In this document: one piece after another, positions 1 through 58,420 of the stretch
How the letters are laid out: each line of letters opens with the position of its first letter
Numbering within the stretch: the stretch's first letter is position 1
Origin: Alphaproteobacteria bacterium
GTDB taxonomy: Bacteria; Pseudomonadota; Alphaproteobacteria; Micavibrionales; Micavibrionaceae
Direction: 5' to 3'
Assembly: GCA_023140215.1 (NCBI GenBank)
Contig: JAGLMC010000036.1
Location: forward strand, 1-58,420
Length of the DNA: 58,420 nt
Program-made: the position numbers and the translations under genes
Notes under the pieces: model-generated
Told to the model about the DNA's origin: nothing
Seen by the model: only the letters and a program-made list of their open reading frames with translations
Database searches by the model: none

Positions 1-2
1 AC

Positions 3-1358
3 GGTGCCGGATGGGTGACTGTAGGCTCTAGCGCTGGTACGGGAGCTGGTATCTTCGAGATTGATACTAATGTTATCCGCGTTAAGTCATCAGTCGCTAG
101 TTACACAACAGATGACTTCGTAATCGGATCCTCTACATTAGATGACAACGTAGGCACCACAGATGATAACAACCGCATGTTCTTTGATAAATCCAAAGGT
201 GCTTTCCGTGCCGGATCATCGAACGACACAACAAATTGGGATAGCGCTAGTATTGGAGAATATTCTTTTGCAACAGGTCTTCAAACAACCGCCTCCGGTG
301 ATTGGTCCACAGCAATGGGAACCGGCACAACCGCCTCCGGTAACCTTTCTACCGCGTTGGGTAATACAACAACAGCATCTAATAATAACACCACTGCAAT
401 GGGATATTTATCAACCGCCTCCGGCATCAGATCTACTGCAATGGGATATGATACAACCGCTTCCGGTTATGGCTCCACCGCGATAGGATATGAAACAACT
501 GCCTCAGGTACAGCTTCCATTGCGATGGGACGAGAAACAACCGCTTCCGGTATTTCTTCCACCGCGATAGGATATAAAGCAGTTGCAGGTAGTGGCACAG
601 CTGCTGATGGAAATGGTGACGGATCTGTAGCGTTTGGTTTGATTGATAATGCTGTAGTTATTACAACGAAGCCTATGGTTACAGGCATTCAGTCAATGGG
701 CATATTTATGGGCGATCAAGATGGAGTTGATCTTGCAGCTAATAATGTAATGGGGGTATTGGGTGGTTCTGTGATTATTGATCCGAATATCCCAGCAACA
801 CTTCTTTCAACAACTTACGCTCTGGAAGTTGTCGGTGATGCTGCCAAATCAACGGGAACCGCTTGGATAAACTCTTCAGACATACGCCTTAAAGATATCC
901 ATGGCGAGTATGAAAAAGGCCTAGATGAAATCATGACTCTGCGCCCAGTGAAATTTTCATATAAGAAAAACAACCCAAGAAAACATAACAGCGAAAACCA
1001 ACATGTCGGTTTCATCGCTCAGGAAGTCCAAAAAGCTTTCCCTGAAGCTGTAAACAAAAGAGGAGACGGATATCTCGACTTCGATATGCACCCTGTTAGC
1101 GTGGCCATGGTGAGCGCTGTTCAAGACCTTAAGAAAGAAAATGACACCCTTAAGTCTGAATTAGCCACTATGCAAAAAGCACAAACTCAGACACAAACCG
1201 CTCTTAAAGACATAACTGCGCAATTAGTAACACTAAACAAAGCTGCCGGTCAGAATGTAGGAAAAGCATCAATGCTCTCTTATCTGTGGATATTGCTTGC
1301 TCTTCTTGGTGGTTTTGGGTTGTCTATTGTGGTTCAACGCAAATATACTGCTTCTTAA
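3..1358 (+). CDS. YadA-head / S74 chaperone fibre protein with C-terminal membrane anchor (5' partial)
   Basis: The reading frame is open to the left edge, so the real start and any export signal lie outside the window; the first in-window start is GTG at 15 (447 residues from there, used for numbering). Residues 85-188 hold about seven 14-residue repeats of the type TTASGxxSTAMGYx, the YadA/Hep_Hag left-handed beta-roll head seen in trimeric surface fibres. Residues 287-375 are a peptidase S74 intramolecular chaperone domain with the SDIRLK signature, followed by HVGFIAQEVQ and a coiled coil (about 368-412). Residues 420-440 form one hydrophobic segment followed by QRK. S74 domains in phage tail spikes trimerise and cut themselves off; the Ser288/Lys293 spacing of the self-cleaving dyad is kept. 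There is no beta-barrel anchor, so this is not a standard trimeric autotransporter. The family assignment is solid; function is inferred. Confidence 0.85.
   Translation, partial: GAGWVTVGSSAGTGAGIFEIDTNVIRVKSSVASYTTDDFVIGSSTLDDNVGTTDDNNRMFFDKSKGAFRAGSSNDTTNWDSASIGEYSFATGLQTTASGDWSTAMGTGTTASGNLSTALGNTTTASNNNTTAMGYLSTASGIRSTAMGYDTTASGYGSTAIGYETTASGTASIAMGRETTASGISSTAIGYKAVAGSGTAADGNGDGSVAFGLIDNAVVITTKPMVTGIQSMGIFMGDQDGVDLAANNVMGVLGGSVIIDPNIPATLLSTTYALEVVGDAAKSTGTAWINSSDIRLKDIHGEYEKGLDEIMTLRPVKFSYKKNNPRKHNSENQHVGFIAQEVQKAFPEAVNKRGDGYLDFDMHPVSVAMVSAVQDLKKENDTLKSELATMQKAQTQTQTALKDITAQLVTLNKAAGQNVGKASMLSYLWILLALLGGFGLSIVVQRKYTAS
267..578 (+). repeat. Degenerate 42-bp tandem repeats encoding YadA head repeats
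   Basis: About seven and a half in-frame units of 42 bp, recognisable by the recurring accaccgcctccggt-like core, encode 14-residue head repeats of the fibre gene. The units differ at many positions, mostly while keeping the protein motif, so this is an old coding repeat rather than a recent expansion. Confidence 0.85.
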
Positions 1359-1374
1359 GAAATACAGATATTAT

Positions 1375-2796
1375 ATGGAAAAAACTTGCTTCAAAATTTT
1401 GTTACTGATTGTTACTATGCTTTTTCCACTATTAATAGGAGCATGTACGTCTATCCCGCAAGCACAGTTTAAAGAATCATTAAGCATGGCTGAAGATGCT
1501 TGCCCAGCGCCAATATTATTCACAAAACTTAAAATGGAACTTCCGGCAGGCAGCGATGTCGGTACAATCTATAATTTTGGTATGAGTACAAGCTCTTGGT
1601 TTGTAGTACCTGCAAACCGTTATATGCTACAAAAAGCTATTTCAACGAAAGAATTATCTTCAACTTTTAATATGGTTCTGGAAGGACAGGGCTATGATGT
1701 AGTTGATTATCTCGATCCAATCTTCGAGGAAGAAGCTGAAAATGAATATTTACGCACTGAATACCGCATCGGCGGTAAAATTATTGATGCAAAAATGAAT
1801 ATTGACCATGAAGGATACAAACGTTTCGGTGCTGTTATTTATGGAAACAGCGGTAAAAAAGGAGAACTATATCTCAAAATTAAATGGAGTATTTATGATG
1901 CTCTACGCCGCACAACAGTTTATACAACTATTACAGAAGGTACTGGAAAACTTCGTTATGCTGATCCTGAAGGTATGACATTAATGCTAAACAATGCATT
2001 TGAAATGGCAGCTCACAACTTAAGCTCAGATATAGGCTTTTATGATTTATTAGTTAATGGTATAAAACCTGATAATTGGAAAAAACATAAAAAACAAGAT
2101 GACCGTCCACTCAAATATGACTCTCAGGAACAAGTCAACATCGAGCCACAATCATTATCTTCCTCACCACTAACACAGCATATTAATGAAACAAAAAAAG
2201 CTGTTGTTATAGTTCAAGGTGGAGCAGGTCATGGATCAGGTTTTTTCATTACAAAAAACGGACATATTCTAACTAATCAACATGTAGTCGGTAATGCTCA
2301 ACGAGTACGCATTGTAACCGCCAATAAAAAAGAAAAACTGATAGCTCAGGTGTTACGTATAAACCGAGCGCGTGATGTCGCTCTACTTAAACTTGAAGAA
2401 AAAATTGATAACATGAAGATTACAACTCTGCCATTGCGTATAAAATTACCAGCCGTAAGCGAAGATATTTACGCAATAGGTACGCCAAAAGCAACTCGTC
2501 TACAAGATACCTTAACCAAAGGAATTGTAAGTGCACACCGCCCTAAATACCGATTTGCCGGTAGTCGTATGGACTTTATACAAGGCGATATAACGATTCA
2601 TGGCGGTAATAGCGGAGGGCCTCTTCTTGATAAGAACGGTAATATTATCGGTTTAACAGTCAGTGGTTTTGTTTTCGGAGAAGATAGAGCCAATTCTAAT
2701 CTCAATTTATTTATTCCAATCGGTGATGCACTAAAAAAACTTAACATTAACGTAGACACAAATGATAATTCTCCATTAAATATCACATATCAATAA
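1375..2796 (+). CDS. Lipoprotein with trypsin-like (S1C) serine protease domain
   Basis: The chosen ATG at 1375 gives 473 residues and puts a lipoprotein signal at the N-terminus: a hydrophobic stretch and the lipobox LIGAC with Cys24. An upstream start at 1297 in the same frame would run into the preceding gene and spoil the signal. Residues 25-260 are an uncharacterised envelope region. Residues 280-460 are an HtrA/trypsin-like protease fold with all three catalytic residues in context: His303 (TNQHVV), Asp334 (RDVALL) and Ser413 (GNSGGP). No PDZ domain follows, unlike DegP. It starts 16 nt after the fibre gene on the same strand, so the two are probably one transcript and may act together at the cell envelope. 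The substrate is unknown. Confidence 0.85.
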   Translation: MEKTCFKILLLIVTMLFPLLIGACTSIPQAQFKESLSMAEDACPAPILFTKLKMELPAGSDVGTIYNFGMSTSSWFVVPANRYMLQKAISTKELSSTFNMVLEGQGYDVVDYLDPIFEEEAENEYLRTEYRIGGKIIDAKMNIDHEGYKRFGAVIYGNSGKKGELYLKIKWSIYDALRRTTVYTTITEGTGKLRYADPEGMTLMLNNAFEMAAHNLSSDIGFYDLLVNGIKPDNWKKHKKQDDRPLKYDSQEQVNIEPQSLSSSPLTQHINETKKAVVIVQGGAGHGSGFFITKNGHILTNQHVVGNAQRVRIVTANKKEKLIAQVLRINRARDVALLKLEEKIDNMKITTLPLRIKLPAVSEDIYAIGTPKATRLQDTLTKGIVSAHRPKYRFAGSRMDFIQGDITIHGGNSGGPLLDKNGNIIGLTVSGFVFGEDRANSNLNLFIPIGDALKKLNINVDTNDNSPLNITYQ

Positions 2797-2801
2797 CCTT
2801 C

Positions 2802-2833
2802 CTCTTGACTTCATAGTGATAAATGCTCCATAT
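2802..2833 (+). promoter_or_regulatory. Heat-shock (RpoH-type) promoter candidate for hslV
   Basis: CTCTTGAC at 2802-2809 and CCATAT at 2828-2833 are separated by 18 nt. This is close to the alphaproteobacterial RpoH pattern (CNCTTGAA, about 17 nt, CCANAT). hslVU is a classic heat-shock operon. The start codon at 2842 lies only 8 nt past the -10 element. Confidence 0.5.
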
Positions 2834-2841
2834 CCTAGCTT

Positions 2842-3426
2842 ATGAGAAACGAATACACAGATTATGCAAATGCTCAAAAATGGCGGGGAACAACAATCCT
2901 TTCTATACGTAAGGGCAATAATGTAGTGATTGCCGGAGATGGACAGGTTTCTATGGGAAGCACTGTTCTAAAAAATAACGCACGAAAAGTACGGCGCCTT
3001 GGTCGTGATGAAGAAATTATCGCAGGATTCGCTGGAGCAACAGCAGATGCATTCACACTGTTTGAACGTCTTGAAGCCAAACTTGAAGCACATCCGGGTC
3101 AATTAACACGGGCATGCGTAGAACTAGCAAAAGATTGGCGTACAGATAAATATCTTCGACGTCTCGAAGCACTAATGGCCGTATGTGATAAAGATACATC
3201 CTTGATACTAACCGGAACAGGTGACGTAGTAGAACCACAAGATGGCATTATAGGAATTGGTTCTGGCGGAAATTATGCTCTTGCTGCTGCGCGTGCGCTA
3301 TACGAACAAGATTTAACAGCAGAACAAATTGCAGAAAAAGCACTTAAAATTGCCGCAGGTATTTGCGTTTACACAAATGAAAATATTACCATTGAAAAAC
3401 TGGAGAAAAACAATGACAGCGAATAA
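2842..3426 (+). CDS. hslV: ATP-dependent protease peptidase subunit HslV (ClpQ)
   Basis: HslV is the proteasome-like peptidase of the cytoplasmic HslUV protease. The protein has 194 residues. A 16-residue propeptide ends in WRG and is followed by Thr17-Thr18; Thr17 should be the catalytic N-terminal nucleophile after processing. The conserved stretches [15 protein letters not shown] and [11 protein letters not shown] are present, as is the C-terminal region [10 protein letters not shown]. The ATG at 2842 is the only usable start before the nucleophile; no clear ribosome-binding site precedes it. The end overlaps the next gene by 14 nt. The dedicated unfoldase hslU lies one gene downstream. 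Confidence 0.97.
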
Positions 3427-3853
3427 AGTAACAGAATGTTTAAATAAAGTTTTAGCAGATACTTTTATACTATATTTTAAAACACATAGCTTTCATTGGA
3501 ATGTCGAAGGAGCACAATTTAAAGCACTTCACGACTTATTTGATGAACAATATAATGAGCTATGGATAGCCACGGATGAAATTGCAGAACGTATTCGCGC
3601 TCTTGGTGAATATTCCCCAAATAGCTGGGCATCTATGGTTCCTTATACTGAACTGTCTGAAGAAAATAATATCCCTGATGCAATTACAATGATTAAACAA
3701 CTTGCAAGTGACCATAAATCTCTTGCTAAATCTCTTAAGCCATACTTGAAAATAGCACAAGAAACAGAAGATGAAGTTACAGCAGACCTTTTTATTACTC
3801 GCATGAGCGTCCATGAAAAAACAGCGTGGATGTTAACTTCTCTAGCACAATAA
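3413..3853 (+). CDS. dps: Dps family DNA-protecting ferritin-like protein
   Basis: The ATG at 3413 (MTANKVTE) follows a GGAGA ribosome-binding site and gives 146 residues, a normal Dps length; a longer in-frame start at 3329 would lie inside hslV. The ferritin-like motif [13 protein letters not shown], followed by [24 protein letters not shown], carries the His, Asp and Glu residues of the Dps intersubunit ferroxidase site. Dps dodecamers oxidise and store iron and protect DNA in stressed cells. The gene sits between hslV and hslU, overlapping hslV by 14 nt, so co-expression with a heat-shock protease is likely. The N-terminus lacks an obvious long Lys-rich DNA-binding tail. Confidence 0.9.
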
Positions 3854-3873
3854 ACAATGAAAATATAAATAAA

Positions 3874-5226
3874 ATGCCGAAACAAAAACACACTGATCAA
3901 GCTTTATCAGTTGAAGTCCCATCTTTTAGCCCACAAGAAATTGTAAGCGAACTAAATCGTTTCATTATTGGTCAAAATGATGCAAAAAAAGCAGTAGCTA
4001 TTGCCTTGCGCAATCGTTGGAGACGTATGCAACTTGAGCCTGATTTACAAGAAGAAGTTTATCCAAAAAATATTCTTATGATCGGCCCTACCGGTGTTGG
4101 TAAAACCGAAATTGCACGCCGTTTAGCAAAGCTAGCCAACGCACCATTTATTAAAGTTGAAGCTACAAAATTTACCGAAGTCGGCTATGTTGGAAAAGAT
4201 GTTGAAGCTATTATTCGTGATCTCACAGAATCCTCAATCCATATCACAAGGGAAAAACTACGTAAAACTGTACTATCACAAGCTGAAATATATGCAGAAG
4301 AACGTGTACTAGATGCATTAGTTGGTGAGACAGCAGGCGAAGGAACACGCAAAAATTTCCGTGAAAAACTTCGAAATGGTGAACTCAATGACCGCGAAAT
4401 TGAAATTGAGATTGCCGATAATAATAACCCACTTGGCGGTATGATGGATATACCCGGAATGCCGGGTGCATCAATGTCTATGATTAATATGAATGACATG
4501 TTTGGTAAAGCATTCGGTGAACGCACAAAAAAGAAAAAATTTAGCGTTAAAGAAAGTTATGATATTTTAATACAAGAAGAATCTGACAAGCTTTTAGATG
4601 AAGATAAAATAGTAAATACTGCACTTGAATTAGTGCAACAAAATGGAATCGTTTTTATTGATGAAATTGATAAAATTGCAGCACGTCAAGATGTGCGCGG
4701 AGGCGATGTCTCACGTGAAGGAGTACAGCGCGATTTATTACCCTTAATAGAAGGAACAACCGTTACCACCAAATACGGGCTCGTTAAAACTGATCATATG
4801 CTCTTCATTGCCAGTGGAGCTTTTCACTATGCTAAACCATCTGATTTATTAGCAGAGCTACAGGGGCGTTTGCCAATACGTGTAGAATTACGAGCTCTTA
4901 CTGAAGAAGATTTCAAATTAATTCTAAAAGATACAGAAGCAAACCTTATCAAACAATATGTTGCACTAATAGGCACAGAAAATGTTACACTAGACTTTGA
5001 AGATGAAGCAATTAATGAAGTTGCTCGTTTGTCATTTGAAATTAATGAACGAGTAGAAAACATAGGTGCAAGACGTTTGCACACAGTAATGGAAAAACTT
5101 CTTGAAGAAATAAGTTTTACAGCCTCAGATCGAGGTGGAGAAGCCATAAAAATTACTGCAGATTATGTGCGTGAAAATGTTGAAGAACTAGTAAAATCAT
5201 CAGATTTAAGCAAATTCATTCTGTAA
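3874..5226 (+). CDS. hslU: ATP-dependent protease ATPase subunit HslU (ClpY)
   Basis: HslU is the AAA+ unfoldase ring that feeds substrates to HslV. The ATG at 3874 (MPKQKHTD) gives 450 residues, typical of the family, and leaves 20 nt after the Dps gene; another start at 3826 would overlap it. The N-terminal [16 protein letters not shown] motif, Walker [10 protein letters not shown], the pore motif GYVGKDVE, Walker [12 protein letters not shown], the I-domain (about residues 110-230) and the sensor stretch [14 protein letters not shown] are all visible. It ends with the conserved SDLSKFIL tail whose last residues dock into HslV. The 3' end overlaps the convergent mdh gene by 11 nt. Confidence 0.97.
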
Positions 5227-6211
5227 CAATAGATATAAGATGTTTTTCAATAGACGAACGTTCAGATCTAAGATCTTCCTCTGTAGCATTCATACGAATA
5301 CGAGAAAAATCATTGATTTCCAATCCCTGCACAATTTCATATTGTCCATCTTTACAAATACACGGATATCCATAAAAAACACCAGGCGCAATACCATACG
5401 AACCGTCAGAAAGCACAGCCATAGAAACCCAATCATCCTCATCTGTACCAAGAATCCATGAACGCATATGACCAATAGCCGCTGATACCGCCGACGCAAC
5501 AGAAGATACCCCGCGAGATTTAATAACTGCCAAACCTCTTTGCTGCACATCATTAATAAACGAATTCTCATACCATTCCTTATCAACTTTAGATAAGGCC
5601 GGCTCTCCACATACTGTTGTGTGATGCAAATCCGGATATTGTGTAGTACTATGATTACCCCAAATAATAACTTTCTTCACATCTTTAGAATTAGTACTGG
5701 TTTTTTCAGCTAATTGACTCAAAGCCCTATTGTGATCAAGACGCACCATCGCTGTAAAACATGAAGGATCAAGATCCGGTGCATTTTGCTGAGCAATAAG
5801 TGCATTTGTATTCGCCGGATTACCAACTACAAGAACTTTAACATTACGATTAGAATGTTCATTAATTGCACGTCCTTGAGTGCTAAAAATCCCACCATTA
5901 GCCTGAAGTAAATCAGAACGCTTCATACCATCTTTACGAGGCATTGCACCAACCAAAATCGCATAATCAGCATCCTTAAAAGCTACATTGGGATCATCCG
6001 TTGCAATGCATCCCTCAAGCAAAAAGAATGCGCAATCCTTTAACTCCATAATCACACCCTCAAGTACACTGAGTGCAGGAGTAATCTCAAGCAAATGTAA
6101 AATAACCGGCTGATCTGCTCCCAACATCTCTCCGGAAGCAATGCGAAAAAGTAGCGCATATCCAATTTGACCGGCAGCACCTGTAACAACAACACGTACG
6201 GGAGGTTTCAT
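5216..6211 (-). CDS. mdh: Malate dehydrogenase, cytosolic-type
   Basis: This enzyme interconverts malate and oxaloacetate with NAD in the TCA cycle. It has 331 residues. The Rossmann motif [18 protein letters not shown], the mobile-loop motif [20 protein letters not shown] and the catalytic [12 protein letters not shown] segment place it in the cytosolic/chloroplast-like malate dehydrogenase group. Most alphaproteobacteria instead carry the lactate-dehydrogenase-like type, usually just upstream of sucC-sucD; here mdh stands alone about 25 kb from sucD. It converges on hslU with an 11-nt overlap, so neither gene has its own downstream terminator. AAAGAAAGG upstream is a plausible ribosome-binding site. 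Function is sure; the unusual subtype may mean gene replacement. Confidence 0.95.
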
Positions 6212-6360
6212 AATTTAAAGCCTTTCTTTGAAATTACATCTCTAATGTGTACAATAAAATTCTGGGCGCATACTACATCTCATAAAGGATGAAGTCGAGA
6301 CATCTAAGAATTATCCGAAACTATACACATTAATAAAAAATAATAAAACTTCTAAAATAC

Positions 6361-7452
6361 CTATTTTTTCTCTAAATACTCTTCAGATTGCATCTCAAGT
6401 AAACGGGAAATAGTTCGCTTAAACTCAAAAGCATAATCATCACCAACATAAAGTTGGTTCGACAAAGCATCAGCACTAATAACCAAATTCGTTTTATTCT
6501 CATACATAGCATCAATGAACATTATAAAACGTTTAACCTCATTACGATGATCTTCCCCCATCTTTGGAACATTTTCTAAAAATACAGTATGATATTTTTG
6601 CGCAATAATTAAATAATCTTCCACTCCGTGCGAATTTTCACAAAGCTGAAAAAATGTAAAACGTGCAATGCCTTCAGTAGTACTCACAATAATTTTACGA
6701 CCCTTAACCTCAAGCACATCTTCTTCAGGCAAAATATTATCTGTCAGATAATTAAACACACCATCAACGGCTTGAGTTGCCTCTTTACCTAAAGGATAAA
6801 AATAAGCGCCCTCACGTTTCAAACACTGCGCCCTAAAATCAATAGAACTATCCAGATGCACAATCTCCAATTTGTCACGCAACAAATTTATAAACGGCAA
6901 AAACAAATCACGCTGCAATCCATTTTCATAAAGCAATTCAGGCTTCCAATTACTAGTAGCAACTATAATAACTCCAAAATCAAACAAAGCTGTAAACAAA
7001 CGCCCTAAAATCATTGCATCCGTAATATCAGTAACATGAAATTCATCAAAACACAGCACTCGCGTTTCTTTAGCAATTCGCGCTGCCAGCTCCGGCAAAG
7101 CACCATCAACACCACTACCAAAATCACCGGACTTGCGCTTTAAATGTAAATAATCATGAACATCAATCATAAAAGCATGAAAATGAACACGACTTCGTGA
7201 AATATCATCTGATAAACAATCAAAAAATAAATCCATCAACATAGACTTTCCTCGCCCAACGCCTCCATAAATATAAATACCTTTAGGCTGAATTTTCTTT
7301 TCCCAGACTTTCCAACGTTTTTTATTATTCTCTAAAATAATTTCATCATAAAGACGCTGTAGAAAATCCACAGCCATAGTCTGCTCTGAGTCAGCATCTA
7401 TAATACCTTCTGAAAGAAGTTTTTTATATAATTCAAGAGGACTTTTAAGCAT
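6361..7452 (-). CDS. zapE: ZapE / AFG1-family AAA ATPase
   Basis: The ATG at 7452 (MLKSPLELYKKLLSEG) overlaps the tatC stop by 8 nt and gives 363 residues, matching the AFG1/ZapE family; the frame extends upstream but would overlap tatC more deeply. Walker A is GGVGRGKSMLMD, Walker B is LCFDEFHVTD, and the family stretch HFHAFMIDVHDYLH is present. Bacterial ZapE associates with the division ring; the mitochondrial homologue AFG1/LACE1 works in membrane protein quality control. It is the last gene of the run starting with dgt. It lacks transmembrane segments and is expected in the cytoplasm near the membrane. Confidence 0.92.
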   Translation of the reverse strand: MLKSPLELYKKLLSEGIIDADSEQTMAVDFLQRLYDEIILENNKKRWKVWEKKIQPKGIYIYGGVGRGKSMLMDLFFDCLSDDISRSRVHFHAFMIDVHDYLHLKRKSGDFGSGVDGALPELAARIAKETRVLCFDEFHVTDITDAMILGRLFTALFDFGVIIVATSNWKPELLYENGLQRDLFLPFINLLRDKLEIVHLDSSIDFRAQCLKREGAYFYPLGKEATQAVDGVFNYLTDNILPEEDVLEVKGRKIIVSTTEGIARFTFFQLCENSHGVEDYLIIAQKYHTVFLENVPKMGEDHRNEVKRFIMFIDAMYENKTNLVISADALSNQLYVGDDYAFEFKRTISRLLEMQSEEYLEKK

Positions 7453-8203
7453 TTGTTTTTGATATATAACGAATAAGAATAATAGAAATTTCATACAATC
7501 CCATTATAGGAACAGCTAATAAAATTTGACTAATCACATCTGGAGGTGTCAAAAATGCTGCAACAACAAAAGTAACAATCAGTGCATATTTACGCCCCTT
7601 AACCAAAGTATCCGCTGTAATCAAACCATATTTTCCCATCAAAGTTAACAATACTGGAAGTTGAAAACACAAACCAAAAGCAAATATAAGCGTCATAATA
7701 AGATCAAGATATTCACTAACTCTAGCCTCAAGTTGAATCGGTAACGCAGTTTCAATTCCTGTGCTTTGAAAACTAAGAAAAAATGGCCAAGCCATCGGTA
7801 GCACCACATAATAAACACATGCCCCACCCAAAAAAAACAATATCGGCGTAGCTATAATAAACGGTAAAATTGTATTTTTTTCATTCTTATGCAAGCCAGG
7901 TGCAATAAAAAGCCATATCTGCCATAACAAAACCGGAAAGGTAACAAATATTCCAGCAAAAAAAGTAACCTTAACATAAGTAAAAAAAGCTTCCGTAAGT
8001 CCGGTATAAATTAAACGATTTGAATCTCCGTCTCCCATTGCATCAGCAAGAGGCTGTACCAAAAAACTATATATCTGATCCACAAAACTAAAACTAACCG
8101 CCGCACCAAAAATCATAACACCAATCGTCCACAATAAACGATGGCGCAACTCTATAAGATGCGCACTCAAAGGCTTAACCTCTGCATCAACAAGTTTATT
8201 CAT
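7445..8203 (-). CDS. tatC: Sec-independent protein translocase TatC
   Basis: TatC is the polytopic core of the twin-arginine translocase and binds the twin-Arg signal peptide of folded proteins. The 252-residue product has the N-terminal signature LSAHLIELRHRLLW, six hydrophobic segments and the conserved FEARVSEYLDLI-like region (here LEARVSEYLDLIMTLIFAFGLCFQ) between segments 3 and 4. It overlaps tatB by 8 nt and zapE by 8 nt, implying translational coupling. In many relatives serS follows tatC; here zapE does. Confidence 0.96.
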   Translation of the reverse strand: MNKLVDAEVKPLSAHLIELRHRLLWTIGVMIFGAAVSFSFVDQIYSFLVQPLADAMGDGDSNRLIYTGLTEAFFTYVKVTFFAGIFVTFPVLLWQIWLFIAPGLHKNEKNTILPFIIATPILFFLGGACVYYVVLPMAWPFFLSFQSTGIETALPIQLEARVSEYLDLIMTLIFAFGLCFQLPVLLTLMGKYGLITADTLVKGRKYALIVTFVVAAFLTPPDVISQILLAVPIMGLYEISIILIRYISKTNA

Positions 8204-8483
8204 CAGAAATATTCGGTTTTATATCCAAATCCTCAACAACAATTTTATCCGCACCGGCCTCATCAAAATCACGTTCTTCAAAATTTACAGATTTGCGGAG
8301 ATTATCAAGATCATCCTCACTCATAAATTCTTCAAATTGACGAGAAAAAGCATATCGAATATATTGCAAGCGACGCACTACCCTTCCCAAACTACGCATA
8401 ACAACAGGAATTTCTTTCGGCCCTGTAAACAGAACAATAACAATCATAATCAAAAGTAATTCTGGAAAACCGAAATCAAGCAT
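8196..8483 (-). CDS. tatB: Sec-independent translocase subunit TatB
   Basis: The 95-residue protein has the TatA/B layout: a short periplasmic start MLDFGFPELLL, one transmembrane helix (residues 5-20) that breaks at a Gly-Pro hinge (FTGPKEIPVVMRSLG), then an amphipathic helix and an acidic tail. The PELLLIMIVIVLFTGPKE motif with Glu8 separates TatB from TatA. TatB pairs with TatC to recognise substrates at the inner membrane. The tail is short compared with the 150-170 residues of well-studied TatB proteins. It lies between tatA (16-nt gap) and tatC (8-nt overlap). Confidence 0.93.
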   Translation of the reverse strand: MLDFGFPELLLIMIVIVLFTGPKEIPVVMRSLGRVVRRLQYIRYAFSRQFEEFMSEDDLDNLRKSVNFEERDFDEAGADKIVVEDLDIKPNISDE

Positions 8484-8499
8484 AAAAACTCACTATACT

Positions 8500-8688
8500 C
8501 TAGGACTGCTCGTCTTTTTTCTCTATTGAATCTGTTTTAAGGTCAACATCATCCTCATCCTTTAAACCTTTTTTAAAGCTCTTAATACCTTTAGCAAGAT
8601 TCTCAGCAATAGCAGGAACACGAGATGCACCAAAAAATATCACAATCAAAAGAATAATCAGTATAATTTGCAATGGTCCGGGAGTCAT
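8500..8688 (-). CDS. tatA: Sec-independent translocase subunit TatA
   Basis: The 62-residue protein has one N-terminal membrane helix (residues 6-19) followed by the FFGASRVPAIAENLAKGIKSFKKG amphipathic helix, the TatA signature with the FG pair and the Gly-rich hinge. TatA polymerises to form the conduit used by the Tat system. It follows scpB by 35 nt, and its ATG is preceded by a weak AAGGA-like site (AAGGATTTTAAATT). It is the first of the tatABC genes. Confidence 0.94.
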   Translation of the reverse strand: MTPGPLQIILIILLIVIFFGASRVPAIAENLAKGIKSFKKGLKDEDDVDLKTDSIEKKDEQS

Positions 8689-8723
8689 AATTTAAAATCC
8701 TTATCTATTCATCACTTCATCAT

Positions 8724-9365
8724 TTAAGATAACAATAACTTTTCTATAAAAACATCCTCATCTGACTCTTCTAGCGCGTCCTCATCACTGTGTCCAGTAA
8801 ACAGATCATCTGAGCCCGGTATAGCCTCAATAGCAGGCCGACGATCAAGCAAACCGGAAGCCTTTAAATCATCCACGCCCGGTAAATCCGTAAGAGATTC
8901 TAAAGAAAAATGATCAAGAAAACCAGTTGTAGTTACCCATGTTAATGGCCTCCCAAGTGTCTGACGACGGCGACCGGGCTTAATCCATTCAGCCTCCATT
9001 AAAACATCCAGCGTACCTTTATGCGTAGAAACACCTCGTATATTTTCAATCTCAACGCGTGTAAGAGGCTGATGATAAGCAATAATAGCAAGTATTTCCA
9101 TCGCTGCTCTGGAAAGCTTTCGCTGTACATCTTTTTCAAGCTGTAAAGATTCAGACAAATCAACTGCCGTTCGAAACGCCCACTTACCCTCTTTCTCGGT
9201 AAGCACTACACCGCGCTTTTCATAATGTTTCCGCAACTCCATCAACGCCCTACCAACATCCGAACCTTCCGGCATACGCTCATGCAACAAAGCTGTACTT
9301 AAAGGCTCAGAACTTGCAAATAATAAAGCCTCTAACAAGCGGATATAATCCTCATCCACATTCAT
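8724..9365 (-). CDS. scpB: Segregation and condensation protein ScpB
   Basis: ScpB is the dimeric winged-helix kleisin-associated subunit of the SMC-ScpAB condensin that organises the chromosome. The 213-residue protein shows the N-terminal LLEALLFASSEPLS motif, the central AIIAYHQPLTRVEIENIRGV motif and GRRRQTLGRPLTWVTTTGFLDHFSLESLTDLPGV, all diagnostic. The start overlaps the scpA stop by 4 nt (ATGA), typical of coupled partner subunits. The last 45 residues are acidic and not conserved. Confidence 0.95.
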   Translation of the reverse strand: MNVDEDYIRLLEALLFASSEPLSTALLHERMPEGSDVGRALMELRKHYEKRGVVLTEKEGKWAFRTAVDLSESLQLEKDVQRKLSRAAMEILAIIAYHQPLTRVEIENIRGVSTHKGTLDVLMEAEWIKPGRRRQTLGRPLTWVTTTGFLDHFSLESLTDLPGVDDLKASGLLDRRPAIEAIPGSDDLFTGHSDEDALEESDEDVFIEKLLLS

Positions 9366-10240
9366 ACACTTTCTCCTGACGACTCTTCAATAATTTTAGC
9401 ATTCTCAACATCACCAATAGAGCGCATATAAACCTGCTTAAACAAACCATCTTGCTTAATCTCCAACTTTCCTTGTTTAACAAGCTCAAGACTAGCTGTC
9501 AAAGTAGCAGCCAAAGCAGAACGACAAAATACACGATCCTTAATTCCTTCAGGAATAAAGCTTTCCAAAGTTGTCCAAATACTACGAATCCCTTTACGAG
9601 GTAATTCACCAAGCATACGAGTTAAACGAGAAAATGCATCCTCTGCCGACATAAAATTATACTCAGGTAAATCATAATGAGAATCTTCGCTACGATGCTG
9701 TATATCACCATAAGCTTTGAGCATATCATAAAGATTAACATCCCAATATGTATTGGTTTTTGTCTTTAACCCCTCGACTATACCGCGAGCAAAAACATCC
9801 TTTCCCAACTGAGGCAACAACTTAAAATTCTCAGCAGCATTTTGCATTGCCTCAAGCCGCTGGAGTTGAAATTGCAAAGCCTCTGCCATCTCAGCAGCAC
9901 CATATTCAAATTCTTCCTCATCCCGTGGTAAAAGCAAACGTGATTTTAAATATGCCAACCACGCAGCCATAACCAAATATTCTACAGCCAAATCAAGATT
10001 CATAGCCTTGGCACGCTCAACAAAACCAAGATATTGACGAACAAGCTGCAAAATCGAAATTTGCACCAAATCAACTTTTTGATTTCTCGCAAGCTCAAGC
10101 AAGAGGTCAATAGGCCCCTCATACCCATCAATATCCAAAAGTAACGCATCCACATCATCAAATTGTGATGTGGAACTTTTTATCACAGAACGTGAAGGAT
10201 ATTCCTCAAACTCAATATTTTTATTTTTAGCTATTGCCAT
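9362..10240 (-). CDS. scpA: Segregation and condensation protein ScpA (kleisin)
   Basis: ScpA bridges the SMC heads in bacterial condensin. The 292-residue protein contains the kleisin N-terminal helices with the typical DGYEGPIDLLLELARNQKVDL and EYLVMAAWLAYLKSRLLLP motifs, and a C-terminal winged-helix region (about 205-275). The start overlaps nagZ by 10 nt and its stop overlaps scpB by 4 nt, so it is embedded in the cell-envelope run shared by many alphaproteobacteria. An N-terminal extension of about 30 residues precedes the conserved region. Confidence 0.95.
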   Translation of the reverse strand: MAIAKNKNIEFEEYPSRSVIKSSTSQFDDVDALLLDIDGYEGPIDLLLELARNQKVDLVQISILQLVRQYLGFVERAKAMNLDLAVEYLVMAAWLAYLKSRLLLPRDEEEFEYGAAEMAEALQFQLQRLEAMQNAAENFKLLPQLGKDVFARGIVEGLKTKTNTYWDVNLYDMLKAYGDIQHRSEDSHYDLPEYNFMSAEDAFSRLTRMLGELPRKGIRSIWTTLESFIPEGIKDRVFCRSALAATLTASLELVKQGKLEIKQDGLFKQVYMRSIGDVENAKIIEESSGESV

Positions 10241-11229
10241 ATTGCAAGTTTCGTAAATTCATCAGCTTTTTGCAAGCGTCTATATGACTCAATACCAATT
10301 TTAGGCACAGTTTCAGCTATTTTTTCCATAACTTTAATATCCGCCCAACAATAAAGAGCAGCATCACATCCAGCCTTAATAGTTGCATTAACGCGCTCTA
10401 GAATATCTCCATAATCCGCCAGAGCCTCCATATTCAGATCATCACTTAATAAAAAACCATCAAACCCTATGCGCTCTCGAATAATTTCCCGAATAATTTT
10501 TGAAGAAACAGAAGCAGGATAATCCGAATCAATCTGATCATAAACAACATGAGCCACCATACCCCAAACAGCAGAGCCAATATTAGAAGAAGCAATATTA
10601 CAAAATGGATAAAAATCATTCTCAAGCTCTTCCAATGATGCGTTTACATGCGGCAAATCCTTATGACTATCAATCATAGCGCGACCATGACCGGGAAGAT
10701 GTTTTATCACCGGAGTAATGCCGGATTCCAGATATTGCCTACAAACCGAAAGACCAAGACTGGACACAATCTTTGGATCATCTGAAAATGCACGATCACC
10801 AATAACATTATGTGTTTCAAGTGTAAGCACATCCAAAACAGGCGCACAATTTACATTAATACCAACATCACACAATTCTTTAGCCATTTTCAAAGTTGTG
10901 AAACACAAATCTTCAAGTGCCTTTTTACGATCATTTAATGCTAAATCGCCAAATTTTTTCATAGAAGGGCAATCATACCACACAGGAGGTTTTAAACGCT
11001 GCACACAACCGCCTTCCTGATCAATCAAAACAGGACAATCGCGCCCCATAGTATCTTTAAGATCATCAATTAAAGCTTTAAGTTGATCTGGAGTTTCACA
11101 ATTCCGGCTAAACAAAATAAAACCAAGAGGATTGGAATCCTTAAAAAAGGCTTTTTCATCAGCACTAAGGCTAGTTTCTGAAAGAGAAAGAATAACCGCA
11201 AGCGCCTGATCTGCACATTTGGAAAACAT
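10231..11229 (-). CDS. nagZ: Beta-N-acetylhexosaminidase NagZ (GH3)
   Basis: NagZ removes N-acetylglucosamine from anhydro-muropeptides in cytoplasmic cell-wall recycling. The 332-residue GH3 single-domain protein has the motifs GFILFSRNC, LIDQEGGCVQRL, NCAPVLDV, the catalytic KHLPGHGRAMIDSH loop (His on the mobile loop) and LLSDDLNMEAL with the nucleophile Asp. It has no signal peptide, as expected. It starts 1 nt after the SPOR-domain gene and overlaps scpA by 10 nt, so it is certainly co-transcribed. Confidence 0.95.
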   Translation of the reverse strand: MFSKCADQALAVILSLSETSLSADEKAFFKDSNPLGFILFSRNCETPDQLKALIDDLKDTMGRDCPVLIDQEGGCVQRLKPPVWYDCPSMKKFGDLALNDRKKALEDLCFTTLKMAKELCDVGINVNCAPVLDVLTLETHNVIGDRAFSDDPKIVSSLGLSVCRQYLESGITPVIKHLPGHGRAMIDSHKDLPHVNASLEELENDFYPFCNIASSNIGSAVWGMVAHVVYDQIDSDYPASVSSKIIREIIRERIGFDGFLLSDDLNMEALADYGDILERVNATIKAGCDAALYCWADIKVMEKIAETVPKIGIESYRRLQKADEFTKLAIWQ

Positions 11230-11230
11230 T

Positions 11231-12241
11231 TTACCTTACAACCAGACAACCGCCCGGTTTTTGCGCCTTAATCGAACCACAAATACGATTAGCACTATCC
11301 TTGCTCATCGGTCCGGCCTGAATACGGTGATAAATACCGCGCTCTCCAAGATCAGCACGCTGAACACGATGAGAAACATTCTTCAAATATTCTGAATATT
11401 TTTTACGAAGTTTATTCCACTCACCTTCCGCACCAGATGCAGAAGTAACACTACCTAGCTGAACAAAATAACTACCGGGCTGAATATCAATACCAAGCGC
11501 AGCACCGGATGACGTTTCAATATTTGCCAATTCATCAGCAGAAACCTGATTCACATTCTTGCTATCTTTTTTTTCAAGAACAGAACGGACAAACGCTAAT
11601 GTTTCAGGTGATGATGCAGGTGCATGTAGCTTTTGAGGTCGCTGTTGCTGCCCAACATACGCATCAGCTATTTTCTTACCGGAAGTTTTTTCTACCTTTT
11701 TAATTATTACAGGATCTACAGAAGCAACATTAACAACATGTTCCGAATTATCTTGTATCACACTGTTTTCATTATCAGTTTTACTAACATCTTTCACAAT
11801 ATCCGAGTCCAAAATAGACTCGGCATTTTTTTCAAAAGATGCAAATCTATCAACTTGCTTTTTCTGATCCAATAAATTTTCGATAGGAGCACTTTCGTCA
11901 AGCATACCATTGCGAACAGTAGAAAAAACAGTGCTATCACGAAAAGGAATATCTATATTCCCCTGATTTTCCGCCACCTCTTTGAGCGCTGTCTTTTCAG
12001 CTCTTATCAACGGAACATCACTCTTAGGCTTAGAATCGTCTGGATAACTCAAAACAATAATAGACGCAAATACAGAACCAACAAAAAGCAACGAAGCTGT
12101 CGCAAACAATGGATTTTTCAATTTCATGGAAATTCGTGGCCCCAAAACCCTCTCGATCAAACCTGCGTTCTGCACGCCACCAACTGACGACTGCCGATCG
12201 TAACGGTTATATCCATACTGCTGATAGTTACTCTGATTCAT
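11231..12241 (-). CDS. SPOR-domain cell-envelope protein
   Basis: The 336-residue protein has a cytoplasmic N-terminal tail (1-42), one transmembrane helix (about 44-66), a long low-complexity periplasmic linker rich in Asp, Ser and Lys, and a C-terminal SPOR domain (about 255-336) with SYFVQLGSV and GIYHRIQAGPMS. SPOR domains bind denuded glycan strands at the division site, so a septal location is likely, and the neighbour nagZ also deals with peptidoglycan. In relatives argS often lies between dgt and this gene; here only 42 nt separate them. Confidence 0.88.
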   Translation of the reverse strand: MNQSNYQQYGYNRYDRQSSVGGVQNAGLIERVLGPRISMKLKNPLFATASLLFVGSVFASIIVLSYPDDSKPKSDVPLIRAEKTALKEVAENQGNIDIPFRDSTVFSTVRNGMLDESAPIENLLDQKKQVDRFASFEKNAESILDSDIVKDVSKTDNENSVIQDNSEHVVNVASVDPVIIKKVEKTSGKKIADAYVGQQQRPQKLHAPASSPETLAFVRSVLEKKDSKNVNQVSADELANIETSSGAALGIDIQPGSYFVQLGSVTSASGAEGEWNKLRKKYSEYLKNVSHRVQRADLGERGIYHRIQAGPMSKDSANRICGSIKAQKPGGCLVVR

Positions 12242-12283
12242 AAATCAGATCGTAATGCAAGTCCTAACATAATTGCAAGACAC

Positions 12284-13507
12284 TTATCGAATATCCCAAT
12301 ACAAATCAAAGAGCTTTTCATGCTCACGAATAGCATAACGATCCGTCATACCGGCAATATAATCTGCCACGATTCGCGCACGAACAGTATCATCCGCAAC
12401 CCCTCCGGCCTCTTCAATCTGATGTTGCCAATCTTCCGGAAGCAATCTATAATTTTTCGTAAAAGCTGTGAATAAGTCTGTAACTATGCGTTCAACCTTG
12501 AGCCGTATCCTCTCAATTGTATAATGACGATACATACGATTAAATAAAAATTCGCGCAATTCATCTACTTTTTTCTTCATATCACTAGAAAAAGCAACAA
12601 TCTGCCTACCTGCAATACGCACATCTTCCGGACTTTGTGGATTTACTTCTTTTAAATTCTTCTGTGATTCGGTGTAAACATCATTAACCATAACTCCAAT
12701 CATCTCACGCACCATCTCACAAACAAGATGTCGCTCCGAAAGATTTTTATAATTTTCACGCACATCATCCAACACATCTCTCAATAACGTCAACTCCTCC
12801 AACTCCTCCAATTTAAACAATCCAGCACGCAATCCATCCTCTACATCATGATTATTATAAGCAATATCATCAGAAATAGCCGCGACCTGAGCCTCCATTG
12901 AAGCGTACGTGTCTATGCGTAAATCAATTTTTTCCTGAATTTCACGAGCTGCAATTTGAAGCTCCCCATTAACAGGCCCATTATGCTTAAGCACACCCTC
13001 AAGAGTTTCCCAACTCAAATTAAGCCCATTCCAACGCGGATATGTACGCTCCAAAGTAGTTAAAACACGCAAAGACTGATCGTTATGATCAAACCCGCCA
13101 AAATGCTCCATACAATTTTGGAGATAAACCTCACCGGTATGCGCGAAAGGCGTATGCCCCAAATCATGCGCCAAAGCAATAGCTTCTGCTAAATCCTCAT
13201 TAATCATCAAAAATCGCGCCAAAGTACGCGCAATCTGTGCAACCTCCAAAGTATGAGTCAAACGCGTTCTGTAATGATCTCCTTCATGATATACAAATAC
13301 TTGAGTTTTATATTTTAAACGACGAAAAGCACTCGCATGAATGATTCTATCACGATCACGCTGAAATGGAGTACGGTAACGACTCTCCGGTTCTTCAAAC
13401 ACACGACCATAAGAACGATCCGGCCTACACGCATAAACAGCCAGAGGCAAAGCACAGTAATTATAAGGCGCTTGATTAGATTGTTCTTCTTCAGCAGATT
13501 TGCTCAT
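12284..13507 (-). CDS. dgt: Deoxyguanosinetriphosphate triphosphohydrolase-like protein
   Basis: This HD-domain dNTPase hydrolyses deoxynucleoside triphosphates to the nucleoside and triphosphate. The 407-residue protein carries RLTHTLEVAQIAR and the metal-binding pair in ALAHDLGHTPFAHTGE, followed by GFDHNDQSLRVL and DDIAYNNHDVEDGLR. The ATG at 13507 is preferred over one at 13513 because AGGGA lies 6 nt upstream of it and would abut the earlier ATG. It heads the minus-strand run down to zapE. The family is called Dgt-like because substrate preference varies. Confidence 0.93.
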   Translation of the reverse strand: MSKSAEEEQSNQAPYNYCALPLAVYACRPDRSYGRVFEEPESRYRTPFQRDRDRIIHASAFRRLKYKTQVFVYHEGDHYRTRLTHTLEVAQIARTLARFLMINEDLAEAIALAHDLGHTPFAHTGEVYLQNCMEHFGGFDHNDQSLRVLTTLERTYPRWNGLNLSWETLEGVLKHNGPVNGELQIAAREIQEKIDLRIDTYASMEAQVAAISDDIAYNNHDVEDGLRAGLFKLEELEELTLLRDVLDDVRENYKNLSERHLVCEMVREMIGVMVNDVYTESQKNLKEVNPQSPEDVRIAGRQIVAFSSDMKKKVDELREFLFNRMYRHYTIERIRLKVERIVTDLFTAFTKNYRLLPEDWQHQIEEAGGVADDTVRARIVADYIAGMTDRYAIREHEKLFDLYWDIR

Positions 13508-13716
13508 AAGCATTCCCTAACTGTTTAATTCCACGGTATAAAGGAACAGATTAATGCTAAAACGTTTTGATTCATTTGTCCATATTTTGCAAACATAATA
13601 ACTTCCATATCCTCTTACATCAAAATTTTCACAAAATTCGAAGGGTTTTTCTCACATATGATGTATAAGTTACAGTGTGAGCTATATGTGTAATAATTTT
13701 ATAAGGGACTATATTT
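13508..13716. promoter_or_regulatory. Divergent intergenic region with CACATAT/ATATGTG inverted repeat
   Basis: The 209 nt between dgt and the esterase should hold promoters for both. CACATAT at 13653-13659 and ATATGTG at 13684-13690 form an inverted repeat around the likely promoter of the esterase, so it could be an operator. AAGGGA at 13703-13708 is the esterase ribosome-binding site. Confidence 0.35.
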
Positions 13717-14664
13717 ATGAAAAGAGCTATTATTTTATTAATGTGTTTATTATTCATAGGATTTTATAATAACGCATGTGCTAAAAAAACTAAGTCTTTT
13801 GCACAGAATGAATTTTCTAAAAGTTCTTTTATGCACGATAATGTAGAACGTAGCTTTTATTATTATGTTCCTAAAAAACATCAAAATCAGAAACAACCTC
13901 TTATAATTTCTCTTCATGGCGGTGGCAAAGCTGATGGTGATGAATATGGCGCGCAGGCCGGTTATAGAGATTTAGCAGATAGGGCAGGATTTATTATTGT
14001 TCATCCTAATGGTATTGAATCTCAGTGGAATGATGGACGCGGGATTACTTATAATCTTCGTGAGGGTAATGAGAATATTGATGATGTCGGCTTTATTTCT
14101 AAAGTTATAGATTATTTTATTGAAAAATATAATGCCGATCCATCAAGAATTTTTATAGAAGGTACGTCTAACGGTGGAATGATGACACAAAGATTAGCCT
14201 GTGAGCTTTCTCATAAAATTACAGCAGCGGCTAGTAATATTGCTAATATGCCTTTAAATATTCATAAAAAATGTAGTCCTAAGCACTCTGTGCCTATGTT
14301 ATTAATAAATGGTACGGCTGACCCTATTATTCCGTGGGAAGGCGGTTTTGTAAAGATTGGAAAAAAAAGTATTGGTGAGGTTATCTCAACATATGAAACA
14401 ATTAAATTTTGGATTGAAAATAATAAATGCAATTCTAAATCAGAAACAATCCTTATTAAAGATCGTATTAAAAGAGATAAATCATCAATTAGAAAACATA
14501 TATATGCTTGTCAGGATAATGCACAAGTTGTTCTTTATGAGGTTGTAAATGGCGGTCATAACCGCCCTAATCCTAAAGGTTGGACACCAGTAAAACTTCT
14601 TGGCTATCAAAATCGTGATATAACAACCGCTGTTGAAGTATGGAAATTCTTTCGACAATTTTAA
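13717..14664 (+). CDS. Secreted PHB-depolymerase/LpqC-like esterase
   Basis: The 315-residue alpha/beta hydrolase starts with a signal peptide (hydrophobic residues 4-20, probable cut near ACA-KK). Residues 45-75 carry PLIISLHGGGKADGDEY, the oxyanion segment. The nucleophile elbow is GTSNGG, an acid candidate lies in NGTADPIIPW, and the His lies in NGGHNRP, giving a complete Ser-Asp-His triad. The family includes poly(3-hydroxybutyrate) depolymerases, feruloyl and acetyl-xylan esterases; without a substrate-binding domain the substrate cannot be told. It is monocistronic. Its third codon positions lack the strong A/C bias of the genes to its left. Confidence 0.85.
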   Translation: MKRAIILLMCLLFIGFYNNACAKKTKSFAQNEFSKSSFMHDNVERSFYYYVPKKHQNQKQPLIISLHGGGKADGDEYGAQAGYRDLADRAGFIIVHPNGIESQWNDGRGITYNLREGNENIDDVGFISKVIDYFIEKYNADPSRIFIEGTSNGGMMTQRLACELSHKITAAASNIANMPLNIHKKCSPKHSVPMLLINGTADPIIPWEGGFVKIGKKSIGEVISTYETIKFWIENNKCNSKSETILIKDRIKRDKSSIRKHIYACQDNAQVVLYEVVNGGHNRPNPKGWTPVKLLGYQNRDITTAVEVWKFFRQF

Positions 14665-14719
14665 CAATTATAGTAAAAAAACCAACTAAGTGTTCAGTCC
14701 CACGATTTTCTGGGATGGA

Positions 14720-14968
14720 TTACAATGAAATAACAAGCAGGAAAATCGACAATGCGAATGTTGTAAACTGCAAATATGATGGGTTAATCTCGATTGGCAA
14801 ATTGTAAAAAGGGACAGCACCTATACAGATTATATATGCAGATAAAACGGAAATAGTTATGTGAGATAATAATTGCTTTTTTCGTAATCGGCGTTCTGCA
14901 CAAAACTACGCAGACTTTGTGGTGTAAAGATCATTTATGAAGTCAGTGGTTTCTTTATTAATAGTCAT
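14720..14968 (-). pseudogene. Decayed SLATT-domain membrane protein
   Basis: Reading the minus strand from ATG 14968 gives 20 residues, a TAG stop (14906-14908), then 61 in-frame residues to TAA (14720-14722). After the first stop comes FCAERRLRKKQLLSHITISV, then a second hydrophobic segment LQFTTFALSIFLLVISL. A basic RRLRRK-like motif leading into a first membrane helix, and a second helix of the LSIFLLVISLLE type, are characteristic of the SLATT family of two-helix membrane effectors. In those systems a nucleotide second messenger is thought to trigger the membrane protein. A ribosome-binding site (AAGGGG) and an ATGA overlap with the upstream fragment survive. The stops show it is not functional. 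Confidence 0.6.
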
Positions 14969-15126
14969 CTATTCCCCTTATAAAAAACTTCCCCTGGAAC
15001 ACTATCAAAATCTTTTCGGAAAGTATTTAACAACTTCATCACGTTTTCACGCATATCCGACTAGTTGCCCTCGATCTTGCTTTGCAAAGTATCAAAAATA
15101 TAGGGGCTGTCGTAGATAAGTAGAAT
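14965..15126 (-). pseudogene. C-terminal relic of a nucleotidyltransferase-like gene preceding SLATT
   Basis: The frame upstream of and overlapping the SLATT start (ATGA) reads YIFDTLQSKIEGN, a TAG stop (15061-15063), then SDMRENVMKLLNTFRKDFDS and VPGEVFYKGNR to TGA. SLATT genes are commonly preceded by a cGAS/DncV-like (SMODS) nucleotidyltransferase, and the position, overlap and helical character fit the tail of such a gene, but no catalytic motif remains. The fragment is cut off about 20 nt beyond the mrp stop codon, where a further TAA lies (15130-15132). The identity rests mostly on context. Confidence 0.4.
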
Positions 15127-15146
15127 TATTTAGGATAGCTTGTTTT

Positions 15147-16217
15147 TCATGTAAGGTTGGAGATAATTTTTTCTGCTATATCATTGAAAATTCCATCTGC
15201 CATTTCTCCATGATCAGATTTTTCACGAATATCTAAACTTAAGGGAATTTCACCTAAAAAAGGAACATTAAGCTTTTCAGCTTCTTTTCGTGCGCCACCA
15301 TGACCAAAGATATGCTCTTCATGTCCGCAATTCTTACAAATATACATACTCATATTTTCGATAATACCCAAAATAGGAACATTTGTTTTTCTAAACATTT
15401 CTATGCCCTTACGTGCATCTAAAAGCGCTATATCTTGAGGTGTAGATACAATTACAGCTCCACTCATAGGAACTTTTTGTGCCATAGTTAACTGAGCATC
15501 ACCAGTTCCAGGAGGCATATCAACAATCAAAATATCCAAAGGATTTTCTTGTGTGCCCCAATTTACATCTCTGAGAAGCTGATAAATTGCACTTTGCACC
15601 ATCGGGCCACGCCAAATCAAAGGGGCTTGTGTTTCAATCATAAAGCCGATTGACATAACTTTAATGCCGTGTGCATTTAAAGGCTCAATTTTTTCATTAT
15701 TGCTCTCTGGTTTTTGTCCTTGTAAACCCATCATAAGAGGTTGACTAGGACCATAAATATCAGCATCTAAAAGCCCAATTTTTAAATTGCTCTTTTGGCT
15801 ATTATTGGCCAAACATACAGACAAATTAGCAGCTATCGTTGATTTCCCAACACCACCTTTACCGGAAGCTATAGCTATAATATGGCGTATAGGTAAATCT
15901 AAGACAGGGAGTTTAACGGTATTATGAGGATTAGATTGCATTTTACGTGCCGAATGTGTTGATGATTTTTGAGATGTTAAAATAACTGAAGTTTTTGTAA
16001 CTCCAGGTAAAGCAGCAACTATATTTTCTGCTTTTTGACGTAATGATTCAAGTTGAGTACCTCGATTCGGATCAACTTCGATAGCAAAAACAACTTCACC
16101 GGCTTTATTAAGTTGAAGTTTTTTAACCATCTCAAGATCAACAATATTTTGTTTTGTCACAGGGTCTATGATTTCGCGTAAAGCTTTTAAGATAATTTTT
16201 TTTGTAAGTTCTTTCAT
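15147..16217 (-). CDS. mrp: Iron-sulfur cluster carrier protein Mrp/ApbC
   Basis: Mrp-family P-loop ATPases carry and deliver Fe-S clusters in the cytoplasm. The ATG at 16217 (MKELTKKIILKAL) gives 356 residues; a longer in-frame start would reach into the divergent hflK. Residues 3-82 form an MIP18/DUF59 domain; the deviant Walker A is SGKGGVGKST (about 118-127); LLDADIYGPS, IVDMPPGTGDAQLT and the CKNC pair near residue 310, which binds the bridging cluster, are all present. It diverges from hflK and is followed by the decayed nucleotidyltransferase/SLATT remnant on the same strand. Confidence 0.95.
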   Translation of the reverse strand: MKELTKKIILKALREIIDPVTKQNIVDLEMVKKLQLNKAGEVVFAIEVDPNRGTQLESLRQKAENIVAALPGVTKTSVILTSQKSSTHSARKMQSNPHNTVKLPVLDLPIRHIIAIASGKGGVGKSTIAANLSVCLANNSQKSNLKIGLLDADIYGPSQPLMMGLQGQKPESNNEKIEPLNAHGIKVMSIGFMIETQAPLIWRGPMVQSAIYQLLRDVNWGTQENPLDILIVDMPPGTGDAQLTMAQKVPMSGAVIVSTPQDIALLDARKGIEMFRKTNVPILGIIENMSMYICKNCGHEEHIFGHGGARKEAEKLNVPFLGEIPLSLDIREKSDHGEMADGIFNDIAEKIISNLT

Positions 16218-16265
16218 TTTATAATTCAAATTTAATTTGCCTCTTGATTTTCGATACAAAAAAGA

Positions 16266-16282
16266 TATGTTCATAAAACATA
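16266..16282. promoter_or_regulatory. Palindrome TATGTT-N5-AACATA between mrp and hflK
   Basis: A perfect 6-bp inverted repeat with a 5-nt spacer lies in the 95-nt divergent region, about 30 nt upstream of the hflK start and 49 nt upstream of mrp. Its size suits an operator bound by a dimeric regulator. No regulator is encoded next to it. Confidence 0.3.
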
Positions 16283-16312
16283 CAAACACAATCTGTAGAA
16301 GTGAAAAAGCAC

Positions 16313-17416
16313 ATGAGTCGGCATGATAAAGGTAAAAACCCGTGGGGTGGCAAACAAAGCAGTAATGATCGCGGGAAAAGCGCATGGGGCGGTGGTGCTT
16401 CTGGAGGAGGTCAAGAACCTCCTGATATGGATGAAATACTTCGTAATGCGCAAAATAATTTCAAGCAAGTAATACCAAGTGATTTACGTGGAGGTAAAGT
16501 AATCGCGCTTGGTGTTTTGGCAATAGTGGCTTTATGGCTAGCTAGTGGATTTTATATAGTTAACCCAGGTGAGCATGCTGTTATTCAACGCTTTGGCGCA
16601 TGGTCGAAAACACAAACAGATCCCGGGCTTGGCTATCATTTACCATCTCCAATTGAAGAAGTTTCTATTCTTAATGTTGAAGAAATTAGAAAGATGAATA
16701 TTGGCTTTTCTGAAGCTTATTCTCGTAGTGGGGTTATTGGAATGCGAGATGTTCCGGAAGAAAGTCTGATGCTTACATCTGATAGAAATATTATAGATCT
16801 GGATATTGAGATTCAATGGAATATTAAATCTTCGGAAGATTTTTTGTTTGAAATTCGTGATCAGGAAAATACTATTAAAAAAGTTGCTGAAAGTGCAATT
16901 CGTGAAATTGTTGGACAAACTAATATGTTTCCAATTATCACCAATAAGCGTCAAGAAGTAGCAGATAAAACTAAACGGATTATTCAAAAAAATCTGGATG
17001 AATATAAATCCGGTGTTAATATTACACAAGTATTGATACAACAAGCAGAGGTTCATCCTGATGTACAAGATGCATTTCAGGATGTGCAATCAGCTAAACA
17101 AGATGCTGAAGACGTACAAAATCGCGCTGGAGCTTATCGTGAAGATATATTGCCAAAAGCACGTGGTAAGGCTATTCAAATGTTGCAACAAGCTGAAGCT
17201 TATAAGCAAGCTATAGTTGCGCGCTCAAATGGTGATGCTAAACGTTTTGAATCTATATATACTGCATATTTAAATGGCAAGGATGTTACGAAAGAACGAA
17301 TCTATATTGAAACCATGGAAGGTGTCCTTCGCAATGCTGAAAAAATAATCATAGATAATGAAGTTGGATCTGGTGTTGTGCCGTACTTACCGCTCGATGG
17401 ATTAAAGAAAAAATAA
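16313..17416 (+). CDS. hflK: FtsH protease modulator HflK
   Basis: HflK and HflC are SPFH-domain membrane proteins that form a cage around FtsH and limit its activity. The ATG at 16313 gives 367 residues; a GTG at 16301 in frame is an alternative. The N-terminus is Gly/Trp-rich (NPWGG, SAWGGG), then comes DEILRNAQNNFKQ, a membrane helix (about 62-80), the SPFH domain with YIVNPGEHAVIQRFG, and a long helical region with VQDAFQDVQSAKQDAEDVQNR. It is followed by hflC after 18 nt, DUF2065 and degP, the standard alphaproteobacterial order. Confidence 0.95.
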   Translation: MSRHDKGKNPWGGKQSSNDRGKSAWGGGASGGGQEPPDMDEILRNAQNNFKQVIPSDLRGGKVIALGVLAIVALWLASGFYIVNPGEHAVIQRFGAWSKTQTDPGLGYHLPSPIEEVSILNVEEIRKMNIGFSEAYSRSGVIGMRDVPEESLMLTSDRNIIDLDIEIQWNIKSSEDFLFEIRDQENTIKKVAESAIREIVGQTNMFPIITNKRQEVADKTKRIIQKNLDEYKSGVNITQVLIQQAEVHPDVQDAFQDVQSAKQDAEDVQNRAGAYREDILPKARGKAIQMLQQAEAYKQAIVARSNGDAKRFESIYTAYLNGKDVTKERIYIETMEGVLRNAEKIIIDNEVGSGVVPYLPLDGLKKK

Positions 17417-17434
17417 GGATCAGGAATAAAGAAC

Positions 17435-18391
17435 ATGAACAAACCACTTGTTGCACTCCTTGGTATTTTAGCTGTTGGCTTGATTGCTGTATCGCAAGCT
17501 TTTTTTATTGTTGATCAACGTGAACAAGCTATTGTTTTGCAACTTGGTCAGCCTAAAGGAGAGTTACGCAAACCAGGTATTCATATAAAAATTCCGATTA
17601 TGCAGGAAGTACGTTTTTTTGATAGTCGCATACTATCGGTTGATCCTAAGCCGGAACAAGTTGTAATTTCCAGTTCGTTTATAGATAAACAAAAAAACGA
17701 TGAAATTAATAAAAAATCACAATCAAAAACAGATCAAGAACAAGCAACAACGGTAATTGAAGATATTAGCGGTGAACCTATTATCGTTGATACTTTTGCA
17801 CGATATAAAATTATAGATCCACTGCAATTCATGAAAACATTAAGAACGATAGGTGGTGCAAATTTACGACTGAGCACAATTCTGAATGATGCCACTAGAG
17901 CTGTTTTAGGCCAAACAACATTAAAGGAACTTTTATCTAAAGAACGAGATTCAGTGATGATTGAAATTCGTGGTCGTGTAAATAATGCAATCATTAAAGA
18001 TAAGTTGGGTATTAAGATTATAGATGTTCGTATTGTTAGGGCAGATCTTACGGCTGATTTGCGTACATCAACAGTGCGCCGTATGATTTCAGAGTTAAAA
18101 GAACGAGCCACAAAAACAAGAGCTAATGGAGAGCAACAAGCCTTGGAAATACGCTCCAAAGCAGAAAAAGAACGTACTATTATTATAGCTGAAGCACAAC
18201 GTGATTCTGAAATTAGAAGAGGTAAGGGCGATGAAGAATCCATAAAGATTTATGCTAAAGCTTTTAACAAAGACAAAGAATTCTATTCTTTTATTCGCTC
18301 AATGGAAGCTTATAAAAATGCATTGGCTAATCATGAAACGCGTTTGATTCTTTCACCTGATAGTAAATTTTTCCGTTATTTTAAAGATTAA
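17435..18391 (+). CDS. hflC: FtsH protease modulator HflC
   Basis: The 318-residue partner of HflK has an N-terminal membrane helix (about 5-25), the SPFH motif FFIVDQREQAIVLQLGQP, and a C-terminal helical region with ERTIIIAEAQRDSEIRRGKGDEESIKIYAKAF, typical of HflC. An insertion of about 35 polar residues (around 85-115, Lys/Gln/Asp-rich) interrupts the SPFH domain; similar loops occur in other alphaproteobacterial HflC. AAGGATCAGGA provides the ribosome-binding site 18 nt after hflK. Confidence 0.95.
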   Translation: MNKPLVALLGILAVGLIAVSQAFFIVDQREQAIVLQLGQPKGELRKPGIHIKIPIMQEVRFFDSRILSVDPKPEQVVISSSFIDKQKNDEINKKSQSKTDQEQATTVIEDISGEPIIVDTFARYKIIDPLQFMKTLRTIGGANLRLSTILNDATRAVLGQTTLKELLSKERDSVMIEIRGRVNNAIIKDKLGIKIIDVRIVRADLTADLRTSTVRRMISELKERATKTRANGEQQALEIRSKAEKERTIIIAEAQRDSEIRRGKGDEESIKIYAKAFNKDKEFYSFIRSMEAYKNALANHETRLILSPDSKFFRYFKD

Positions 18392-18429
18392 ATGTAATTA
18401 TTTGATTTTATATTTAGGATAATAAGAAA

Positions 18430-18630
18430 ATGGATAGCTTTTCCAGCTATATTTTAACAGCATTTGCCCTTGTCTTTGTTATAGAAGGGTTAATTTATGC
18501 TATATTCCCTGAAGCTATGCAGCGAATGATTAGAATGGCGCTTGAAATGACACCAGATCAATTACGAACATTCGGCTTTTTTATGGCTTTGGCAGGGGCT
18601 ACCTTTATCTGGTTTATTCAATATTTATAG
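18430..18630 (+). CDS. DUF2065 small membrane protein
   Basis: The 66-residue protein has two hydrophobic helices (about 6-25 and 47-64) separated by PEAMQRMIRMALEMTPDQLRTFGFF, the DUF2065 signature. This family nearly always sits behind hflC and ahead of a DegP-type protease in proteobacteria, as here. Its role is unknown; the context points to membrane protein quality control with FtsH. Confidence 0.9.
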   Translation: MDSFSSYILTAFALVFVIEGLIYAIFPEAMQRMIRMALEMTPDQLRTFGFFMALAGATFIWFIQYL

Positions 18631-18744
18631 AAATGTGGTTGTTTAGCTGTTTGCTTATTATATCCCCATTGACCGTTCAAAACATTAAGCTTAGTTTATA
18701 TCCATAGATCATCTATATAAAATTATAAAAAAGGACATAAGAGT

Positions 18745-20202
18745 ATGCGTGTTATATTGATTGCTACTTTTCTAGCTTTTTCTTTGGCTTTTTTACCTAT
18801 CATGCTTACATATGATGCGCATGCGAAAGCTATAACATCAAGCTTTGCAGATCTTGCTGAAAGGCTATTACCGTCTGTAGTCAATATTTCATCAACACAA
18901 AAAATTGAATTACTGGAAGATTTTTCAGAAATTCCTGATTTTCCGGAAGGTTCTCCATTTGAAGATTTCTTTGAACAATTTATGGAGCGTCGTGGAGGCA
19001 ATCTGCCGGCTATTCCACAAGCTTCTCTTGGTTCAGGTTTTATTATTAATGCTGAAAAAGGCTATATAATAACAAACAATCATGTTGTAAGAGACGCTGA
19101 TGAAGTGCGCGTAACTTTTCATGATGATGATACTATTGAAGCAGAAGTTATAGGGCGTGATGAAAAAACAGATATTGCTGTTCTTAAAGTTAAGACTGAT
19201 AAAAAACTTACTGCTGTGACTTTTGGTGATAGTGATGTTTTGCGTGTTGGTGACTGGATTGTTGCTATCGGCAATCCATTTGGATTAGGTGGAACAGTAA
19301 CAGCAGGCATTATTTCTGCTCGTAAACGCAATATTAATTCGGGGCCGTATGATGATTATCTCCAGACTGATGCATCTATTAACCGTGGAAATTCCGGCGG
19401 GCCAATGTTTAATTTGAATGGAGAAGTAATCGGTATTAATACCGCTATCTTTAGTCCATCGGGGGGATCTGTCGGCATTGGTTTTGCTATTCCTTCTAAT
19501 TTGGCTTCTCCAGTTATTAAGCAAATTATTGAATTTGGCCATACGCGCAGAGGATGGCTTGGTGTGCGTATACAAAGTGTTACAGAAGAAATAGCTGAAA
19601 GCCTTGGTTTAAAAAAAGCTCAAGGTGCTTTGGTTGCTAGTGTAACAAAAGATGGTCCTGCTAAAAAAGCCGGCATTAAAGCTGGTGACATTATTATAAA
19701 ATTTAATGGTGAAGAGGTTAATAAAATGCGCAGTTTGCCAAGGCTTGTTGCTGAAACACCAATTGAGTCAAAGGTTGAAGTGTTACTCTGGCGCAATGGT
19801 AAGGAAAAGAAAATTAAGGTTAGTATTGGAGAGCTGGAAAAAGCTGAAGAAAGTGGATTGCTAGCCGGTAAAATAAAAAATATAGATACAGGCGTTAAAA
19901 TTGAAATGGTTGGAATGACTGTTAAGAAAATGACAATGTCTTTACGTAAGCAATATGATATTGATCAAAGCGTTGATGGACTTGTTATTGATGATGTTGC
20001 TCATCTTTCGGAAGCTGCAAAGAAAGGATTGATGGAAGGTGATGTTATTATCGAGATTAACCAACAGGCTATAACAAAGCCTGAAGAAGCTCTTGAGATT
20101 ATTGAAAACGCACAAAATAATGATCATAATACTGTTTTATTATTAATAAATCATAGAGACGAAGTTCGTTTTATTGCGTTAAAATTAGATAAAAAGAAAT
20201 AA
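18745..20202 (+). CDS. degP: Periplasmic serine endoprotease DegP/DegQ-like
   Basis: The 485-residue HtrA-family protein has a signal peptide (hydrophobic residues 3-22, probable cut after DAHA), a trypsin-like domain with catalytic His113 (TNNHVV), Asp143 (TDIAVLK) and Ser217 (GNSGGP), and two PDZ domains (about 275-365 and 385-480). It degrades or refolds misfolded periplasmic proteins. AAGGAC precedes the ATG. It closes the hflK-hflC-DUF2065-degP group; the 114-nt gap before it may hold its own promoter (TTGACC at about 18670). DegP and DegQ cannot be told apart safely here. Confidence 0.94.
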   Translation: MRVILIATFLAFSLAFLPIMLTYDAHAKAITSSFADLAERLLPSVVNISSTQKIELLEDFSEIPDFPEGSPFEDFFEQFMERRGGNLPAIPQASLGSGFIINAEKGYIITNNHVVRDADEVRVTFHDDDTIEAEVIGRDEKTDIAVLKVKTDKKLTAVTFGDSDVLRVGDWIVAIGNPFGLGGTVTAGIISARKRNINSGPYDDYLQTDASINRGNSGGPMFNLNGEVIGINTAIFSPSGGSVGIGFAIPSNLASPVIKQIIEFGHTRRGWLGVRIQSVTEEIAESLGLKKAQGALVASVTKDGPAKKAGIKAGDIIIKFNGEEVNKMRSLPRLVAETPIESKVEVLLWRNGKEKKIKVSIGELEKAEESGLLAGKIKNIDTGVKIEMVGMTVKKMTMSLRKQYDIDQSVDGLVIDDVAHLSEAAKKGLMEGDVIIEINQQAITKPEEALEIIENAQNNDHNTVLLLINHRDEVRFIALKLDKKK

Positions 20203-20204
20203 CA

Positions 20205-20723
20205 ATGTTCCAAACAAAACGCTTAACCCTTTCTATCATAACAGAGAATGACAAAGAACATGTATTTGAAACATTAAATAATGAGCATACGGCAAATATT
20301 ATCCGTTTCTTTACATGGCCAATGACACAAGATCAAGCTATTCTCTGGTGCAATAAAGCTAAAATTGGCATTAATAATAAAACGGAATATTTTTTTATTG
20401 CAAAAAAGAAAGATAAGCCTGTTGGTTGCTTTGGTATCCATATTGATCAAGAAAATAAACACCGAGCAGAAATTGGATATTGGGTATCACAAAATCAACA
20501 AAACAAAGGATTTGCCACAGAAATGCTTCAAGGTGGAATTAACTTTGGTCAAACAAACCTTAATTTAAAAGAATTTTATGCAACAATAGCTCAAAATAAT
20601 GAAGCATCTGAACATATTTTACTTAAATGTGGTTTTATATATAAAGGAGATACGGAAGTTATTACTGTCGATAAAAAACAGCGTTCTTCAAAAATATTTA
20701 TCAAGGATACAGACCGTCACTAA
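20205..20723 (+). CDS. GNAT acetyltransferase, RimJ/RimL-like
   Basis: The 172-residue protein begins QTKRLTLSIITENDKEHVFE, the RimJ/RimL-type N-terminus, and contains the acetyl-CoA-binding region EIGYWVSQNQQNKGFATEML (motif A, Q/RxxGxA form) and a NEASEHILLKCGF motif B. Such enzymes acetylate N-terminal amino groups or small molecules; the substrate is unknown. It starts 2 nt after the degP stop and so is translationally linked to it, which is not the usual partner in this position. Confidence 0.85.
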   Translation: MFQTKRLTLSIITENDKEHVFETLNNEHTANIIRFFTWPMTQDQAILWCNKAKIGINNKTEYFFIAKKKDKPVGCFGIHIDQENKHRAEIGYWVSQNQQNKGFATEMLQGGINFGQTNLNLKEFYATIAQNNEASEHILLKCGFIYKGDTEVITVDKKQRSSKIFIKDTDRH

Positions 20724-20769
20724 ACAAAGTTAACTATCTGATAATAATGTATAAATAGCAAGCAATATG

Positions 20770-20799
20770 TATACAGTTTAAAACAGTAATAACTATAAT
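20770..20799 (+). promoter_or_regulatory. Sigma-70-like promoter for the SNase-like gene
   Basis: TATACA at 20770-20775 and a perfect TATAAT at 20794-20799 are 18 nt apart, 52 nt upstream of the start codon at 20852. Confidence 0.5.
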
Positions 20800-20851
20800 G
20801 TGTTTTTATTAAATATTAAAATATAGATTCAGAAAAATTTAATGCTAAACT

Positions 20852-21970
20852 ATGATTAACATGAAAAATATTTTTTTTAATACTACAAAAACATTGCTTT
20901 ACAGCAAAAAAGTTATAGTAACATTAGCTGTTGTTTTGCTATGTATTTTAATACCGCTTCAATCTCAAGCACAAAAGATTACTAATAAAAATATACAGCC
21001 TCAAATATTTGAAATTAAAGTACATGCTGCAGATGCAATAACGCTAATAGCAGAACAAACACAAATTACATTATGGGGAATTCAAGCTGTAGAAGGGCAA
21101 TCAGCTTCATTTAATTTAAAAGTACGTACAACTCTGGAAAATATTCTTTCTGGAAAAAAGATTCAATGTGAACTTAAAAAGAAAACGGCTACAACTATAT
21201 ATGCACAATGCGTAAATACAAAAGATATAGATCTTGGATTATTTATGATTCAACAGGGTTATGTTTCTGTAGATCGTAGTGTTATTTATGGCACTGTTTT
21301 TGAAGAAGTGTATATACATGCTGAAATGGAAGCGCAGAATCGTGGAGTTGGCGTTTGGGCAGAAGAATCAAAAGAAGGAAATAATTCAAATACCAACAGC
21401 ACTTTAATGTTAGTATTTGGCTTCATATTATTTCTTTGTATTATTGCAGCATTTATATTACTCAGCATTATTATTATGCGCGGATTTCAAAAAGTTATAG
21501 ATGCACAAAATGATAATATTAGAATGATGGGCAAGGAGCGCGAACTACGCGATAAAGAGCGCGAAATTGTTGCTGTAATGCTTGATTCTGAACTTAAAGT
21601 AAATAAATCTAAAATAGAAGCGTTTCTGGTTGTTTATGAGGAAATGCTAAAAGCATTAAAAGATTCTAACAGAGAACAAAAATTTAAAAAATCTGGAGAT
21701 ATAATACAAAAACAACCTGCTCTTGAACGTTCTGTTTTTGAACGCAATACAGATAAGCTGGATGTATTAGGTTTAGAACTTTCAAGTAATGTAATTCACT
21801 TTTATGCGCGAATTAAAAGTAAACCGGAATATGAAACTTTAGAGCCGGATATGTCACCTGAAGAAGCTATAAAGCTTGTTGAAAATGTTTTATCGCGTGC
21901 TCGACAACTTAATAAACTAGCCGATCATTTAATTGATGAGTTTCGTGATAACGGTATAGGGCAATCATAA
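20852..21970 (+). CDS. Membrane-anchored SNase-like domain protein with cytoplasmic coiled coil
   Basis: The 372-residue protein has an N-terminal signal or anchor (21-39), a staphylococcal-nuclease-like domain (about 50-170; ITLWGIQAVEGQ, LENILSGKKIQCELKKK, DLGLFMIQQGYVSVDRS, AEMEAQNRGVGVW), a strong membrane helix (184-209), a charged helix with coiled-coil character (217-270) and a helical C-terminal region. Known SNases use Asp, Arg and Glu in the pattern DGDT..L.GIDAPE and DRYGR; here the equivalent positions read ADAITLI, VEGQ and TTIYAQC, so nuclease activity is doubtful. The SNase-like part should be periplasmic and the C-terminus cytoplasmic. An alternative start is the ATG at 20861. 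Confidence 0.75.
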   Translation: MINMKNIFFNTTKTLLYSKKVIVTLAVVLLCILIPLQSQAQKITNKNIQPQIFEIKVHAADAITLIAEQTQITLWGIQAVEGQSASFNLKVRTTLENILSGKKIQCELKKKTATTIYAQCVNTKDIDLGLFMIQQGYVSVDRSVIYGTVFEEVYIHAEMEAQNRGVGVWAEESKEGNNSNTNSTLMLVFGFILFLCIIAAFILLSIIIMRGFQKVIDAQNDNIRMMGKERELRDKEREIVAVMLDSELKVNKSKIEAFLVVYEEMLKALKDSNREQKFKKSGDIIQKQPALERSVFERNTDKLDVLGLELSSNVIHFYARIKSKPEYETLEPDMSPEEAIKLVENVLSRARQLNKLADHLIDEFRDNGIGQS

Positions 21971-21991
21971 ATCTATAATTATTTGGCTATG

Positions 21992-23425
21992 TCAAAATAA
22001 ACTAATTTGATTATCATCTGTTTTATTCTTTTTAATTTTAATTTTTTTTGGTTTTTTTAAATTTAAAGAAGAAGCTTTTTTACCAAAAACAGCATCAACA
22101 TATTGATTATGCTTAAAACGAATTTTTATATGACTACCGGAAACAGCTTGTCCAGCTTCAGTAATTAGCGTGTTATCACTAGATTGTATAACAGTAAAAC
22201 CACGTTTTAAAATATTCTCAAAAGAATAAGCTTCCAGCATATTTCCAATATGAGAGAGTTTTTGTTTACGATCTTTTGTAATCTTTATAGTTAAATTTGA
22301 GAGTTGTTCTGCCCAACGTGCCAAAGTTTTTTGTGCATCAAGTAATTGATCTCGCGGTGTATGCAAACGTGCTCCGACTTCAATTATATTTTTTTGTTTC
22401 CTAGAAATATAATGCTTAAAAACCCCTGTAATTTTATCGCCAAGATGGTCAAGTTTTTGCACATGAATTTCTAGTAATTTTAAAGGATCTATAAGTTTAC
22501 CGCTTTGAGCTTCAAGCTTATATTTTGTTTCTAGGAGCATACGATTCATTCCACTCAGTAAACGAGTTTCATCATCAAGAATTTGCGCGATAAGATTCGA
22601 ACGCATAGGAACGGCCATTTCTGCTGCGCCTGTTGGTGTAGGTGCGCGTAAATCAGCAGCATAATCAATGAGTGTTGTATCCGTCTCGTGACCGATAGCG
22701 GAAATAATAGGAATTATAGAATTTGCAACGGCTCGAATGACAATTTCTTCATTAAACGGCATAAGATCTTCAAGAGAACCGCCACCACGAGCAATAATAA
22801 GGAGATCTGGTTTTGGTTGATTATGATTGTGAAGTGTCTGAAAACCATTAATAGCCGCAGCAATTTGTTCTGCTGCACTTTCTCCCTGCACAAGAACAGG
22901 CCAAACGAGTACATGTCTGGGAAAACGATCTTGCAAACGATGAAGAATATCACGAATAACAGCTCCAGTCGGAGAAGTAACAACGCCAATGGTTTGAGGT
23001 AAAAAAGGAATATCTTTCTTGCATTTAAGATCAAATAATCCTTCGGCAGCAAGCTTTTTTTTGCGCTCTTCCAGCATTTTTAAAAGAGCACCTTCACCGG
23101 CAAGCTCTATAGATTCAATAATAAGCTGATAATTTGAACGTTGTGGATAAGTTGAAATACGTCCTATACAAATAACTTCCAGACCTTCTTCTGGGCGAAT
23201 ATTTAATTTTGATAGAACACCCTTCCAGCATACAGCATCAATAACAGCATTTTCATCTTTAAGACTGGAATACATGTGGCCGGAACTAGCAATTGATACA
23301 CGGCTAAGTTCCCCGCGTACACGCACACGCTCATAATTTTCCTCAAGTGTTTTTTTAAGAGAAAAGGCAAGTTCACTAACAGAAAACTCAGGGATATTTG
23401 ATTTTGAAGACTCTGACTCTGACAT
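21992..23425 (-). CDS. xseA: Exodeoxyribonuclease VII large subunit XseA
   Basis: XseA with XseB forms exonuclease VII, which degrades single-stranded DNA. The ATG at 23425 (MSESESSKSNIPEFSV) gives 477 residues; the frame extends to a TTG at 23461. The OB-fold (about 15-110, FSVSELAFSLKKTLE..VRVRGELS), the catalytic-domain motifs TSPTGAVIRDIL, ARGGGSLEDLMPFNEE and SAIGHETDTTLIDYAADLRAPTP, the long helical region and the C-terminal GFTVIQ segment are present. No xseB is visible in the window. The C-terminus is Lys-rich. Confidence 0.96.
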   Translation of the reverse strand: MSESESSKSNIPEFSVSELAFSLKKTLEENYERVRVRGELSRVSIASSGHMYSSLKDENAVIDAVCWKGVLSKLNIRPEEGLEVICIGRISTYPQRSNYQLIIESIELAGEGALLKMLEERKKKLAAEGLFDLKCKKDIPFLPQTIGVVTSPTGAVIRDILHRLQDRFPRHVLVWPVLVQGESAAEQIAAAINGFQTLHNHNQPKPDLLIIARGGGSLEDLMPFNEEIVIRAVANSIIPIISAIGHETDTTLIDYAADLRAPTPTGAAEMAVPMRSNLIAQILDDETRLLSGMNRMLLETKYKLEAQSGKLIDPLKLLEIHVQKLDHLGDKITGVFKHYISRKQKNIIEVGARLHTPRDQLLDAQKTLARWAEQLSNLTIKITKDRKQKLSHIGNMLEAYSFENILKRGFTVIQSSDNTLITEAGQAVSGSHIKIRFKHNQYVDAVFGKKASSLNLKKPKKIKIKKNKTDDNQISLF

Positions 23426-23528
23426 AAAAAGATGATATGATTGTTCAGATGTAAATAACAACCTATTAAAAATTTATGAGATAATTTTTAAAGTCGTAAT
23501 AGTAACTTTGAATAAAGGAGAGCAAAAA

Positions 23529-24821
23529 ATGAAGGTTTTACTAATAGGCTCTGGTGGTCGGGAACACGCATTAGCCTTAGCAATTTCAGAATCAAAACAT
23601 TGCAGCTCTTTATATTGCGCACCGGGTAATGTGGGTATTGAAAGCTGTAGTGAATTGGTCGATATTGAAGTAGAAGATATTGAAAACATTGTAAAATTTG
23701 CTAAGGACAAAGTTATTGATTTAGTCGTTATAGGGCCGGAAGTTCCTTTGGTTTTAGGGTTGGCTGATAAATTACAAGAAGCTGGAATTGATGTATTTGG
23801 CCCTTCAAAATTAGCTGCAAGGCTTGAAGGTTCTAAAGGCTTCACTAAAGATTTATGTAAAAAATATAATATTCCAACGGCTGCTTACGGGCGATTTACT
23901 GATATTAAACAAGCTAAAGCGTTTATTGAAAAACAAAATGTACCAATTGTTATAAAAGCCGATGGGCTAGCAGCCGGTAAAGGCGTTATTATCGCAGAAG
24001 ATATCAATTCAGCAATAGTTGCGGCAGAGGATATGTTATCTGGTAATTCATTTGGTAAGGCAGGTGCGGAAATTATAGTTGAAGAATTTATGGAAGGTGC
24101 TGAGCTTAGCTATTTTGCATTAACGGATGGTAAAACTATTTTACCATTTATGTCAGCTCAAGATCACAAGCGTGTTGGTGAAGGAGATACAGGTTTAAAT
24201 ACAGGCGGTATGGGAGCATATAGTCCGGCATATATGATGACTCCTGAGCTTGAGAAAAAAATTCTTACTCGAATTATTGAGCCAACTGTTTCTGCTATGC
24301 AGAAAGAAGGATGTCCGTTTACAGGTGTTTTATATGCCGGATTGATTCTTGTTGATGGTGAGCCAAAACTTATAGAATACAATGCGCGCTTTGGTGATCC
24401 TGAGTGTCAACCGTTAATGATGCGTTTACAATCAGACATGCTGGAAATTTTATATGCAACAGCGCAAGGAAGACTTGACGAAATCAGAGATTTAGTTAAA
24501 TGGAGCGATGATCCGGCAATGTGTGTTGTGATGGCAGCAAAAGGATATCCTGAATCATATAAGAAAAATACATTAATTAATGGACTGGAAAGAACAGCAG
24601 ATATTCAAGATTTAGTTATATTTCATGCAGGAACAGCCAAAAATGAATCCGGTCAGTTAGTAAACATTGGCGGACGTGTTTTAGGTGTAACGGCTAAGGG
24701 GGAAAATTTATTAGAAGCCAAAAATAAAGTATATCGCGCGATTGATATAATTGACTGGCCGGATGGATTTTGTCGTCGAGATATTGGTTGGCAAGCACTT
24801 ACAAAAAGTAGAACTTCTTAG
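23529..24821 (+). CDS. purD: Phosphoribosylamine-glycine ligase PurD
   Basis: PurD joins phosphoribosylamine and glycine in step two of purine synthesis. The ATG at 23529 sits behind a good ribosome-binding site (AAAGGAG) and gives 430 residues, the normal length. The N-terminal MKVLLIGSGGREHALA, the ATP-grasp motifs IKADGLAAGKGVIIA, VEEFMEGAELSYFALTDG, TGGMGAYSPAY and the metal-binding YNARFGDPECQ are all present. It diverges from xseA, a common pairing in proteobacteria. Confidence 0.97.
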   Translation: MKVLLIGSGGREHALALAISESKHCSSLYCAPGNVGIESCSELVDIEVEDIENIVKFAKDKVIDLVVIGPEVPLVLGLADKLQEAGIDVFGPSKLAARLEGSKGFTKDLCKKYNIPTAAYGRFTDIKQAKAFIEKQNVPIVIKADGLAAGKGVIIAEDINSAIVAAEDMLSGNSFGKAGAEIIVEEFMEGAELSYFALTDGKTILPFMSAQDHKRVGEGDTGLNTGGMGAYSPAYMMTPELEKKILTRIIEPTVSAMQKEGCPFTGVLYAGLILVDGEPKLIEYNARFGDPECQPLMMRLQSDMLEILYATAQGRLDEIRDLVKWSDDPAMCVVMAAKGYPESYKKNTLINGLERTADIQDLVIFHAGTAKNESGQLVNIGGRVLGVTAKGENLLEAKNKVYRAIDIIDWPDGFCRRDIGWQALTKSRTS

Positions 24822-24823
24822 AT

Positions 24824-25279
24824 TCATCTTTTGTTTTTAAAGAAATCTTTGAGAATTTGACCGCATTCATCTGCAAGAATCCCGTTAGTTACCTTAGGTT
24901 TATGGTGACATGTAGGCTGTTCATAAAATTTAGCTCCATAAAAAACACCGCCTCCTTTAGCATCTTCAGCGCCAATAATAAGCCGATTTATACGAGCAAA
25001 ACTAATAGCCGCAGCGCACATAGCACAAGGCTCTAAGGTGACATAAAGGTCATAATCCATAAGGCGCTGAGATTTTAATTTTTCACATAAGGCACGAATA
25101 GCAACAATCTCAGCATGTGCTGTAGGATCGGACAGTTCAATTGTACGATTTCCAGCATGTGCAACTATTTCTCCGGTTTTACTATGTGCAATTATAGCAC
25201 CAATAGGAACTTCATCATGTTTAAATGCTTTTTTTGCCTCTTTCAAAGCCAGCTTCATATATGTAAGGTCATTATCCAT
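24824..25279 (-). CDS. tadA: tRNA-specific adenosine deaminase TadA
   Basis: TadA converts A34 to inosine in the anticodon of tRNA-Arg(ACG). The ATG at 25279 gives 151 residues, matching the family; an internal ATG at 25258 (MKLALKEAKKAF) is an alternative. The zinc site is complete: TAHAEIVAIR (His, catalytic Glu) and PCAMCAAAI. GGVFYGAKFYEQPTCHHKP and the NGILADECGQIL tail match TadA. Its start codon overlaps the start codon of the divergent pseudouridine synthase (CATG), a very tight arrangement. Confidence 0.95.
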   Translation of the reverse strand: MDNDLTYMKLALKEAKKAFKHDEVPIGAIIAHSKTGEIVAHAGNRTIELSDPTAHAEIVAIRALCEKLKSQRLMDYDLYVTLEPCAMCAAAISFARINRLIIGAEDAKGGGVFYGAKFYEQPTCHHKPKVTNGILADECGQILKDFFKNKR

Positions 25280-26021
25280 GAATGAAGAAAAGCATAAAGG
25301 CGAGAGAATTGCCAAGAAAATTGCGCGTGCAGGGCTATGTTCCAGACGACAAGCGGAAACGTGGATCGAACAAGGACGTGTAAAGATAAATGGAAACATC
25401 CTTAAAACACCGGCCTGTATAGTTACAAATGAGGATAATATAGAGGTTAATGGAAAGCCATTACCTAGCGCATCAGCAACAAGGCTTTTTATTTATCATA
25501 AACCGGCAGGTCTTGTAACATCACATAAAGATGAACGTGGAAGACCAACAGTATTTGATCGTTTGCCATCAGAATTACCACGCTTGATAAGTGTAGGGCG
25601 ACTTGATCTAAATACTGAGGGACTTTTATTATTAACAAATGATGGAGGATTATCACGTTATTTAGAATTACCATCAACTGGATGGAAGCGACGTTATCGT
25701 GTACGCGTACATGGAAAAGTTAATGAAGAAAAACTTACCAATTTAAAAAGAGGAATTACAGTTGATGGTGTAAATTATAGATCAATTGATGCTAGTTTGG
25801 ATAACGTGCAAGGTACAAATTCATGGCTTACAATTGTTTTACGAGAAGGAAAAAATCGTGAAATTAGGCGAGTTATGGAAGCTTTAAAACTTAAAGTTAA
25901 CAGACTTATTAGAATATCTTACGGGTCGTTTGATCTTGGAAAATTAGAGAAAGGCAATATTCAAGAAATAAAAAATCAGGTAATGAAAGAACAGATTAAA
26001 GGATATTTTAAAGAAAATTAA
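25278..26021 (+). CDS. rluB: RluB/RsuA-family pseudouridine synthase
   Basis: The 247-residue protein has an N-terminal S4 RNA-binding domain (GERIAKKIARAGLCSRRQAETWIEQG) and the catalytic motif GRLDLNTEGLLLLTNDG, where the Asp is the nucleophile, followed by GKNREIRRVMEAL. It should modify 23S rRNA (RluB-like) or 16S rRNA (RsuA-like); the full S4 domain and length favour RluB. The ATG is needed to keep the S4 domain intact. Its stop and the rsmD start overlap (TAATG), a classic pairing of two rRNA modification genes. Confidence 0.88.
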   Translation: MNEEKHKGERIAKKIARAGLCSRRQAETWIEQGRVKINGNILKTPACIVTNEDNIEVNGKPLPSASATRLFIYHKPAGLVTSHKDERGRPTVFDRLPSELPRLISVGRLDLNTEGLLLLTNDGGLSRYLELPSTGWKRRYRVRVHGKVNEEKLTNLKRGITVDGVNYRSIDASLDNVQGTNSWLTIVLREGKNREIRRVMEALKLKVNRLIRISYGSFDLGKLEKGNIQEIKNQVMKEQIKGYFKEN

Positions 26022-26581
26022 TGAGAATTATAGCTGGAAAATTTGGTGGGCGTAAACTCCTTATGCAAAAAGGAAAGGATATTAGACCAACATCGGATAA
26101 AGTGCGCGGGGCAATTTTTAACGCCCTTCAATCCCGTGAAGTTATTGAAGATATGTATGTGCTTGATTGTTTTTGTGGAACAGGAGCATTAGGTTTGGAA
26201 GCTCTATCTCGAGGAGCAAAACATTGTACATTTATAGATAAAAACCGTGCATCTCTTAATCTAGCTGTAAAGAATGCACAAACTTTAAATGTAAAGAATT
26301 CGGAGTTTATTCTTAAAGATATTACAAAACTTGAGTTGCGTCCTGATAATATTTTTCCTGCAAATCTTGTCTTTTTAGATCCTCCATATAAAAAAGACCT
26401 TCTTATTTCCAGTCTTAATGCGTTATATAATCAAAAGTGGCTGGAAAAAGATGCTTTTATTATTGCGGAAGTTGAAAATGAATTTAAAGATTCTATCTTT
26501 ATGCCGTATGAAATTCTGAGTACACGCACGTACGGTGATACAAAAATATTATTTTTATGTTACAAAATCACACCAGAATAA
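26021..26581 (+). CDS. rsmD: 16S rRNA (guanine966-N2)-methyltransferase RsmD
   Basis: The 186-residue class I methyltransferase begins MRIIAGKFGGRKL and contains RPTSDKVRGAIFNAL, the SAM-binding LDCFCGTGALGLEALSRGA and the catalytic LDPPY motif. RsmD methylates G966 of 16S rRNA in the assembled small subunit. It is coupled to the upstream pseudouridine synthase and its 3' end overlaps the convergent uppP by 22 nt. Confidence 0.95.
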   Translation: MRIIAGKFGGRKLLMQKGKDIRPTSDKVRGAIFNALQSREVIEDMYVLDCFCGTGALGLEALSRGAKHCTFIDKNRASLNLAVKNAQTLNVKNSEFILKDITKLELRPDNIFPANLVFLDPPYKKDLLISSLNALYNQKWLEKDAFIIAEVENEFKDSIFMPYEILSTRTYGDTKILFLCYKITPE

Positions 26582-27387
26582 ATTATTCCCAACAAACCAA
26601 GACCAAGAATAACCCGATAAGCAGCAAAAAGAGCAAAGCTCGCTCTTTCAAGCCAGCGCATCATAATGCTTATAGCTATAAATCCTGAAATAAAAGCTAA
26701 AAAAGCAGCGATAAAAACATCAAATGTTAGAGCAGAATCATTAATTTTTAGAAGATCTATACCGTTAAGAACTCCAGCTCCACTAATGGATATAATAGCT
26801 AAAAGCAAGGAATAGCGTGCAGATTCAGTACGGGTAAATCCAAACCATCGTGCAGCCGTCATAGTGATTCCGGAACGACTAACACCAGGAATTAAAGCCA
26901 GTATTTGTGCGCATCCAATCCATAAGGCATCCCAAACATTCAAAGTCTTAATTGTACGTTCTACCGGTTTTATTTTATCAACCCACCACAAAATAATTCC
27001 AAAAATTAATGTTGTCCATGCAATAACCTCAATAGAACGAAGCCATACAGGGGCAAATTTATAAAAAACAAACCCTGCGATAACAACAGGTAATGAGCTT
27101 ATAAACACGTACAGAATCAAACGTACATCCGCATTATTCTTATTTCCGGTTATTATATTATTTAAACCACAAAACATATTGTAAACATCATTACGGAAAT
27201 ATAATAAAACAGAAAAAAGTGTTCCAACATGAACAGCAACATCCATCATGAAATTTTCATTTCGGTAAATATCATTATTTGTAGTTATAAATTCATGAAA
27301 TAGTACTAAATGTCCGCTTGAACTGATAGGCAGGAATTCTGTAATGCCCTGAATAAGTGCTAAAATAATAATATGATAAAATAGCAT
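26560..27387 (-). CDS. uppP: Undecaprenyl-diphosphatase UppP (BacA)
   Basis: UppP dephosphorylates undecaprenyl diphosphate to recycle the lipid carrier for peptidoglycan. The 275-residue membrane protein has about eight hydrophobic segments and both family signatures: GITEFLPISSSGHLVL near the N-terminus and PGVSRSG in the middle, which form the active site. Its end overlaps rsmD by 22 nt on the opposite strand. Confidence 0.96.
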   Translation of the reverse strand: MLFYHIIILALIQGITEFLPISSSGHLVLFHEFITTNNDIYRNENFMMDVAVHVGTLFSVLLYFRNDVYNMFCGLNNIITGNKNNADVRLILYVFISSLPVVIAGFVFYKFAPVWLRSIEVIAWTTLIFGIILWWVDKIKPVERTIKTLNVWDALWIGCAQILALIPGVSRSGITMTAARWFGFTRTESARYSLLLAIISISGAGVLNGIDLLKINDSALTFDVFIAAFLAFISGFIAISIMMRWLERASFALFAAYRVILGLGLLGIIYSGVIL

Positions 27388-27688
27388 GGCTTTTTTAAAA
27401 TTTCTTTTAGATTAGGATTGAAACACGATAAAGAATAGTTATTCAGCCTCGTTTATATATTAAACACAAACGATAATGAATACATTTAACTATCTCAGAA
27501 AAGTAGAAATTATGCTAAAAAGTAAATGAAAACTACTATAAAACACTCTTTCGGTCTATCCTGTTAATCACTTTCTTTTTTGTAATTCATTGAGCATTTG
27601 CACTTAAGTGAAAAACAGGCTAGGTTTTTCTGATAATAATAATTTAGGGGCTGTTTTTAGACATTTATATCTTAAACAGATTTAGCTT
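27388..27688. other. 301-nt intergenic region without a recognisable gene
   Basis: The gap between the divergent uppP and GST genes is AT-rich. I find no open frame of note, no tRNA and no strong hairpin. It must hold promoters for both neighbours. AGGGGCTGT at about 27650 also occurs at about 15103, but nothing else is shared. The GST start has no clear ribosome-binding site. Confidence 0.5.
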
Positions 27689-28357
27689 ATGAGAACATTG
27701 TTTCATCTTTGGCTTCATCCTTTCTCACGAAAGGTACGTATTGTTCTTGCGGAAAAAAATTTAGAATTTGAATTACAAATTGAAAAAATATGGGAAAGAC
27801 GGACTGAGTTTTTGGCTTTAAATCCTGCTGGAGATGTTCCTGTATTGATTGAAAAAGATGGAACTACGCTTGCGAATTCTCAGGTAATTTGTGAATATCT
27901 TGAAGAAGAATACAGAGATATTAATTTACTTGGAGAAAATACTGTACAACGAGCAGAAACACGCCGTCTTGTAAGTTGGTTTGATGTAAAATTTAATCGT
28001 GAAGTTACTGAAAATCTTGTAACTGAAAAGTTAATGAATCATTATCTTCAGCTTGGAGAACCTCATGGTCCTTCGATTCGCGCCGGACATGCAAATATTC
28101 ATTATCATCTTGATTATATAGGATTTTTAACTGAAAAAAGAACGTGGTTGGCTGGTGATGAATTTTCGTTAGCAGATGTAGCTGCGGCAGCTCATTTATC
28201 TGCGGTTGATTATATAGGGGATGTACCGTGGGAAGAACATGAGGCTGCGCGTGAATGGTATGCTAAAATTAAATCAAGAAAAAGTTTTCAACCTCTTTTG
28301 AAAGATCGAATTCCTGATTTTAATCCATCAAAACATTATGAAAAAATTGATTTTTAA
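27689..28357 (+). CDS. Glutathione S-transferase family protein
   Basis: The 222-residue protein starts with a thioredoxin-fold half (residues 1-78; LWLHPFSRKVRIVLAEKN, then NPAGDVPVLIEKDGTTLANSQVICEYLEE with the cis-Pro and the glutathione-binding Ser) and continues with an all-helical C-terminal half containing TWLAGDEFSLADVAAAAHLSAVDY. Ser11 or nearby residues could activate glutathione. Substrate and physiological role are unknown. The neighbouring SDR gene 71 nt downstream is on the same strand. Confidence 0.9.
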   Translation: MRTLFHLWLHPFSRKVRIVLAEKNLEFELQIEKIWERRTEFLALNPAGDVPVLIEKDGTTLANSQVICEYLEEEYRDINLLGENTVQRAETRRLVSWFDVKFNREVTENLVTEKLMNHYLQLGEPHGPSIRAGHANIHYHLDYIGFLTEKRTWLAGDEFSLADVAAAAHLSAVDYIGDVPWEEHEAAREWYAKIKSRKSFQPLLKDRIPDFNPSKHYEKIDF

Positions 28358-28428
28358 ATTATAGTCGTTTGGCTTTATTTTTTGACATTAAACATAAATA
28401 ATAATTAAAAGGGCAATGAACTTTAATA

Positions 28429-29346
28429 ATGATACAGGATAAAAAGCTATTTTGTTTTGGTTACGGCTATTCCTGTGATTATCTCGGGCATGAATTACAG
28501 CAAAAGGGTGGCTGGAGAATCGCCGGAACATCCCGTGATCATAAGAAAATTAGAACTTTACGCGAACGTGGCATAGATGCGTATATGTTTGATTACGAAC
28601 GTCCTCTTACTGATCCTCTTTTTATTCTCAATGGTACAACACATCTTTTAATTTCCACACCTCCCGATGATAACGGTGATCCAACTTTTTTAGTTCATGC
28701 AAATGATATAGCAAAAATCCCTTCTCTTGAGTGGGTTGGTTATCTTTCAACAACAAGCGTTTATGGAGATCGTGAAGGTGGTGATGTTTTTGAAACATCA
28801 GAACTTCGCCCAACATCAAAACGTGGCAGTCGTCGTATGAAAGCTGAAAAACAATGGATGTCTGCATTTAAGTTCAATAATTTACCGGTTCATATTTTCA
28901 GGCTCTCTGGTATTTATGGTCCGGGGCGAAGCGCATTAGATTCTGTGCGAGCTGGAATAGCTCAACGCATTAATAAACCCGGACATGCTTTTGGGCGTAT
29001 TCATGTTGAAGATATTGTGCAAATATTATTAGCGTCTATGGAAAAGCCATTTCCGGGTGAAGCTTATAATGTATGTGATAGTTATCATGCTCCAAGCCAT
29101 GAAGTTATAGAATATGCTTGTGATTTATTAAAACGCGAACCACCGCCCTTTATTAATTTTGAACAGGCAAATCTCGCTCCAATTATAAGAAGTTTTTATA
29201 TGGATAATCGACGTGTGCAAAATAATAAAATTCTAAATGATCTTGGCATAATATTAAAATATAAAGATTTTAAGCAAGGTCTAAAAGGATGTATGGAAGC
29301 TGAAAATTATGCTTTGTCTATATTTGATGATATGAAGCAATATTAA
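28429..29346 (+). CDS. SDR-family NAD(P)-dependent epimerase/reductase (YeeZ-like)
   Basis: The 305-residue Rossmann protein begins LFCFGYGYSCDYLGHEL, a GxGxxxxxL nucleotide-binding variant, and contains YLSTTSVYGDREGG with the SDR Tyr, RMKAEKQWM with a possible Lys, and HIFRLSGIYGPGR. These features fit the atypical extended SDR group to which E. coli YeeZ belongs. The substrate is unknown; nucleotide-sugar or lipid-like substrates are usual for the superfamily. It lies behind the GST gene and converges on the histidine kinase. Confidence 0.85.
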   Translation: MIQDKKLFCFGYGYSCDYLGHELQQKGGWRIAGTSRDHKKIRTLRERGIDAYMFDYERPLTDPLFILNGTTHLLISTPPDDNGDPTFLVHANDIAKIPSLEWVGYLSTTSVYGDREGGDVFETSELRPTSKRGSRRMKAEKQWMSAFKFNNLPVHIFRLSGIYGPGRSALDSVRAGIAQRINKPGHAFGRIHVEDIVQILLASMEKPFPGEAYNVCDSYHAPSHEVIEYACDLLKREPPPFINFEQANLAPIIRSFYMDNRRVQNNKILNDLGIILKYKDFKQGLKGCMEAENYALSIFDDMKQY

Positions 29347-29357
29347 GGTAAGTAACA

Positions 29358-31295
29358 TTAAAGTTCAGCTTTTTCCTTTTCTTTTTTTGTGGCTTTAATA
29401 GCATCTATAGGCAAGCGTATAGTTACGGTTGTGCCTTCATCAATTATTGATTCTATACGTAAAGCACCACCATGTATTTCCGCTAGTTCTTTTGTAATGG
29501 CCAGCCCGAGTCCCGAGCCTTCATGTTCTCGTGCATATGAAGATGATGCCTGCTCAAACGGACGTGTAATTTGTGCTAATTTATTGGCTGGAATTCCTAT
29601 GCCGTTATCTATGATTTTAAGTATTATATAGTCTTCTCTTTCATAGCATTCAATATTTATCTCTCCACCTTTCAAGGTAAATTTAATAGCATTAGACAAT
29701 AAATTAAGTATAATTTGTAAAATAGCCCTACGATCAGCCACAATTAATAAATTTTCGTTTTGAAGTTGTTTGGTAATAATTGTTACATCTGATTCATGTG
29801 CCCGTCCCTCCATCATATGTGCTGCTTGTTTTAATATTTTGTTGATATTAATTTCTTCAAGAACAAGCTCATATTTTCCTGCTTCAATTTTAGACATGTC
29901 AAGTATATCACCAATAAGATCGAGCAAATGTTTGCCACTTTCATGTATACCGGAAAGGTATTCAAGATATTTTTCTGTACCTATAGGCCCTAGAATTTGC
30001 CGCTGCATCATTTCAGAAAAACCTATAATTGCATTAAGCGGCGTTCGTAATTCATGACTCATATTGGTTAAGAATTGAGTTTTTGTAGCATAAGCCCGCT
30101 CTGCTGCATCTTTAGCAGCTTCAAGCTCTTGTTCATATAAAGTGCGTTGTGTCATATCTTGCATAATGCCATATAGAGCAATCACATCTTCTTCTTCATC
30201 TAAAGCACATCGACCTTCACAACGGATAAAGCGCGTTTCACCGTCAGGACGTATAATTCTAAATTCCATATCATAATTATTTTGTTCAATAATTGCGCGT
30301 TGAAAAGCTTGATTTACCCGGTCTATATCTCTGCGATTGATAACATTGTTCATACCTTGCAAAGTTGGCTCGAAACTATCCTGTTCTACGCCAAAAATAC
30401 GATAAATTTCATCGGACCAAGAAAGAGTATTTTCACCTACAGTCCAGTGCCAACGCCCCATACGACCAATAGATTCTGCTTCATTGAGCTGTTCTTCCTG
30501 ACGAATAAGTGCTTTTTCATGTGTCTTAATGTCTGTGATATCACGACCAATGCAATAAATAAGCTCTTCTTTTTTATTTAACCGCCATTCCATCCAGCGA
30601 TTATTTGCATTATTTGTTTGTATTTTTGCATCGAAATTAACTGTTTGTTTTTCGGTTGTTGAAGTATTAGATATTAATGTTCGTAAAGTATTGCGAATAT
30701 AGAGTTTTTCATCTTCAACAAATAGTGAAGTAAAATTTTGAATATTTTCTACATCATTGAAAATAGTAGAAAATGAATTATTTATACGTAAAATAGTTCC
30801 GTTATTATTTATTACAATCATTACATCTGATGATGTATTTAGAAAATTATAAAGATCATTCTCATTAATTTGCGAAGTTAAAATGTTAGCTTCATTTTTC
30901 ATTTGAAGCTGTGTAGCAAATTTTTTTATAGCTGTTTTTGACGGTACTTTTTGTATATCAAGTATCTGTGAACCAATAAGATAACGTCTGTTATTCGAGG
31001 CTGTAAACCAATTAAAATGGAAATCAAATTCTTCTTTATTGCCACTTATCCATACTTTATGAATACCGTTTTTTAAAAGAGCAAGACTTTGATCATTTTT
31101 TATAAATTTTAAAATTTTATTTAGTTTAAGTGCTTTTTGATTCGGAGAACTATGTGTTAGATCATAAAATGCTGAACTGGCATGAATTATGATTCCGTCT
31201 TCAGTAATAGCAACACGCGCAATATCGTCTTGCCTTAAAGTTAAAGGATCATTGATATAGCTCTGTTTTTTAAAAAGCAGGTTTCGGATAGACAT
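29358..31295 (-). CDS. Soluble multi-PAS histidine kinase, PdhS/DivJ-PleC-like
   Basis: The 645-residue protein has no membrane segment. A degenerate PAS-like region (about 20-120), a PAS domain (about 148-260) and a PAS-PAC domain (about 275-390; GRWHWTVGENTLSWSDEIYRI, MEFRIIRPDGETRFIRCEG) precede a HisKA domain with phospho-acceptor His414 (NMSHELRTPLNAIIGFSEMM) and an ATPase domain with NLLSNAIKFT and GSGLGLAITKELAEIHGG. The HisKA stretch GPIGTEKYLEYLSGIHESGKH resembles the PleC/DivJ/PdhS kinases that act on DivK or PleD in the alphaproteobacterial cell cycle. No response regulator is adjacent, so it is an orphan kinase. Its signal is unknown. Confidence 0.85.
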   Translation of the reverse strand: MSIRNLLFKKQSYINDPLTLRQDDIARVAITEDGIIIHASSAFYDLTHSSPNQKALKLNKILKFIKNDQSLALLKNGIHKVWISGNKEEFDFHFNWFTASNNRRYLIGSQILDIQKVPSKTAIKKFATQLQMKNEANILTSQINENDLYNFLNTSSDVMIVINNNGTILRINNSFSTIFNDVENIQNFTSLFVEDEKLYIRNTLRTLISNTSTTEKQTVNFDAKIQTNNANNRWMEWRLNKKEELIYCIGRDITDIKTHEKALIRQEEQLNEAESIGRMGRWHWTVGENTLSWSDEIYRIFGVEQDSFEPTLQGMNNVINRRDIDRVNQAFQRAIIEQNNYDMEFRIIRPDGETRFIRCEGRCALDEEEDVIALYGIMQDMTQRTLYEQELEAAKDAAERAYATKTQFLTNMSHELRTPLNAIIGFSEMMQRQILGPIGTEKYLEYLSGIHESGKHLLDLIGDILDMSKIEAGKYELVLEEININKILKQAAHMMEGRAHESDVTIITKQLQNENLLIVADRRAILQIILNLLSNAIKFTLKGGEINIECYEREDYIILKIIDNGIGIPANKLAQITRPFEQASSSYAREHEGSGLGLAITKELAEIHGGALRIESIIDEGTTVTIRLPIDAIKATKKEKEKAEL

Positions 31296-31454
31296 AATTT
31301 TTAAGATATATGTAGTAGACCATAGGATAAAATCTTATAGATACCATAATTCAAAAACCCTTACTTTTACAAGCTCTATAGTGTTTTATGTTTGTTTTTT
31401 ACACAAAATATAATTTGAAATAAAAATCTTTGAATGATTAAAAAAAGATTTCTC

Positions 31455-31483
31455 TTGACTTTTGGAAAAAAGTGTAGGAATAT
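31455..31483 (+). promoter_or_regulatory. Promoter candidate upstream of sucD
   Basis: TTGACT at 31455-31460 and GAATAT at 31478-31483 have a 17-nt spacer; TATATT at 31481-31486 is an alternative -10. An 8-bp inverted repeat (AAATCTTT at 31424-31431, AAAGATTT at 31444-31451) ends just upstream of the -35. The leader of about 85 nt before sucD contains the repeat fragment at 31514-31540. Confidence 0.45.
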
Positions 31484-31513
31484 ATTCAGCAGAAATACCA
31501 CGAATCCGTTTAT

Positions 31514-31540
31514 AATATTAGATTTTTAATACAAATTATT
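31514..31540 (+). repeat. Fragment of the composite palindromic element (module B, 3' arm)
   Basis: These 27 nt are identical to 39659-39685, the loop and right arm of the last hairpin of the full element plus two flanking bases. The left arm is missing. It lies in the leader of sucD, exactly where sucC would usually end. Confidence 0.7.
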
Positions 31541-31573
31541 ATAAAAGAGAGATTGATTAGAAAAGGTAGAAGT

Positions 31574-32449
31574 ATGTCTGTTCTCGTTAACAAAGATACA
31601 AAGGTTATTTGTCAGGGTTTTACCGGCTTGCAAGGAACGTTTCATAGTGAGCAGGCGATTGCTTACGGGACGAAGATGGTAGGCGGTGTTACACCCAAGA
31701 AGGGAGGTCAGGAGCATTTAGGTTTGCCTGTTTTTGATACTGTGGCTGAGGCTAAAGAGATTACAGATTGTAATGCTAGTGTGATTTATGTGCCTCCTCC
31801 GTTTGCCGCTGCGGCTATCATGGAAGCTATTGATGCGGAAATTGAGCTGGTTATTTGTATTACTGAAGGGATTCCTGTGCTTGATATGGTTAAGGTTAAG
31901 GCGACTTTAAAAAATTCAAAAACCCGCTTGATTGGACCTAATTGTCCAGGTGTGATTACACCGGATGAGTGCAAGATCGGTATTATGCCCGGACATATTC
32001 ACACACGTGGAAAGGTTGGGATTATTTCGCGTTCCGGAACACTTACTTATGAGGCTGTGGCTCAGACCGGCGCTGTTGGTCTTGGGCAGAGTACATGTAT
32101 CGGTATTGGTGGTGATCCGGTTAACGGGACTAGTTTTATTGATTGTATTGAAATGTTTATGGGTGATCCTGAAACTGAAGCTATTTTGATGATTGGTGAG
32201 ATTGGTGGAACGGATGAGCTTGAAGCTTGTGAGTTTTATAGATCTTTGAAGAATAAAAAGCCGATTGCCGGTTTTATTGCTGGTGTAACGGCTCCTTCAG
32301 GTAAGCGTATGGGGCATGCGGGAGCAATTATTTCTGGTGCAGATGATACTGCGCCTGCCAAGATGGAGGCTATGCGTTCGGCTGGTTTTGCCGTTTCTGA
32401 AAGTCCTGCCGGGCTTGGGCAGGCGGTTATTAAGGCTCTGGCTGCTTAA
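31574..32449 (+). CDS. sucD: Succinyl-CoA synthetase alpha subunit SucD
   Basis: SucD, with SucB's product-using partner SucC, makes succinate and ATP or GTP from succinyl-CoA. The ATG at 31574 follows AAAAGGTAGAAG and gives 291 residues, the normal length. CoA-binding [16 protein letters not shown], the [10 protein letters not shown] segment and the active-site His248 in GHAGAII are present. The beta subunit gene sucC, normally directly upstream, is absent; the divergent kinase gene lies there instead. From this gene on the coding strand becomes clearly richer in G and T. Confidence 0.97.
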
Positions 32450-32512
32450 AATATTACTTTTTAAGTATCTTTTTGATTATGTAAAAAAACTGGCAATAAT
32501 GGATTTACACCT

Positions 32513-32541
32513 TTGAGGCTTTGGTAAATTTATTGTATGTT
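32513..32541 (+). promoter_or_regulatory. Promoter candidate for the paralogue pair / sucA block
   Basis: TTGAGG at 32513-32518, a 17-nt spacer and TATGTT at 32536-32541, in the 125-nt gap after sucD. A weak TACTT-TTT-AAGTA hairpin followed by T residues at about 32465 might end some sucD transcripts. Confidence 0.35.
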
Positions 32542-32574
32542 TTATAAACAGTGAATTGATTTGGAGTTTTTGTT

Positions 32575-33132
32575 ATGAATATGCTGGATGATCTTACTGA
32601 TGAGCAAAGGGAAATAATTGTTAGTTTGCCGTATCGCGTTGGACTATGGATTAGTTTAAGTGACATGACGGGAGGTCAGGAGTCTACTACTCAGGAACTT
32701 ACCGTTCTTTCTGCTATTATTAATGGTTTTGCAGAAGAAGTGTTCGGCTCGGAACTTGTTCAGTATATTATGGCTGATACGCTTTCTAAAAAAGATGAGT
32801 GGCCTAATTGGTCTGGGGATTCTGAATCTGTTTTATATGATTGTGAAATTGCTCTTAGTATTTTGGCAGATCATGTTGATGATAAAAAAGAGTTGGGTGC
32901 ATTTGCTGTACGTTTGACTGAGATTGCGGAGGCAGTTGCCGGTGCTTTTCGTGAGTATGAGCATATGAGTGTTGTGCAGAGAATTATTTTATATATGTCA
33001 TATTTTGTGGCAAAGATTAAATCTGCGCTGAAAAAGACACATTATATATCATTGAAGGAGTTTTTGAGTATTAGTCGTCAGGAGCGCCGTGCTCTTGATG
33101 CTTTATCAAATGCTCTTAGTTTAGAAAAATAG
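32575..33132 (+). CDS. Unknown helical protein, paralogue 1 of a tandem pair
   Basis: I do not recognise this 185-residue protein. It has a good ribosome-binding site (GGAG, 8 nt before ATG) and is soluble and predicted mostly helical. Its opening, LTDEQREIIVSLPYRVGLWISLSDMTGG, matches the next gene's opening SKEEQQLLISLPYKIGMWVSYADDVDG, and both continue with a helix, a W-N/D-W-rich segment (DEWPNWSGDSESVLYDCEIALSIL) and LTEIAEAVAGAF. The conserved D/E residues after the aromatic W recall small helical TerB-like domains, but I would not assign it. The gene sits between sucD and sucA. Confidence 0.8.
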   Translation: MNMLDDLTDEQREIIVSLPYRVGLWISLSDMTGGQESTTQELTVLSAIINGFAEEVFGSELVQYIMADTLSKKDEWPNWSGDSESVLYDCEIALSILADHVDDKKELGAFAVRLTEIAEAVAGAFREYEHMSVVQRIILYMSYFVAKIKSALKKTHYISLKEFLSISRQERRALDALSNALSLEK

Positions 33133-33142
33133 AGGAGTTGTT

Positions 33143-33700
33143 ATGTCAGAGTTATTATTATTTTCAAAAGAAGAACAGCAATTATTGATAAGCTTGCCTT
33201 ATAAAATAGGGATGTGGGTTAGTTATGCTGATGACGTTGATGGAGAGGATGATGATGCTTTGGAAGGAAAGGCGTTGGAGGGTTGTATTGAGGCTATAGC
33301 TCGTTTGCATGATAGTAAGCCTTTTATAAAGTCGGTAGCTGTAGAGATTTTGAATCAATCTGATGATTGGGATATTTGGGCGACACAAGCTTTTCATGTG
33401 TTGGGTGAGGCTGAGAAAGTTGTGCAGATTTTGGAGGAGTATTTACCATCTGATCAGGTGAAAAATTATAAGGCAATGTTAATGGAAATTGCCACGGCTG
33501 TAGCTCAGGCTTCTGGTGAGTTTGATGCATTTGATGTTGCTGATAAGGAAGAAGGTGGGTTTGGAATTCTTATATCTAAGATTGTTGGTGGTTTTTCCGG
33601 TCTTTCTAATGATGATGATAATCATCCAATGAATGTTAGCGCATCAGAAGATTCTGTAATTTATGAATTGCGTGAGGTTTTGAAAGGAAAGATGGAGTGA
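33143..33700 (+). CDS. Unknown acidic helical protein, paralogue 2 of a tandem pair
   Basis: This 185-residue acidic protein follows paralogue 1 by 10 nt with its own GAGGAG ribosome-binding site and has exactly the same length. Shared features are SLPYKIGMWVSYADDVDGEDDD near the start, DDWDIWATQAFHVLGEAEKVVQIL in the middle, and MEIATAVAQASGEFDAF. The C-termini differ: paralogue 1 ends with a Lys-rich hydrophobic stretch, this one with a flexible acidic loop. No signal peptide or membrane helix is seen. The two arose by tandem duplication and are probably co-expressed with sucA 86 nt downstream. Function unknown. Confidence 0.8.
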   Translation: MSELLLFSKEEQQLLISLPYKIGMWVSYADDVDGEDDDALEGKALEGCIEAIARLHDSKPFIKSVAVEILNQSDDWDIWATQAFHVLGEAEKVVQILEEYLPSDQVKNYKAMLMEIATAVAQASGEFDAFDVADKEEGGFGILISKIVGGFSGLSNDDDNHPMNVSASEDSVIYELREVLKGKME

Positions 33701-33786
33701 GTTTACTCATTGTCGTTTGTTTCATATTAGATAATAAAATCAAATAATTATAAAAGAAGAGATGGTAATAACCATTTAAGATTGTA

Positions 33787-36696
33787 GTGAAAAAACAAGA
33801 AGAAAATTTAACGTTTCTCAGTGGTGCTGATGCGGAATATATTGCGCATCTTTATGGTGAGTTTTTTTCGGATTCATCCAAGGTTGATGTTAGTTGGCAG
33901 GAGTTTTTCGGTGGGTTGAATGATAATGAAGTTGAATTGCTAAAAGAACTTGGTGGGGCAAGCTGGACGCCTGAGGAAAATTGTAAGCTGTCACGCGGAT
34001 TTGATAAAGGGCTGGTTGATCGGAAAGATCATGTTGATGCTGAAAATATGACAGCAGAACAAACGCTTTGTTCTATGAATATTTTGCATCAGGAAGATAT
34101 TAAGCGCGCAACAATGGATTCTGTTAGAGCTCTGATGTTGATTAGAGCTTATCGTGCTCGTGGGCATTTAATTGCTGATCTTGATCCGCTTGGTTTGCGG
34201 GATGAGGAATATCATGCAGAGCTTGATCCTGTGCATTTTGGATTTAGTGCTCAGGATATTGACCGCAAGATTTATATTGGTGGTTCTTTGGGATTGGAAT
34301 ACGCCAGTATTAATGAAATTGTTGCTGCTCTTAAGGAAACTTATTGTGGTTCTATTGGTGTAGAGTTTTTGCATTTGAGTAATCCGGAGGAAAAGTCATG
34401 GGTGCAGGAGCGTATTGAAGCACCTCATAACAAGACAAGTTTTACTGTTAATGGTAAGCGAGCTATTTTACAGCGTATTATTGCTGCGGAAGGATTTGAA
34501 AAGTTCTTGCATAAAAAATATCCTGGAACAAAGCGTTTTGGAGTTGATGGTGGTGAAGCTCTTATTCCTTGTATGGAACAAATTATGAAGCGTGGTGGAC
34601 AGCTTGGTCTTGAGGAAATTGTTATTGGGATGTCTCATCGTGGGCGTTTGAATGTTCTTGCAAATGTGATGGGTAAACCTTTTACAACTATTTTTGCAGA
34701 GTTTCAGGGGCATTCTTCTATGCCAGATGATGTGTTTAGTTCAGGTGATGTTAAGTATCATATGGGGACTTCCAGTGATCGTGATTTTGATGGTAATTCT
34801 ATTCATTTGTCACTGACTGCTAATCCTTCTCATCTTGAGTTTGTGAATCCGATTGTTATTGGAAAAGTTTATGCAAAACAGGCGCAACGTAAAGATGTGG
34901 AATCTGGTTCTGTATTACCGCTTTTGCTGCATGGAGATGCTGCTTTTTCCGGACAGGGAATTGTGGCTGAAACATTGATGATTGCTGAGTTGTTGGGGTA
35001 TCGTGTTGGCGGTACGATTCATATTGTTATCAATAATCAGATTGGCTTTACTACTATGCCGAAATTTGGCCGTTCAGGGCCTTATTCTACTGATGTGGCT
35101 AAAGTGCTTGCTGTTCCTATTTTTCATGTGAATGGAGATGATCCTGAGGCTGTAGTGCATGTTGCACGTATTGCAACAGAGTTTCGTCAGACTTTTAGGC
35201 GTGATGTTGTGATTGATATGTTTTGTTATAGACGTTTTGGTCATAGTGAGGGAGATGAGCCTGCTTTTACGCAACCGCTTATGTATAAAAAGATTGCAGA
35301 ACAGGAAACTACCCAGTCTAAATATATTAAGCAGTTAATTGATGAAAAAGTAGTTACTCAGGAAGACGTTGATGAAATGATCAGTGCTTTTGATGTTGAA
35401 TTGGAAACATCTTTTAAAGCTATGGAAAATTTTAAATCTTATGATGCAGATTATCTGGGAGGTGCATGGGACGGGCTGAAAGTGGCCGGTTCCGGTGCGC
35501 GACGTGGTAAGACTTCGATTACAGAAAAGGAAGTTCAAGAGATTGGGAAAGTTCTCACAAGTGTGCCGGACGGGTTTGCTATTAACAAAAAGCTCAAGCG
35601 CATTCTTGATGCTAAGGCTAAAATGTTTGAAACAGGAAAGGGATTTGACTGGGGTACTGCTGAGGCTCTAGCCTTTGGTTCTTTGATTAAAGATAATTTT
35701 TCTGTGCGTTTTTCCGGACAGGATGTTGGTCGTGGTACTTTTTCTCATAGGCATGCTGTTTGGTACGATCAGGAAAATGAAGAGAGATACTTTCCTTTGC
35801 AGCATATTTGTTCTGATAATTCTATGTTTGAGATTCGTAATAGCCCGTTGTCTGAAATGGCGGTGCTTGGTTTTGAGTATGGTATGTCATTGGCTGATCC
35901 AAAGACTCTTGTTCTTTGGGAAGCGCAATTTGGTGATTTTGCCAATGGTGCGCAGGTGATGATTGATCAGTTTATTTCTTCTGGAGAAAGTAAGTGGTTG
36001 CGCATGTCAGGTCTGGTTATGTTGCTTCCTCATGGTTTTGAAGGACAGGGGCCGGATCATTCTTCAGCGCGCCTTGAACGCTTTTTGCAGATGTCGGCTG
36101 ATGATAACTGGCAGGTTTGTAACTGTACGACTCCGGCAAGTTATTTTCATGTGCTGCGTCGTCAAATGTTACGTGATTTTCGCAAGCCTTTAATAATCAT
36201 GTCTCCGAAATCTTTGTTGCGTCATAAGCTTGCAATATCTTCTATTGAGGATTTTACGGAGGGAACTTCTTTTCATCGTTTTTTGTGGGATGATGATTAC
36301 AAAGATATTGTGTCTGCCGGTAAAATTAAGCGTGTGGTTTTATGTTCTGGAAAGGTTTATTATGATTTGTTGAGCGCTAGGCGTGAGCGTAAAATTGACG
36401 ATGTGTATTTGTTGCGTTTGGAGCAGTTATATCCGTTTCCATCCTCTGAAATTGCTGAAGAGCTTTCGCAGTTTGAAAATGCGGATATTATTTGGTGTCA
36501 GGAAGAGCCAAGGAATCAGGGGGCTTGGACTTTTATTGAGCCATTGATTGAGGGCATGCTTGTTTCTATAAATCATAAAGTGGCTCGTCCTCGATTTGTT
36601 GGGCGTGTAGCGGCTTCTGCTCCTGCAACGGGTCTTATGAGTCGTCATCAGGCTGAGCAGGATAAACTGGTTGATGAAGCTTTGACTTTTTCTTGA
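33787..36696 (+). CDS. sucA: 2-oxoglutarate dehydrogenase E1 component SucA
   Basis: SucA decarboxylates 2-oxoglutarate with thiamine diphosphate and passes the succinyl group to SucB. The GTG start at 33787 gives 969 residues; the N-terminus (FLSGADAEYIAHLYGEFFSDSSKVDVSWQEFFGGL) is the usual E2-docking segment. GMSHRGRLNVLANVMGKP, the thiamine-diphosphate region HGDAAFSGQGIVAETL with NNQIGFTT, and GQDVGRGTFSHRHAVWYDQ are all present. No clear ribosome-binding site precedes the GTG. It is followed by two thiamine biosynthesis genes, which supply its cofactor. Confidence 0.97.
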   Translation: MKKQEENLTFLSGADAEYIAHLYGEFFSDSSKVDVSWQEFFGGLNDNEVELLKELGGASWTPEENCKLSRGFDKGLVDRKDHVDAENMTAEQTLCSMNILHQEDIKRATMDSVRALMLIRAYRARGHLIADLDPLGLRDEEYHAELDPVHFGFSAQDIDRKIYIGGSLGLEYASINEIVAALKETYCGSIGVEFLHLSNPEEKSWVQERIEAPHNKTSFTVNGKRAILQRIIAAEGFEKFLHKKYPGTKRFGVDGGEALIPCMEQIMKRGGQLGLEEIVIGMSHRGRLNVLANVMGKPFTTIFAEFQGHSSMPDDVFSSGDVKYHMGTSSDRDFDGNSIHLSLTANPSHLEFVNPIVIGKVYAKQAQRKDVESGSVLPLLLHGDAAFSGQGIVAETLMIAELLGYRVGGTIHIVINNQIGFTTMPKFGRSGPYSTDVAKVLAVPIFHVNGDDPEAVVHVARIATEFRQTFRRDVVIDMFCYRRFGHSEGDEPAFTQPLMYKKIAEQETTQSKYIKQLIDEKVVTQEDVDEMISAFDVELETSFKAMENFKSYDADYLGGAWDGLKVAGSGARRGKTSITEKEVQEIGKVLTSVPDGFAINKKLKRILDAKAKMFETGKGFDWGTAEALAFGSLIKDNFSVRFSGQDVGRGTFSHRHAVWYDQENEERYFPLQHICSDNSMFEIRNSPLSEMAVLGFEYGMSLADPKTLVLWEAQFGDFANGAQVMIDQFISSGESKWLRMSGLVMLLPHGFEGQGPDHSSARLERFLQMSADDNWQVCNCTTPASYFHVLRRQMLRDFRKPLIIMSPKSLLRHKLAISSIEDFTEGTSFHRFLWDDDYKDIVSAGKIKRVVLCSGKVYYDLLSARRERKIDDVYLLRLEQLYPFPSSEIAEELSQFENADIIWCQEEPRNQGAWTFIEPLIEGMLVSINHKVARPRFVGRVAASAPATGLMSRHQAEQDKLVDEALTFS

Positions 36697-36745
36697 AATT
36701 AATAGTTTAAGCGTTGGTGTTTATTTTTAGGTGCAAAGGTGTTTT

Positions 36746-37399
36746 GTGAGTTTTAGAACGTGTTTTGATCCTTCTGTTTATTTTATTCTTGATCCTTCTG
36801 TTTGTGCTGGAAGGAATTATATTGATGTAGCATATGATGCTGTACGTGGTGGAGTTAGTATGTTGCAACTGCGTTATAAATGTGATGATAAGTACGATGT
36901 TATTCATCATGCTAATAATCTTAAGCAAATGCTGTTTGAGTTTCACGTTCCATTTATTGTGAATGATTATGTTGATGTTGCACTTGAGGTGGATGCTGAT
37001 GGTGTGCATTTGGGGCAGGATGATATGAGTCCGCAAGAGGCTCGTCGAATATTAGGTGAAGACAAGATTATTGGTTTAACTGCTTTTGATTCTGCTCATT
37101 TTGATGTACTTGATTGTTTGATTGTTGATTATGTTGGGACAGGGCCTATACATCCAACACTTACCAAGCCTGATAAGGCTGTTTTGGGTTTATCCGGTTT
37201 TGCAGAGCTTCTTGATTGTTCTTCTGTTCCTGTGGTTGCTATTGGCGGTATTACGCCTGAAAATGCTGCGGATATTGTTAGTGCAGGGGCGGATGGTGTT
37301 GCAATGATGCGTGGTATTTCTGAGGCTGATAATGTAGAGCAGGCTGCTTATAAATTCTTAAATATATTTGCAGCATCCAGATTGCGTGATGCATCATGA
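36746..37399 (+). CDS. thiE: Thiamine-phosphate synthase ThiE
   Basis: ThiE joins the pyrimidine and thiazole halves to thiamine phosphate. The GTG at 36746 lies 7 nt after AAAGG and gives 217 residues; a GTG at 36731 would lie before that site. The TIM-barrel motifs GGVSMLQLRYK, PFIVNDYVDVALEVDADGVHLGQDDM, DYVGTGPIHPTLTKPD and VAIGGITPENAADIVSAGADGVAMM are clear. Its stop overlaps thiD by 4 nt. There is no TPP riboswitch upstream; expression appears to follow sucA. Confidence 0.93.
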   Translation: MSFRTCFDPSVYFILDPSVCAGRNYIDVAYDAVRGGVSMLQLRYKCDDKYDVIHHANNLKQMLFEFHVPFIVNDYVDVALEVDADGVHLGQDDMSPQEARRILGEDKIIGLTAFDSAHFDVLDCLIVDYVGTGPIHPTLTKPDKAVLGLSGFAELLDCSSVPVVAIGGITPENAADIVSAGADGVAMMRGISEADNVEQAAYKFLNIFAASRLRDAS

Positions 37400-38187
37400 T
37401 TTCCAATGTATTGAGTATTGCCGGTTCTGATCCGTCCGGAGGAGCCGGTATTCAAGCTGATCTTAAAACATTTTCTGCTCTTGGGTGTTACGGGATGTGC
37501 GTTATTACTTCGCTTACAGCTCAAAATACTTTGGGAGTTCAGGATATTTACGAGGTTTCGCCGGATTTTGTTTGGAAGCAAATAGAGTCTGTTTTTAAAG
37601 ATATTCGTGTTGATGCTATGAAAATAGGTATGCTAGGTGAGCCGGAGGTTGTTTCTGTGATTGTAGATGCTATAAAAACATATAAGCCCGCACATGTTGT
37701 TCTTGATCCGGTGATGGTGTCTAGCAATGGAGAAAAGCTTGTCAGTGATGCAACAATTTCTGAGATGAAGCGTTATCTTTTTCCTCTTGTTGATATTGTT
37801 ACACCTAATATTCCGGAAGCTGAATTGTTGATTGATGATGTATTTCGAGATGATATGGAAGAGTTTGCAAGATTGCTTTTGACGTTAGGTTCTCGTGCAG
37901 TTTTACTTAAGGGCGGGCACGCAGGAGGTGCGCGAAGTGATGATGTTTTTGTTAAGCATGATAAAAGTCTGATGCTGAAGTCTGAGCGTATCGAGACACT
38001 TAATAATCATGGAACCGGATGTACTTTTTCTGCTGCGTTGGCGAGTTATCTAGCAAAGGGTATGTCTGAAGAAAAAGCTGTTAATGCTGCAAAAATATAT
38101 ATTACAAAAGCTCTTGAATATGCAGATGATCTGGATATAGGGAATGGTAGAGGCTCAGTGCATCATTTTTTTTCACAGTGGAATTAA
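37396..38187 (+). CDS. thiD: Hydroxymethylpyrimidine (phosphate) kinase ThiD
   Basis: ThiD phosphorylates HMP and HMP-phosphate to HMP diphosphate, the pyrimidine donor used by ThiE. The 263-residue ribokinase-fold protein begins VLSIAGSDPSGGAGIQADLKTFSALGCYGM and has KIGMLG, VLDPVMVSSNGEKL, VTPNIPEAELL and the catalytic NNHGTGCTFSAALAS. It is coupled to thiE (ATGA) and converges on sucB with a 92-nt gap containing a strong hairpin. Confidence 0.96.
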   Translation: MISNVLSIAGSDPSGGAGIQADLKTFSALGCYGMCVITSLTAQNTLGVQDIYEVSPDFVWKQIESVFKDIRVDAMKIGMLGEPEVVSVIVDAIKTYKPAHVVLDPVMVSSNGEKLVSDATISEMKRYLFPLVDIVTPNIPEAELLIDDVFRDDMEEFARLLLTLGSRAVLLKGGHAGGARSDDVFVKHDKSLMLKSERIETLNNHGTGCTFSAALASYLAKGMSEEKAVNAAKIYITKALEYADDLDIGNGRGSVHHFFSQWN

Positions 38188-38230
38188 TAGTGGGATTAAA
38201 TGAATGAAACGGGGATACATTAGTTTAACG

Positions 38231-38266
38231 TGATTTTGAATAAGAATCGTATAGATTTTATTCAAT
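38231..38266. terminator. Solo module A hairpin (bidirectional terminator candidate)
   Basis: TTGAATAAGAATC (38236-38248) pairs with GATTTTATTCAA (38254-38265) with one bulged base. It matches the first hairpin of the composite element at 39554 with few differences, and is followed by a T-rich stretch on the plus strand. Its place between the convergent ends of thiD and sucB suits a bidirectional terminator. Confidence 0.65.
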
Positions 38267-38279
38267 TTTATATTACGCC

Positions 38280-39497
38280 TTAAACTTCAATTACTATTCT
38301 TTGAGGATCTTCTAATGCTTCCTTAATTCTAACAACAGTGCTTACGGCTTCACGGCCATCAACAATGCGGTGGTCATATGTTAGCGCTAGATACATCATA
38401 GGGCGTGCTTCGATTGATCCATCTTTCATTACCATTGGGCGTTGTACTATATTGTGCATGCCCAAAATTCCAGATTGTGGGGTATTTAGGATTGGTGTGG
38501 ACATCATTGATCCGAAGATTCCGCCATTTGTAATAGTAAAAGTTCCATCTACTATTTCATCTATGCTAAGTTTTCCATCGCGTGCGCGTGTTCCAAGATC
38601 AACAATACTGGATTCAATTTCTGCCATATTCATTTGGTCGGCATCACGAATTACCGGTACAACGAGTCCTTGTGGAGTTGAGACAGCTACTCCGATGTTA
38701 TAGTAGTTTTTATAAATAATATCCTCGCCGTCTATTTCTGCATTTACAGAAGGGAATTCTTTTAGAGCTTGAATTGTTGCTTTGACAAAGAAGCTCATGA
38801 ATCCTAGTTTAACACCGTTTTTCTTTATAAATTGTTCTTGATAGGTTTTGCGTATATTCATTACAGCGCTCATATCTACTTCATTAAATGTTGTGAGCAT
38901 TGCTGCGGTGTTTTGAGCTTCTTTTAATCTTGAGGCAATTATTCTGCGAAGCTTTGTCATTTTTATTCGCTCTTCACGCGTATCTATTTTGCGATCTTTT
39001 GATGGAGCAGTTATTTGCACAGATTTGGTATTTGTTATTGTTTTGGAAGTATTTTGTTTTTCTTTTTGATCGGCAATGAATTTTTGTACATTTTCTTTGC
39101 TCAGGTGTTCTTCACTCGCTGGAATTTGAGGGCTATCAAGATTATTATTGTTAATCATTTCAGGCACATCAGGAGATGTTTTTGGTGTATTACGGGAAGT
39201 GGCTTCAGTTTTTACTGGAGATGTTGTTGTTTTTTTACTGTCAGCCATATCATCAGTGTTGGCATTTTCGCTTAATTCACCAAGTATTGCACCGATTTCA
39301 ACATTTTCGCCTTCGTTAACTATTATTTTGGTTATTATTCCATCTGATGGAGCTGGAATTTCGAGTGTTACCTTATCTGTTTCAAGCTCTACGATAGGTT
39401 CATCAGTCTTTACTGTTTCACCTTCTTTTTTCAGCCATTGAGCTACTGTTGCTTCGCTGACAGATTCACCCAAGACAGGAACGACAATTTCTACCAT
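38280..39497 (-). CDS. sucB: 2-oxoglutarate dehydrogenase E2 component (dihydrolipoyl succinyltransferase)
   Basis: SucB transfers the succinyl group from lipoamide to CoA. The ATG at 39497 (MVEIVVPVLGESV) gives 405 residues. The lipoyl domain (1-76) has Lys42 in ELETDKVTLEI. The catalytic domain (about 175-405) ends with YDHRIVDGREAV, which carries the active His and Asp. The peripheral subunit-binding domain expected at about 107-141 is degenerate: the usual Arg and the GxGxxGR pattern are replaced by SPDVPEM and IPASEEHLSKENV. It runs opposite to sucA, an unusual arrangement, and lpd is not nearby. The first composite repeat lies in its upstream region. Confidence 0.95.
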   Translation of the reverse strand: MVEIVVPVLGESVSEATVAQWLKKEGETVKTDEPIVELETDKVTLEIPAPSDGIITKIIVNEGENVEIGAILGELSENANTDDMADSKKTTTSPVKTEATSRNTPKTSPDVPEMINNNNLDSPQIPASEEHLSKENVQKFIADQKEKQNTSKTITNTKSVQITAPSKDRKIDTREERIKMTKLRRIIASRLKEAQNTAAMLTTFNEVDMSAVMNIRKTYQEQFIKKNGVKLGFMSFFVKATIQALKEFPSVNAEIDGEDIIYKNYYNIGVAVSTPQGLVVPVIRDADQMNMAEIESSIVDLGTRARDGKLSIDEIVDGTFTITNGGIFGSMMSTPILNTPQSGILGMHNIVQRPMVMKDGSIEARPMMYLALTYDHRIVDGREAVSTVVRIKEALEDPQRIVIEV

Positions 39498-39553
39498 AAT
39501 TTTTCTCACTTATTTATTTCGTTATGATGATACTATATTATTTCTGATTATAG

Positions 39554-39683
39554 TGATTTTGAATAAAAATCGTATAGATTTTATTCAAAATTGTACCGTG
39601 CGACTGCACGGCGGGCGTAAGCCCGAAGCATGTCCGGCGTTTGAGGACTTGTATTAAAAATATTAGATTTTTAATACAAATTA
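39554..39683 (+). repeat. Composite palindromic element, copy 1 (130 bp)
   Basis: Four stem-loops in a row: module A, TTTTGAATAAAAATC (39557-39571) with GATTTTATTCAAAA (39577-39590); a GC-rich core with CCGTGC-GACT-GCACGG (39596-39611) and CGGGC-GTAA-GCCCG (39612-39625, a GNRA-type loop); and module B, TTGTATTAAAAA (39649-39660) with TTTTTAATACAA (39668-39679). The core is far richer in G+C than the surroundings. Copy 2 is identical except for one base in the last loop. Copy 1 lies after thiL and before sucB, both minus-strand. No target duplication is visible. Confidence 0.92.
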
Positions 39684-39722
39684 TTGTAACTGCAAAGAAT
39701 AGGAAAAACAAGGGCTATGGTT

Positions 39723-40706
39723 TTAAAAGTGCGACCAGCCGGTATGTTTTATATTAATGGAGCGGTTGTTTTTATCCATTAGCGTTACAATCGGTTTTCC
39801 TTTTTTAAATTGACCAATTTGAATACATTTAGGGGCTTGTATCAAAAAGTCTTTTACGTTGTTTTCAGGAATAGCTAAAAGTAATTGATAGTCATCACCG
39901 CTTACAAGCAATTCTTCGGCTGTTAACATGTTGTTTTTAATCACTTTTTGTGCTTGTGTAGAAAACATTGATGGCGTTAAATTTATTTGTGCAGATAAGT
40001 TAGATTCTATGCATATATGGCTAAGATCGGCTATCAGTCCATCTGATATATCTATGGCTGCATGTGCATATTTACGTATGGGCTTGATTAAATCAATTCG
40101 TGGTTGCGGTTTGTAATATTGTTCTATGAAATATTTTTCCGTTTCTTTATCAAGGTTTATTTTTTTTCTTTGTGATTGTTGTTTGAGGTAAGGAAGAGAT
40201 AAAAATGATAGTATTTGAAGTCCTATGTAAGCATCACCGACTGAGCCTGTTAATATAATTGCATCGTTATTTTTTGCTCCGTTTCTGGATATAGCTTGTC
40301 CTTTTGGTACAAGCCCTAGTGCTGTAATCGAGATTGAAAGTGATCCTTTGATGCGGGTTGTATCTCCTCCGGAACAAAAAATGCCAAATTCGTTTTGGTC
40401 TTCTTGCAGGGCTTTTGTGAAAAATTCCAGCCATTTTTTTGTTGGTTTTTCAGGAAAGGCAAGACATAGCTGATAAGCGAAAGGTTGAGCGCCCATTGCG
40501 GCAAGGTCAGAGATATTTGTTCGTAAAGCTTTGTGTGCTATTTGTGAAGCATCTGCATTTTCTATGAAGTGTATTCCTGCATTTAGAGTGTCTGATGTGA
40601 CTATTAGTTTTTGTCCATTCGGGATATCGAGAATTGCAGCATCGTTTTTTAGTCCGTCATGACTGAGTGGAGCAAAATATTTTTTGATTATTTCAAATTC
40701 GTTCAT
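39723..40706 (-). CDS. thiL: Thiamine-monophosphate kinase ThiL
   Basis: ThiL phosphorylates thiamine phosphate to the active diphosphate. The 327-residue AIR-synthase-fold protein has LKNDAAILDI, VTSDTLNAGIHF, ALRTNISDLAAMGAQPFAYQLCLAFPE, FCSGGDTTRIKG and ITALGLVPKG, which line the ATP and metal site, and AAIDISDGLIADLSHI with LLVSGDDYQLLL. It overlaps the upstream deaminase-like gene by 4 nt. With thiE and thiD close by, the last steps of thiamine diphosphate supply cluster around sucA and sucB. Confidence 0.95.
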   Translation of the reverse strand: MNEFEIIKKYFAPLSHDGLKNDAAILDIPNGQKLIVTSDTLNAGIHFIENADASQIAHKALRTNISDLAAMGAQPFAYQLCLAFPEKPTKKWLEFFTKALQEDQNEFGIFCSGGDTTRIKGSLSISITALGLVPKGQAISRNGAKNNDAIILTGSVGDAYIGLQILSFLSLPYLKQQSQRKKINLDKETEKYFIEQYYKPQPRIDLIKPIRKYAHAAIDISDGLIADLSHICIESNLSAQINLTPSMFSTQAQKVIKNNMLTAEELLVSGDDYQLLLAIPENNVKDFLIQAPKCIQIGQFKKGKPIVTLMDKNNRSINIKHTGWSHF

Positions 40707-41629
40707 GATAATTCATGCGTGTTAAGCGTTAAAATTTTAGCTTTGCAAAGTTGTTTTAGTGCTTGTATTCCAAATTTATCGCGTGAGCGCGTTATATCTC
40801 CAATTGTAATATTATACAATTCTGCTCCAATTAGATTTATAAGTTCACGCGCTGTTGGTGTAATGCTGGAGTAAAGGCTATCGGGTTCGAGTTGTAAACC
40901 TAGTTTTGCCGCGCTCATTAGAAGGCGGTTTACAGGCTGTAGAATAAAGCTGTACTTATTTCCTGCTGGTTCTAGAGTTTTGCTTGTATAGCCAATTATC
41001 GGATGTGGAGTAGCTATTATATAATATCTTTCTTTATTTTTATTATATGCGATGGCACTTGCAAATATAGTGTCTTCTTTTGGTAATTCTGGAGTTTTGG
41101 TGAGTTTTTTAATGATAACAGGGTTTTCTTCTATTGGTGTGTAGTCTTTTGGCTTTTCCCAGATCGGGATAATTTTTTCTTCTTTTCGCCAAATTTCATA
41201 AACGCTGATTCCTGCATGTTCACAGATTTTCATAGACATGTGTTTAAAATGGTGGCCGCGTCGTTGTGCAAAATCTTTATTGAATCCTTTGTGGTCAATA
41301 TATAGTGCCTTTATACCAGCTTCGGCTATATTTTTTGTACAGTTGGGACATGGTGGATCGGTTACAAAAATATGTGCATTTTTTGTTTTTGCTGCCTTTG
41401 TTTTTACTGTTTGTAAGATGCAGGCAGTTTCGGCGTGTAGTGTACCGCTGGAATTTCCTATTTTTGTTTTGTTCCCAATTATTTTTTGAATTGGCTCAGG
41501 CCATACATTTATGCAGGATATATAAAAATCATCACCGGCTAGCGTTGCTGCGACTTTATTTGTCGGGTGCGGGCTGTTTTGGACGATGTCTACGGCCTTT
41601 TGCATTAGTTCATATGGTGAAAGATTCAT
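40703..41629 (-). CDS. Cytidine/deoxycytidylate deaminase-superfamily protein with C-terminal extension
   Basis: The N-terminal half of this 308-residue protein (about 5-150) is a zinc deaminase domain: TLHAETACIL provides the zinc His and catalytic Glu, and PPCPNCTKNIAEAGI provides two zinc Cys. The C-terminal half (about 180-308) contains PTARELINLIGAELYNITIGDITRSRDKFGIQAL, which I do not recognise and which has no second HAE/PCxxC set. Deoxycytidylate or small-molecule deamination is possible; a substrate cannot be assigned. It is translationally coupled to thiL (ATGA). Confidence 0.8.
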   Translation of the reverse strand: MNLSPYELMQKAVDIVQNSPHPTNKVAATLAGDDFYISCINVWPEPIQKIIGNKTKIGNSSGTLHAETACILQTVKTKAAKTKNAHIFVTDPPCPNCTKNIAEAGIKALYIDHKGFNKDFAQRRGHHFKHMSMKICEHAGISVYEIWRKEEKIIPIWEKPKDYTPIEENPVIIKKLTKTPELPKEDTIFASAIAYNKNKERYYIIATPHPIIGYTSKTLEPAGNKYSFILQPVNRLLMSAAKLGLQLEPDSLYSSITPTARELINLIGAELYNITIGDITRSRDKFGIQALKQLCKAKILTLNTHELS

Positions 41630-41687
41630 AATTATTTAGCTTGTGTTTTGTTATTTTAGGATAGTTCTTTAATTTTATATTGAGGAT

Positions 41688-42653
41688 TTAAGCTCTTGGA
41701 TGGGCGTTTTTATATATATTCATTAATTTTTCTGAATCGATTTCTGTATATCGCTGTGTTGTGCTTAGGCTGGTGTGTCCCAGTAATTCTTGAATTTCCC
41801 GTAAGTTTGCACCGTTCTCTAATAAATGTGTAGCAAAACTATGTCGCAGGGCATGAGGCGTTGCATTTTCCGGAAGTTCTAGTTTTTTGCGTACGTTACG
41901 CATTGCTTTTTGCGCTACTCCTTGGCTAAGGCGTTTTCCTTGTGCGCCGAAGAATAGTGGGGAAGCTGAGTCGCTGATTTCTTGTTTTGTGTATGGACAT
42001 AATTTTATATAGTGCAAAAGTGTTGTTTCAACAATTTCGATAACCGGAATTTGTCGCTCTTTTTTCCCTTTGCCTATTACGCGTATAAATTCATCTCGTG
42101 GCATATCATTTATATTTAGTGAAAGTGCTTCATTAATTCTCAGGCCACATCCATAAAGCAGCGTAAAGAGTGCTTTATTTCGTTGTGCAATCCAGTCTTT
42201 TTCTTCAATAAGTGCGGAGGTCTTTAGTACATTTAAGGCTTGTTTTTTATGTAGTGGGCGTGGGAGTTTGTGCGGTAATTTAGGGGTGCGTAGAATGTTA
42301 ATCGCCGGATTGTGCATGATGCCTTGATTGTCCATCCATGTCAGGAAGTTCTTTAATCCGGAGAGTGAGCGAGCGCGGCTGGCATTTGATGTACCTTTAA
42401 TTGCCTTGCTTGATATCCATGAACGGAAGTTTGTTATAGAGATTTCGGAAAGGTCGTTAATGTTTGGTGATTTGCTGATATGTTTGGTTATAAATTGTAA
42501 GAAATTTCCTACGTCACTGCAATAAGCGCGTAATGTGTGGTGTGAGAGTTGTTTTTCATAGCGCAAATAATCCTGCCATTCTTTCAGACGTGCTTCAAGA
42601 TCTGGTGCGCATATAGCGAGAATGTCTTTTTTTATACCGGAAGGTTCAGCCAT
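41688..42653 (-). CDS. xerC: Tyrosine recombinase XerC
   Basis: XerC resolves chromosome dimers at dif with XerD. The 321-residue protein has the N-terminal SAM-like domain (about 20-110, LRYEKQLSHHTLRAYCSDVGNFLQFI) and a catalytic domain with Arg in YGCGLRINEALSL, HALRHSFATHLLENG, LLGHTSLSTTQRYTEI (HxxR, His and nucleophile Tyr). It overlaps DUF484 by 22 nt, the conserved pairing in proteobacteria, which supports XerC rather than a mobile integrase. Confidence 0.93.
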   Translation of the reverse strand: MAEPSGIKKDILAICAPDLEARLKEWQDYLRYEKQLSHHTLRAYCSDVGNFLQFITKHISKSPNINDLSEISITNFRSWISSKAIKGTSNASRARSLSGLKNFLTWMDNQGIMHNPAINILRTPKLPHKLPRPLHKKQALNVLKTSALIEEKDWIAQRNKALFTLLYGCGLRINEALSLNINDMPRDEFIRVIGKGKKERQIPVIEIVETTLLHYIKLCPYTKQEISDSASPLFFGAQGKRLSQGVAQKAMRNVRKKLELPENATPHALRHSFATHLLENGANLREIQELLGHTSLSTTQRYTEIDSEKLMNIYKNAHPRA

Positions 42654-43351
42654 GTTCTAAAACACCGTTCGATAACTCTTGCGAGGAAGAGAATTTGATC
42701 TGTAGTCTGTCCATCTTGGAACATATTAGGGTCACGACTGCCAAAAGCCAGTAGTGCCGGAGGTGTGTCCATAGATATGCCTATACGTAGTAGAATTTGA
42801 GATCTTACCAGAGTTGCACCACTACCGTATATAGATTCAATACCGCTGATGTTATCTTGTAGAAGAACATTTTTATCTTTCATCCATTTGTTGACTGTGC
42901 CTTCAGGTATGATGTGTATGCCGGAGGTGTTTATATGCGGGATTTTTTCACCATCGGTTTCAACAACCAGAACAGCAATATCAACATCGAGAATTGAAGT
43001 TATATCCATTGTAATGGCGTGGATGAAGTTATCAAAGCTTGTTGATTCTAGGAGTCGCAGTACGGCACTGTGGATGCGCTGTTGATTATTCATATTGGCG
43101 CGGGATGTAGCAACTATGTTTTGAGAAATTTCAATGGCTTCTTCTTTATCGTTTTTCAGGCGATCTATCATATAGGATTGAAAATCTGCAACATCGGTTT
43201 TTTTATTGCGTTTGCGCTCAGGCAAAAGCAGTTCAATTGCTTCAGGGTTTTCCTCAATAAAGCACGGGTTGTCCTTTAGGAAGGTAAGTATATCTTCGGT
43301 TGTTGTCACTTGATTTTGGTCTTCTTTTATTTTTTTGAGTGTATCAGACAT
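42632..43351 (-). CDS. DUF484 protein (GAF-like), xerC partner
   Basis: The 239-residue protein belongs to DUF484: an N-terminal helical motif DILTFLKDNPCFIEENPEAIELLLP, a central helix and a C-terminal GAF-like half ending LLAFGSRDPNMFQDGQTTDQILFLARVIERC. The family is nearly always encoded beside xerC; its role is unknown. Here it overlaps xerC by 22 nt. GAF-like folds often bind small ligands, but no ligand is known. Confidence 0.9.
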   Translation of the reverse strand: MSDTLKKIKEDQNQVTTTEDILTFLKDNPCFIEENPEAIELLLPERKRNKKTDVADFQSYMIDRLKNDKEEAIEISQNIVATSRANMNNQQRIHSAVLRLLESTSFDNFIHAITMDITSILDVDIAVLVVETDGEKIPHINTSGIHIIPEGTVNKWMKDKNVLLQDNISGIESIYGSGATLVRSQILLRIGISMDTPPALLAFGSRDPNMFQDGQTTDQILFLARVIERCFRTWLNLPV

Positions 43352-43390
43352 TTGAGGATTCTATCACAAACACTATTGAGACTAAAATGA

Positions 43391-44047
43391 CTAAAGGATT
43401 TTTTGCCCTGTTTTTTCCCAGTCTTTAACAAATGCGGCAAGTCCAATATCGGTTAACGGGTGTTTGTATAGTTGGCGAATCACTGATGGTGGGCTGGTTA
43501 TAACGTGCGCTCCCATTTTAGCAGCGTCTATAATATGTAGAGGATTTCTTATAGAAGCTACCAGAACTTGTGTATCGAAATAGTCATAATTTTCATAGAT
43601 TCGTACAATATCGGAGATGAGTTGTAATCCATCGCTTGAAATATCATCAAGTCTGCCTACGAATGGTGAGATAAAAGTAGCTCCGGCTTTTGCCGCTAGT
43701 ATAGCTTGGGCTGCGGAGAAACATAGGGTTACATTTACCATTGTTCCGTCATCGGAAAGCTCTTTACAGACTTTTAGTCCATCTGGAGTCATTGGTACTT
43801 TTATTGCTACATGATCTGCTATTTTTCGCAGGACATCTGCTTCTTTTCGCATTGTTGCGTAATCTGTGGCTGCAACTTCTGCACTTACCGGACCCGAAAC
43901 AACTTTACATATTTCCTTTATTAGCGGGATAAATTCTCTACCGGATTTGGCTATAAGAGAAGGATTTGTAGTTACTCCATCAAGCAGACCGGTTGAGGCT
44001 AGATCCTTAATTTCATCTAAATCAGCAGTGTCGATAAAAAATTTCAT
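43391..44047 (-). CDS. tal: Transaldolase-like / fructose-6-phosphate aldolase family (TalC)
   Basis: The 218-residue single-domain TIM barrel begins [16 protein letters not shown] and has [26 protein letters not shown], the Schiff-base Lys in [27 protein letters not shown] and [12 protein letters not shown]. This short transaldolase form (about 215 residues) acts in the pentose phosphate pathway or as fructose-6-phosphate aldolase. It diverges from priA with only 48 nt between start codons, a neighbourhood seen in many alphaproteobacteria. Confidence 0.94.
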
Positions 44048-44095
44048 TACTTATTCCTTTTCTCATGTAAAAAATATGTGCACCATAGGTATCAA

Positions 44096-46336
44096 ATGCA
44101 GACACTTTTTCAAGATAAAGATTTACCTGATGTGAGTAATGGGAATTGCAAGCGCATTCTTGTGCCGTATCCTGTTGACAAGGCGTATGATTACATAGTG
44201 CCTGATGATTTGGATGTGCAGGTGGGTGATTATGTCTGTGTTCCTTTTGGTGGAAGGGAAGTTTCCGGTGTTGTCTGGGGAGAAGCTGAGGGGAGTGTTT
44301 CATCTAAAAAGCTTAAAAGTGTAATTTTTAAGTATCCTTTAAAGCCTATGCCGGAGGTGCAGCGTAGGTTTATTGATTGGATGTCTCGTTATGTAATGAG
44401 TCCTAAAGGTTCTGTGTTAAAGATGTCCGTGAGTGTTCCTTCAGCGCTTGTTTCTCCCAAGCCTGTAAATGGATATCGTGCTTTTGATCTTGATGTGAAG
44501 GGCTTATCTCCAAAGCGTCAGAAGGTTATGGAGATATTGCAAGATGGTGCTGTTCTTCGTCCGTTTGAAATTGCAGAAAAATCCGGAGTGAGTGCCGGAG
44601 TGGTGAAGGGTATGGCTGATAAGGGTTTGCTTGAGGTTGTTAAGATTTATAATTCTGCGCCTTGCCGTAAACCGGATATTTATAAAGATGGTGAGCTACT
44701 TTCTGAAGATCAAAGAGGCGTTGCAGATACTTTATGTGCATATGTGCGTAAAGGTGGTTATCATGCTGCTTTGCTTGATGGTGTTACTGGAGCGGGAAAG
44801 ACGGAAGTTTATTTTGAGGCTGTGGCTGAGGCGCTTAAACAGGATAAGCAAGTTCTTATTTTGTTGCCGGAGATTGCTTTGTCGAATGTTTTTCTTGACC
44901 GGTTTCAATCGCGCTTTGGCTGTGTGCCTGCGCTTTGGCATTCGAATCTTACTCCTGCTCAGCGGCGAACGACATGGCGAGGAATTGCGCAGGGGCATTC
45001 AAAGGTTGTTGTTGGTGCGCGTTCAGCTCTGTTTCTTCCATATCAGGATTTAGGTCTTATTGTTGTCGATGAAGAACATGATCCTGCTTATAAGCAAGAA
45101 GAAGGCGTAATTTATCATGCGCGGGATATGGCGGTTGTTCGGGCGCATTTGGGTATGATTCCAATTGTTCTTGTTTCTGCTACGCCATCTTTGGAGACTA
45201 TTTATAATGCGTGGTCAAAGCCAATGGGGCTGGCTCGTTATGAACATCTTCATTTGAGAGATCGTTTTGGCGGGGCGCTTTTGCCTGAGATTGAAATAAT
45301 TGATATGCGAGTTGATAAGCCGGAACGTATGCATTTTATTTCTCCGCCTCTAATAGAGGCTGTGCGTCAAACTTTAGAAAAAAGAGAGCAGTCATTATTG
45401 TTTTTAAATCGTCGTGGTTATGCGCCGCTTACTTTGTGTCGTACTTGTGGGCATAGAATGGAATGTCCGCGATGTACTGCTTGGTTAGTGGAACATAAGG
45501 CGGGAGGCGCTTTGCAGTGTCATCATTGTGGTTTTTCGCAGCGCGTTCCTAAACATTGTCCTGAATGTGATGATGAGGAGTCTTTTGCTGCGTGTGGGCC
45601 CGGTGTTGAGCGTATTTATGAGGAAGTGCAATCTTTTTTCCCTGATGCGAATATTATGATGTTGGCTAGTGATACGGCTGATAATCAAGATAAGTTGAAA
45701 TCTATGTTAGCGGATATTCGGGAGGGCAGAGTTGATATTATTATCGGGACGCAGATTATAGCTAAGGGACATCATTTTCCAAATTTGACGTGCGTAGGTG
45801 TGGTTGATGCGGATCTTGGTTTAACCGGCGGAGAGCTTAGAGCTGCCGAGCGTGTATATCAGCTTCTTCATCAGGTTTCGGGGCGTGCCGGTCGTGAAGA
45901 GAAAAAGGGGCATGTTTATTTGCAAACTTTTATGCCTGAGCATCGGATCATGCAGGCGTTATCTACTTCTTCCGGTAAGTTTTGTGATGGGCGGAATCAG
46001 TTTTTAGAAGTTGAAGCGCTTGAACGTGAGCATGCTTATATGCCGCCATTTAGCCGTTTGGTTGGGATTATTGTTTCAGGGCGAGATGAGCGACAGGTTA
46101 TAGATGTGGCTAAAGCGCTCGGTATGTCTGCGCCGCAAGGGGGGAAGAATGTTCAAACGCTTGGGCCTGCTCCTGCTCCTTTTGCGCGTTTGCGTGGGAA
46201 GTATCGTTATCGTCTTCTTGTGCGTGCAGATAAAAAAATTGATATTCAAAAGGTAATTGCTGCGTGGATTGGTGGAGTTAAAGTGCCTTCAACTGTTCGT
46301 GTTTATATTGATATTGATCCACAGAGTTTTCTGTAA
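44096..46336 (+). CDS. priA: Primosomal replication protein PriA
   Basis: PriA is the helicase that restarts stalled forks by loading DnaB. The ATG at 44096 lies 6 nt after AGG and gives 746 residues; a GTG at 44078 is an alternative. The N-terminal 3'-end-binding domain, Walker A GVTGAGKTEVY, the DEEH box VVDEEHDPAYKQEE, the zinc-binding cysteines in CRTCGHRMECPRC and CHHCGF...CPEC, the GTQIIAKGHHFPNLTCVGVVDAD motif and QVSGRAGR are all present. It diverges from tal and is followed by traX. Confidence 0.96.
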   Translation: MQTLFQDKDLPDVSNGNCKRILVPYPVDKAYDYIVPDDLDVQVGDYVCVPFGGREVSGVVWGEAEGSVSSKKLKSVIFKYPLKPMPEVQRRFIDWMSRYVMSPKGSVLKMSVSVPSALVSPKPVNGYRAFDLDVKGLSPKRQKVMEILQDGAVLRPFEIAEKSGVSAGVVKGMADKGLLEVVKIYNSAPCRKPDIYKDGELLSEDQRGVADTLCAYVRKGGYHAALLDGVTGAGKTEVYFEAVAEALKQDKQVLILLPEIALSNVFLDRFQSRFGCVPALWHSNLTPAQRRTTWRGIAQGHSKVVVGARSALFLPYQDLGLIVVDEEHDPAYKQEEGVIYHARDMAVVRAHLGMIPIVLVSATPSLETIYNAWSKPMGLARYEHLHLRDRFGGALLPEIEIIDMRVDKPERMHFISPPLIEAVRQTLEKREQSLLFLNRRGYAPLTLCRTCGHRMECPRCTAWLVEHKAGGALQCHHCGFSQRVPKHCPECDDEESFAACGPGVERIYEEVQSFFPDANIMMLASDTADNQDKLKSMLADIREGRVDIIIGTQIIAKGHHFPNLTCVGVVDADLGLTGGELRAAERVYQLLHQVSGRAGREEKKGHVYLQTFMPEHRIMQALSTSSGKFCDGRNQFLEVEALEREHAYMPPFSRLVGIIVSGRDERQVIDVAKALGMSAPQGGKNVQTLGPAPAPFARLRGKYRYRLLVRADKKIDIQKVIAAWIGGVKVPSTVRVYIDIDPQSFL

Positions 46337-46402
46337 TGTATTGTCTGGAGCGGATATTTCGTTCGTTATTGTTTTGCTTTTATTTGGGATGTAGATTTAA
46401 TT

Positions 46403-47194
46403 ATGAGCGCTAAGATTTTTCCTAAAGATATTACCTCTTATGATCTTCTTAAAACATTCGCTGTTTTAACGATGATATTTGATCATATCGGTTTATATTT
46501 TTTTCCGGAGCATTTATGGATTCGCGTAATTGGGCGGATGAGTTTTCCTGTTTGGTTGTTTTTAATTGGTTATGCGCGTAGTCGTGATTTGCCGATGATG
46601 CTTTTTGTTGGTGCAGGTGCTTTGATTGTTGCAGATATGATTGCCGGTATTCCGATATTTATGCTCAATATTATTGTAACGATTATTTTTGTGCGGATTG
46701 TGCTTGATCGTATTGCTCTGTTTTGTTTTCAAAGCTATATGCATTTTTGGTGTGTGGGTATTTTGTTATTTGCGCTTAGTCTTCCTACAGCGTTTATTCT
46801 GGATTATGGAGCGCAAGCTATTCTTACTGCGCTGTTTGGGTATTGTATCAGGCATAGAAAGAATGAAAAAATTGTAAATGACCGGTTTCTTTTTAGTTTT
46901 ATGATGTTTGTATTTTTTAACTTTGTAGTTGTGCAGCATATTATGTTTGGTTTTTCAATGATGCAATTTACGGTGATGATTGTGTGTGTCGGTTTTGTGT
47001 ATTTAGTTCTTTATTATTTTCAATCTAAGGTCTTTTCCGGTTTTACTCGGAAATGTCCGTTGCCTGTAGTTTTTGTATTACAGCTTTGTGGCCGGAGATC
47101 GCTTGAGATTTATGTAGTTCATCTTTTAATTTTTAAAGCTCTTGGTTTTTATTTTGGAACTATTGGTGATGGTCTTTTTGCCGTTCATTTATAG
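46403..47194 (+). CDS. TraX-family integral membrane protein
   Basis: The 263-residue protein has about eight hydrophobic segments and the family opening DLLKTFAVLTMIFDHIGLYFFPEHLWIRVIGRMSFPVWLFLIGYA. The family is named after F-plasmid TraX, which N-acetylates pilin, but chromosomal members are common and related acyltransferase activity is assumed. The His in FDHIG and the C-terminal RSLEIYVVHLL motif are the conserved polar sites. The stop codon abuts copy 2 of the composite element, so the very end of the protein may have been shaped by that insertion. Confidence 0.85.
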   Translation: MSAKIFPKDITSYDLLKTFAVLTMIFDHIGLYFFPEHLWIRVIGRMSFPVWLFLIGYARSRDLPMMLFVGAGALIVADMIAGIPIFMLNIIVTIIFVRIVLDRIALFCFQSYMHFWCVGILLFALSLPTAFILDYGAQAILTALFGYCIRHRKNEKIVNDRFLFSFMMFVFFNFVVVQHIMFGFSMMQFTVMIVCVGFVYLVLYYFQSKVFSGFTRKCPLPVVFVLQLCGRRSLEIYVVHLLIFKALGFYFGTIGDGLFAVHL

Positions 47195-47324
47195 TAATTT
47201 GTATTAAAAATTTAATATTTTTAATACAAGTCCTCAAACGCCGGACATGCTTCGGGCTTACGCCCGCCGTGCAGTCGCACGGTACAATTTTGAATAAAAT
47301 CTATACGATTTTTATTCAAAATCA
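47195..47324 (-). repeat. Composite palindromic element, copy 2 (130 bp, inverted)
   Basis: On the minus strand this equals copy 1 at 39554-39683 except for one base (A for G in the module B loop). It fills most of the 149-nt space between the convergent stops of traX and the spermidine-synthase-like gene, so its AT-rich hairpins can end transcription from both sides. The near identity at 7.5 kb distance indicates recent spread or gene conversion. Confidence 0.92.
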
Positions 47325-47343
47325 TTTGTTTGATTTATAAAGC

Positions 47344-48774
47344 TTATTTAGTTTTTTTGGTGCGATCATAAAATGAATTGTTTTTATTGTCGGTATATAT
47401 TCCGTTGATATCTGCGTTTGGTTGATGCCGATATATATATATTATGTTGGAAAGAGCATTTTTATTATTATTCCATGGTTTGTAATTATCTCGTAGAACA
47501 TGTCGTGAAACGTGCGGGAAAATACTTCTGAATGTATTGTCTAACCTTTGACTGTAATGGTTTGCAAAATTTGGTGAGCTGGTAAAATTACTTACAACAA
47601 TGCCTTTATCTTTTAGATGGTTCTTGATTTGCCGGAAGAATTTTTGTGTGACGAGATGTTCGGGAATGCTGATTCCGCTATTAAAAACGTCAATAAAAAC
47701 TATGTCATACTTTTTCTTTGTTTTGCTGAGGAAAGCGCGAATAGGCATTGGATGGAAATTTTTGTTTTTTAGTAACGGTGCTTTTAGAATGTATTTCTCA
47801 GCTATTTCTTTTAAGTCTCCGTCAATGTCGATGTAATCGTAAATATTTATTTTATCTTCAAAACCAAAGGTGAAGCCGCCTGCGCCGATTACTAAAATAT
47901 CTTTAGGAGGATTTGCATTTTTCACCGGCTTAATGACCAGTTTTTCAACAAATTCGATGTAGAGATGTTTGCGTCCTGTATCTGTGTATTTGGAAGAACT
48001 GTTGTTATTTAGTACTAGGAAGCGTGAGTTGCCCTTTTCAAAGACTTGTACTGTGTTGTAGACATTATTTTCAACAATATTGAGGTGTTTTATAGAATTT
48101 GAAGAATTTATATAAAAGCCGATTCCTGTGATTACAGCCATTAACAAAGCTGCTTTTGATGTCTTGTTTTTACTTAGCAGGATTACGAGCATCATAAGGA
48201 GTGCAAAAACTACGCAAACTGTGTAATTTACCCCGAATAGACTCATAAGAACGAGCGTTGATATTATTGAGCCCATAAAAGAGCCGAGTGTTGAGAAAAA
48301 CAGCATTCGTCCTGTGATTTGTGACAGTTTTTCTTTTGAGAAATAATTGCTGATAAGCGGGATTGTTTGTCCGAGTAAAAATACAGGCGTTACAAGAAAC
48401 AGCAATGAGTAGAGTGTTGTTAGAATAATGCGGTCATTGATTCCGTGTTTTATGAGGAATGGAAAAAACTCTGTTAAGAAACTGTATGACAGACAGGGAA
48501 TAAGAAAACATGTGGAAATTATAATGTTTTGGATGAGTTTCTTGCGTATGCTTTTATATTGATGGTTTTTTGATCTTGAAGTAAAATTCCCTCCTGAGTA
48601 ATATCCAAAGGCTAGTGGCATTAACACTGCGGCGATGATGATTGAAATTGTGTCTGTTCCGCTACCTACATAGGGTAGTGTTTGACGAATTGCCAGTAGC
48701 TCCGAAGATAGAACTATGTAGCCTTCAGTGAAGATGATTACAAAGAGTGGAAAAATATTGATAGTTTTTGTCAT
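47344..48774 (-). CDS. Membrane-fused spermidine-synthase-like protein
   Basis: Residues 1-220 of this 476-residue protein hold about seven membrane helices with the family start EGYIVLSSELLAIRQTLPYVGSG and GRMLFFSTLGSFMGSIISTLVL. Residues 240-430 are a class I Rossmann domain like spermidine synthase: DILVIGAGGFTFGFE, DYIDIDGDLKEIAEKY, KKYDIVFIDVFN. The fused layout is widespread in bacteria and its product is not settled; the domain binds decarboxylated or normal SAM in relatives. The end is Asn/Lys-rich. It is transcribed alone. Confidence 0.85.
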   Translation of the reverse strand: MTKTINIFPLFVIIFTEGYIVLSSELLAIRQTLPYVGSGTDTISIIIAAVLMPLAFGYYSGGNFTSRSKNHQYKSIRKKLIQNIIISTCFLIPCLSYSFLTEFFPFLIKHGINDRIILTTLYSLLFLVTPVFLLGQTIPLISNYFSKEKLSQITGRMLFFSTLGSFMGSIISTLVLMSLFGVNYTVCVVFALLMMLVILLSKNKTSKAALLMAVITGIGFYINSSNSIKHLNIVENNVYNTVQVFEKGNSRFLVLNNNSSSKYTDTGRKHLYIEFVEKLVIKPVKNANPPKDILVIGAGGFTFGFEDKINIYDYIDIDGDLKEIAEKYILKAPLLKNKNFHPMPIRAFLSKTKKKYDIVFIDVFNSGISIPEHLVTQKFFRQIKNHLKDKGIVVSNFTSSPNFANHYSQRLDNTFRSIFPHVSRHVLRDNYKPWNNNKNALSNIIYIYRHQPNADINGIYTDNKNNSFYDRTKKTK

Positions 48775-48953
48775 ATAAAATTAATATTTATATTGGATTA
48801 GGCCAGTGAATGAACTTATAGGTTATTATGGGATAGAGCAATGAGTTTTGATTTTAAAATACTTTTAAAAGAGCTTGTGTGGAGGGCTTGTTAATAATGA
48901 TTAGCTATGCTAAACCCTCGTAAAATAAAGATGATAAAGAGGATATAAATTCA

Positions 48954-49547
48954 GTGACATCTGCTAGTAAAATTTCATCAGCAGTTCCTTTTCGTTATGC
49001 TACTGCGCTTATGGATTTGGCTGAAGAATCGAATGTTCTTGGTAAAATTGAAAAAAATCTTTCTGATCTCAGGGCTATGGTTTTAAAGTCTGTTGATTTG
49101 TTTAATCTTATTAATTCCCCACTTTTTAATGAAACTAAGAGAAGTTTGGCGATTCGGAGTTTAGCCGATAGAGCAGGATTTCATGTTCTCACTAAAAATT
49201 TTATAGGTGTATTGTCTAATAATGGACGGTTGAATCTATTGGAAAGTATTGTTGATGCTTTTTATATAGAGCTTTCCAAGCGTCGTGGCGAGATAACTGT
49301 GAAGGTTCAAACAGCGCAGGATATGTCGGCTAAGCAACAAAAAGTGTTGCAGGATTCAATTTCAAAAGCTGTCGGTTCTGATGTATCTCTTGATACTCAA
49401 GTAGAGCCTGAAATTTTGGGTGGAATGATCGTTACTGTCGGGTCACAAATGATAGATGATTCGGTTGTACGAAAGCTTGAGCGTCTCAAGGCCGCCATGA
49501 GTAAACAATCTAATGAAAATGTAATAACCAATATAAAAGAGGCTTAA
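48954..49547 (+). CDS. atpH: F1 ATP synthase delta subunit
   Basis: The delta subunit links the F1 head to the peripheral stalk. The GTG at 48954 gives 197 residues; GAGG lies rather far upstream (about 11 nt), and no better start exists because TAA precedes it. [17 protein letters not shown], the [12 protein letters not shown] middle and the C-terminal [26 protein letters not shown] are characteristic. First gene of atpHAGDC. Confidence 0.95.
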
Positions 49548-49551
49548 ATTA

Positions 49552-51099
49552 ATGGAAATCAAAGCAGCAGAAATCTCCGAGATTCTAAAAAAGCAAATTG
49601 CAGAGTTTGGCACACAATCTGATGTCGCAGAAATTGGACAGGTTTTGTCTGTAGGTGATGGTGTTGCACGTGTGTATGGACTGGATAATGTTCAGGCTGG
49701 GGAAATGGTTGAGTTTTCCGGAGGGGTTAAGGGTATGGCTCTTAACCTTGAGGCTGACAATGTTGGTGTAGTGATTTTTGGTAGTGACCGTGGCATTAAA
49801 GAGGGTGATATTGTTCGGCGGACAGGTGAAGTTGTTGATGTTCCTATTGGTAAGGAGTTACTTGGGCGTGTTGTTGATGGTCTGGGTAATCCTATTGACG
49901 GTAAGGGGCCGCTGAAAAATAAAGAAAGCGGTCGTGTTGAAGTTAAAGCGCCCGGTATTATCCCCCGTCAGTCAGTATATGAGCCTATGCAAACAGGTTT
50001 GAAGTGTATTGATGCGCTTGTTCCTATTGGTAGGGGGCAGCGTGAGTTGATTATTGGTGATCGTCAAACAGGTAAAACAGCTGTGGTTGTTGATACGATT
50101 ATTAATCAAAAAGAGATTAATAAGGTTTCTGATGAAAGTAAGCATCTTTATTGTATATATGTTTCTATTGGGCAAAAGCGTTCGACTGTTGCTCAACTTG
50201 TAAAAGAGCTTGAAGAGCAAGGCGCTATGGAATATTCCATCATTGTGGCTGCGACTGCTTCTGATCCGGCTCCAATGCAGTTTCTTGCGCCTTATTCAGG
50301 TTGTACGATGGGTGAGTATTTCCGTGATAACGGGTTGCATGCTCTTGTTATATATGATGATCTTTCAAAGCAGGCTGTTGCGTATCGTCAAATGTCGTTA
50401 CTTTTGCGTCGTCCTCCCGGTCGTGAAGCTTATCCGGGTGATGTGTTTTATATTCATTCCCGTTTGCTTGAGAGATCAGCTAAAATGAATGAAGATCATG
50501 GAGGTGGGTCGTTGACGGCATTGCCGCTTATTGAAACGCAGGCCGGTGATATTTCTGCTTATATTCCTACTAATGTTATTTCGATTACTGATGGTCAGAT
50601 TTTCCTTGAAACAGGATTGTTTTTTAAGGGAATTCGTCCTGCTGTTGATGTTGGTGCGTCTGTGTCACGTGTTGGTTCTGCTGCGCAGATAAAGGCGATG
50701 AAACAGGTGGCCGGTAGTATCAAGCTAGAGCTTGCCCAGTATCGTGAAATGGAGGCATTTGCTCAGTTTGCTTCTGATCTTGATCCTTCAACACAAAGAG
50801 TGTTGGCGCGTGGGGCACGTTTGATGCAGTTACTTAAGCAACCGCAATATTCTCCCATGCATGTGGAAGAGCAGGTTTTTGTGATTTATGCTGGAACAAA
50901 GGGATATCTTGATAATATTGATATTGATCAAATTGGAGATTATGAGTCTCGTTTGCTTGATGATATTCGTGCTAATGCTAGTGATATTATAGATGTTCTT
51001 CGTGAGGAAAAACGGATTGATGATAGCCTTGATGAGAAGATGTCTAAATTTCTTGATGTATTTACAAAGAGTTTTTCTGCAACTAAGAAAGCGGCTTAA
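49552..51099 (+). CDS. atpA: F1 ATP synthase alpha subunit
   Basis: The 515-residue regulatory nucleotide-binding subunit of F1 alternates with beta in the hexamer. N-terminal [14 protein letters not shown], Walker [25 protein letters not shown], and [23 protein letters not shown] with the catalytic Arg in [15 protein letters not shown] are present. AAAAGAGG precedes the ATG, 4 nt after atpH. Confidence 0.98.
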
Positions 51100-51163
51100 A
51101 GAATGTTTATTGCCATTGCTGCAATATGCCGTTTTAATTGATAATGTAGATAGAAAGTAAAAA

Positions 51164-52123
51164 ATGTCATCATTACGTGATTATAGAGACCGGATTAAAT
51201 CGGTTAAATCGACAAGAAAGATAACCTCGGCTATGAAAATGGTTGCGGCATCGAGATTTCGTATGGCACAGGTGCAAGCAGAAGATGCCCGGCCTTATGC
51301 TGTGGCGATGGCTGAGATGCTTGCGCGTGTGGTTGATAATATTATTGTAGATAATTCAAGCCATAAATTGCTTGCCGGAACCGGAGTCGATCAGAAACAT
51401 TTACTTGTGGTTGTTACGGCTGATCGTGGTTTATGTGGCGGTTTTAACTCTAACCTTGTCAGAAGTGTTCGTAAAAAAGCTCTTGAGCTTGTAGGACAGA
51501 AAAAAGATGTATCTTTGATTTGTGTTGGTCGTAAGGGTAAAGAATCTCTTAATCGTGATTTCAGTTCGTATATATTGGAAAGTTTTACCGGTTTATTTGG
51601 TAGTAAGTATGTCGAGTATGTAGAGGCGGAAAAGATCACTCAGTTTATTCTTGAGAAATTTGATGAAGGTGTATTTGATGTTTGTACATTGATTTATAAT
51701 GAATTTCGTTCTGTGTTGACACAAGAACCTATATTTCAGCAGCTTATACCTTTCAAATTGTTTGAAGATGAAGATGCAGATGTAAATGCAGATGAAGACG
51801 TAGATGCGGGGGAAAAAACACAAGAAGCGCAAGATAAAAATGAAACAGATGAGAGTGAGTGCTTTGTTTCTTTTTATGATTTTGAGCCCGGGGAAGAAGA
51901 AATTATTGATATTCTTTTGCCGCGTAATTTGAGTGTACAAATTTTCCGTGCGTTTCTTGATAGTGCTGCCGGAGAGCATGCGGCGCGTATGACTGCGATG
52001 GATAGTGCAACTCGTAATGCAGGGGATATGATTGATGATTTGAGCTTGCAATATAATCGGGCTCGTCAGGCTCATATTACACGTGAACTGATTGAAATTA
52101 TTTCAGGCGCGGAAGCTATGTAA
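51164..52123 (+). CDS. atpG: F1 ATP synthase gamma subunit with acidic insertion
   Basis: Gamma is the rotating central shaft of F1. The 319-residue protein has the N-terminal SLRDYRDRIKSVKSTRKITSAMKMVAASRF, central TADRGLCGGFN and C-terminal MTAMDSATRNAGDMIDDLSLQYNRARQAHITRELIEIISGAEA, both helices of the shaft. It is about 25-30 residues longer than usual because of a loop (about 203-245) rich in Asp, Glu and Ala in the variable region before the LLPRNLSVQIF segment. GAAAGTAA precedes the ATG. Confidence 0.96.
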   Translation: MSSLRDYRDRIKSVKSTRKITSAMKMVAASRFRMAQVQAEDARPYAVAMAEMLARVVDNIIVDNSSHKLLAGTGVDQKHLLVVVTADRGLCGGFNSNLVRSVRKKALELVGQKKDVSLICVGRKGKESLNRDFSSYILESFTGLFGSKYVEYVEAEKITQFILEKFDEGVFDVCTLIYNEFRSVLTQEPIFQQLIPFKLFEDEDADVNADEDVDAGEKTQEAQDKNETDESECFVSFYDFEPGEEEIIDILLPRNLSVQIFRAFLDSAAGEHAARMTAMDSATRNAGDMIDDLSLQYNRARQAHITRELIEIISGAEAM

Positions 52124-52131
52124 TTTAATAA

Positions 52132-53604
<1,473 letters not shown>

Positions 53605-53634
53605 GCTATTTTGTTAGTTTAGAGGGACTAAAAA

Positions 53635-54072
53635 ATGACAGAAGCAATGATAAATTTTGAACTTGTTTCCCCGAAAGAAAAACTGGTGTCTGAGCCTGTT
53701 AGGTTGGTGACAATGCCGGGTACGGAAGGGGAAATAGGAGTCGGAGCGGGACATAGTTCTTTGGTTCTTTCTCTTAAGTCCGGTGTTGTTAAGTTTATTA
53801 TCAAGGATGGTGAGGATCCGCAGAAAATTTTCATTGTCAGTGGTTTTGCTGATGTTACCGGTCAGAGTTGTGTTGTGTTGGCAGAAGGCGCTGTTAAGGT
53901 TAGTGATCTTGATCAAAATGAAATTGAGCGTGAGATTAAGGATTTGAATGAAAATCTTGGTTTGGCTGAAGAGCCTGTTGATAAGGCTCTGATTCAAAAG
54001 AAATTGGCTGTTGCTAGGGCTAAATTTTCTGCTGTTACCGGCGAATTTGTTTTTTTAACTGAATCTAAATGA
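53635..54072 (+). CDS. atpC: F1 ATP synthase epsilon subunit
   Basis: The 145-residue subunit carries the beta-sandwich motif FELVSPKEKLVSEPVRLVTMPGTEGEIGVGAGHSSLVLSLKSGVV and a C-terminal helical hairpin (about 90-140). Epsilon couples gamma to the c-ring and can inhibit ATP hydrolysis. It closes the atpHAGDC operon; its end overlaps the convergent small gene by 8 nt. The Fo genes are elsewhere, as usual in alphaproteobacteria. Confidence 0.95.
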   Translation: MTEAMINFELVSPKEKLVSEPVRLVTMPGTEGEIGVGAGHSSLVLSLKSGVVKFIIKDGEDPQKIFIVSGFADVTGQSCVVLAEGAVKVSDLDQNEIEREIKDLNENLGLAEEPVDKALIQKKLAVARAKFSAVTGEFVFLTESK

Positions 54073-54361
54073 CAGGAGTAGGGTCTTTTGATATTCCTAA
54101 ATCTTGACGCGCTTTTTCTCGCCCCCTTTCTGTCCCGAATGTTTTTTTCATATCTCTTGAACGACTTCCATCATCGGATATCGTAACGCACCCACTGATT
54201 ATACTTAGATAAAACTCTTCTGTTACCCCATGACGTTTCGCGTTTTTTGTAAGAGCTTCTTCTGTCATTCCATGATTTGCTGCGTCTTCTATAAGTGCAT
54301 TCCTAAGCTTCTCTTTATTTGTAAGCGGTGCTTTTTCTTTCTTTGTAAACTCTGATTTCAT
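54065..54361 (-). CDS. Unknown 98-residue charged protein
   Basis: I do not recognise this small gene. A GAGAG site 6 nt before the ATG supports translation. The protein is charged, with a helical middle KEKLRNALIEDAANHGMTEEALTKNAKRHGV that looks like a helix-turn-helix or the N-terminal helices of COQ9-type proteins, and a Lys/Arg/Asp-rich C-terminus. It overlaps the atpC end by 8 nt on the other strand. It could be a small DNA- or RNA-binding protein; this is only a suggestion. Confidence 0.55.
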   Translation of the reverse strand: MKSEFTKKEKAPLTNKEKLRNALIEDAANHGMTEEALTKNAKRHGVTEEFYLSIISGCVTISDDGSRSRDMKKTFGTERGREKARQDLGISKDPTPVI

Positions 54362-54469
54362 TTTTACTCTCGCTGATATTTTTATTTTAGAGGTGTAGCA
54401 TAAATCCAGTATATGTAAAGTAATTTTTTAAATTGTAGGAACATCAAATATTATTGAAATAATATATCC

Positions 54470-55363
54470 TTAATCAGAGGTTTGTTTAGCACCCCATTTT
54501 TCTTTATGCAGGTCAATTTTTACAGCTTCTTGTTTTTCAAGTAATTGTCTTAGTACGTTTTCATCATTATGAGCCGAGAATAGTTTTAAGCATTTTGTTG
54601 TGATGAATGTTTCTTCAGCGGATATTTCAATCCATTTTAGAAGTTTGTCAAAAGTGCCGTTTGTATTTAAAAACCCGATTGCACGGTTGTGTTGTCCTAG
54701 CTGTTTTAATCCCAAAGCACATATGACAAAATATGTATTTTCAATATTGGCACGGTCTATAATTATAGGTTGCGCTGTGTTGCGTGTAATTTCATCTTCG
54801 AAATGTGGCAGGTGGGGCGGTATTTTCATTGTTGTTTGTGTAGTGATTTTCTCTAGTGTTGGAATGATTTCATCAACGTTATTTACAACAATTAAAGAGT
54901 TTTTATTGAAATCCGTTAATGAATTAAGGTAATCAATAATTTTTGTCCAGTAATTATCTATATTTAATAGCACTATTGGCTTGTTATGTAGGCCTAGCCA
55001 GTTCCAATATAGCACTTCAAGTCCTTCATCAAGCGTACCAAATCCGCCCGGCATAATGATAACGGCATCGGCCATCATAAACATTAGTTTTTTACGGTCG
55101 CATAAATCTTCAACCATTATTGTTTTTGTCAGGCTATGCAGCATACGTTCGTTATCTTTGATTTTTTCCGGTATAATGCCGGTTACATTTGCTCCATTTT
55201 TAAGCGCATTGATTGCAAGAGTTCCCATTAATCCTGCATCCATACCGCCATAAATTAATGATTTTCCTTGTTGACCTATAATCGAGCCTAAGCGTTGTGC
55301 TGCTTCTTTAAATACAGGACGTGCATGGCCGGAAGAGCCAAGATATACGGTTAGTAGATTCAT
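54470..55363 (-). CDS. LOG-family (TIGR00730) protein with C-terminal extension
   Basis: Residues 1-175 are a Rossmann-fold LOG domain: VYLGSSGHARPVFKEAA, LIYGGMDAGLMGTLA, the DRKKLMFMMADAVIIMPGGFGTLDEGLEVL active-site block with the PGGxGTxxE motif. LOG proteins release adenine from nucleoside monophosphates, including cytokinin precursors in plants and bacteria. Residues 176-297 form an extra C-terminal region (EITRNTAQPIIIDRANIENTYFVICALGLKQLGQHNRAIG) not found in the usual 190-residue proteins and not recognised by me. It stands alone between the small gene and pabC. Confidence 0.85.
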   Translation of the reverse strand: MNLLTVYLGSSGHARPVFKEAAQRLGSIIGQQGKSLIYGGMDAGLMGTLAINALKNGANVTGIIPEKIKDNERMLHSLTKTIMVEDLCDRKKLMFMMADAVIIMPGGFGTLDEGLEVLYWNWLGLHNKPIVLLNIDNYWTKIIDYLNSLTDFNKNSLIVVNNVDEIIPTLEKITTQTTMKIPPHLPHFEDEITRNTAQPIIIDRANIENTYFVICALGLKQLGQHNRAIGFLNTNGTFDKLLKWIEISAEETFITTKCLKLFSAHNDENVLRQLLEKQEAVKIDLHKEKWGAKQTSD

Positions 55364-55406
55364 ATAGTTACTTTCTTTTTAAAGCAGACTGTTTACTTAT
55401 TGCCAT

Positions 55407-56243
55407 TTATTTTAAATGAAAATTCTTATCTATCATTAAGGATGGAGATGGTAAATCTGCACCTTCTAAACTTATCACAGGCAGAGCGCCACGCAAGCTA
55501 TTCGTTATATAAATGCATTGGGCGTTTAATAGATTTTCTTGTGTGAAGCTTTGTTTTTTTACATCGTATTTTTTAATGAGAAGCCTTCTAGCTATTCCGT
55601 TTAGAACGCCATCTTCTATTGGTGGAGTGGTTATAGTGCCATCAAATACTGCAAAAATATTTCCTGTAGTCGAGCATGCAACATTTTCTTTGTTGTTGAG
55701 TAATATTGCTTCATTTGCGCCTTTTTCTTTTGCTTCTTTTAGAGCGAGAATATTATCTCCATAATTACAGGATTTAATGCGGCTTAATGGCGAGCCTTCA
55801 TTTCGCTTTACTGTTTTGGCGATAATTGCATGAATTGGAGGGGATTTATCGTGTATGGCACTAATACGCATTACAATTTGTGGTTGTGGATTTTCCGGTG
55901 GGTTTATTCCCTGTGCGCCGGAACCATGTGAGATGGTTGTGCTAAGGGCGTAGTGGCCGGAAGCTAGATTGTTCTCATTTATAAGATTTTTTGCAGCTAT
56001 GTTTAGCTCTGTATAAGCAGGGAGTTTATTTGCAGGTATTCCCATTATGGTTGCATTATGCAAGAGGCGGGAGAAATGTAGATCAATATGGACTAGATGA
56101 GTAGTGGTTTTTTTGTGCTTTTTATCAGCAATTACCAGCATTGTATCAAACACACCATCTCCCAGACGTATGCGATCATAGGCTGTGAAGATAGTTTCTT
56201 CTTTATCTTTATATATGCCATTATGCCATATAATTGAGTTCAT
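55407..56243 (-). CDS. pabC: Aminodeoxychorismate lyase-like PLP enzyme (PabC, class IV)
   Basis: PabC converts aminodeoxychorismate to p-aminobenzoate for folate. The ATG at 56243 overlaps the pabA stop (ATGA) and gives 278 residues. WHNGIYKD, IRLGDGVFDTMLV, the catalytic Lys in RIKSCNYGDNILALKEAKEKGANEAILLN and the C-terminal TPPIEDGVLNGIARRLL match fold-type IV PLP enzymes. Branched-chain or D-amino acid transaminases share these motifs; the position after pabB and pabA decides for PabC. Confidence 0.88.
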   Translation of the reverse strand: MNSIIWHNGIYKDKEETIFTAYDRIRLGDGVFDTMLVIADKKHKKTTTHLVHIDLHFSRLLHNATIMGIPANKLPAYTELNIAAKNLINENNLASGHYALSTTISHGSGAQGINPPENPQPQIVMRISAIHDKSPPIHAIIAKTVKRNEGSPLSRIKSCNYGDNILALKEAKEKGANEAILLNNKENVACSTTGNIFAVFDGTITTPPIEDGVLNGIARRLLIKKYDVKKQSFTQENLLNAQCIYITNSLRGALPVISLEGADLPSPSLMIDKNFHLK

Positions 56244-56833
56244 GCTGCTTCTTTTTGTTCTTGATGCCATTGTTGGGCGATTGCTGTGAAATTATTGATT
56301 ATTATTTGTCCATGTTCCGTTAAAATAGACTCGGGGTGAAATTGCACTCCGTAAACCGGATGTGTTTTGTGTTGTATAGCCATGATTTCATTATCATGCA
56401 TAGCTGTAGGCAGCAGGTTTGTATTTTCAATATCATCTACGATTAGTGAATGATAGCGTCCAACTTTCATTGGGGTAGGTAGACCTGCGAATATATCTTT
56501 TTCATTATGGTTTATTTTGGAAGATTTTCCATGCATTGGTTTTTTTGCCCGTGATGTTTTTGCACCATAGGCCTCTCCGATTGCTTGATGCCCAAGGCAT
56601 ACACCAAGAATTGGTATATTTGCTCCGAATTCTTTAACGGCATTAATACAAATGCCTGCTTTTTTTGGGGAGTAAGGGCCCGGTGAAAGAACTAATGCTT
56701 TTGGTTTTATAGTGTGAATTTCTTTTAGTGTTATTTTGTCATTTCGTACAATTTCATAGTTGCAACCTGCAAGTGATATATATCGTGCGAGGTTGTGAAC
56801 AAAAGAATCGTAATTATCAATCACCAAAATCAT
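56240..56833 (-). CDS. pabA: Aminodeoxychorismate synthase glutaminase subunit PabA
   Basis: The 197-residue class I amidotransferase has LVIDNYDSFVHNLARY, SPGPYSPKKAG, the nucleophile Cys in LGVCLGHQAIGEAYGA, and QFHPESILTEHG with the His-Glu pair. It releases ammonia from glutamine for PabB; the same subunit could serve anthranilate synthase (TrpG), but no trp genes are near. It overlaps pabC by 4 nt and follows pabB by 49 nt. Confidence 0.93.
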   Translation of the reverse strand: MILVIDNYDSFVHNLARYISLAGCNYEIVRNDKITLKEIHTIKPKALVLSPGPYSPKKAGICINAVKEFGANIPILGVCLGHQAIGEAYGAKTSRAKKPMHGKSSKINHNEKDIFAGLPTPMKVGRYHSLIVDDIENTNLLPTAMHDNEIMAIQHKTHPVYGVQFHPESILTEHGQIIINNFTAIAQQWHQEQKEAA

Positions 56834-56882
56834 TGACGGATAATATAGTAAGGAAGGTCTATGATGAAAGCTTTTTATATTG

Positions 56883-58310
56883 CTATTTTACACCAGCCAT
56901 CATTTTTAGATAGTTCTCTTCAATTTCATAGGTGAAATCTTCAAAGCTGCTGAAAAGTGCGTTGGCTTTGTCGAAGGTTTCTTGATATTCCTTATCGGGA
57001 TCTGAATCTGCGACTATGCCTCCTCCGCTTTGTAATGATACGGTGTTTCCTTGATACACAAGTGTGCGAATTAGAATGCTGCTATCCATTTGGCCATTAA
57101 AGCCTATATATCCGATAGAGCCGCAGTAAGCTCCGCGTCGCGTTGGTTCGATTTCTTCGATGATTTCCATGGCGCGGATTTTTGGTGCGCCTGTTATAGA
57201 GCCTCCGGGAAAGCAAGCGCGGAGCAGGTCAAGAGGACTTTTATCATGCCGTAGTTGTCCTTTAATGACTGATACCAAGTGGTGTACGCTAGTAAAGCTT
57301 TCCAGTTTGCACAAATCTGTAACTTCAATGCTGTGAGGTTCACAGACTTTGGAAAGGTCATTTCGGAGAAGATCAACGATCATTATGTTTTCTGCTTTGT
57401 CTTTTTCGCTGTTTTTCAATTCTAATTGAATCGCTTTATCCAGAATTTCATTTCCGATATGTGGGCGAGTTCCTTTAATGGGATGTGTTTCTACCGTGTT
57501 GTTTTCAACACTTAAAAAGCGTTCAGGTGATGCGGATGATATTTTGATTGAGCCTAAATTCATAAATGCTGCAAAAGGCGCTGGATTTATGTTGCGCATA
57601 TGTTTGTAGTGTCTGAATGCGTCGAAGTCCGTAGGAAGCTGTGCATCAAATCGTTGTGAAAGGCTAGCTTGAAAGATATCACCGGCTTTTATGTATTCAA
57701 TAATTTTTTGCACATTTTGAGTGTATTCAAATGCATCAAAGTTAGATTCCCATGGTAGTTCAGACGGTTTAAAGGCTTTATCTTCAGGAGTATTTTTTAT
57801 AGCTTCTAAAATGGGTTGTCTTTTATTTTCAGCTTCTTGTTCATTATTTGCATGTGTGATTATCCATGCCTGTTGTTTTAGATGGTCGTAGGCTAGAACT
57901 TGATCGTAAATTCCAACGGCCATATCGGGTAGATTTTCGTTATCAAGTGCAATATTCGGTAGATTTTCTATTGTTCGCCCAAGATCATAGCTAAAAAGAC
58001 CTGCTGCGCCTCCTTGAAATGGAGGAAGATCAGGAATGGTTTCCATGTTGGCGTTTAATCTCTTGATTCGTTCTTGTAGTACAGCGAATGGATCACCTTT
58101 TAGGGTTAATGTTTCTTTATCATTGGTTATTGTTATATTGCCGTTTTTTATTTCAACGATTTCGCATGGATCACACATTACAAAAGAATAACGGCTGCTC
58201 TGGTGTTTGATATCTGCGCTGTCTAAAAGAAGGCTATATGGGCGGTGTTGAATTGAGGAAAAAGCCCTTATTGGGTCAGTATTTGCCAGTTTAGTAATAA
58301 AAGGACGCAT
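56883..58310 (-). CDS. pabB: Aminodeoxychorismate synthase component I PabB
   Basis: The 475-residue chorismate-binding enzyme adds ammonia to chorismate. Motifs: LPPFQGGAAGLFSYDLGR, FQASLSQRFDA, SASPERFLSVENNTVETHPIKGTRP, ENIMIVDLLRNDLSKV, and PGGSITGAPKIRAMEIIEEIEPTRRGAYCGSIGYI. The Lys in PIKGTRP (rather than Ala in anthranilate synthase, PIAGTRPRG) supports PabB. It begins the pabB-pabA-pabC group. Upstream, TTGCAA and a TATTAT-like box (minus strand, about 58350-58390) could be its promoter. Confidence 0.93.
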   Translation of the reverse strand: MRPFITKLANTDPIRAFSSIQHRPYSLLLDSADIKHQSSRYSFVMCDPCEIVEIKNGNITITNDKETLTLKGDPFAVLQERIKRLNANMETIPDLPPFQGGAAGLFSYDLGRTIENLPNIALDNENLPDMAVGIYDQVLAYDHLKQQAWIITHANNEQEAENKRQPILEAIKNTPEDKAFKPSELPWESNFDAFEYTQNVQKIIEYIKAGDIFQASLSQRFDAQLPTDFDAFRHYKHMRNINPAPFAAFMNLGSIKISSASPERFLSVENNTVETHPIKGTRPHIGNEILDKAIQLELKNSEKDKAENIMIVDLLRNDLSKVCEPHSIEVTDLCKLESFTSVHHLVSVIKGQLRHDKSPLDLLRACFPGGSITGAPKIRAMEIIEEIEPTRRGAYCGSIGYIGFNGQMDSSILIRTLVYQGNTVSLQSGGGIVADSDPDKEYQETFDKANALFSSFEDFTYEIEENYLKMMAGVK

Positions 58311-58420
58311 AATGATTTCCGTAATTATTTAAAATATGATGCTTTTATAATGTCATCTTCCATAATATGCATTTTTTTGTGTTGCAACATTATAAAAATT
58401 TTAATTTGCACAGCTTTTTT

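Follow-up and report, generated by a model that had tools for sequence, protein, structure and literature searches.

The fibre gene at the contig edge

The window, by which we mean the whole stretch of 58,420 nucleotides analysed here, is one complete contig (C47) of a 1.71-Mb genome in 116 contigs. Its first frame lies on the forward strand. The contig begins inside the gene, so the frame supplies only the last 451 residues, which probably make up no more than the C-terminal third of a giant trimeric surface fibre. The features of this frame, together with the adjoining gene, are:

3-1358, forward strand: end of a giant fibre gene, encoding its C-terminal 451 residues (coding 3-1355, then a stop; the 5′ end is open at the contig edge)
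246-602, forward strand: YadA-head-type repeats (STAxG...TTASG), residues 82-200; Pfam PF05658 (YadA_head), E 2.4e-20
603-875, forward strand: fibre segment preceding S74; 19 matches, every one in the organism's own order, best 64% identity
876-1052, forward strand: S74 / intramolecular chaperone autocleavage domain, residues 292-350; PF13884 (Peptidase_S74), E 1.1e-15
876-893, forward strand: SDIRLK motif with catalytic Ser292 (876-878) and Lys297 (891-893); cleavage is predicted immediately before the serine
1119-1235, forward strand: coiled coil after S74, a continuous helix in the structural model
1236-1277, forward strand: juxtamembrane motif NKAAGQNVGKASML, common to other fibres of the order
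1278-1334, forward strand: C-terminal transmembrane helix SYLWILLALLGGFGLSIVV, Kyte-Doolittle score 2.09
1335-1355, forward strand: basic tail QRKYTAS, predicted cytoplasmic, net charge +2
1375-2796, forward strand: the neighbouring gene that follows immediately, for a lipoprotein whose C-terminal part is a trypsin-like serine protease domain (PF13365, E 3.7e-27)

A sequence-only reading of the window had described YadA-head repeats, S74, a coiled coil and a C-terminal membrane helix in that order. The description stands, but it covers just the C-terminal part of the gene. The Ser288/Lys293 pair that it reported as intact, counted from a GTG at base 15, is confirmed as Ser292/Lys297 of SDIRLK in the open-frame count used here. 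It had also set the protein apart from trimeric autotransporter adhesins (YadA, BpaC), and we agree. The repeats are alike, matching BpaC with an E value of 2.4e-21, but the frame has no Pfam match to the C-terminal YadA beta-barrel anchor domain; in place of a barrel there are S74, the coiled coil and, at the end, a single inner-membrane-type helix with its basic tail.

Where is the remainder of the gene? The genome contains one S74 domain, that of the window frame, and one full copy of the N-terminal domain (N-domain) with which full-length relatives begin. This copy is on contig C36, in a 901-residue frame running off the 3′ end of that contig. The C36 and window halves align to opposite ends of the same 2,811-residue gene from the same genus, with 41% and 40% identity, respectively, and the UbiB-like gene upstream of the C36 half also precedes the full-length fibre gene in two relatives (G001 and G023). 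As there is no overlap between the ends of C36 and C47, we infer rather than observe that both belong to one gene; it is the simplest inference.

Full-length relatives and the pilin-like domain

Full-length relatives are about 1,000 to 5,700 residues long, with S74 carried in very long frames, and present the order N-terminal helix, pilin-like domain, repeats, S74, C-terminal helix. The genes start with a basic stretch and a membrane helix of the form RGNVFFTLFGAVAxVGxLGA, followed by a domain marked by DPWGxxYGYC...ISAGPDR...SDDI and then by fibre repeats that extend for up to thousands of residues. Each of the 2,811- and 2,749-residue relatives has just two segments at transmembrane level, one near the N-terminus and the other at the C-terminus. 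This two-ended layout recurs in relatives and seems undescribed, though its parts are already known.

Nearly all carriers have a net positive stretch before the N-terminal helix, and essentially all relatives with the C-terminal helix have a net positive tail after it. By the positive-inside rule both ends should then be cytoplasmic, with the fibre and S74 in the periplasm. On this reading of the sequences each end of the fibre is probably held in the inner membrane until S74 frees the tip. The earlier proposal, that the cut frees the head from the membrane, is not supported by the comparison. Full-length relatives, and the sole candidate 5′ half, carry an N-terminal membrane helix and the pilin-like domain, and in proteins with their own N-terminal helix the cut would free the distal tip while the base stayed rooted.

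Release in the manner of the myelin regulatory factor MYRF, with the C-terminal helix as sole anchor and the S74 cut shedding the fibre from the membrane, would fit the window frame taken alone, since that displays just the C-terminal helix. It could also suit relatives that have an ordinary signal peptide in place of the pilin-like domain, for example a 517-residue protein of G030 (L173, 4921-6471) that combines a Sec-type N-terminus, S74 and a C-terminal helix. We nonetheless consider it unlikely, given that the N-terminal helix also occurs in all 13 complete fibres of the window's own family that have both N-domain and S74, and that the only N-domain of the genome lies, correctly oriented, at the end of a contig.

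The N-domain has no match among Pfam, NCBIfam or PDB profiles and lacks the +5 glutamate typical of pilins. Other S74 fibres do begin with true prepilin motifs (GFTLIELS): L257, L258 and L267 within the order, and L062 and L071 elsewhere in the Alphaproteobacteria. PF07963 is confirmed in L257, L062, L071 and the same-genus paralogue L267, and is not matched by the main N-domain. Aligned with the prepilin-type S74 fibres in HHalign, the N-domain scores 39.6 (probability 68%) over 136 columns that take in the D-W-G-x-x-Y and S-x-G-x-D elements, against 21.2 or less for 60 column shuffles and 9.4 for an unrelated S74 profile. With GspG alone the figure is 40%, across 15 columns only. An AlphaFold model of the true pilin-headed S74 N-domains had a pLDDT of 43 and was left unused. 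From these alignments we assign the N-domain, with moderate confidence, as a divergent type IV pilin-like domain. Each of the 38 genomes searched encodes A24 prepilin peptidases. Strong N-domain matches in the class sample come without exception from the window's own family, with weaker ones in a few other families.

Several observations touch on this domain. T2SSG (GspG) is absent from 57 of 58 relatives despite the universal prepilin peptidases, one of which, in the genome of the window (L234), adjoins genes that resemble a Tad pilus locus by eye. There are also proteins of about 240-280 residues with a GN(V/M)(L/F)F N-terminal membrane helix (L206:1278-2126, forward; L207:193-924, reverse; L211:2627-3379, reverse). 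Their helix matches that of the fibre N-domain with E values from 6e-4 to 6e-3 in the genome of the window, and of 3e-6 in G022. The two scanned gave no Pfam function; these small proteins are possibly pilin-like partners. N-domain fibres without S74 (L278, L279, L280, L281 and L282) terminate in different modules, which by eye are RCC1-like repeats and a conserved ...LYCFEQ ending, and resemble the non-S74 group of the Bdellovibrio fibres discussed below. In G051 the fibre gene (L210:1219-9778, reverse) is split into two overlapping frames of 472 and 2,391 residues; that of G022 is intact (2,749 residues), and the split is a frameshift or a sequencing error.

The S74 domain and the C-terminal helix

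The Ser, Asp, Arg and Lys of the S74 motif are invariant in an alignment of 44 sequences, and the Ser/Lys pair is intact in 58 of the 59 S74 frames of the order, so that loss of the pair among homologues, which would have counted against self-cleavage, is not what we find. An AlphaFold model (mean pLDDT 85.7) shows the S74 fold and, after it, a single unbroken helix (model residues 101-188, frame residues approximately 362-449) that takes in the coiled coil and continues into the hydrophobic segment. The best PDB match of the monomer model in Foldseek is the intramolecular chaperone autocleavage (ICA) domain of MYRF (7dc3, three chains, E 2e-5, probability 1.00); 3gw6 and 3gud, both phage chaperones, rank behind it with E values of about 0.2.

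MYRF likewise has an S74/ICA domain beside a transmembrane helix and a Ser/Lys dyad, and its cut frees an N-terminal trimer (PMC3742443, PMC8326128). The dyad is required for that cut (PMC8326128). The comparison drawn in the sequence-only reading therefore holds for the fold, but fails for the topology: MYRF is a transcription factor whose ICA domain is cytosolic (PMC3742443), whereas the window S74 should face the periplasm. MYRF has a single anchor, so its cut releases the whole N-terminal part. The window frame has no match to a DNA-binding domain (Ndt80-like) as in MYRF, its N-terminal part being a repeat fibre.

The C-terminal helix, residues 426-444 (19 residues), scores 2.09 on the Kyte-Doolittle scale and is the sole region of the frame at transmembrane level. 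Shuffling the last 60 residues reaches this score in 128 of 10,000 trials, and the recurrence of a predicted helix in about 30 relatives is stronger evidence than the shuffle. It is found in 15 of the 20 complete fibres of the order with N-domain and S74 (including all 13 of those in the window's own family) and in 17 of 38 S74 frames with no N-domain in the same frame, many of which are truncated or of other types. None of 13 N-domain frames without S74 has it. The association, 15/20 against 0/13, has a Fisher p of 3e-5, or 2e-4 with split pieces removed (0/10). Outside the order the helix is absent from 64 bacterial and 61 viral S74 proteins, a biased sample in that these controls were gathered by similarity to the window S74.

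Most near relatives keep the helix, and the five fibres with N-domain and S74 that lack it all fall outside the window's own family; the helix is thus dispensable for S74 function in some lineages. The findings that the earlier reading had named as refuting it are mostly absent. In one PF07963-bearing S74 fibre from the same genus the C-terminal helix is borderline (Kyte-Doolittle 1.53). As far as these sequences go, the helix is lineage-specific. That it accompanies S74, and never occurs on pilin-domain fibres without S74, suggests an anchor that is there to be cut off.

Could the helix instead be a permanent anchor or trimer clamp, with S74 purely a folding chaperone and cleavage scarce or absent? 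Chaperone function by itself could conserve S74, but conservation here extends to the Ser/Lys pair throughout nearly all S74 frames of the order, and the same dyad cuts in MYRF (PMC8326128) and in Bd3182 of Bdellovibrio, where cleavage is proven and S782 is required (PMC10769870). We give this explanation a small chance. Equally improbable, in our judgement, is that the helix belongs to a tripartite CTERM-type sorting signal cut by a sortase-like enzyme, with S74 chaperoning or cutting independently. The combination of helix, basic tail and conserved juxtamembrane motif does resemble tripartite C-terminal signals. Among 24 genomes, however, no rhombosortase exceeds the curated cut-off, the weak matches being generic and found in controls too, and an exosortase occurs in only one; this survey leaves rhombosortase or exosortase processing unsupported. 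A sorting signal would also be predicted on the pilin-domain fibres without S74, from which the helix is missing.

Tail-fibre profiles in PHROG match the window frame, which raises the question of a phage or prophage tail fibre at the contig end. The genes of the window, however, are chromosomal, and include what we take, by eye from the translations, to be hslV, hslU, mdh, tatC, scpA and scpB. The probable 5′ contig carries hydrogenase and UbiB-like genes, and a phage tail module is present on neither contig. Scans of viral contigs returned no N-domain relatives, and the viral S74 controls lack the helix, in keeping with the earlier view that the protein is unlike phage tail spikes. A phage source is very improbable, and we reject it on the chromosomal context and the viral controls.

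The flanks of S74 appear to have a different history from the domain itself. The window S74 is 57-58% identical to S74 domains of KSB1, Bdellovibrio and Paceibacterota, none of them with the helix, while its best match within the order is at 43%. The fibre just upstream reaches 64% identity, in the own order only, and the helix-bearing tail is 51% identical to that of the same genus, with 18 of its 19 matches in the own order. An S74 of this kind between flanks of the own order suggests that the cutting unit was exchanged and the anchor kept; these identities mark the C-terminal anchor as a candidate conserved module.

Anchoring, release and known systems

The explanation we prefer, and hold to be somewhat probable, is that of a pilin-headed giant fibre anchored at both ends, in which S74 would cut before Ser292 to free the tip. 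The N-terminal helix would insert the full protein into the inner membrane, with the divergent pilin-like domain next, and the long repeat shaft would be threaded into the periplasm until the chain ended in S74, the coiled coil, the second membrane helix and the basic cytoplasmic tail. At this doubly anchored stage the C-terminal coiled coil and helix would hold three chains together, allowing S74 to register and fold the shaft. In a correct trimer the Ser/Lys pair would then cut just before Ser292, leaving the C-terminal piece in the membrane and the tip free; the segment at 603-875 is expected to become the new tip. The fibre, held by its pilin-like base, would be presented outside, possibly at the tip of a filament resembling a type IV pilus.

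A more tentative extension, to which we give rather less than an even chance, treats S74 as a folding check. Only correctly folded fibres would lose the anchor and be extruded by a type IV filament machine, with tips and cutters swappable between lineages and the anchor kept.

The mosaic adhesive trimeric (MAT) S74 fibres of Bdellovibrio bacteriovorus, such as Bd3182 (PMC10769870), are cellular and comparable in several respects. They have repeats ending in S74 with SDxxxK, S74 and non-S74 subgroups, a long repeat shaft with S74 or an alternative tip, and variable tips on a constant N-terminal domain; the lineage of the window also appears to include a predator. The MAT fibres differ in having a signal peptide and a beta-rich N-domain of about 130 residues (PMC10769870), where the fibres of this order have a transmembrane helix and the pilin-like domain. 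No membrane helix is described after S74 in the MAT fibres, whereas those of the order have this second helix and reach 5,700 residues. Our N-domain HMM finds no match in Bdellovibrio and Bacteriovorax S74 proteins, and the MAT N-domain is set apart by its description. By analogy, from the fibre type and the MAT precedent, the fibre is probably a prey- or surface-binding adhesin.

Fusion of a pilin to S74 (IPR012902-IPR030392) is among the common architectures in a 2021 survey of modular type IV pilins (PMC8179133). These resemble the fibres of the order in the pilin-type N-terminus fused to S74, and PF07963 fibres with S74 occur in the same order. The survey takes S74 as a peptidase function and does not describe a C-terminal anchor (PMC8179133). 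The window's family differs further, its N-domain being too divergent for PF07963. The trimeric minor pilins CofB and TcpB are much shorter than the giant fibres and, to our knowledge, have neither S74 nor a C-terminal helix. They are alike in having a pilin-like base and a trimeric C-terminal region at the filament tip (PMC9565799, PMC8179133). We found no description of a bacterial membrane helix after S74 in the open-licence literature; what is new is a pilin-headed fibre whose C-terminal anchor could be severed.

S74 fibres are known from phages, Bdellovibrio and, by annotation, modular pilins. The wider question is how very long trimeric fibres are folded and released through a Gram-negative envelope. 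A C-terminal anchor that is found on S74 fibres and, in this sample, never on pilin-domain fibres without S74 gives S74 self-cleavage a concrete, testable cellular role, and would give MYRF a counterpart in bacteria. Should the lineage be Micavibrio-like, the fibres would be candidates for prey recognition by epibiotic predators.

The neighbouring genes vary. The gene for the trypsin-like lipoprotein does not adjoin the fibre gene in G001. In several relatives the fibre gene is directly adjoined by genes for secreted proteins that start CxxPxGxxGxIxY...YCDxTNWI (L212:7680-8255, reverse; L208:1567-5528, reverse; L181:10150 onward, forward; L173:4921-6471, forward), and the last of these, from G030, combines S74 with a C-terminal helix of its own.
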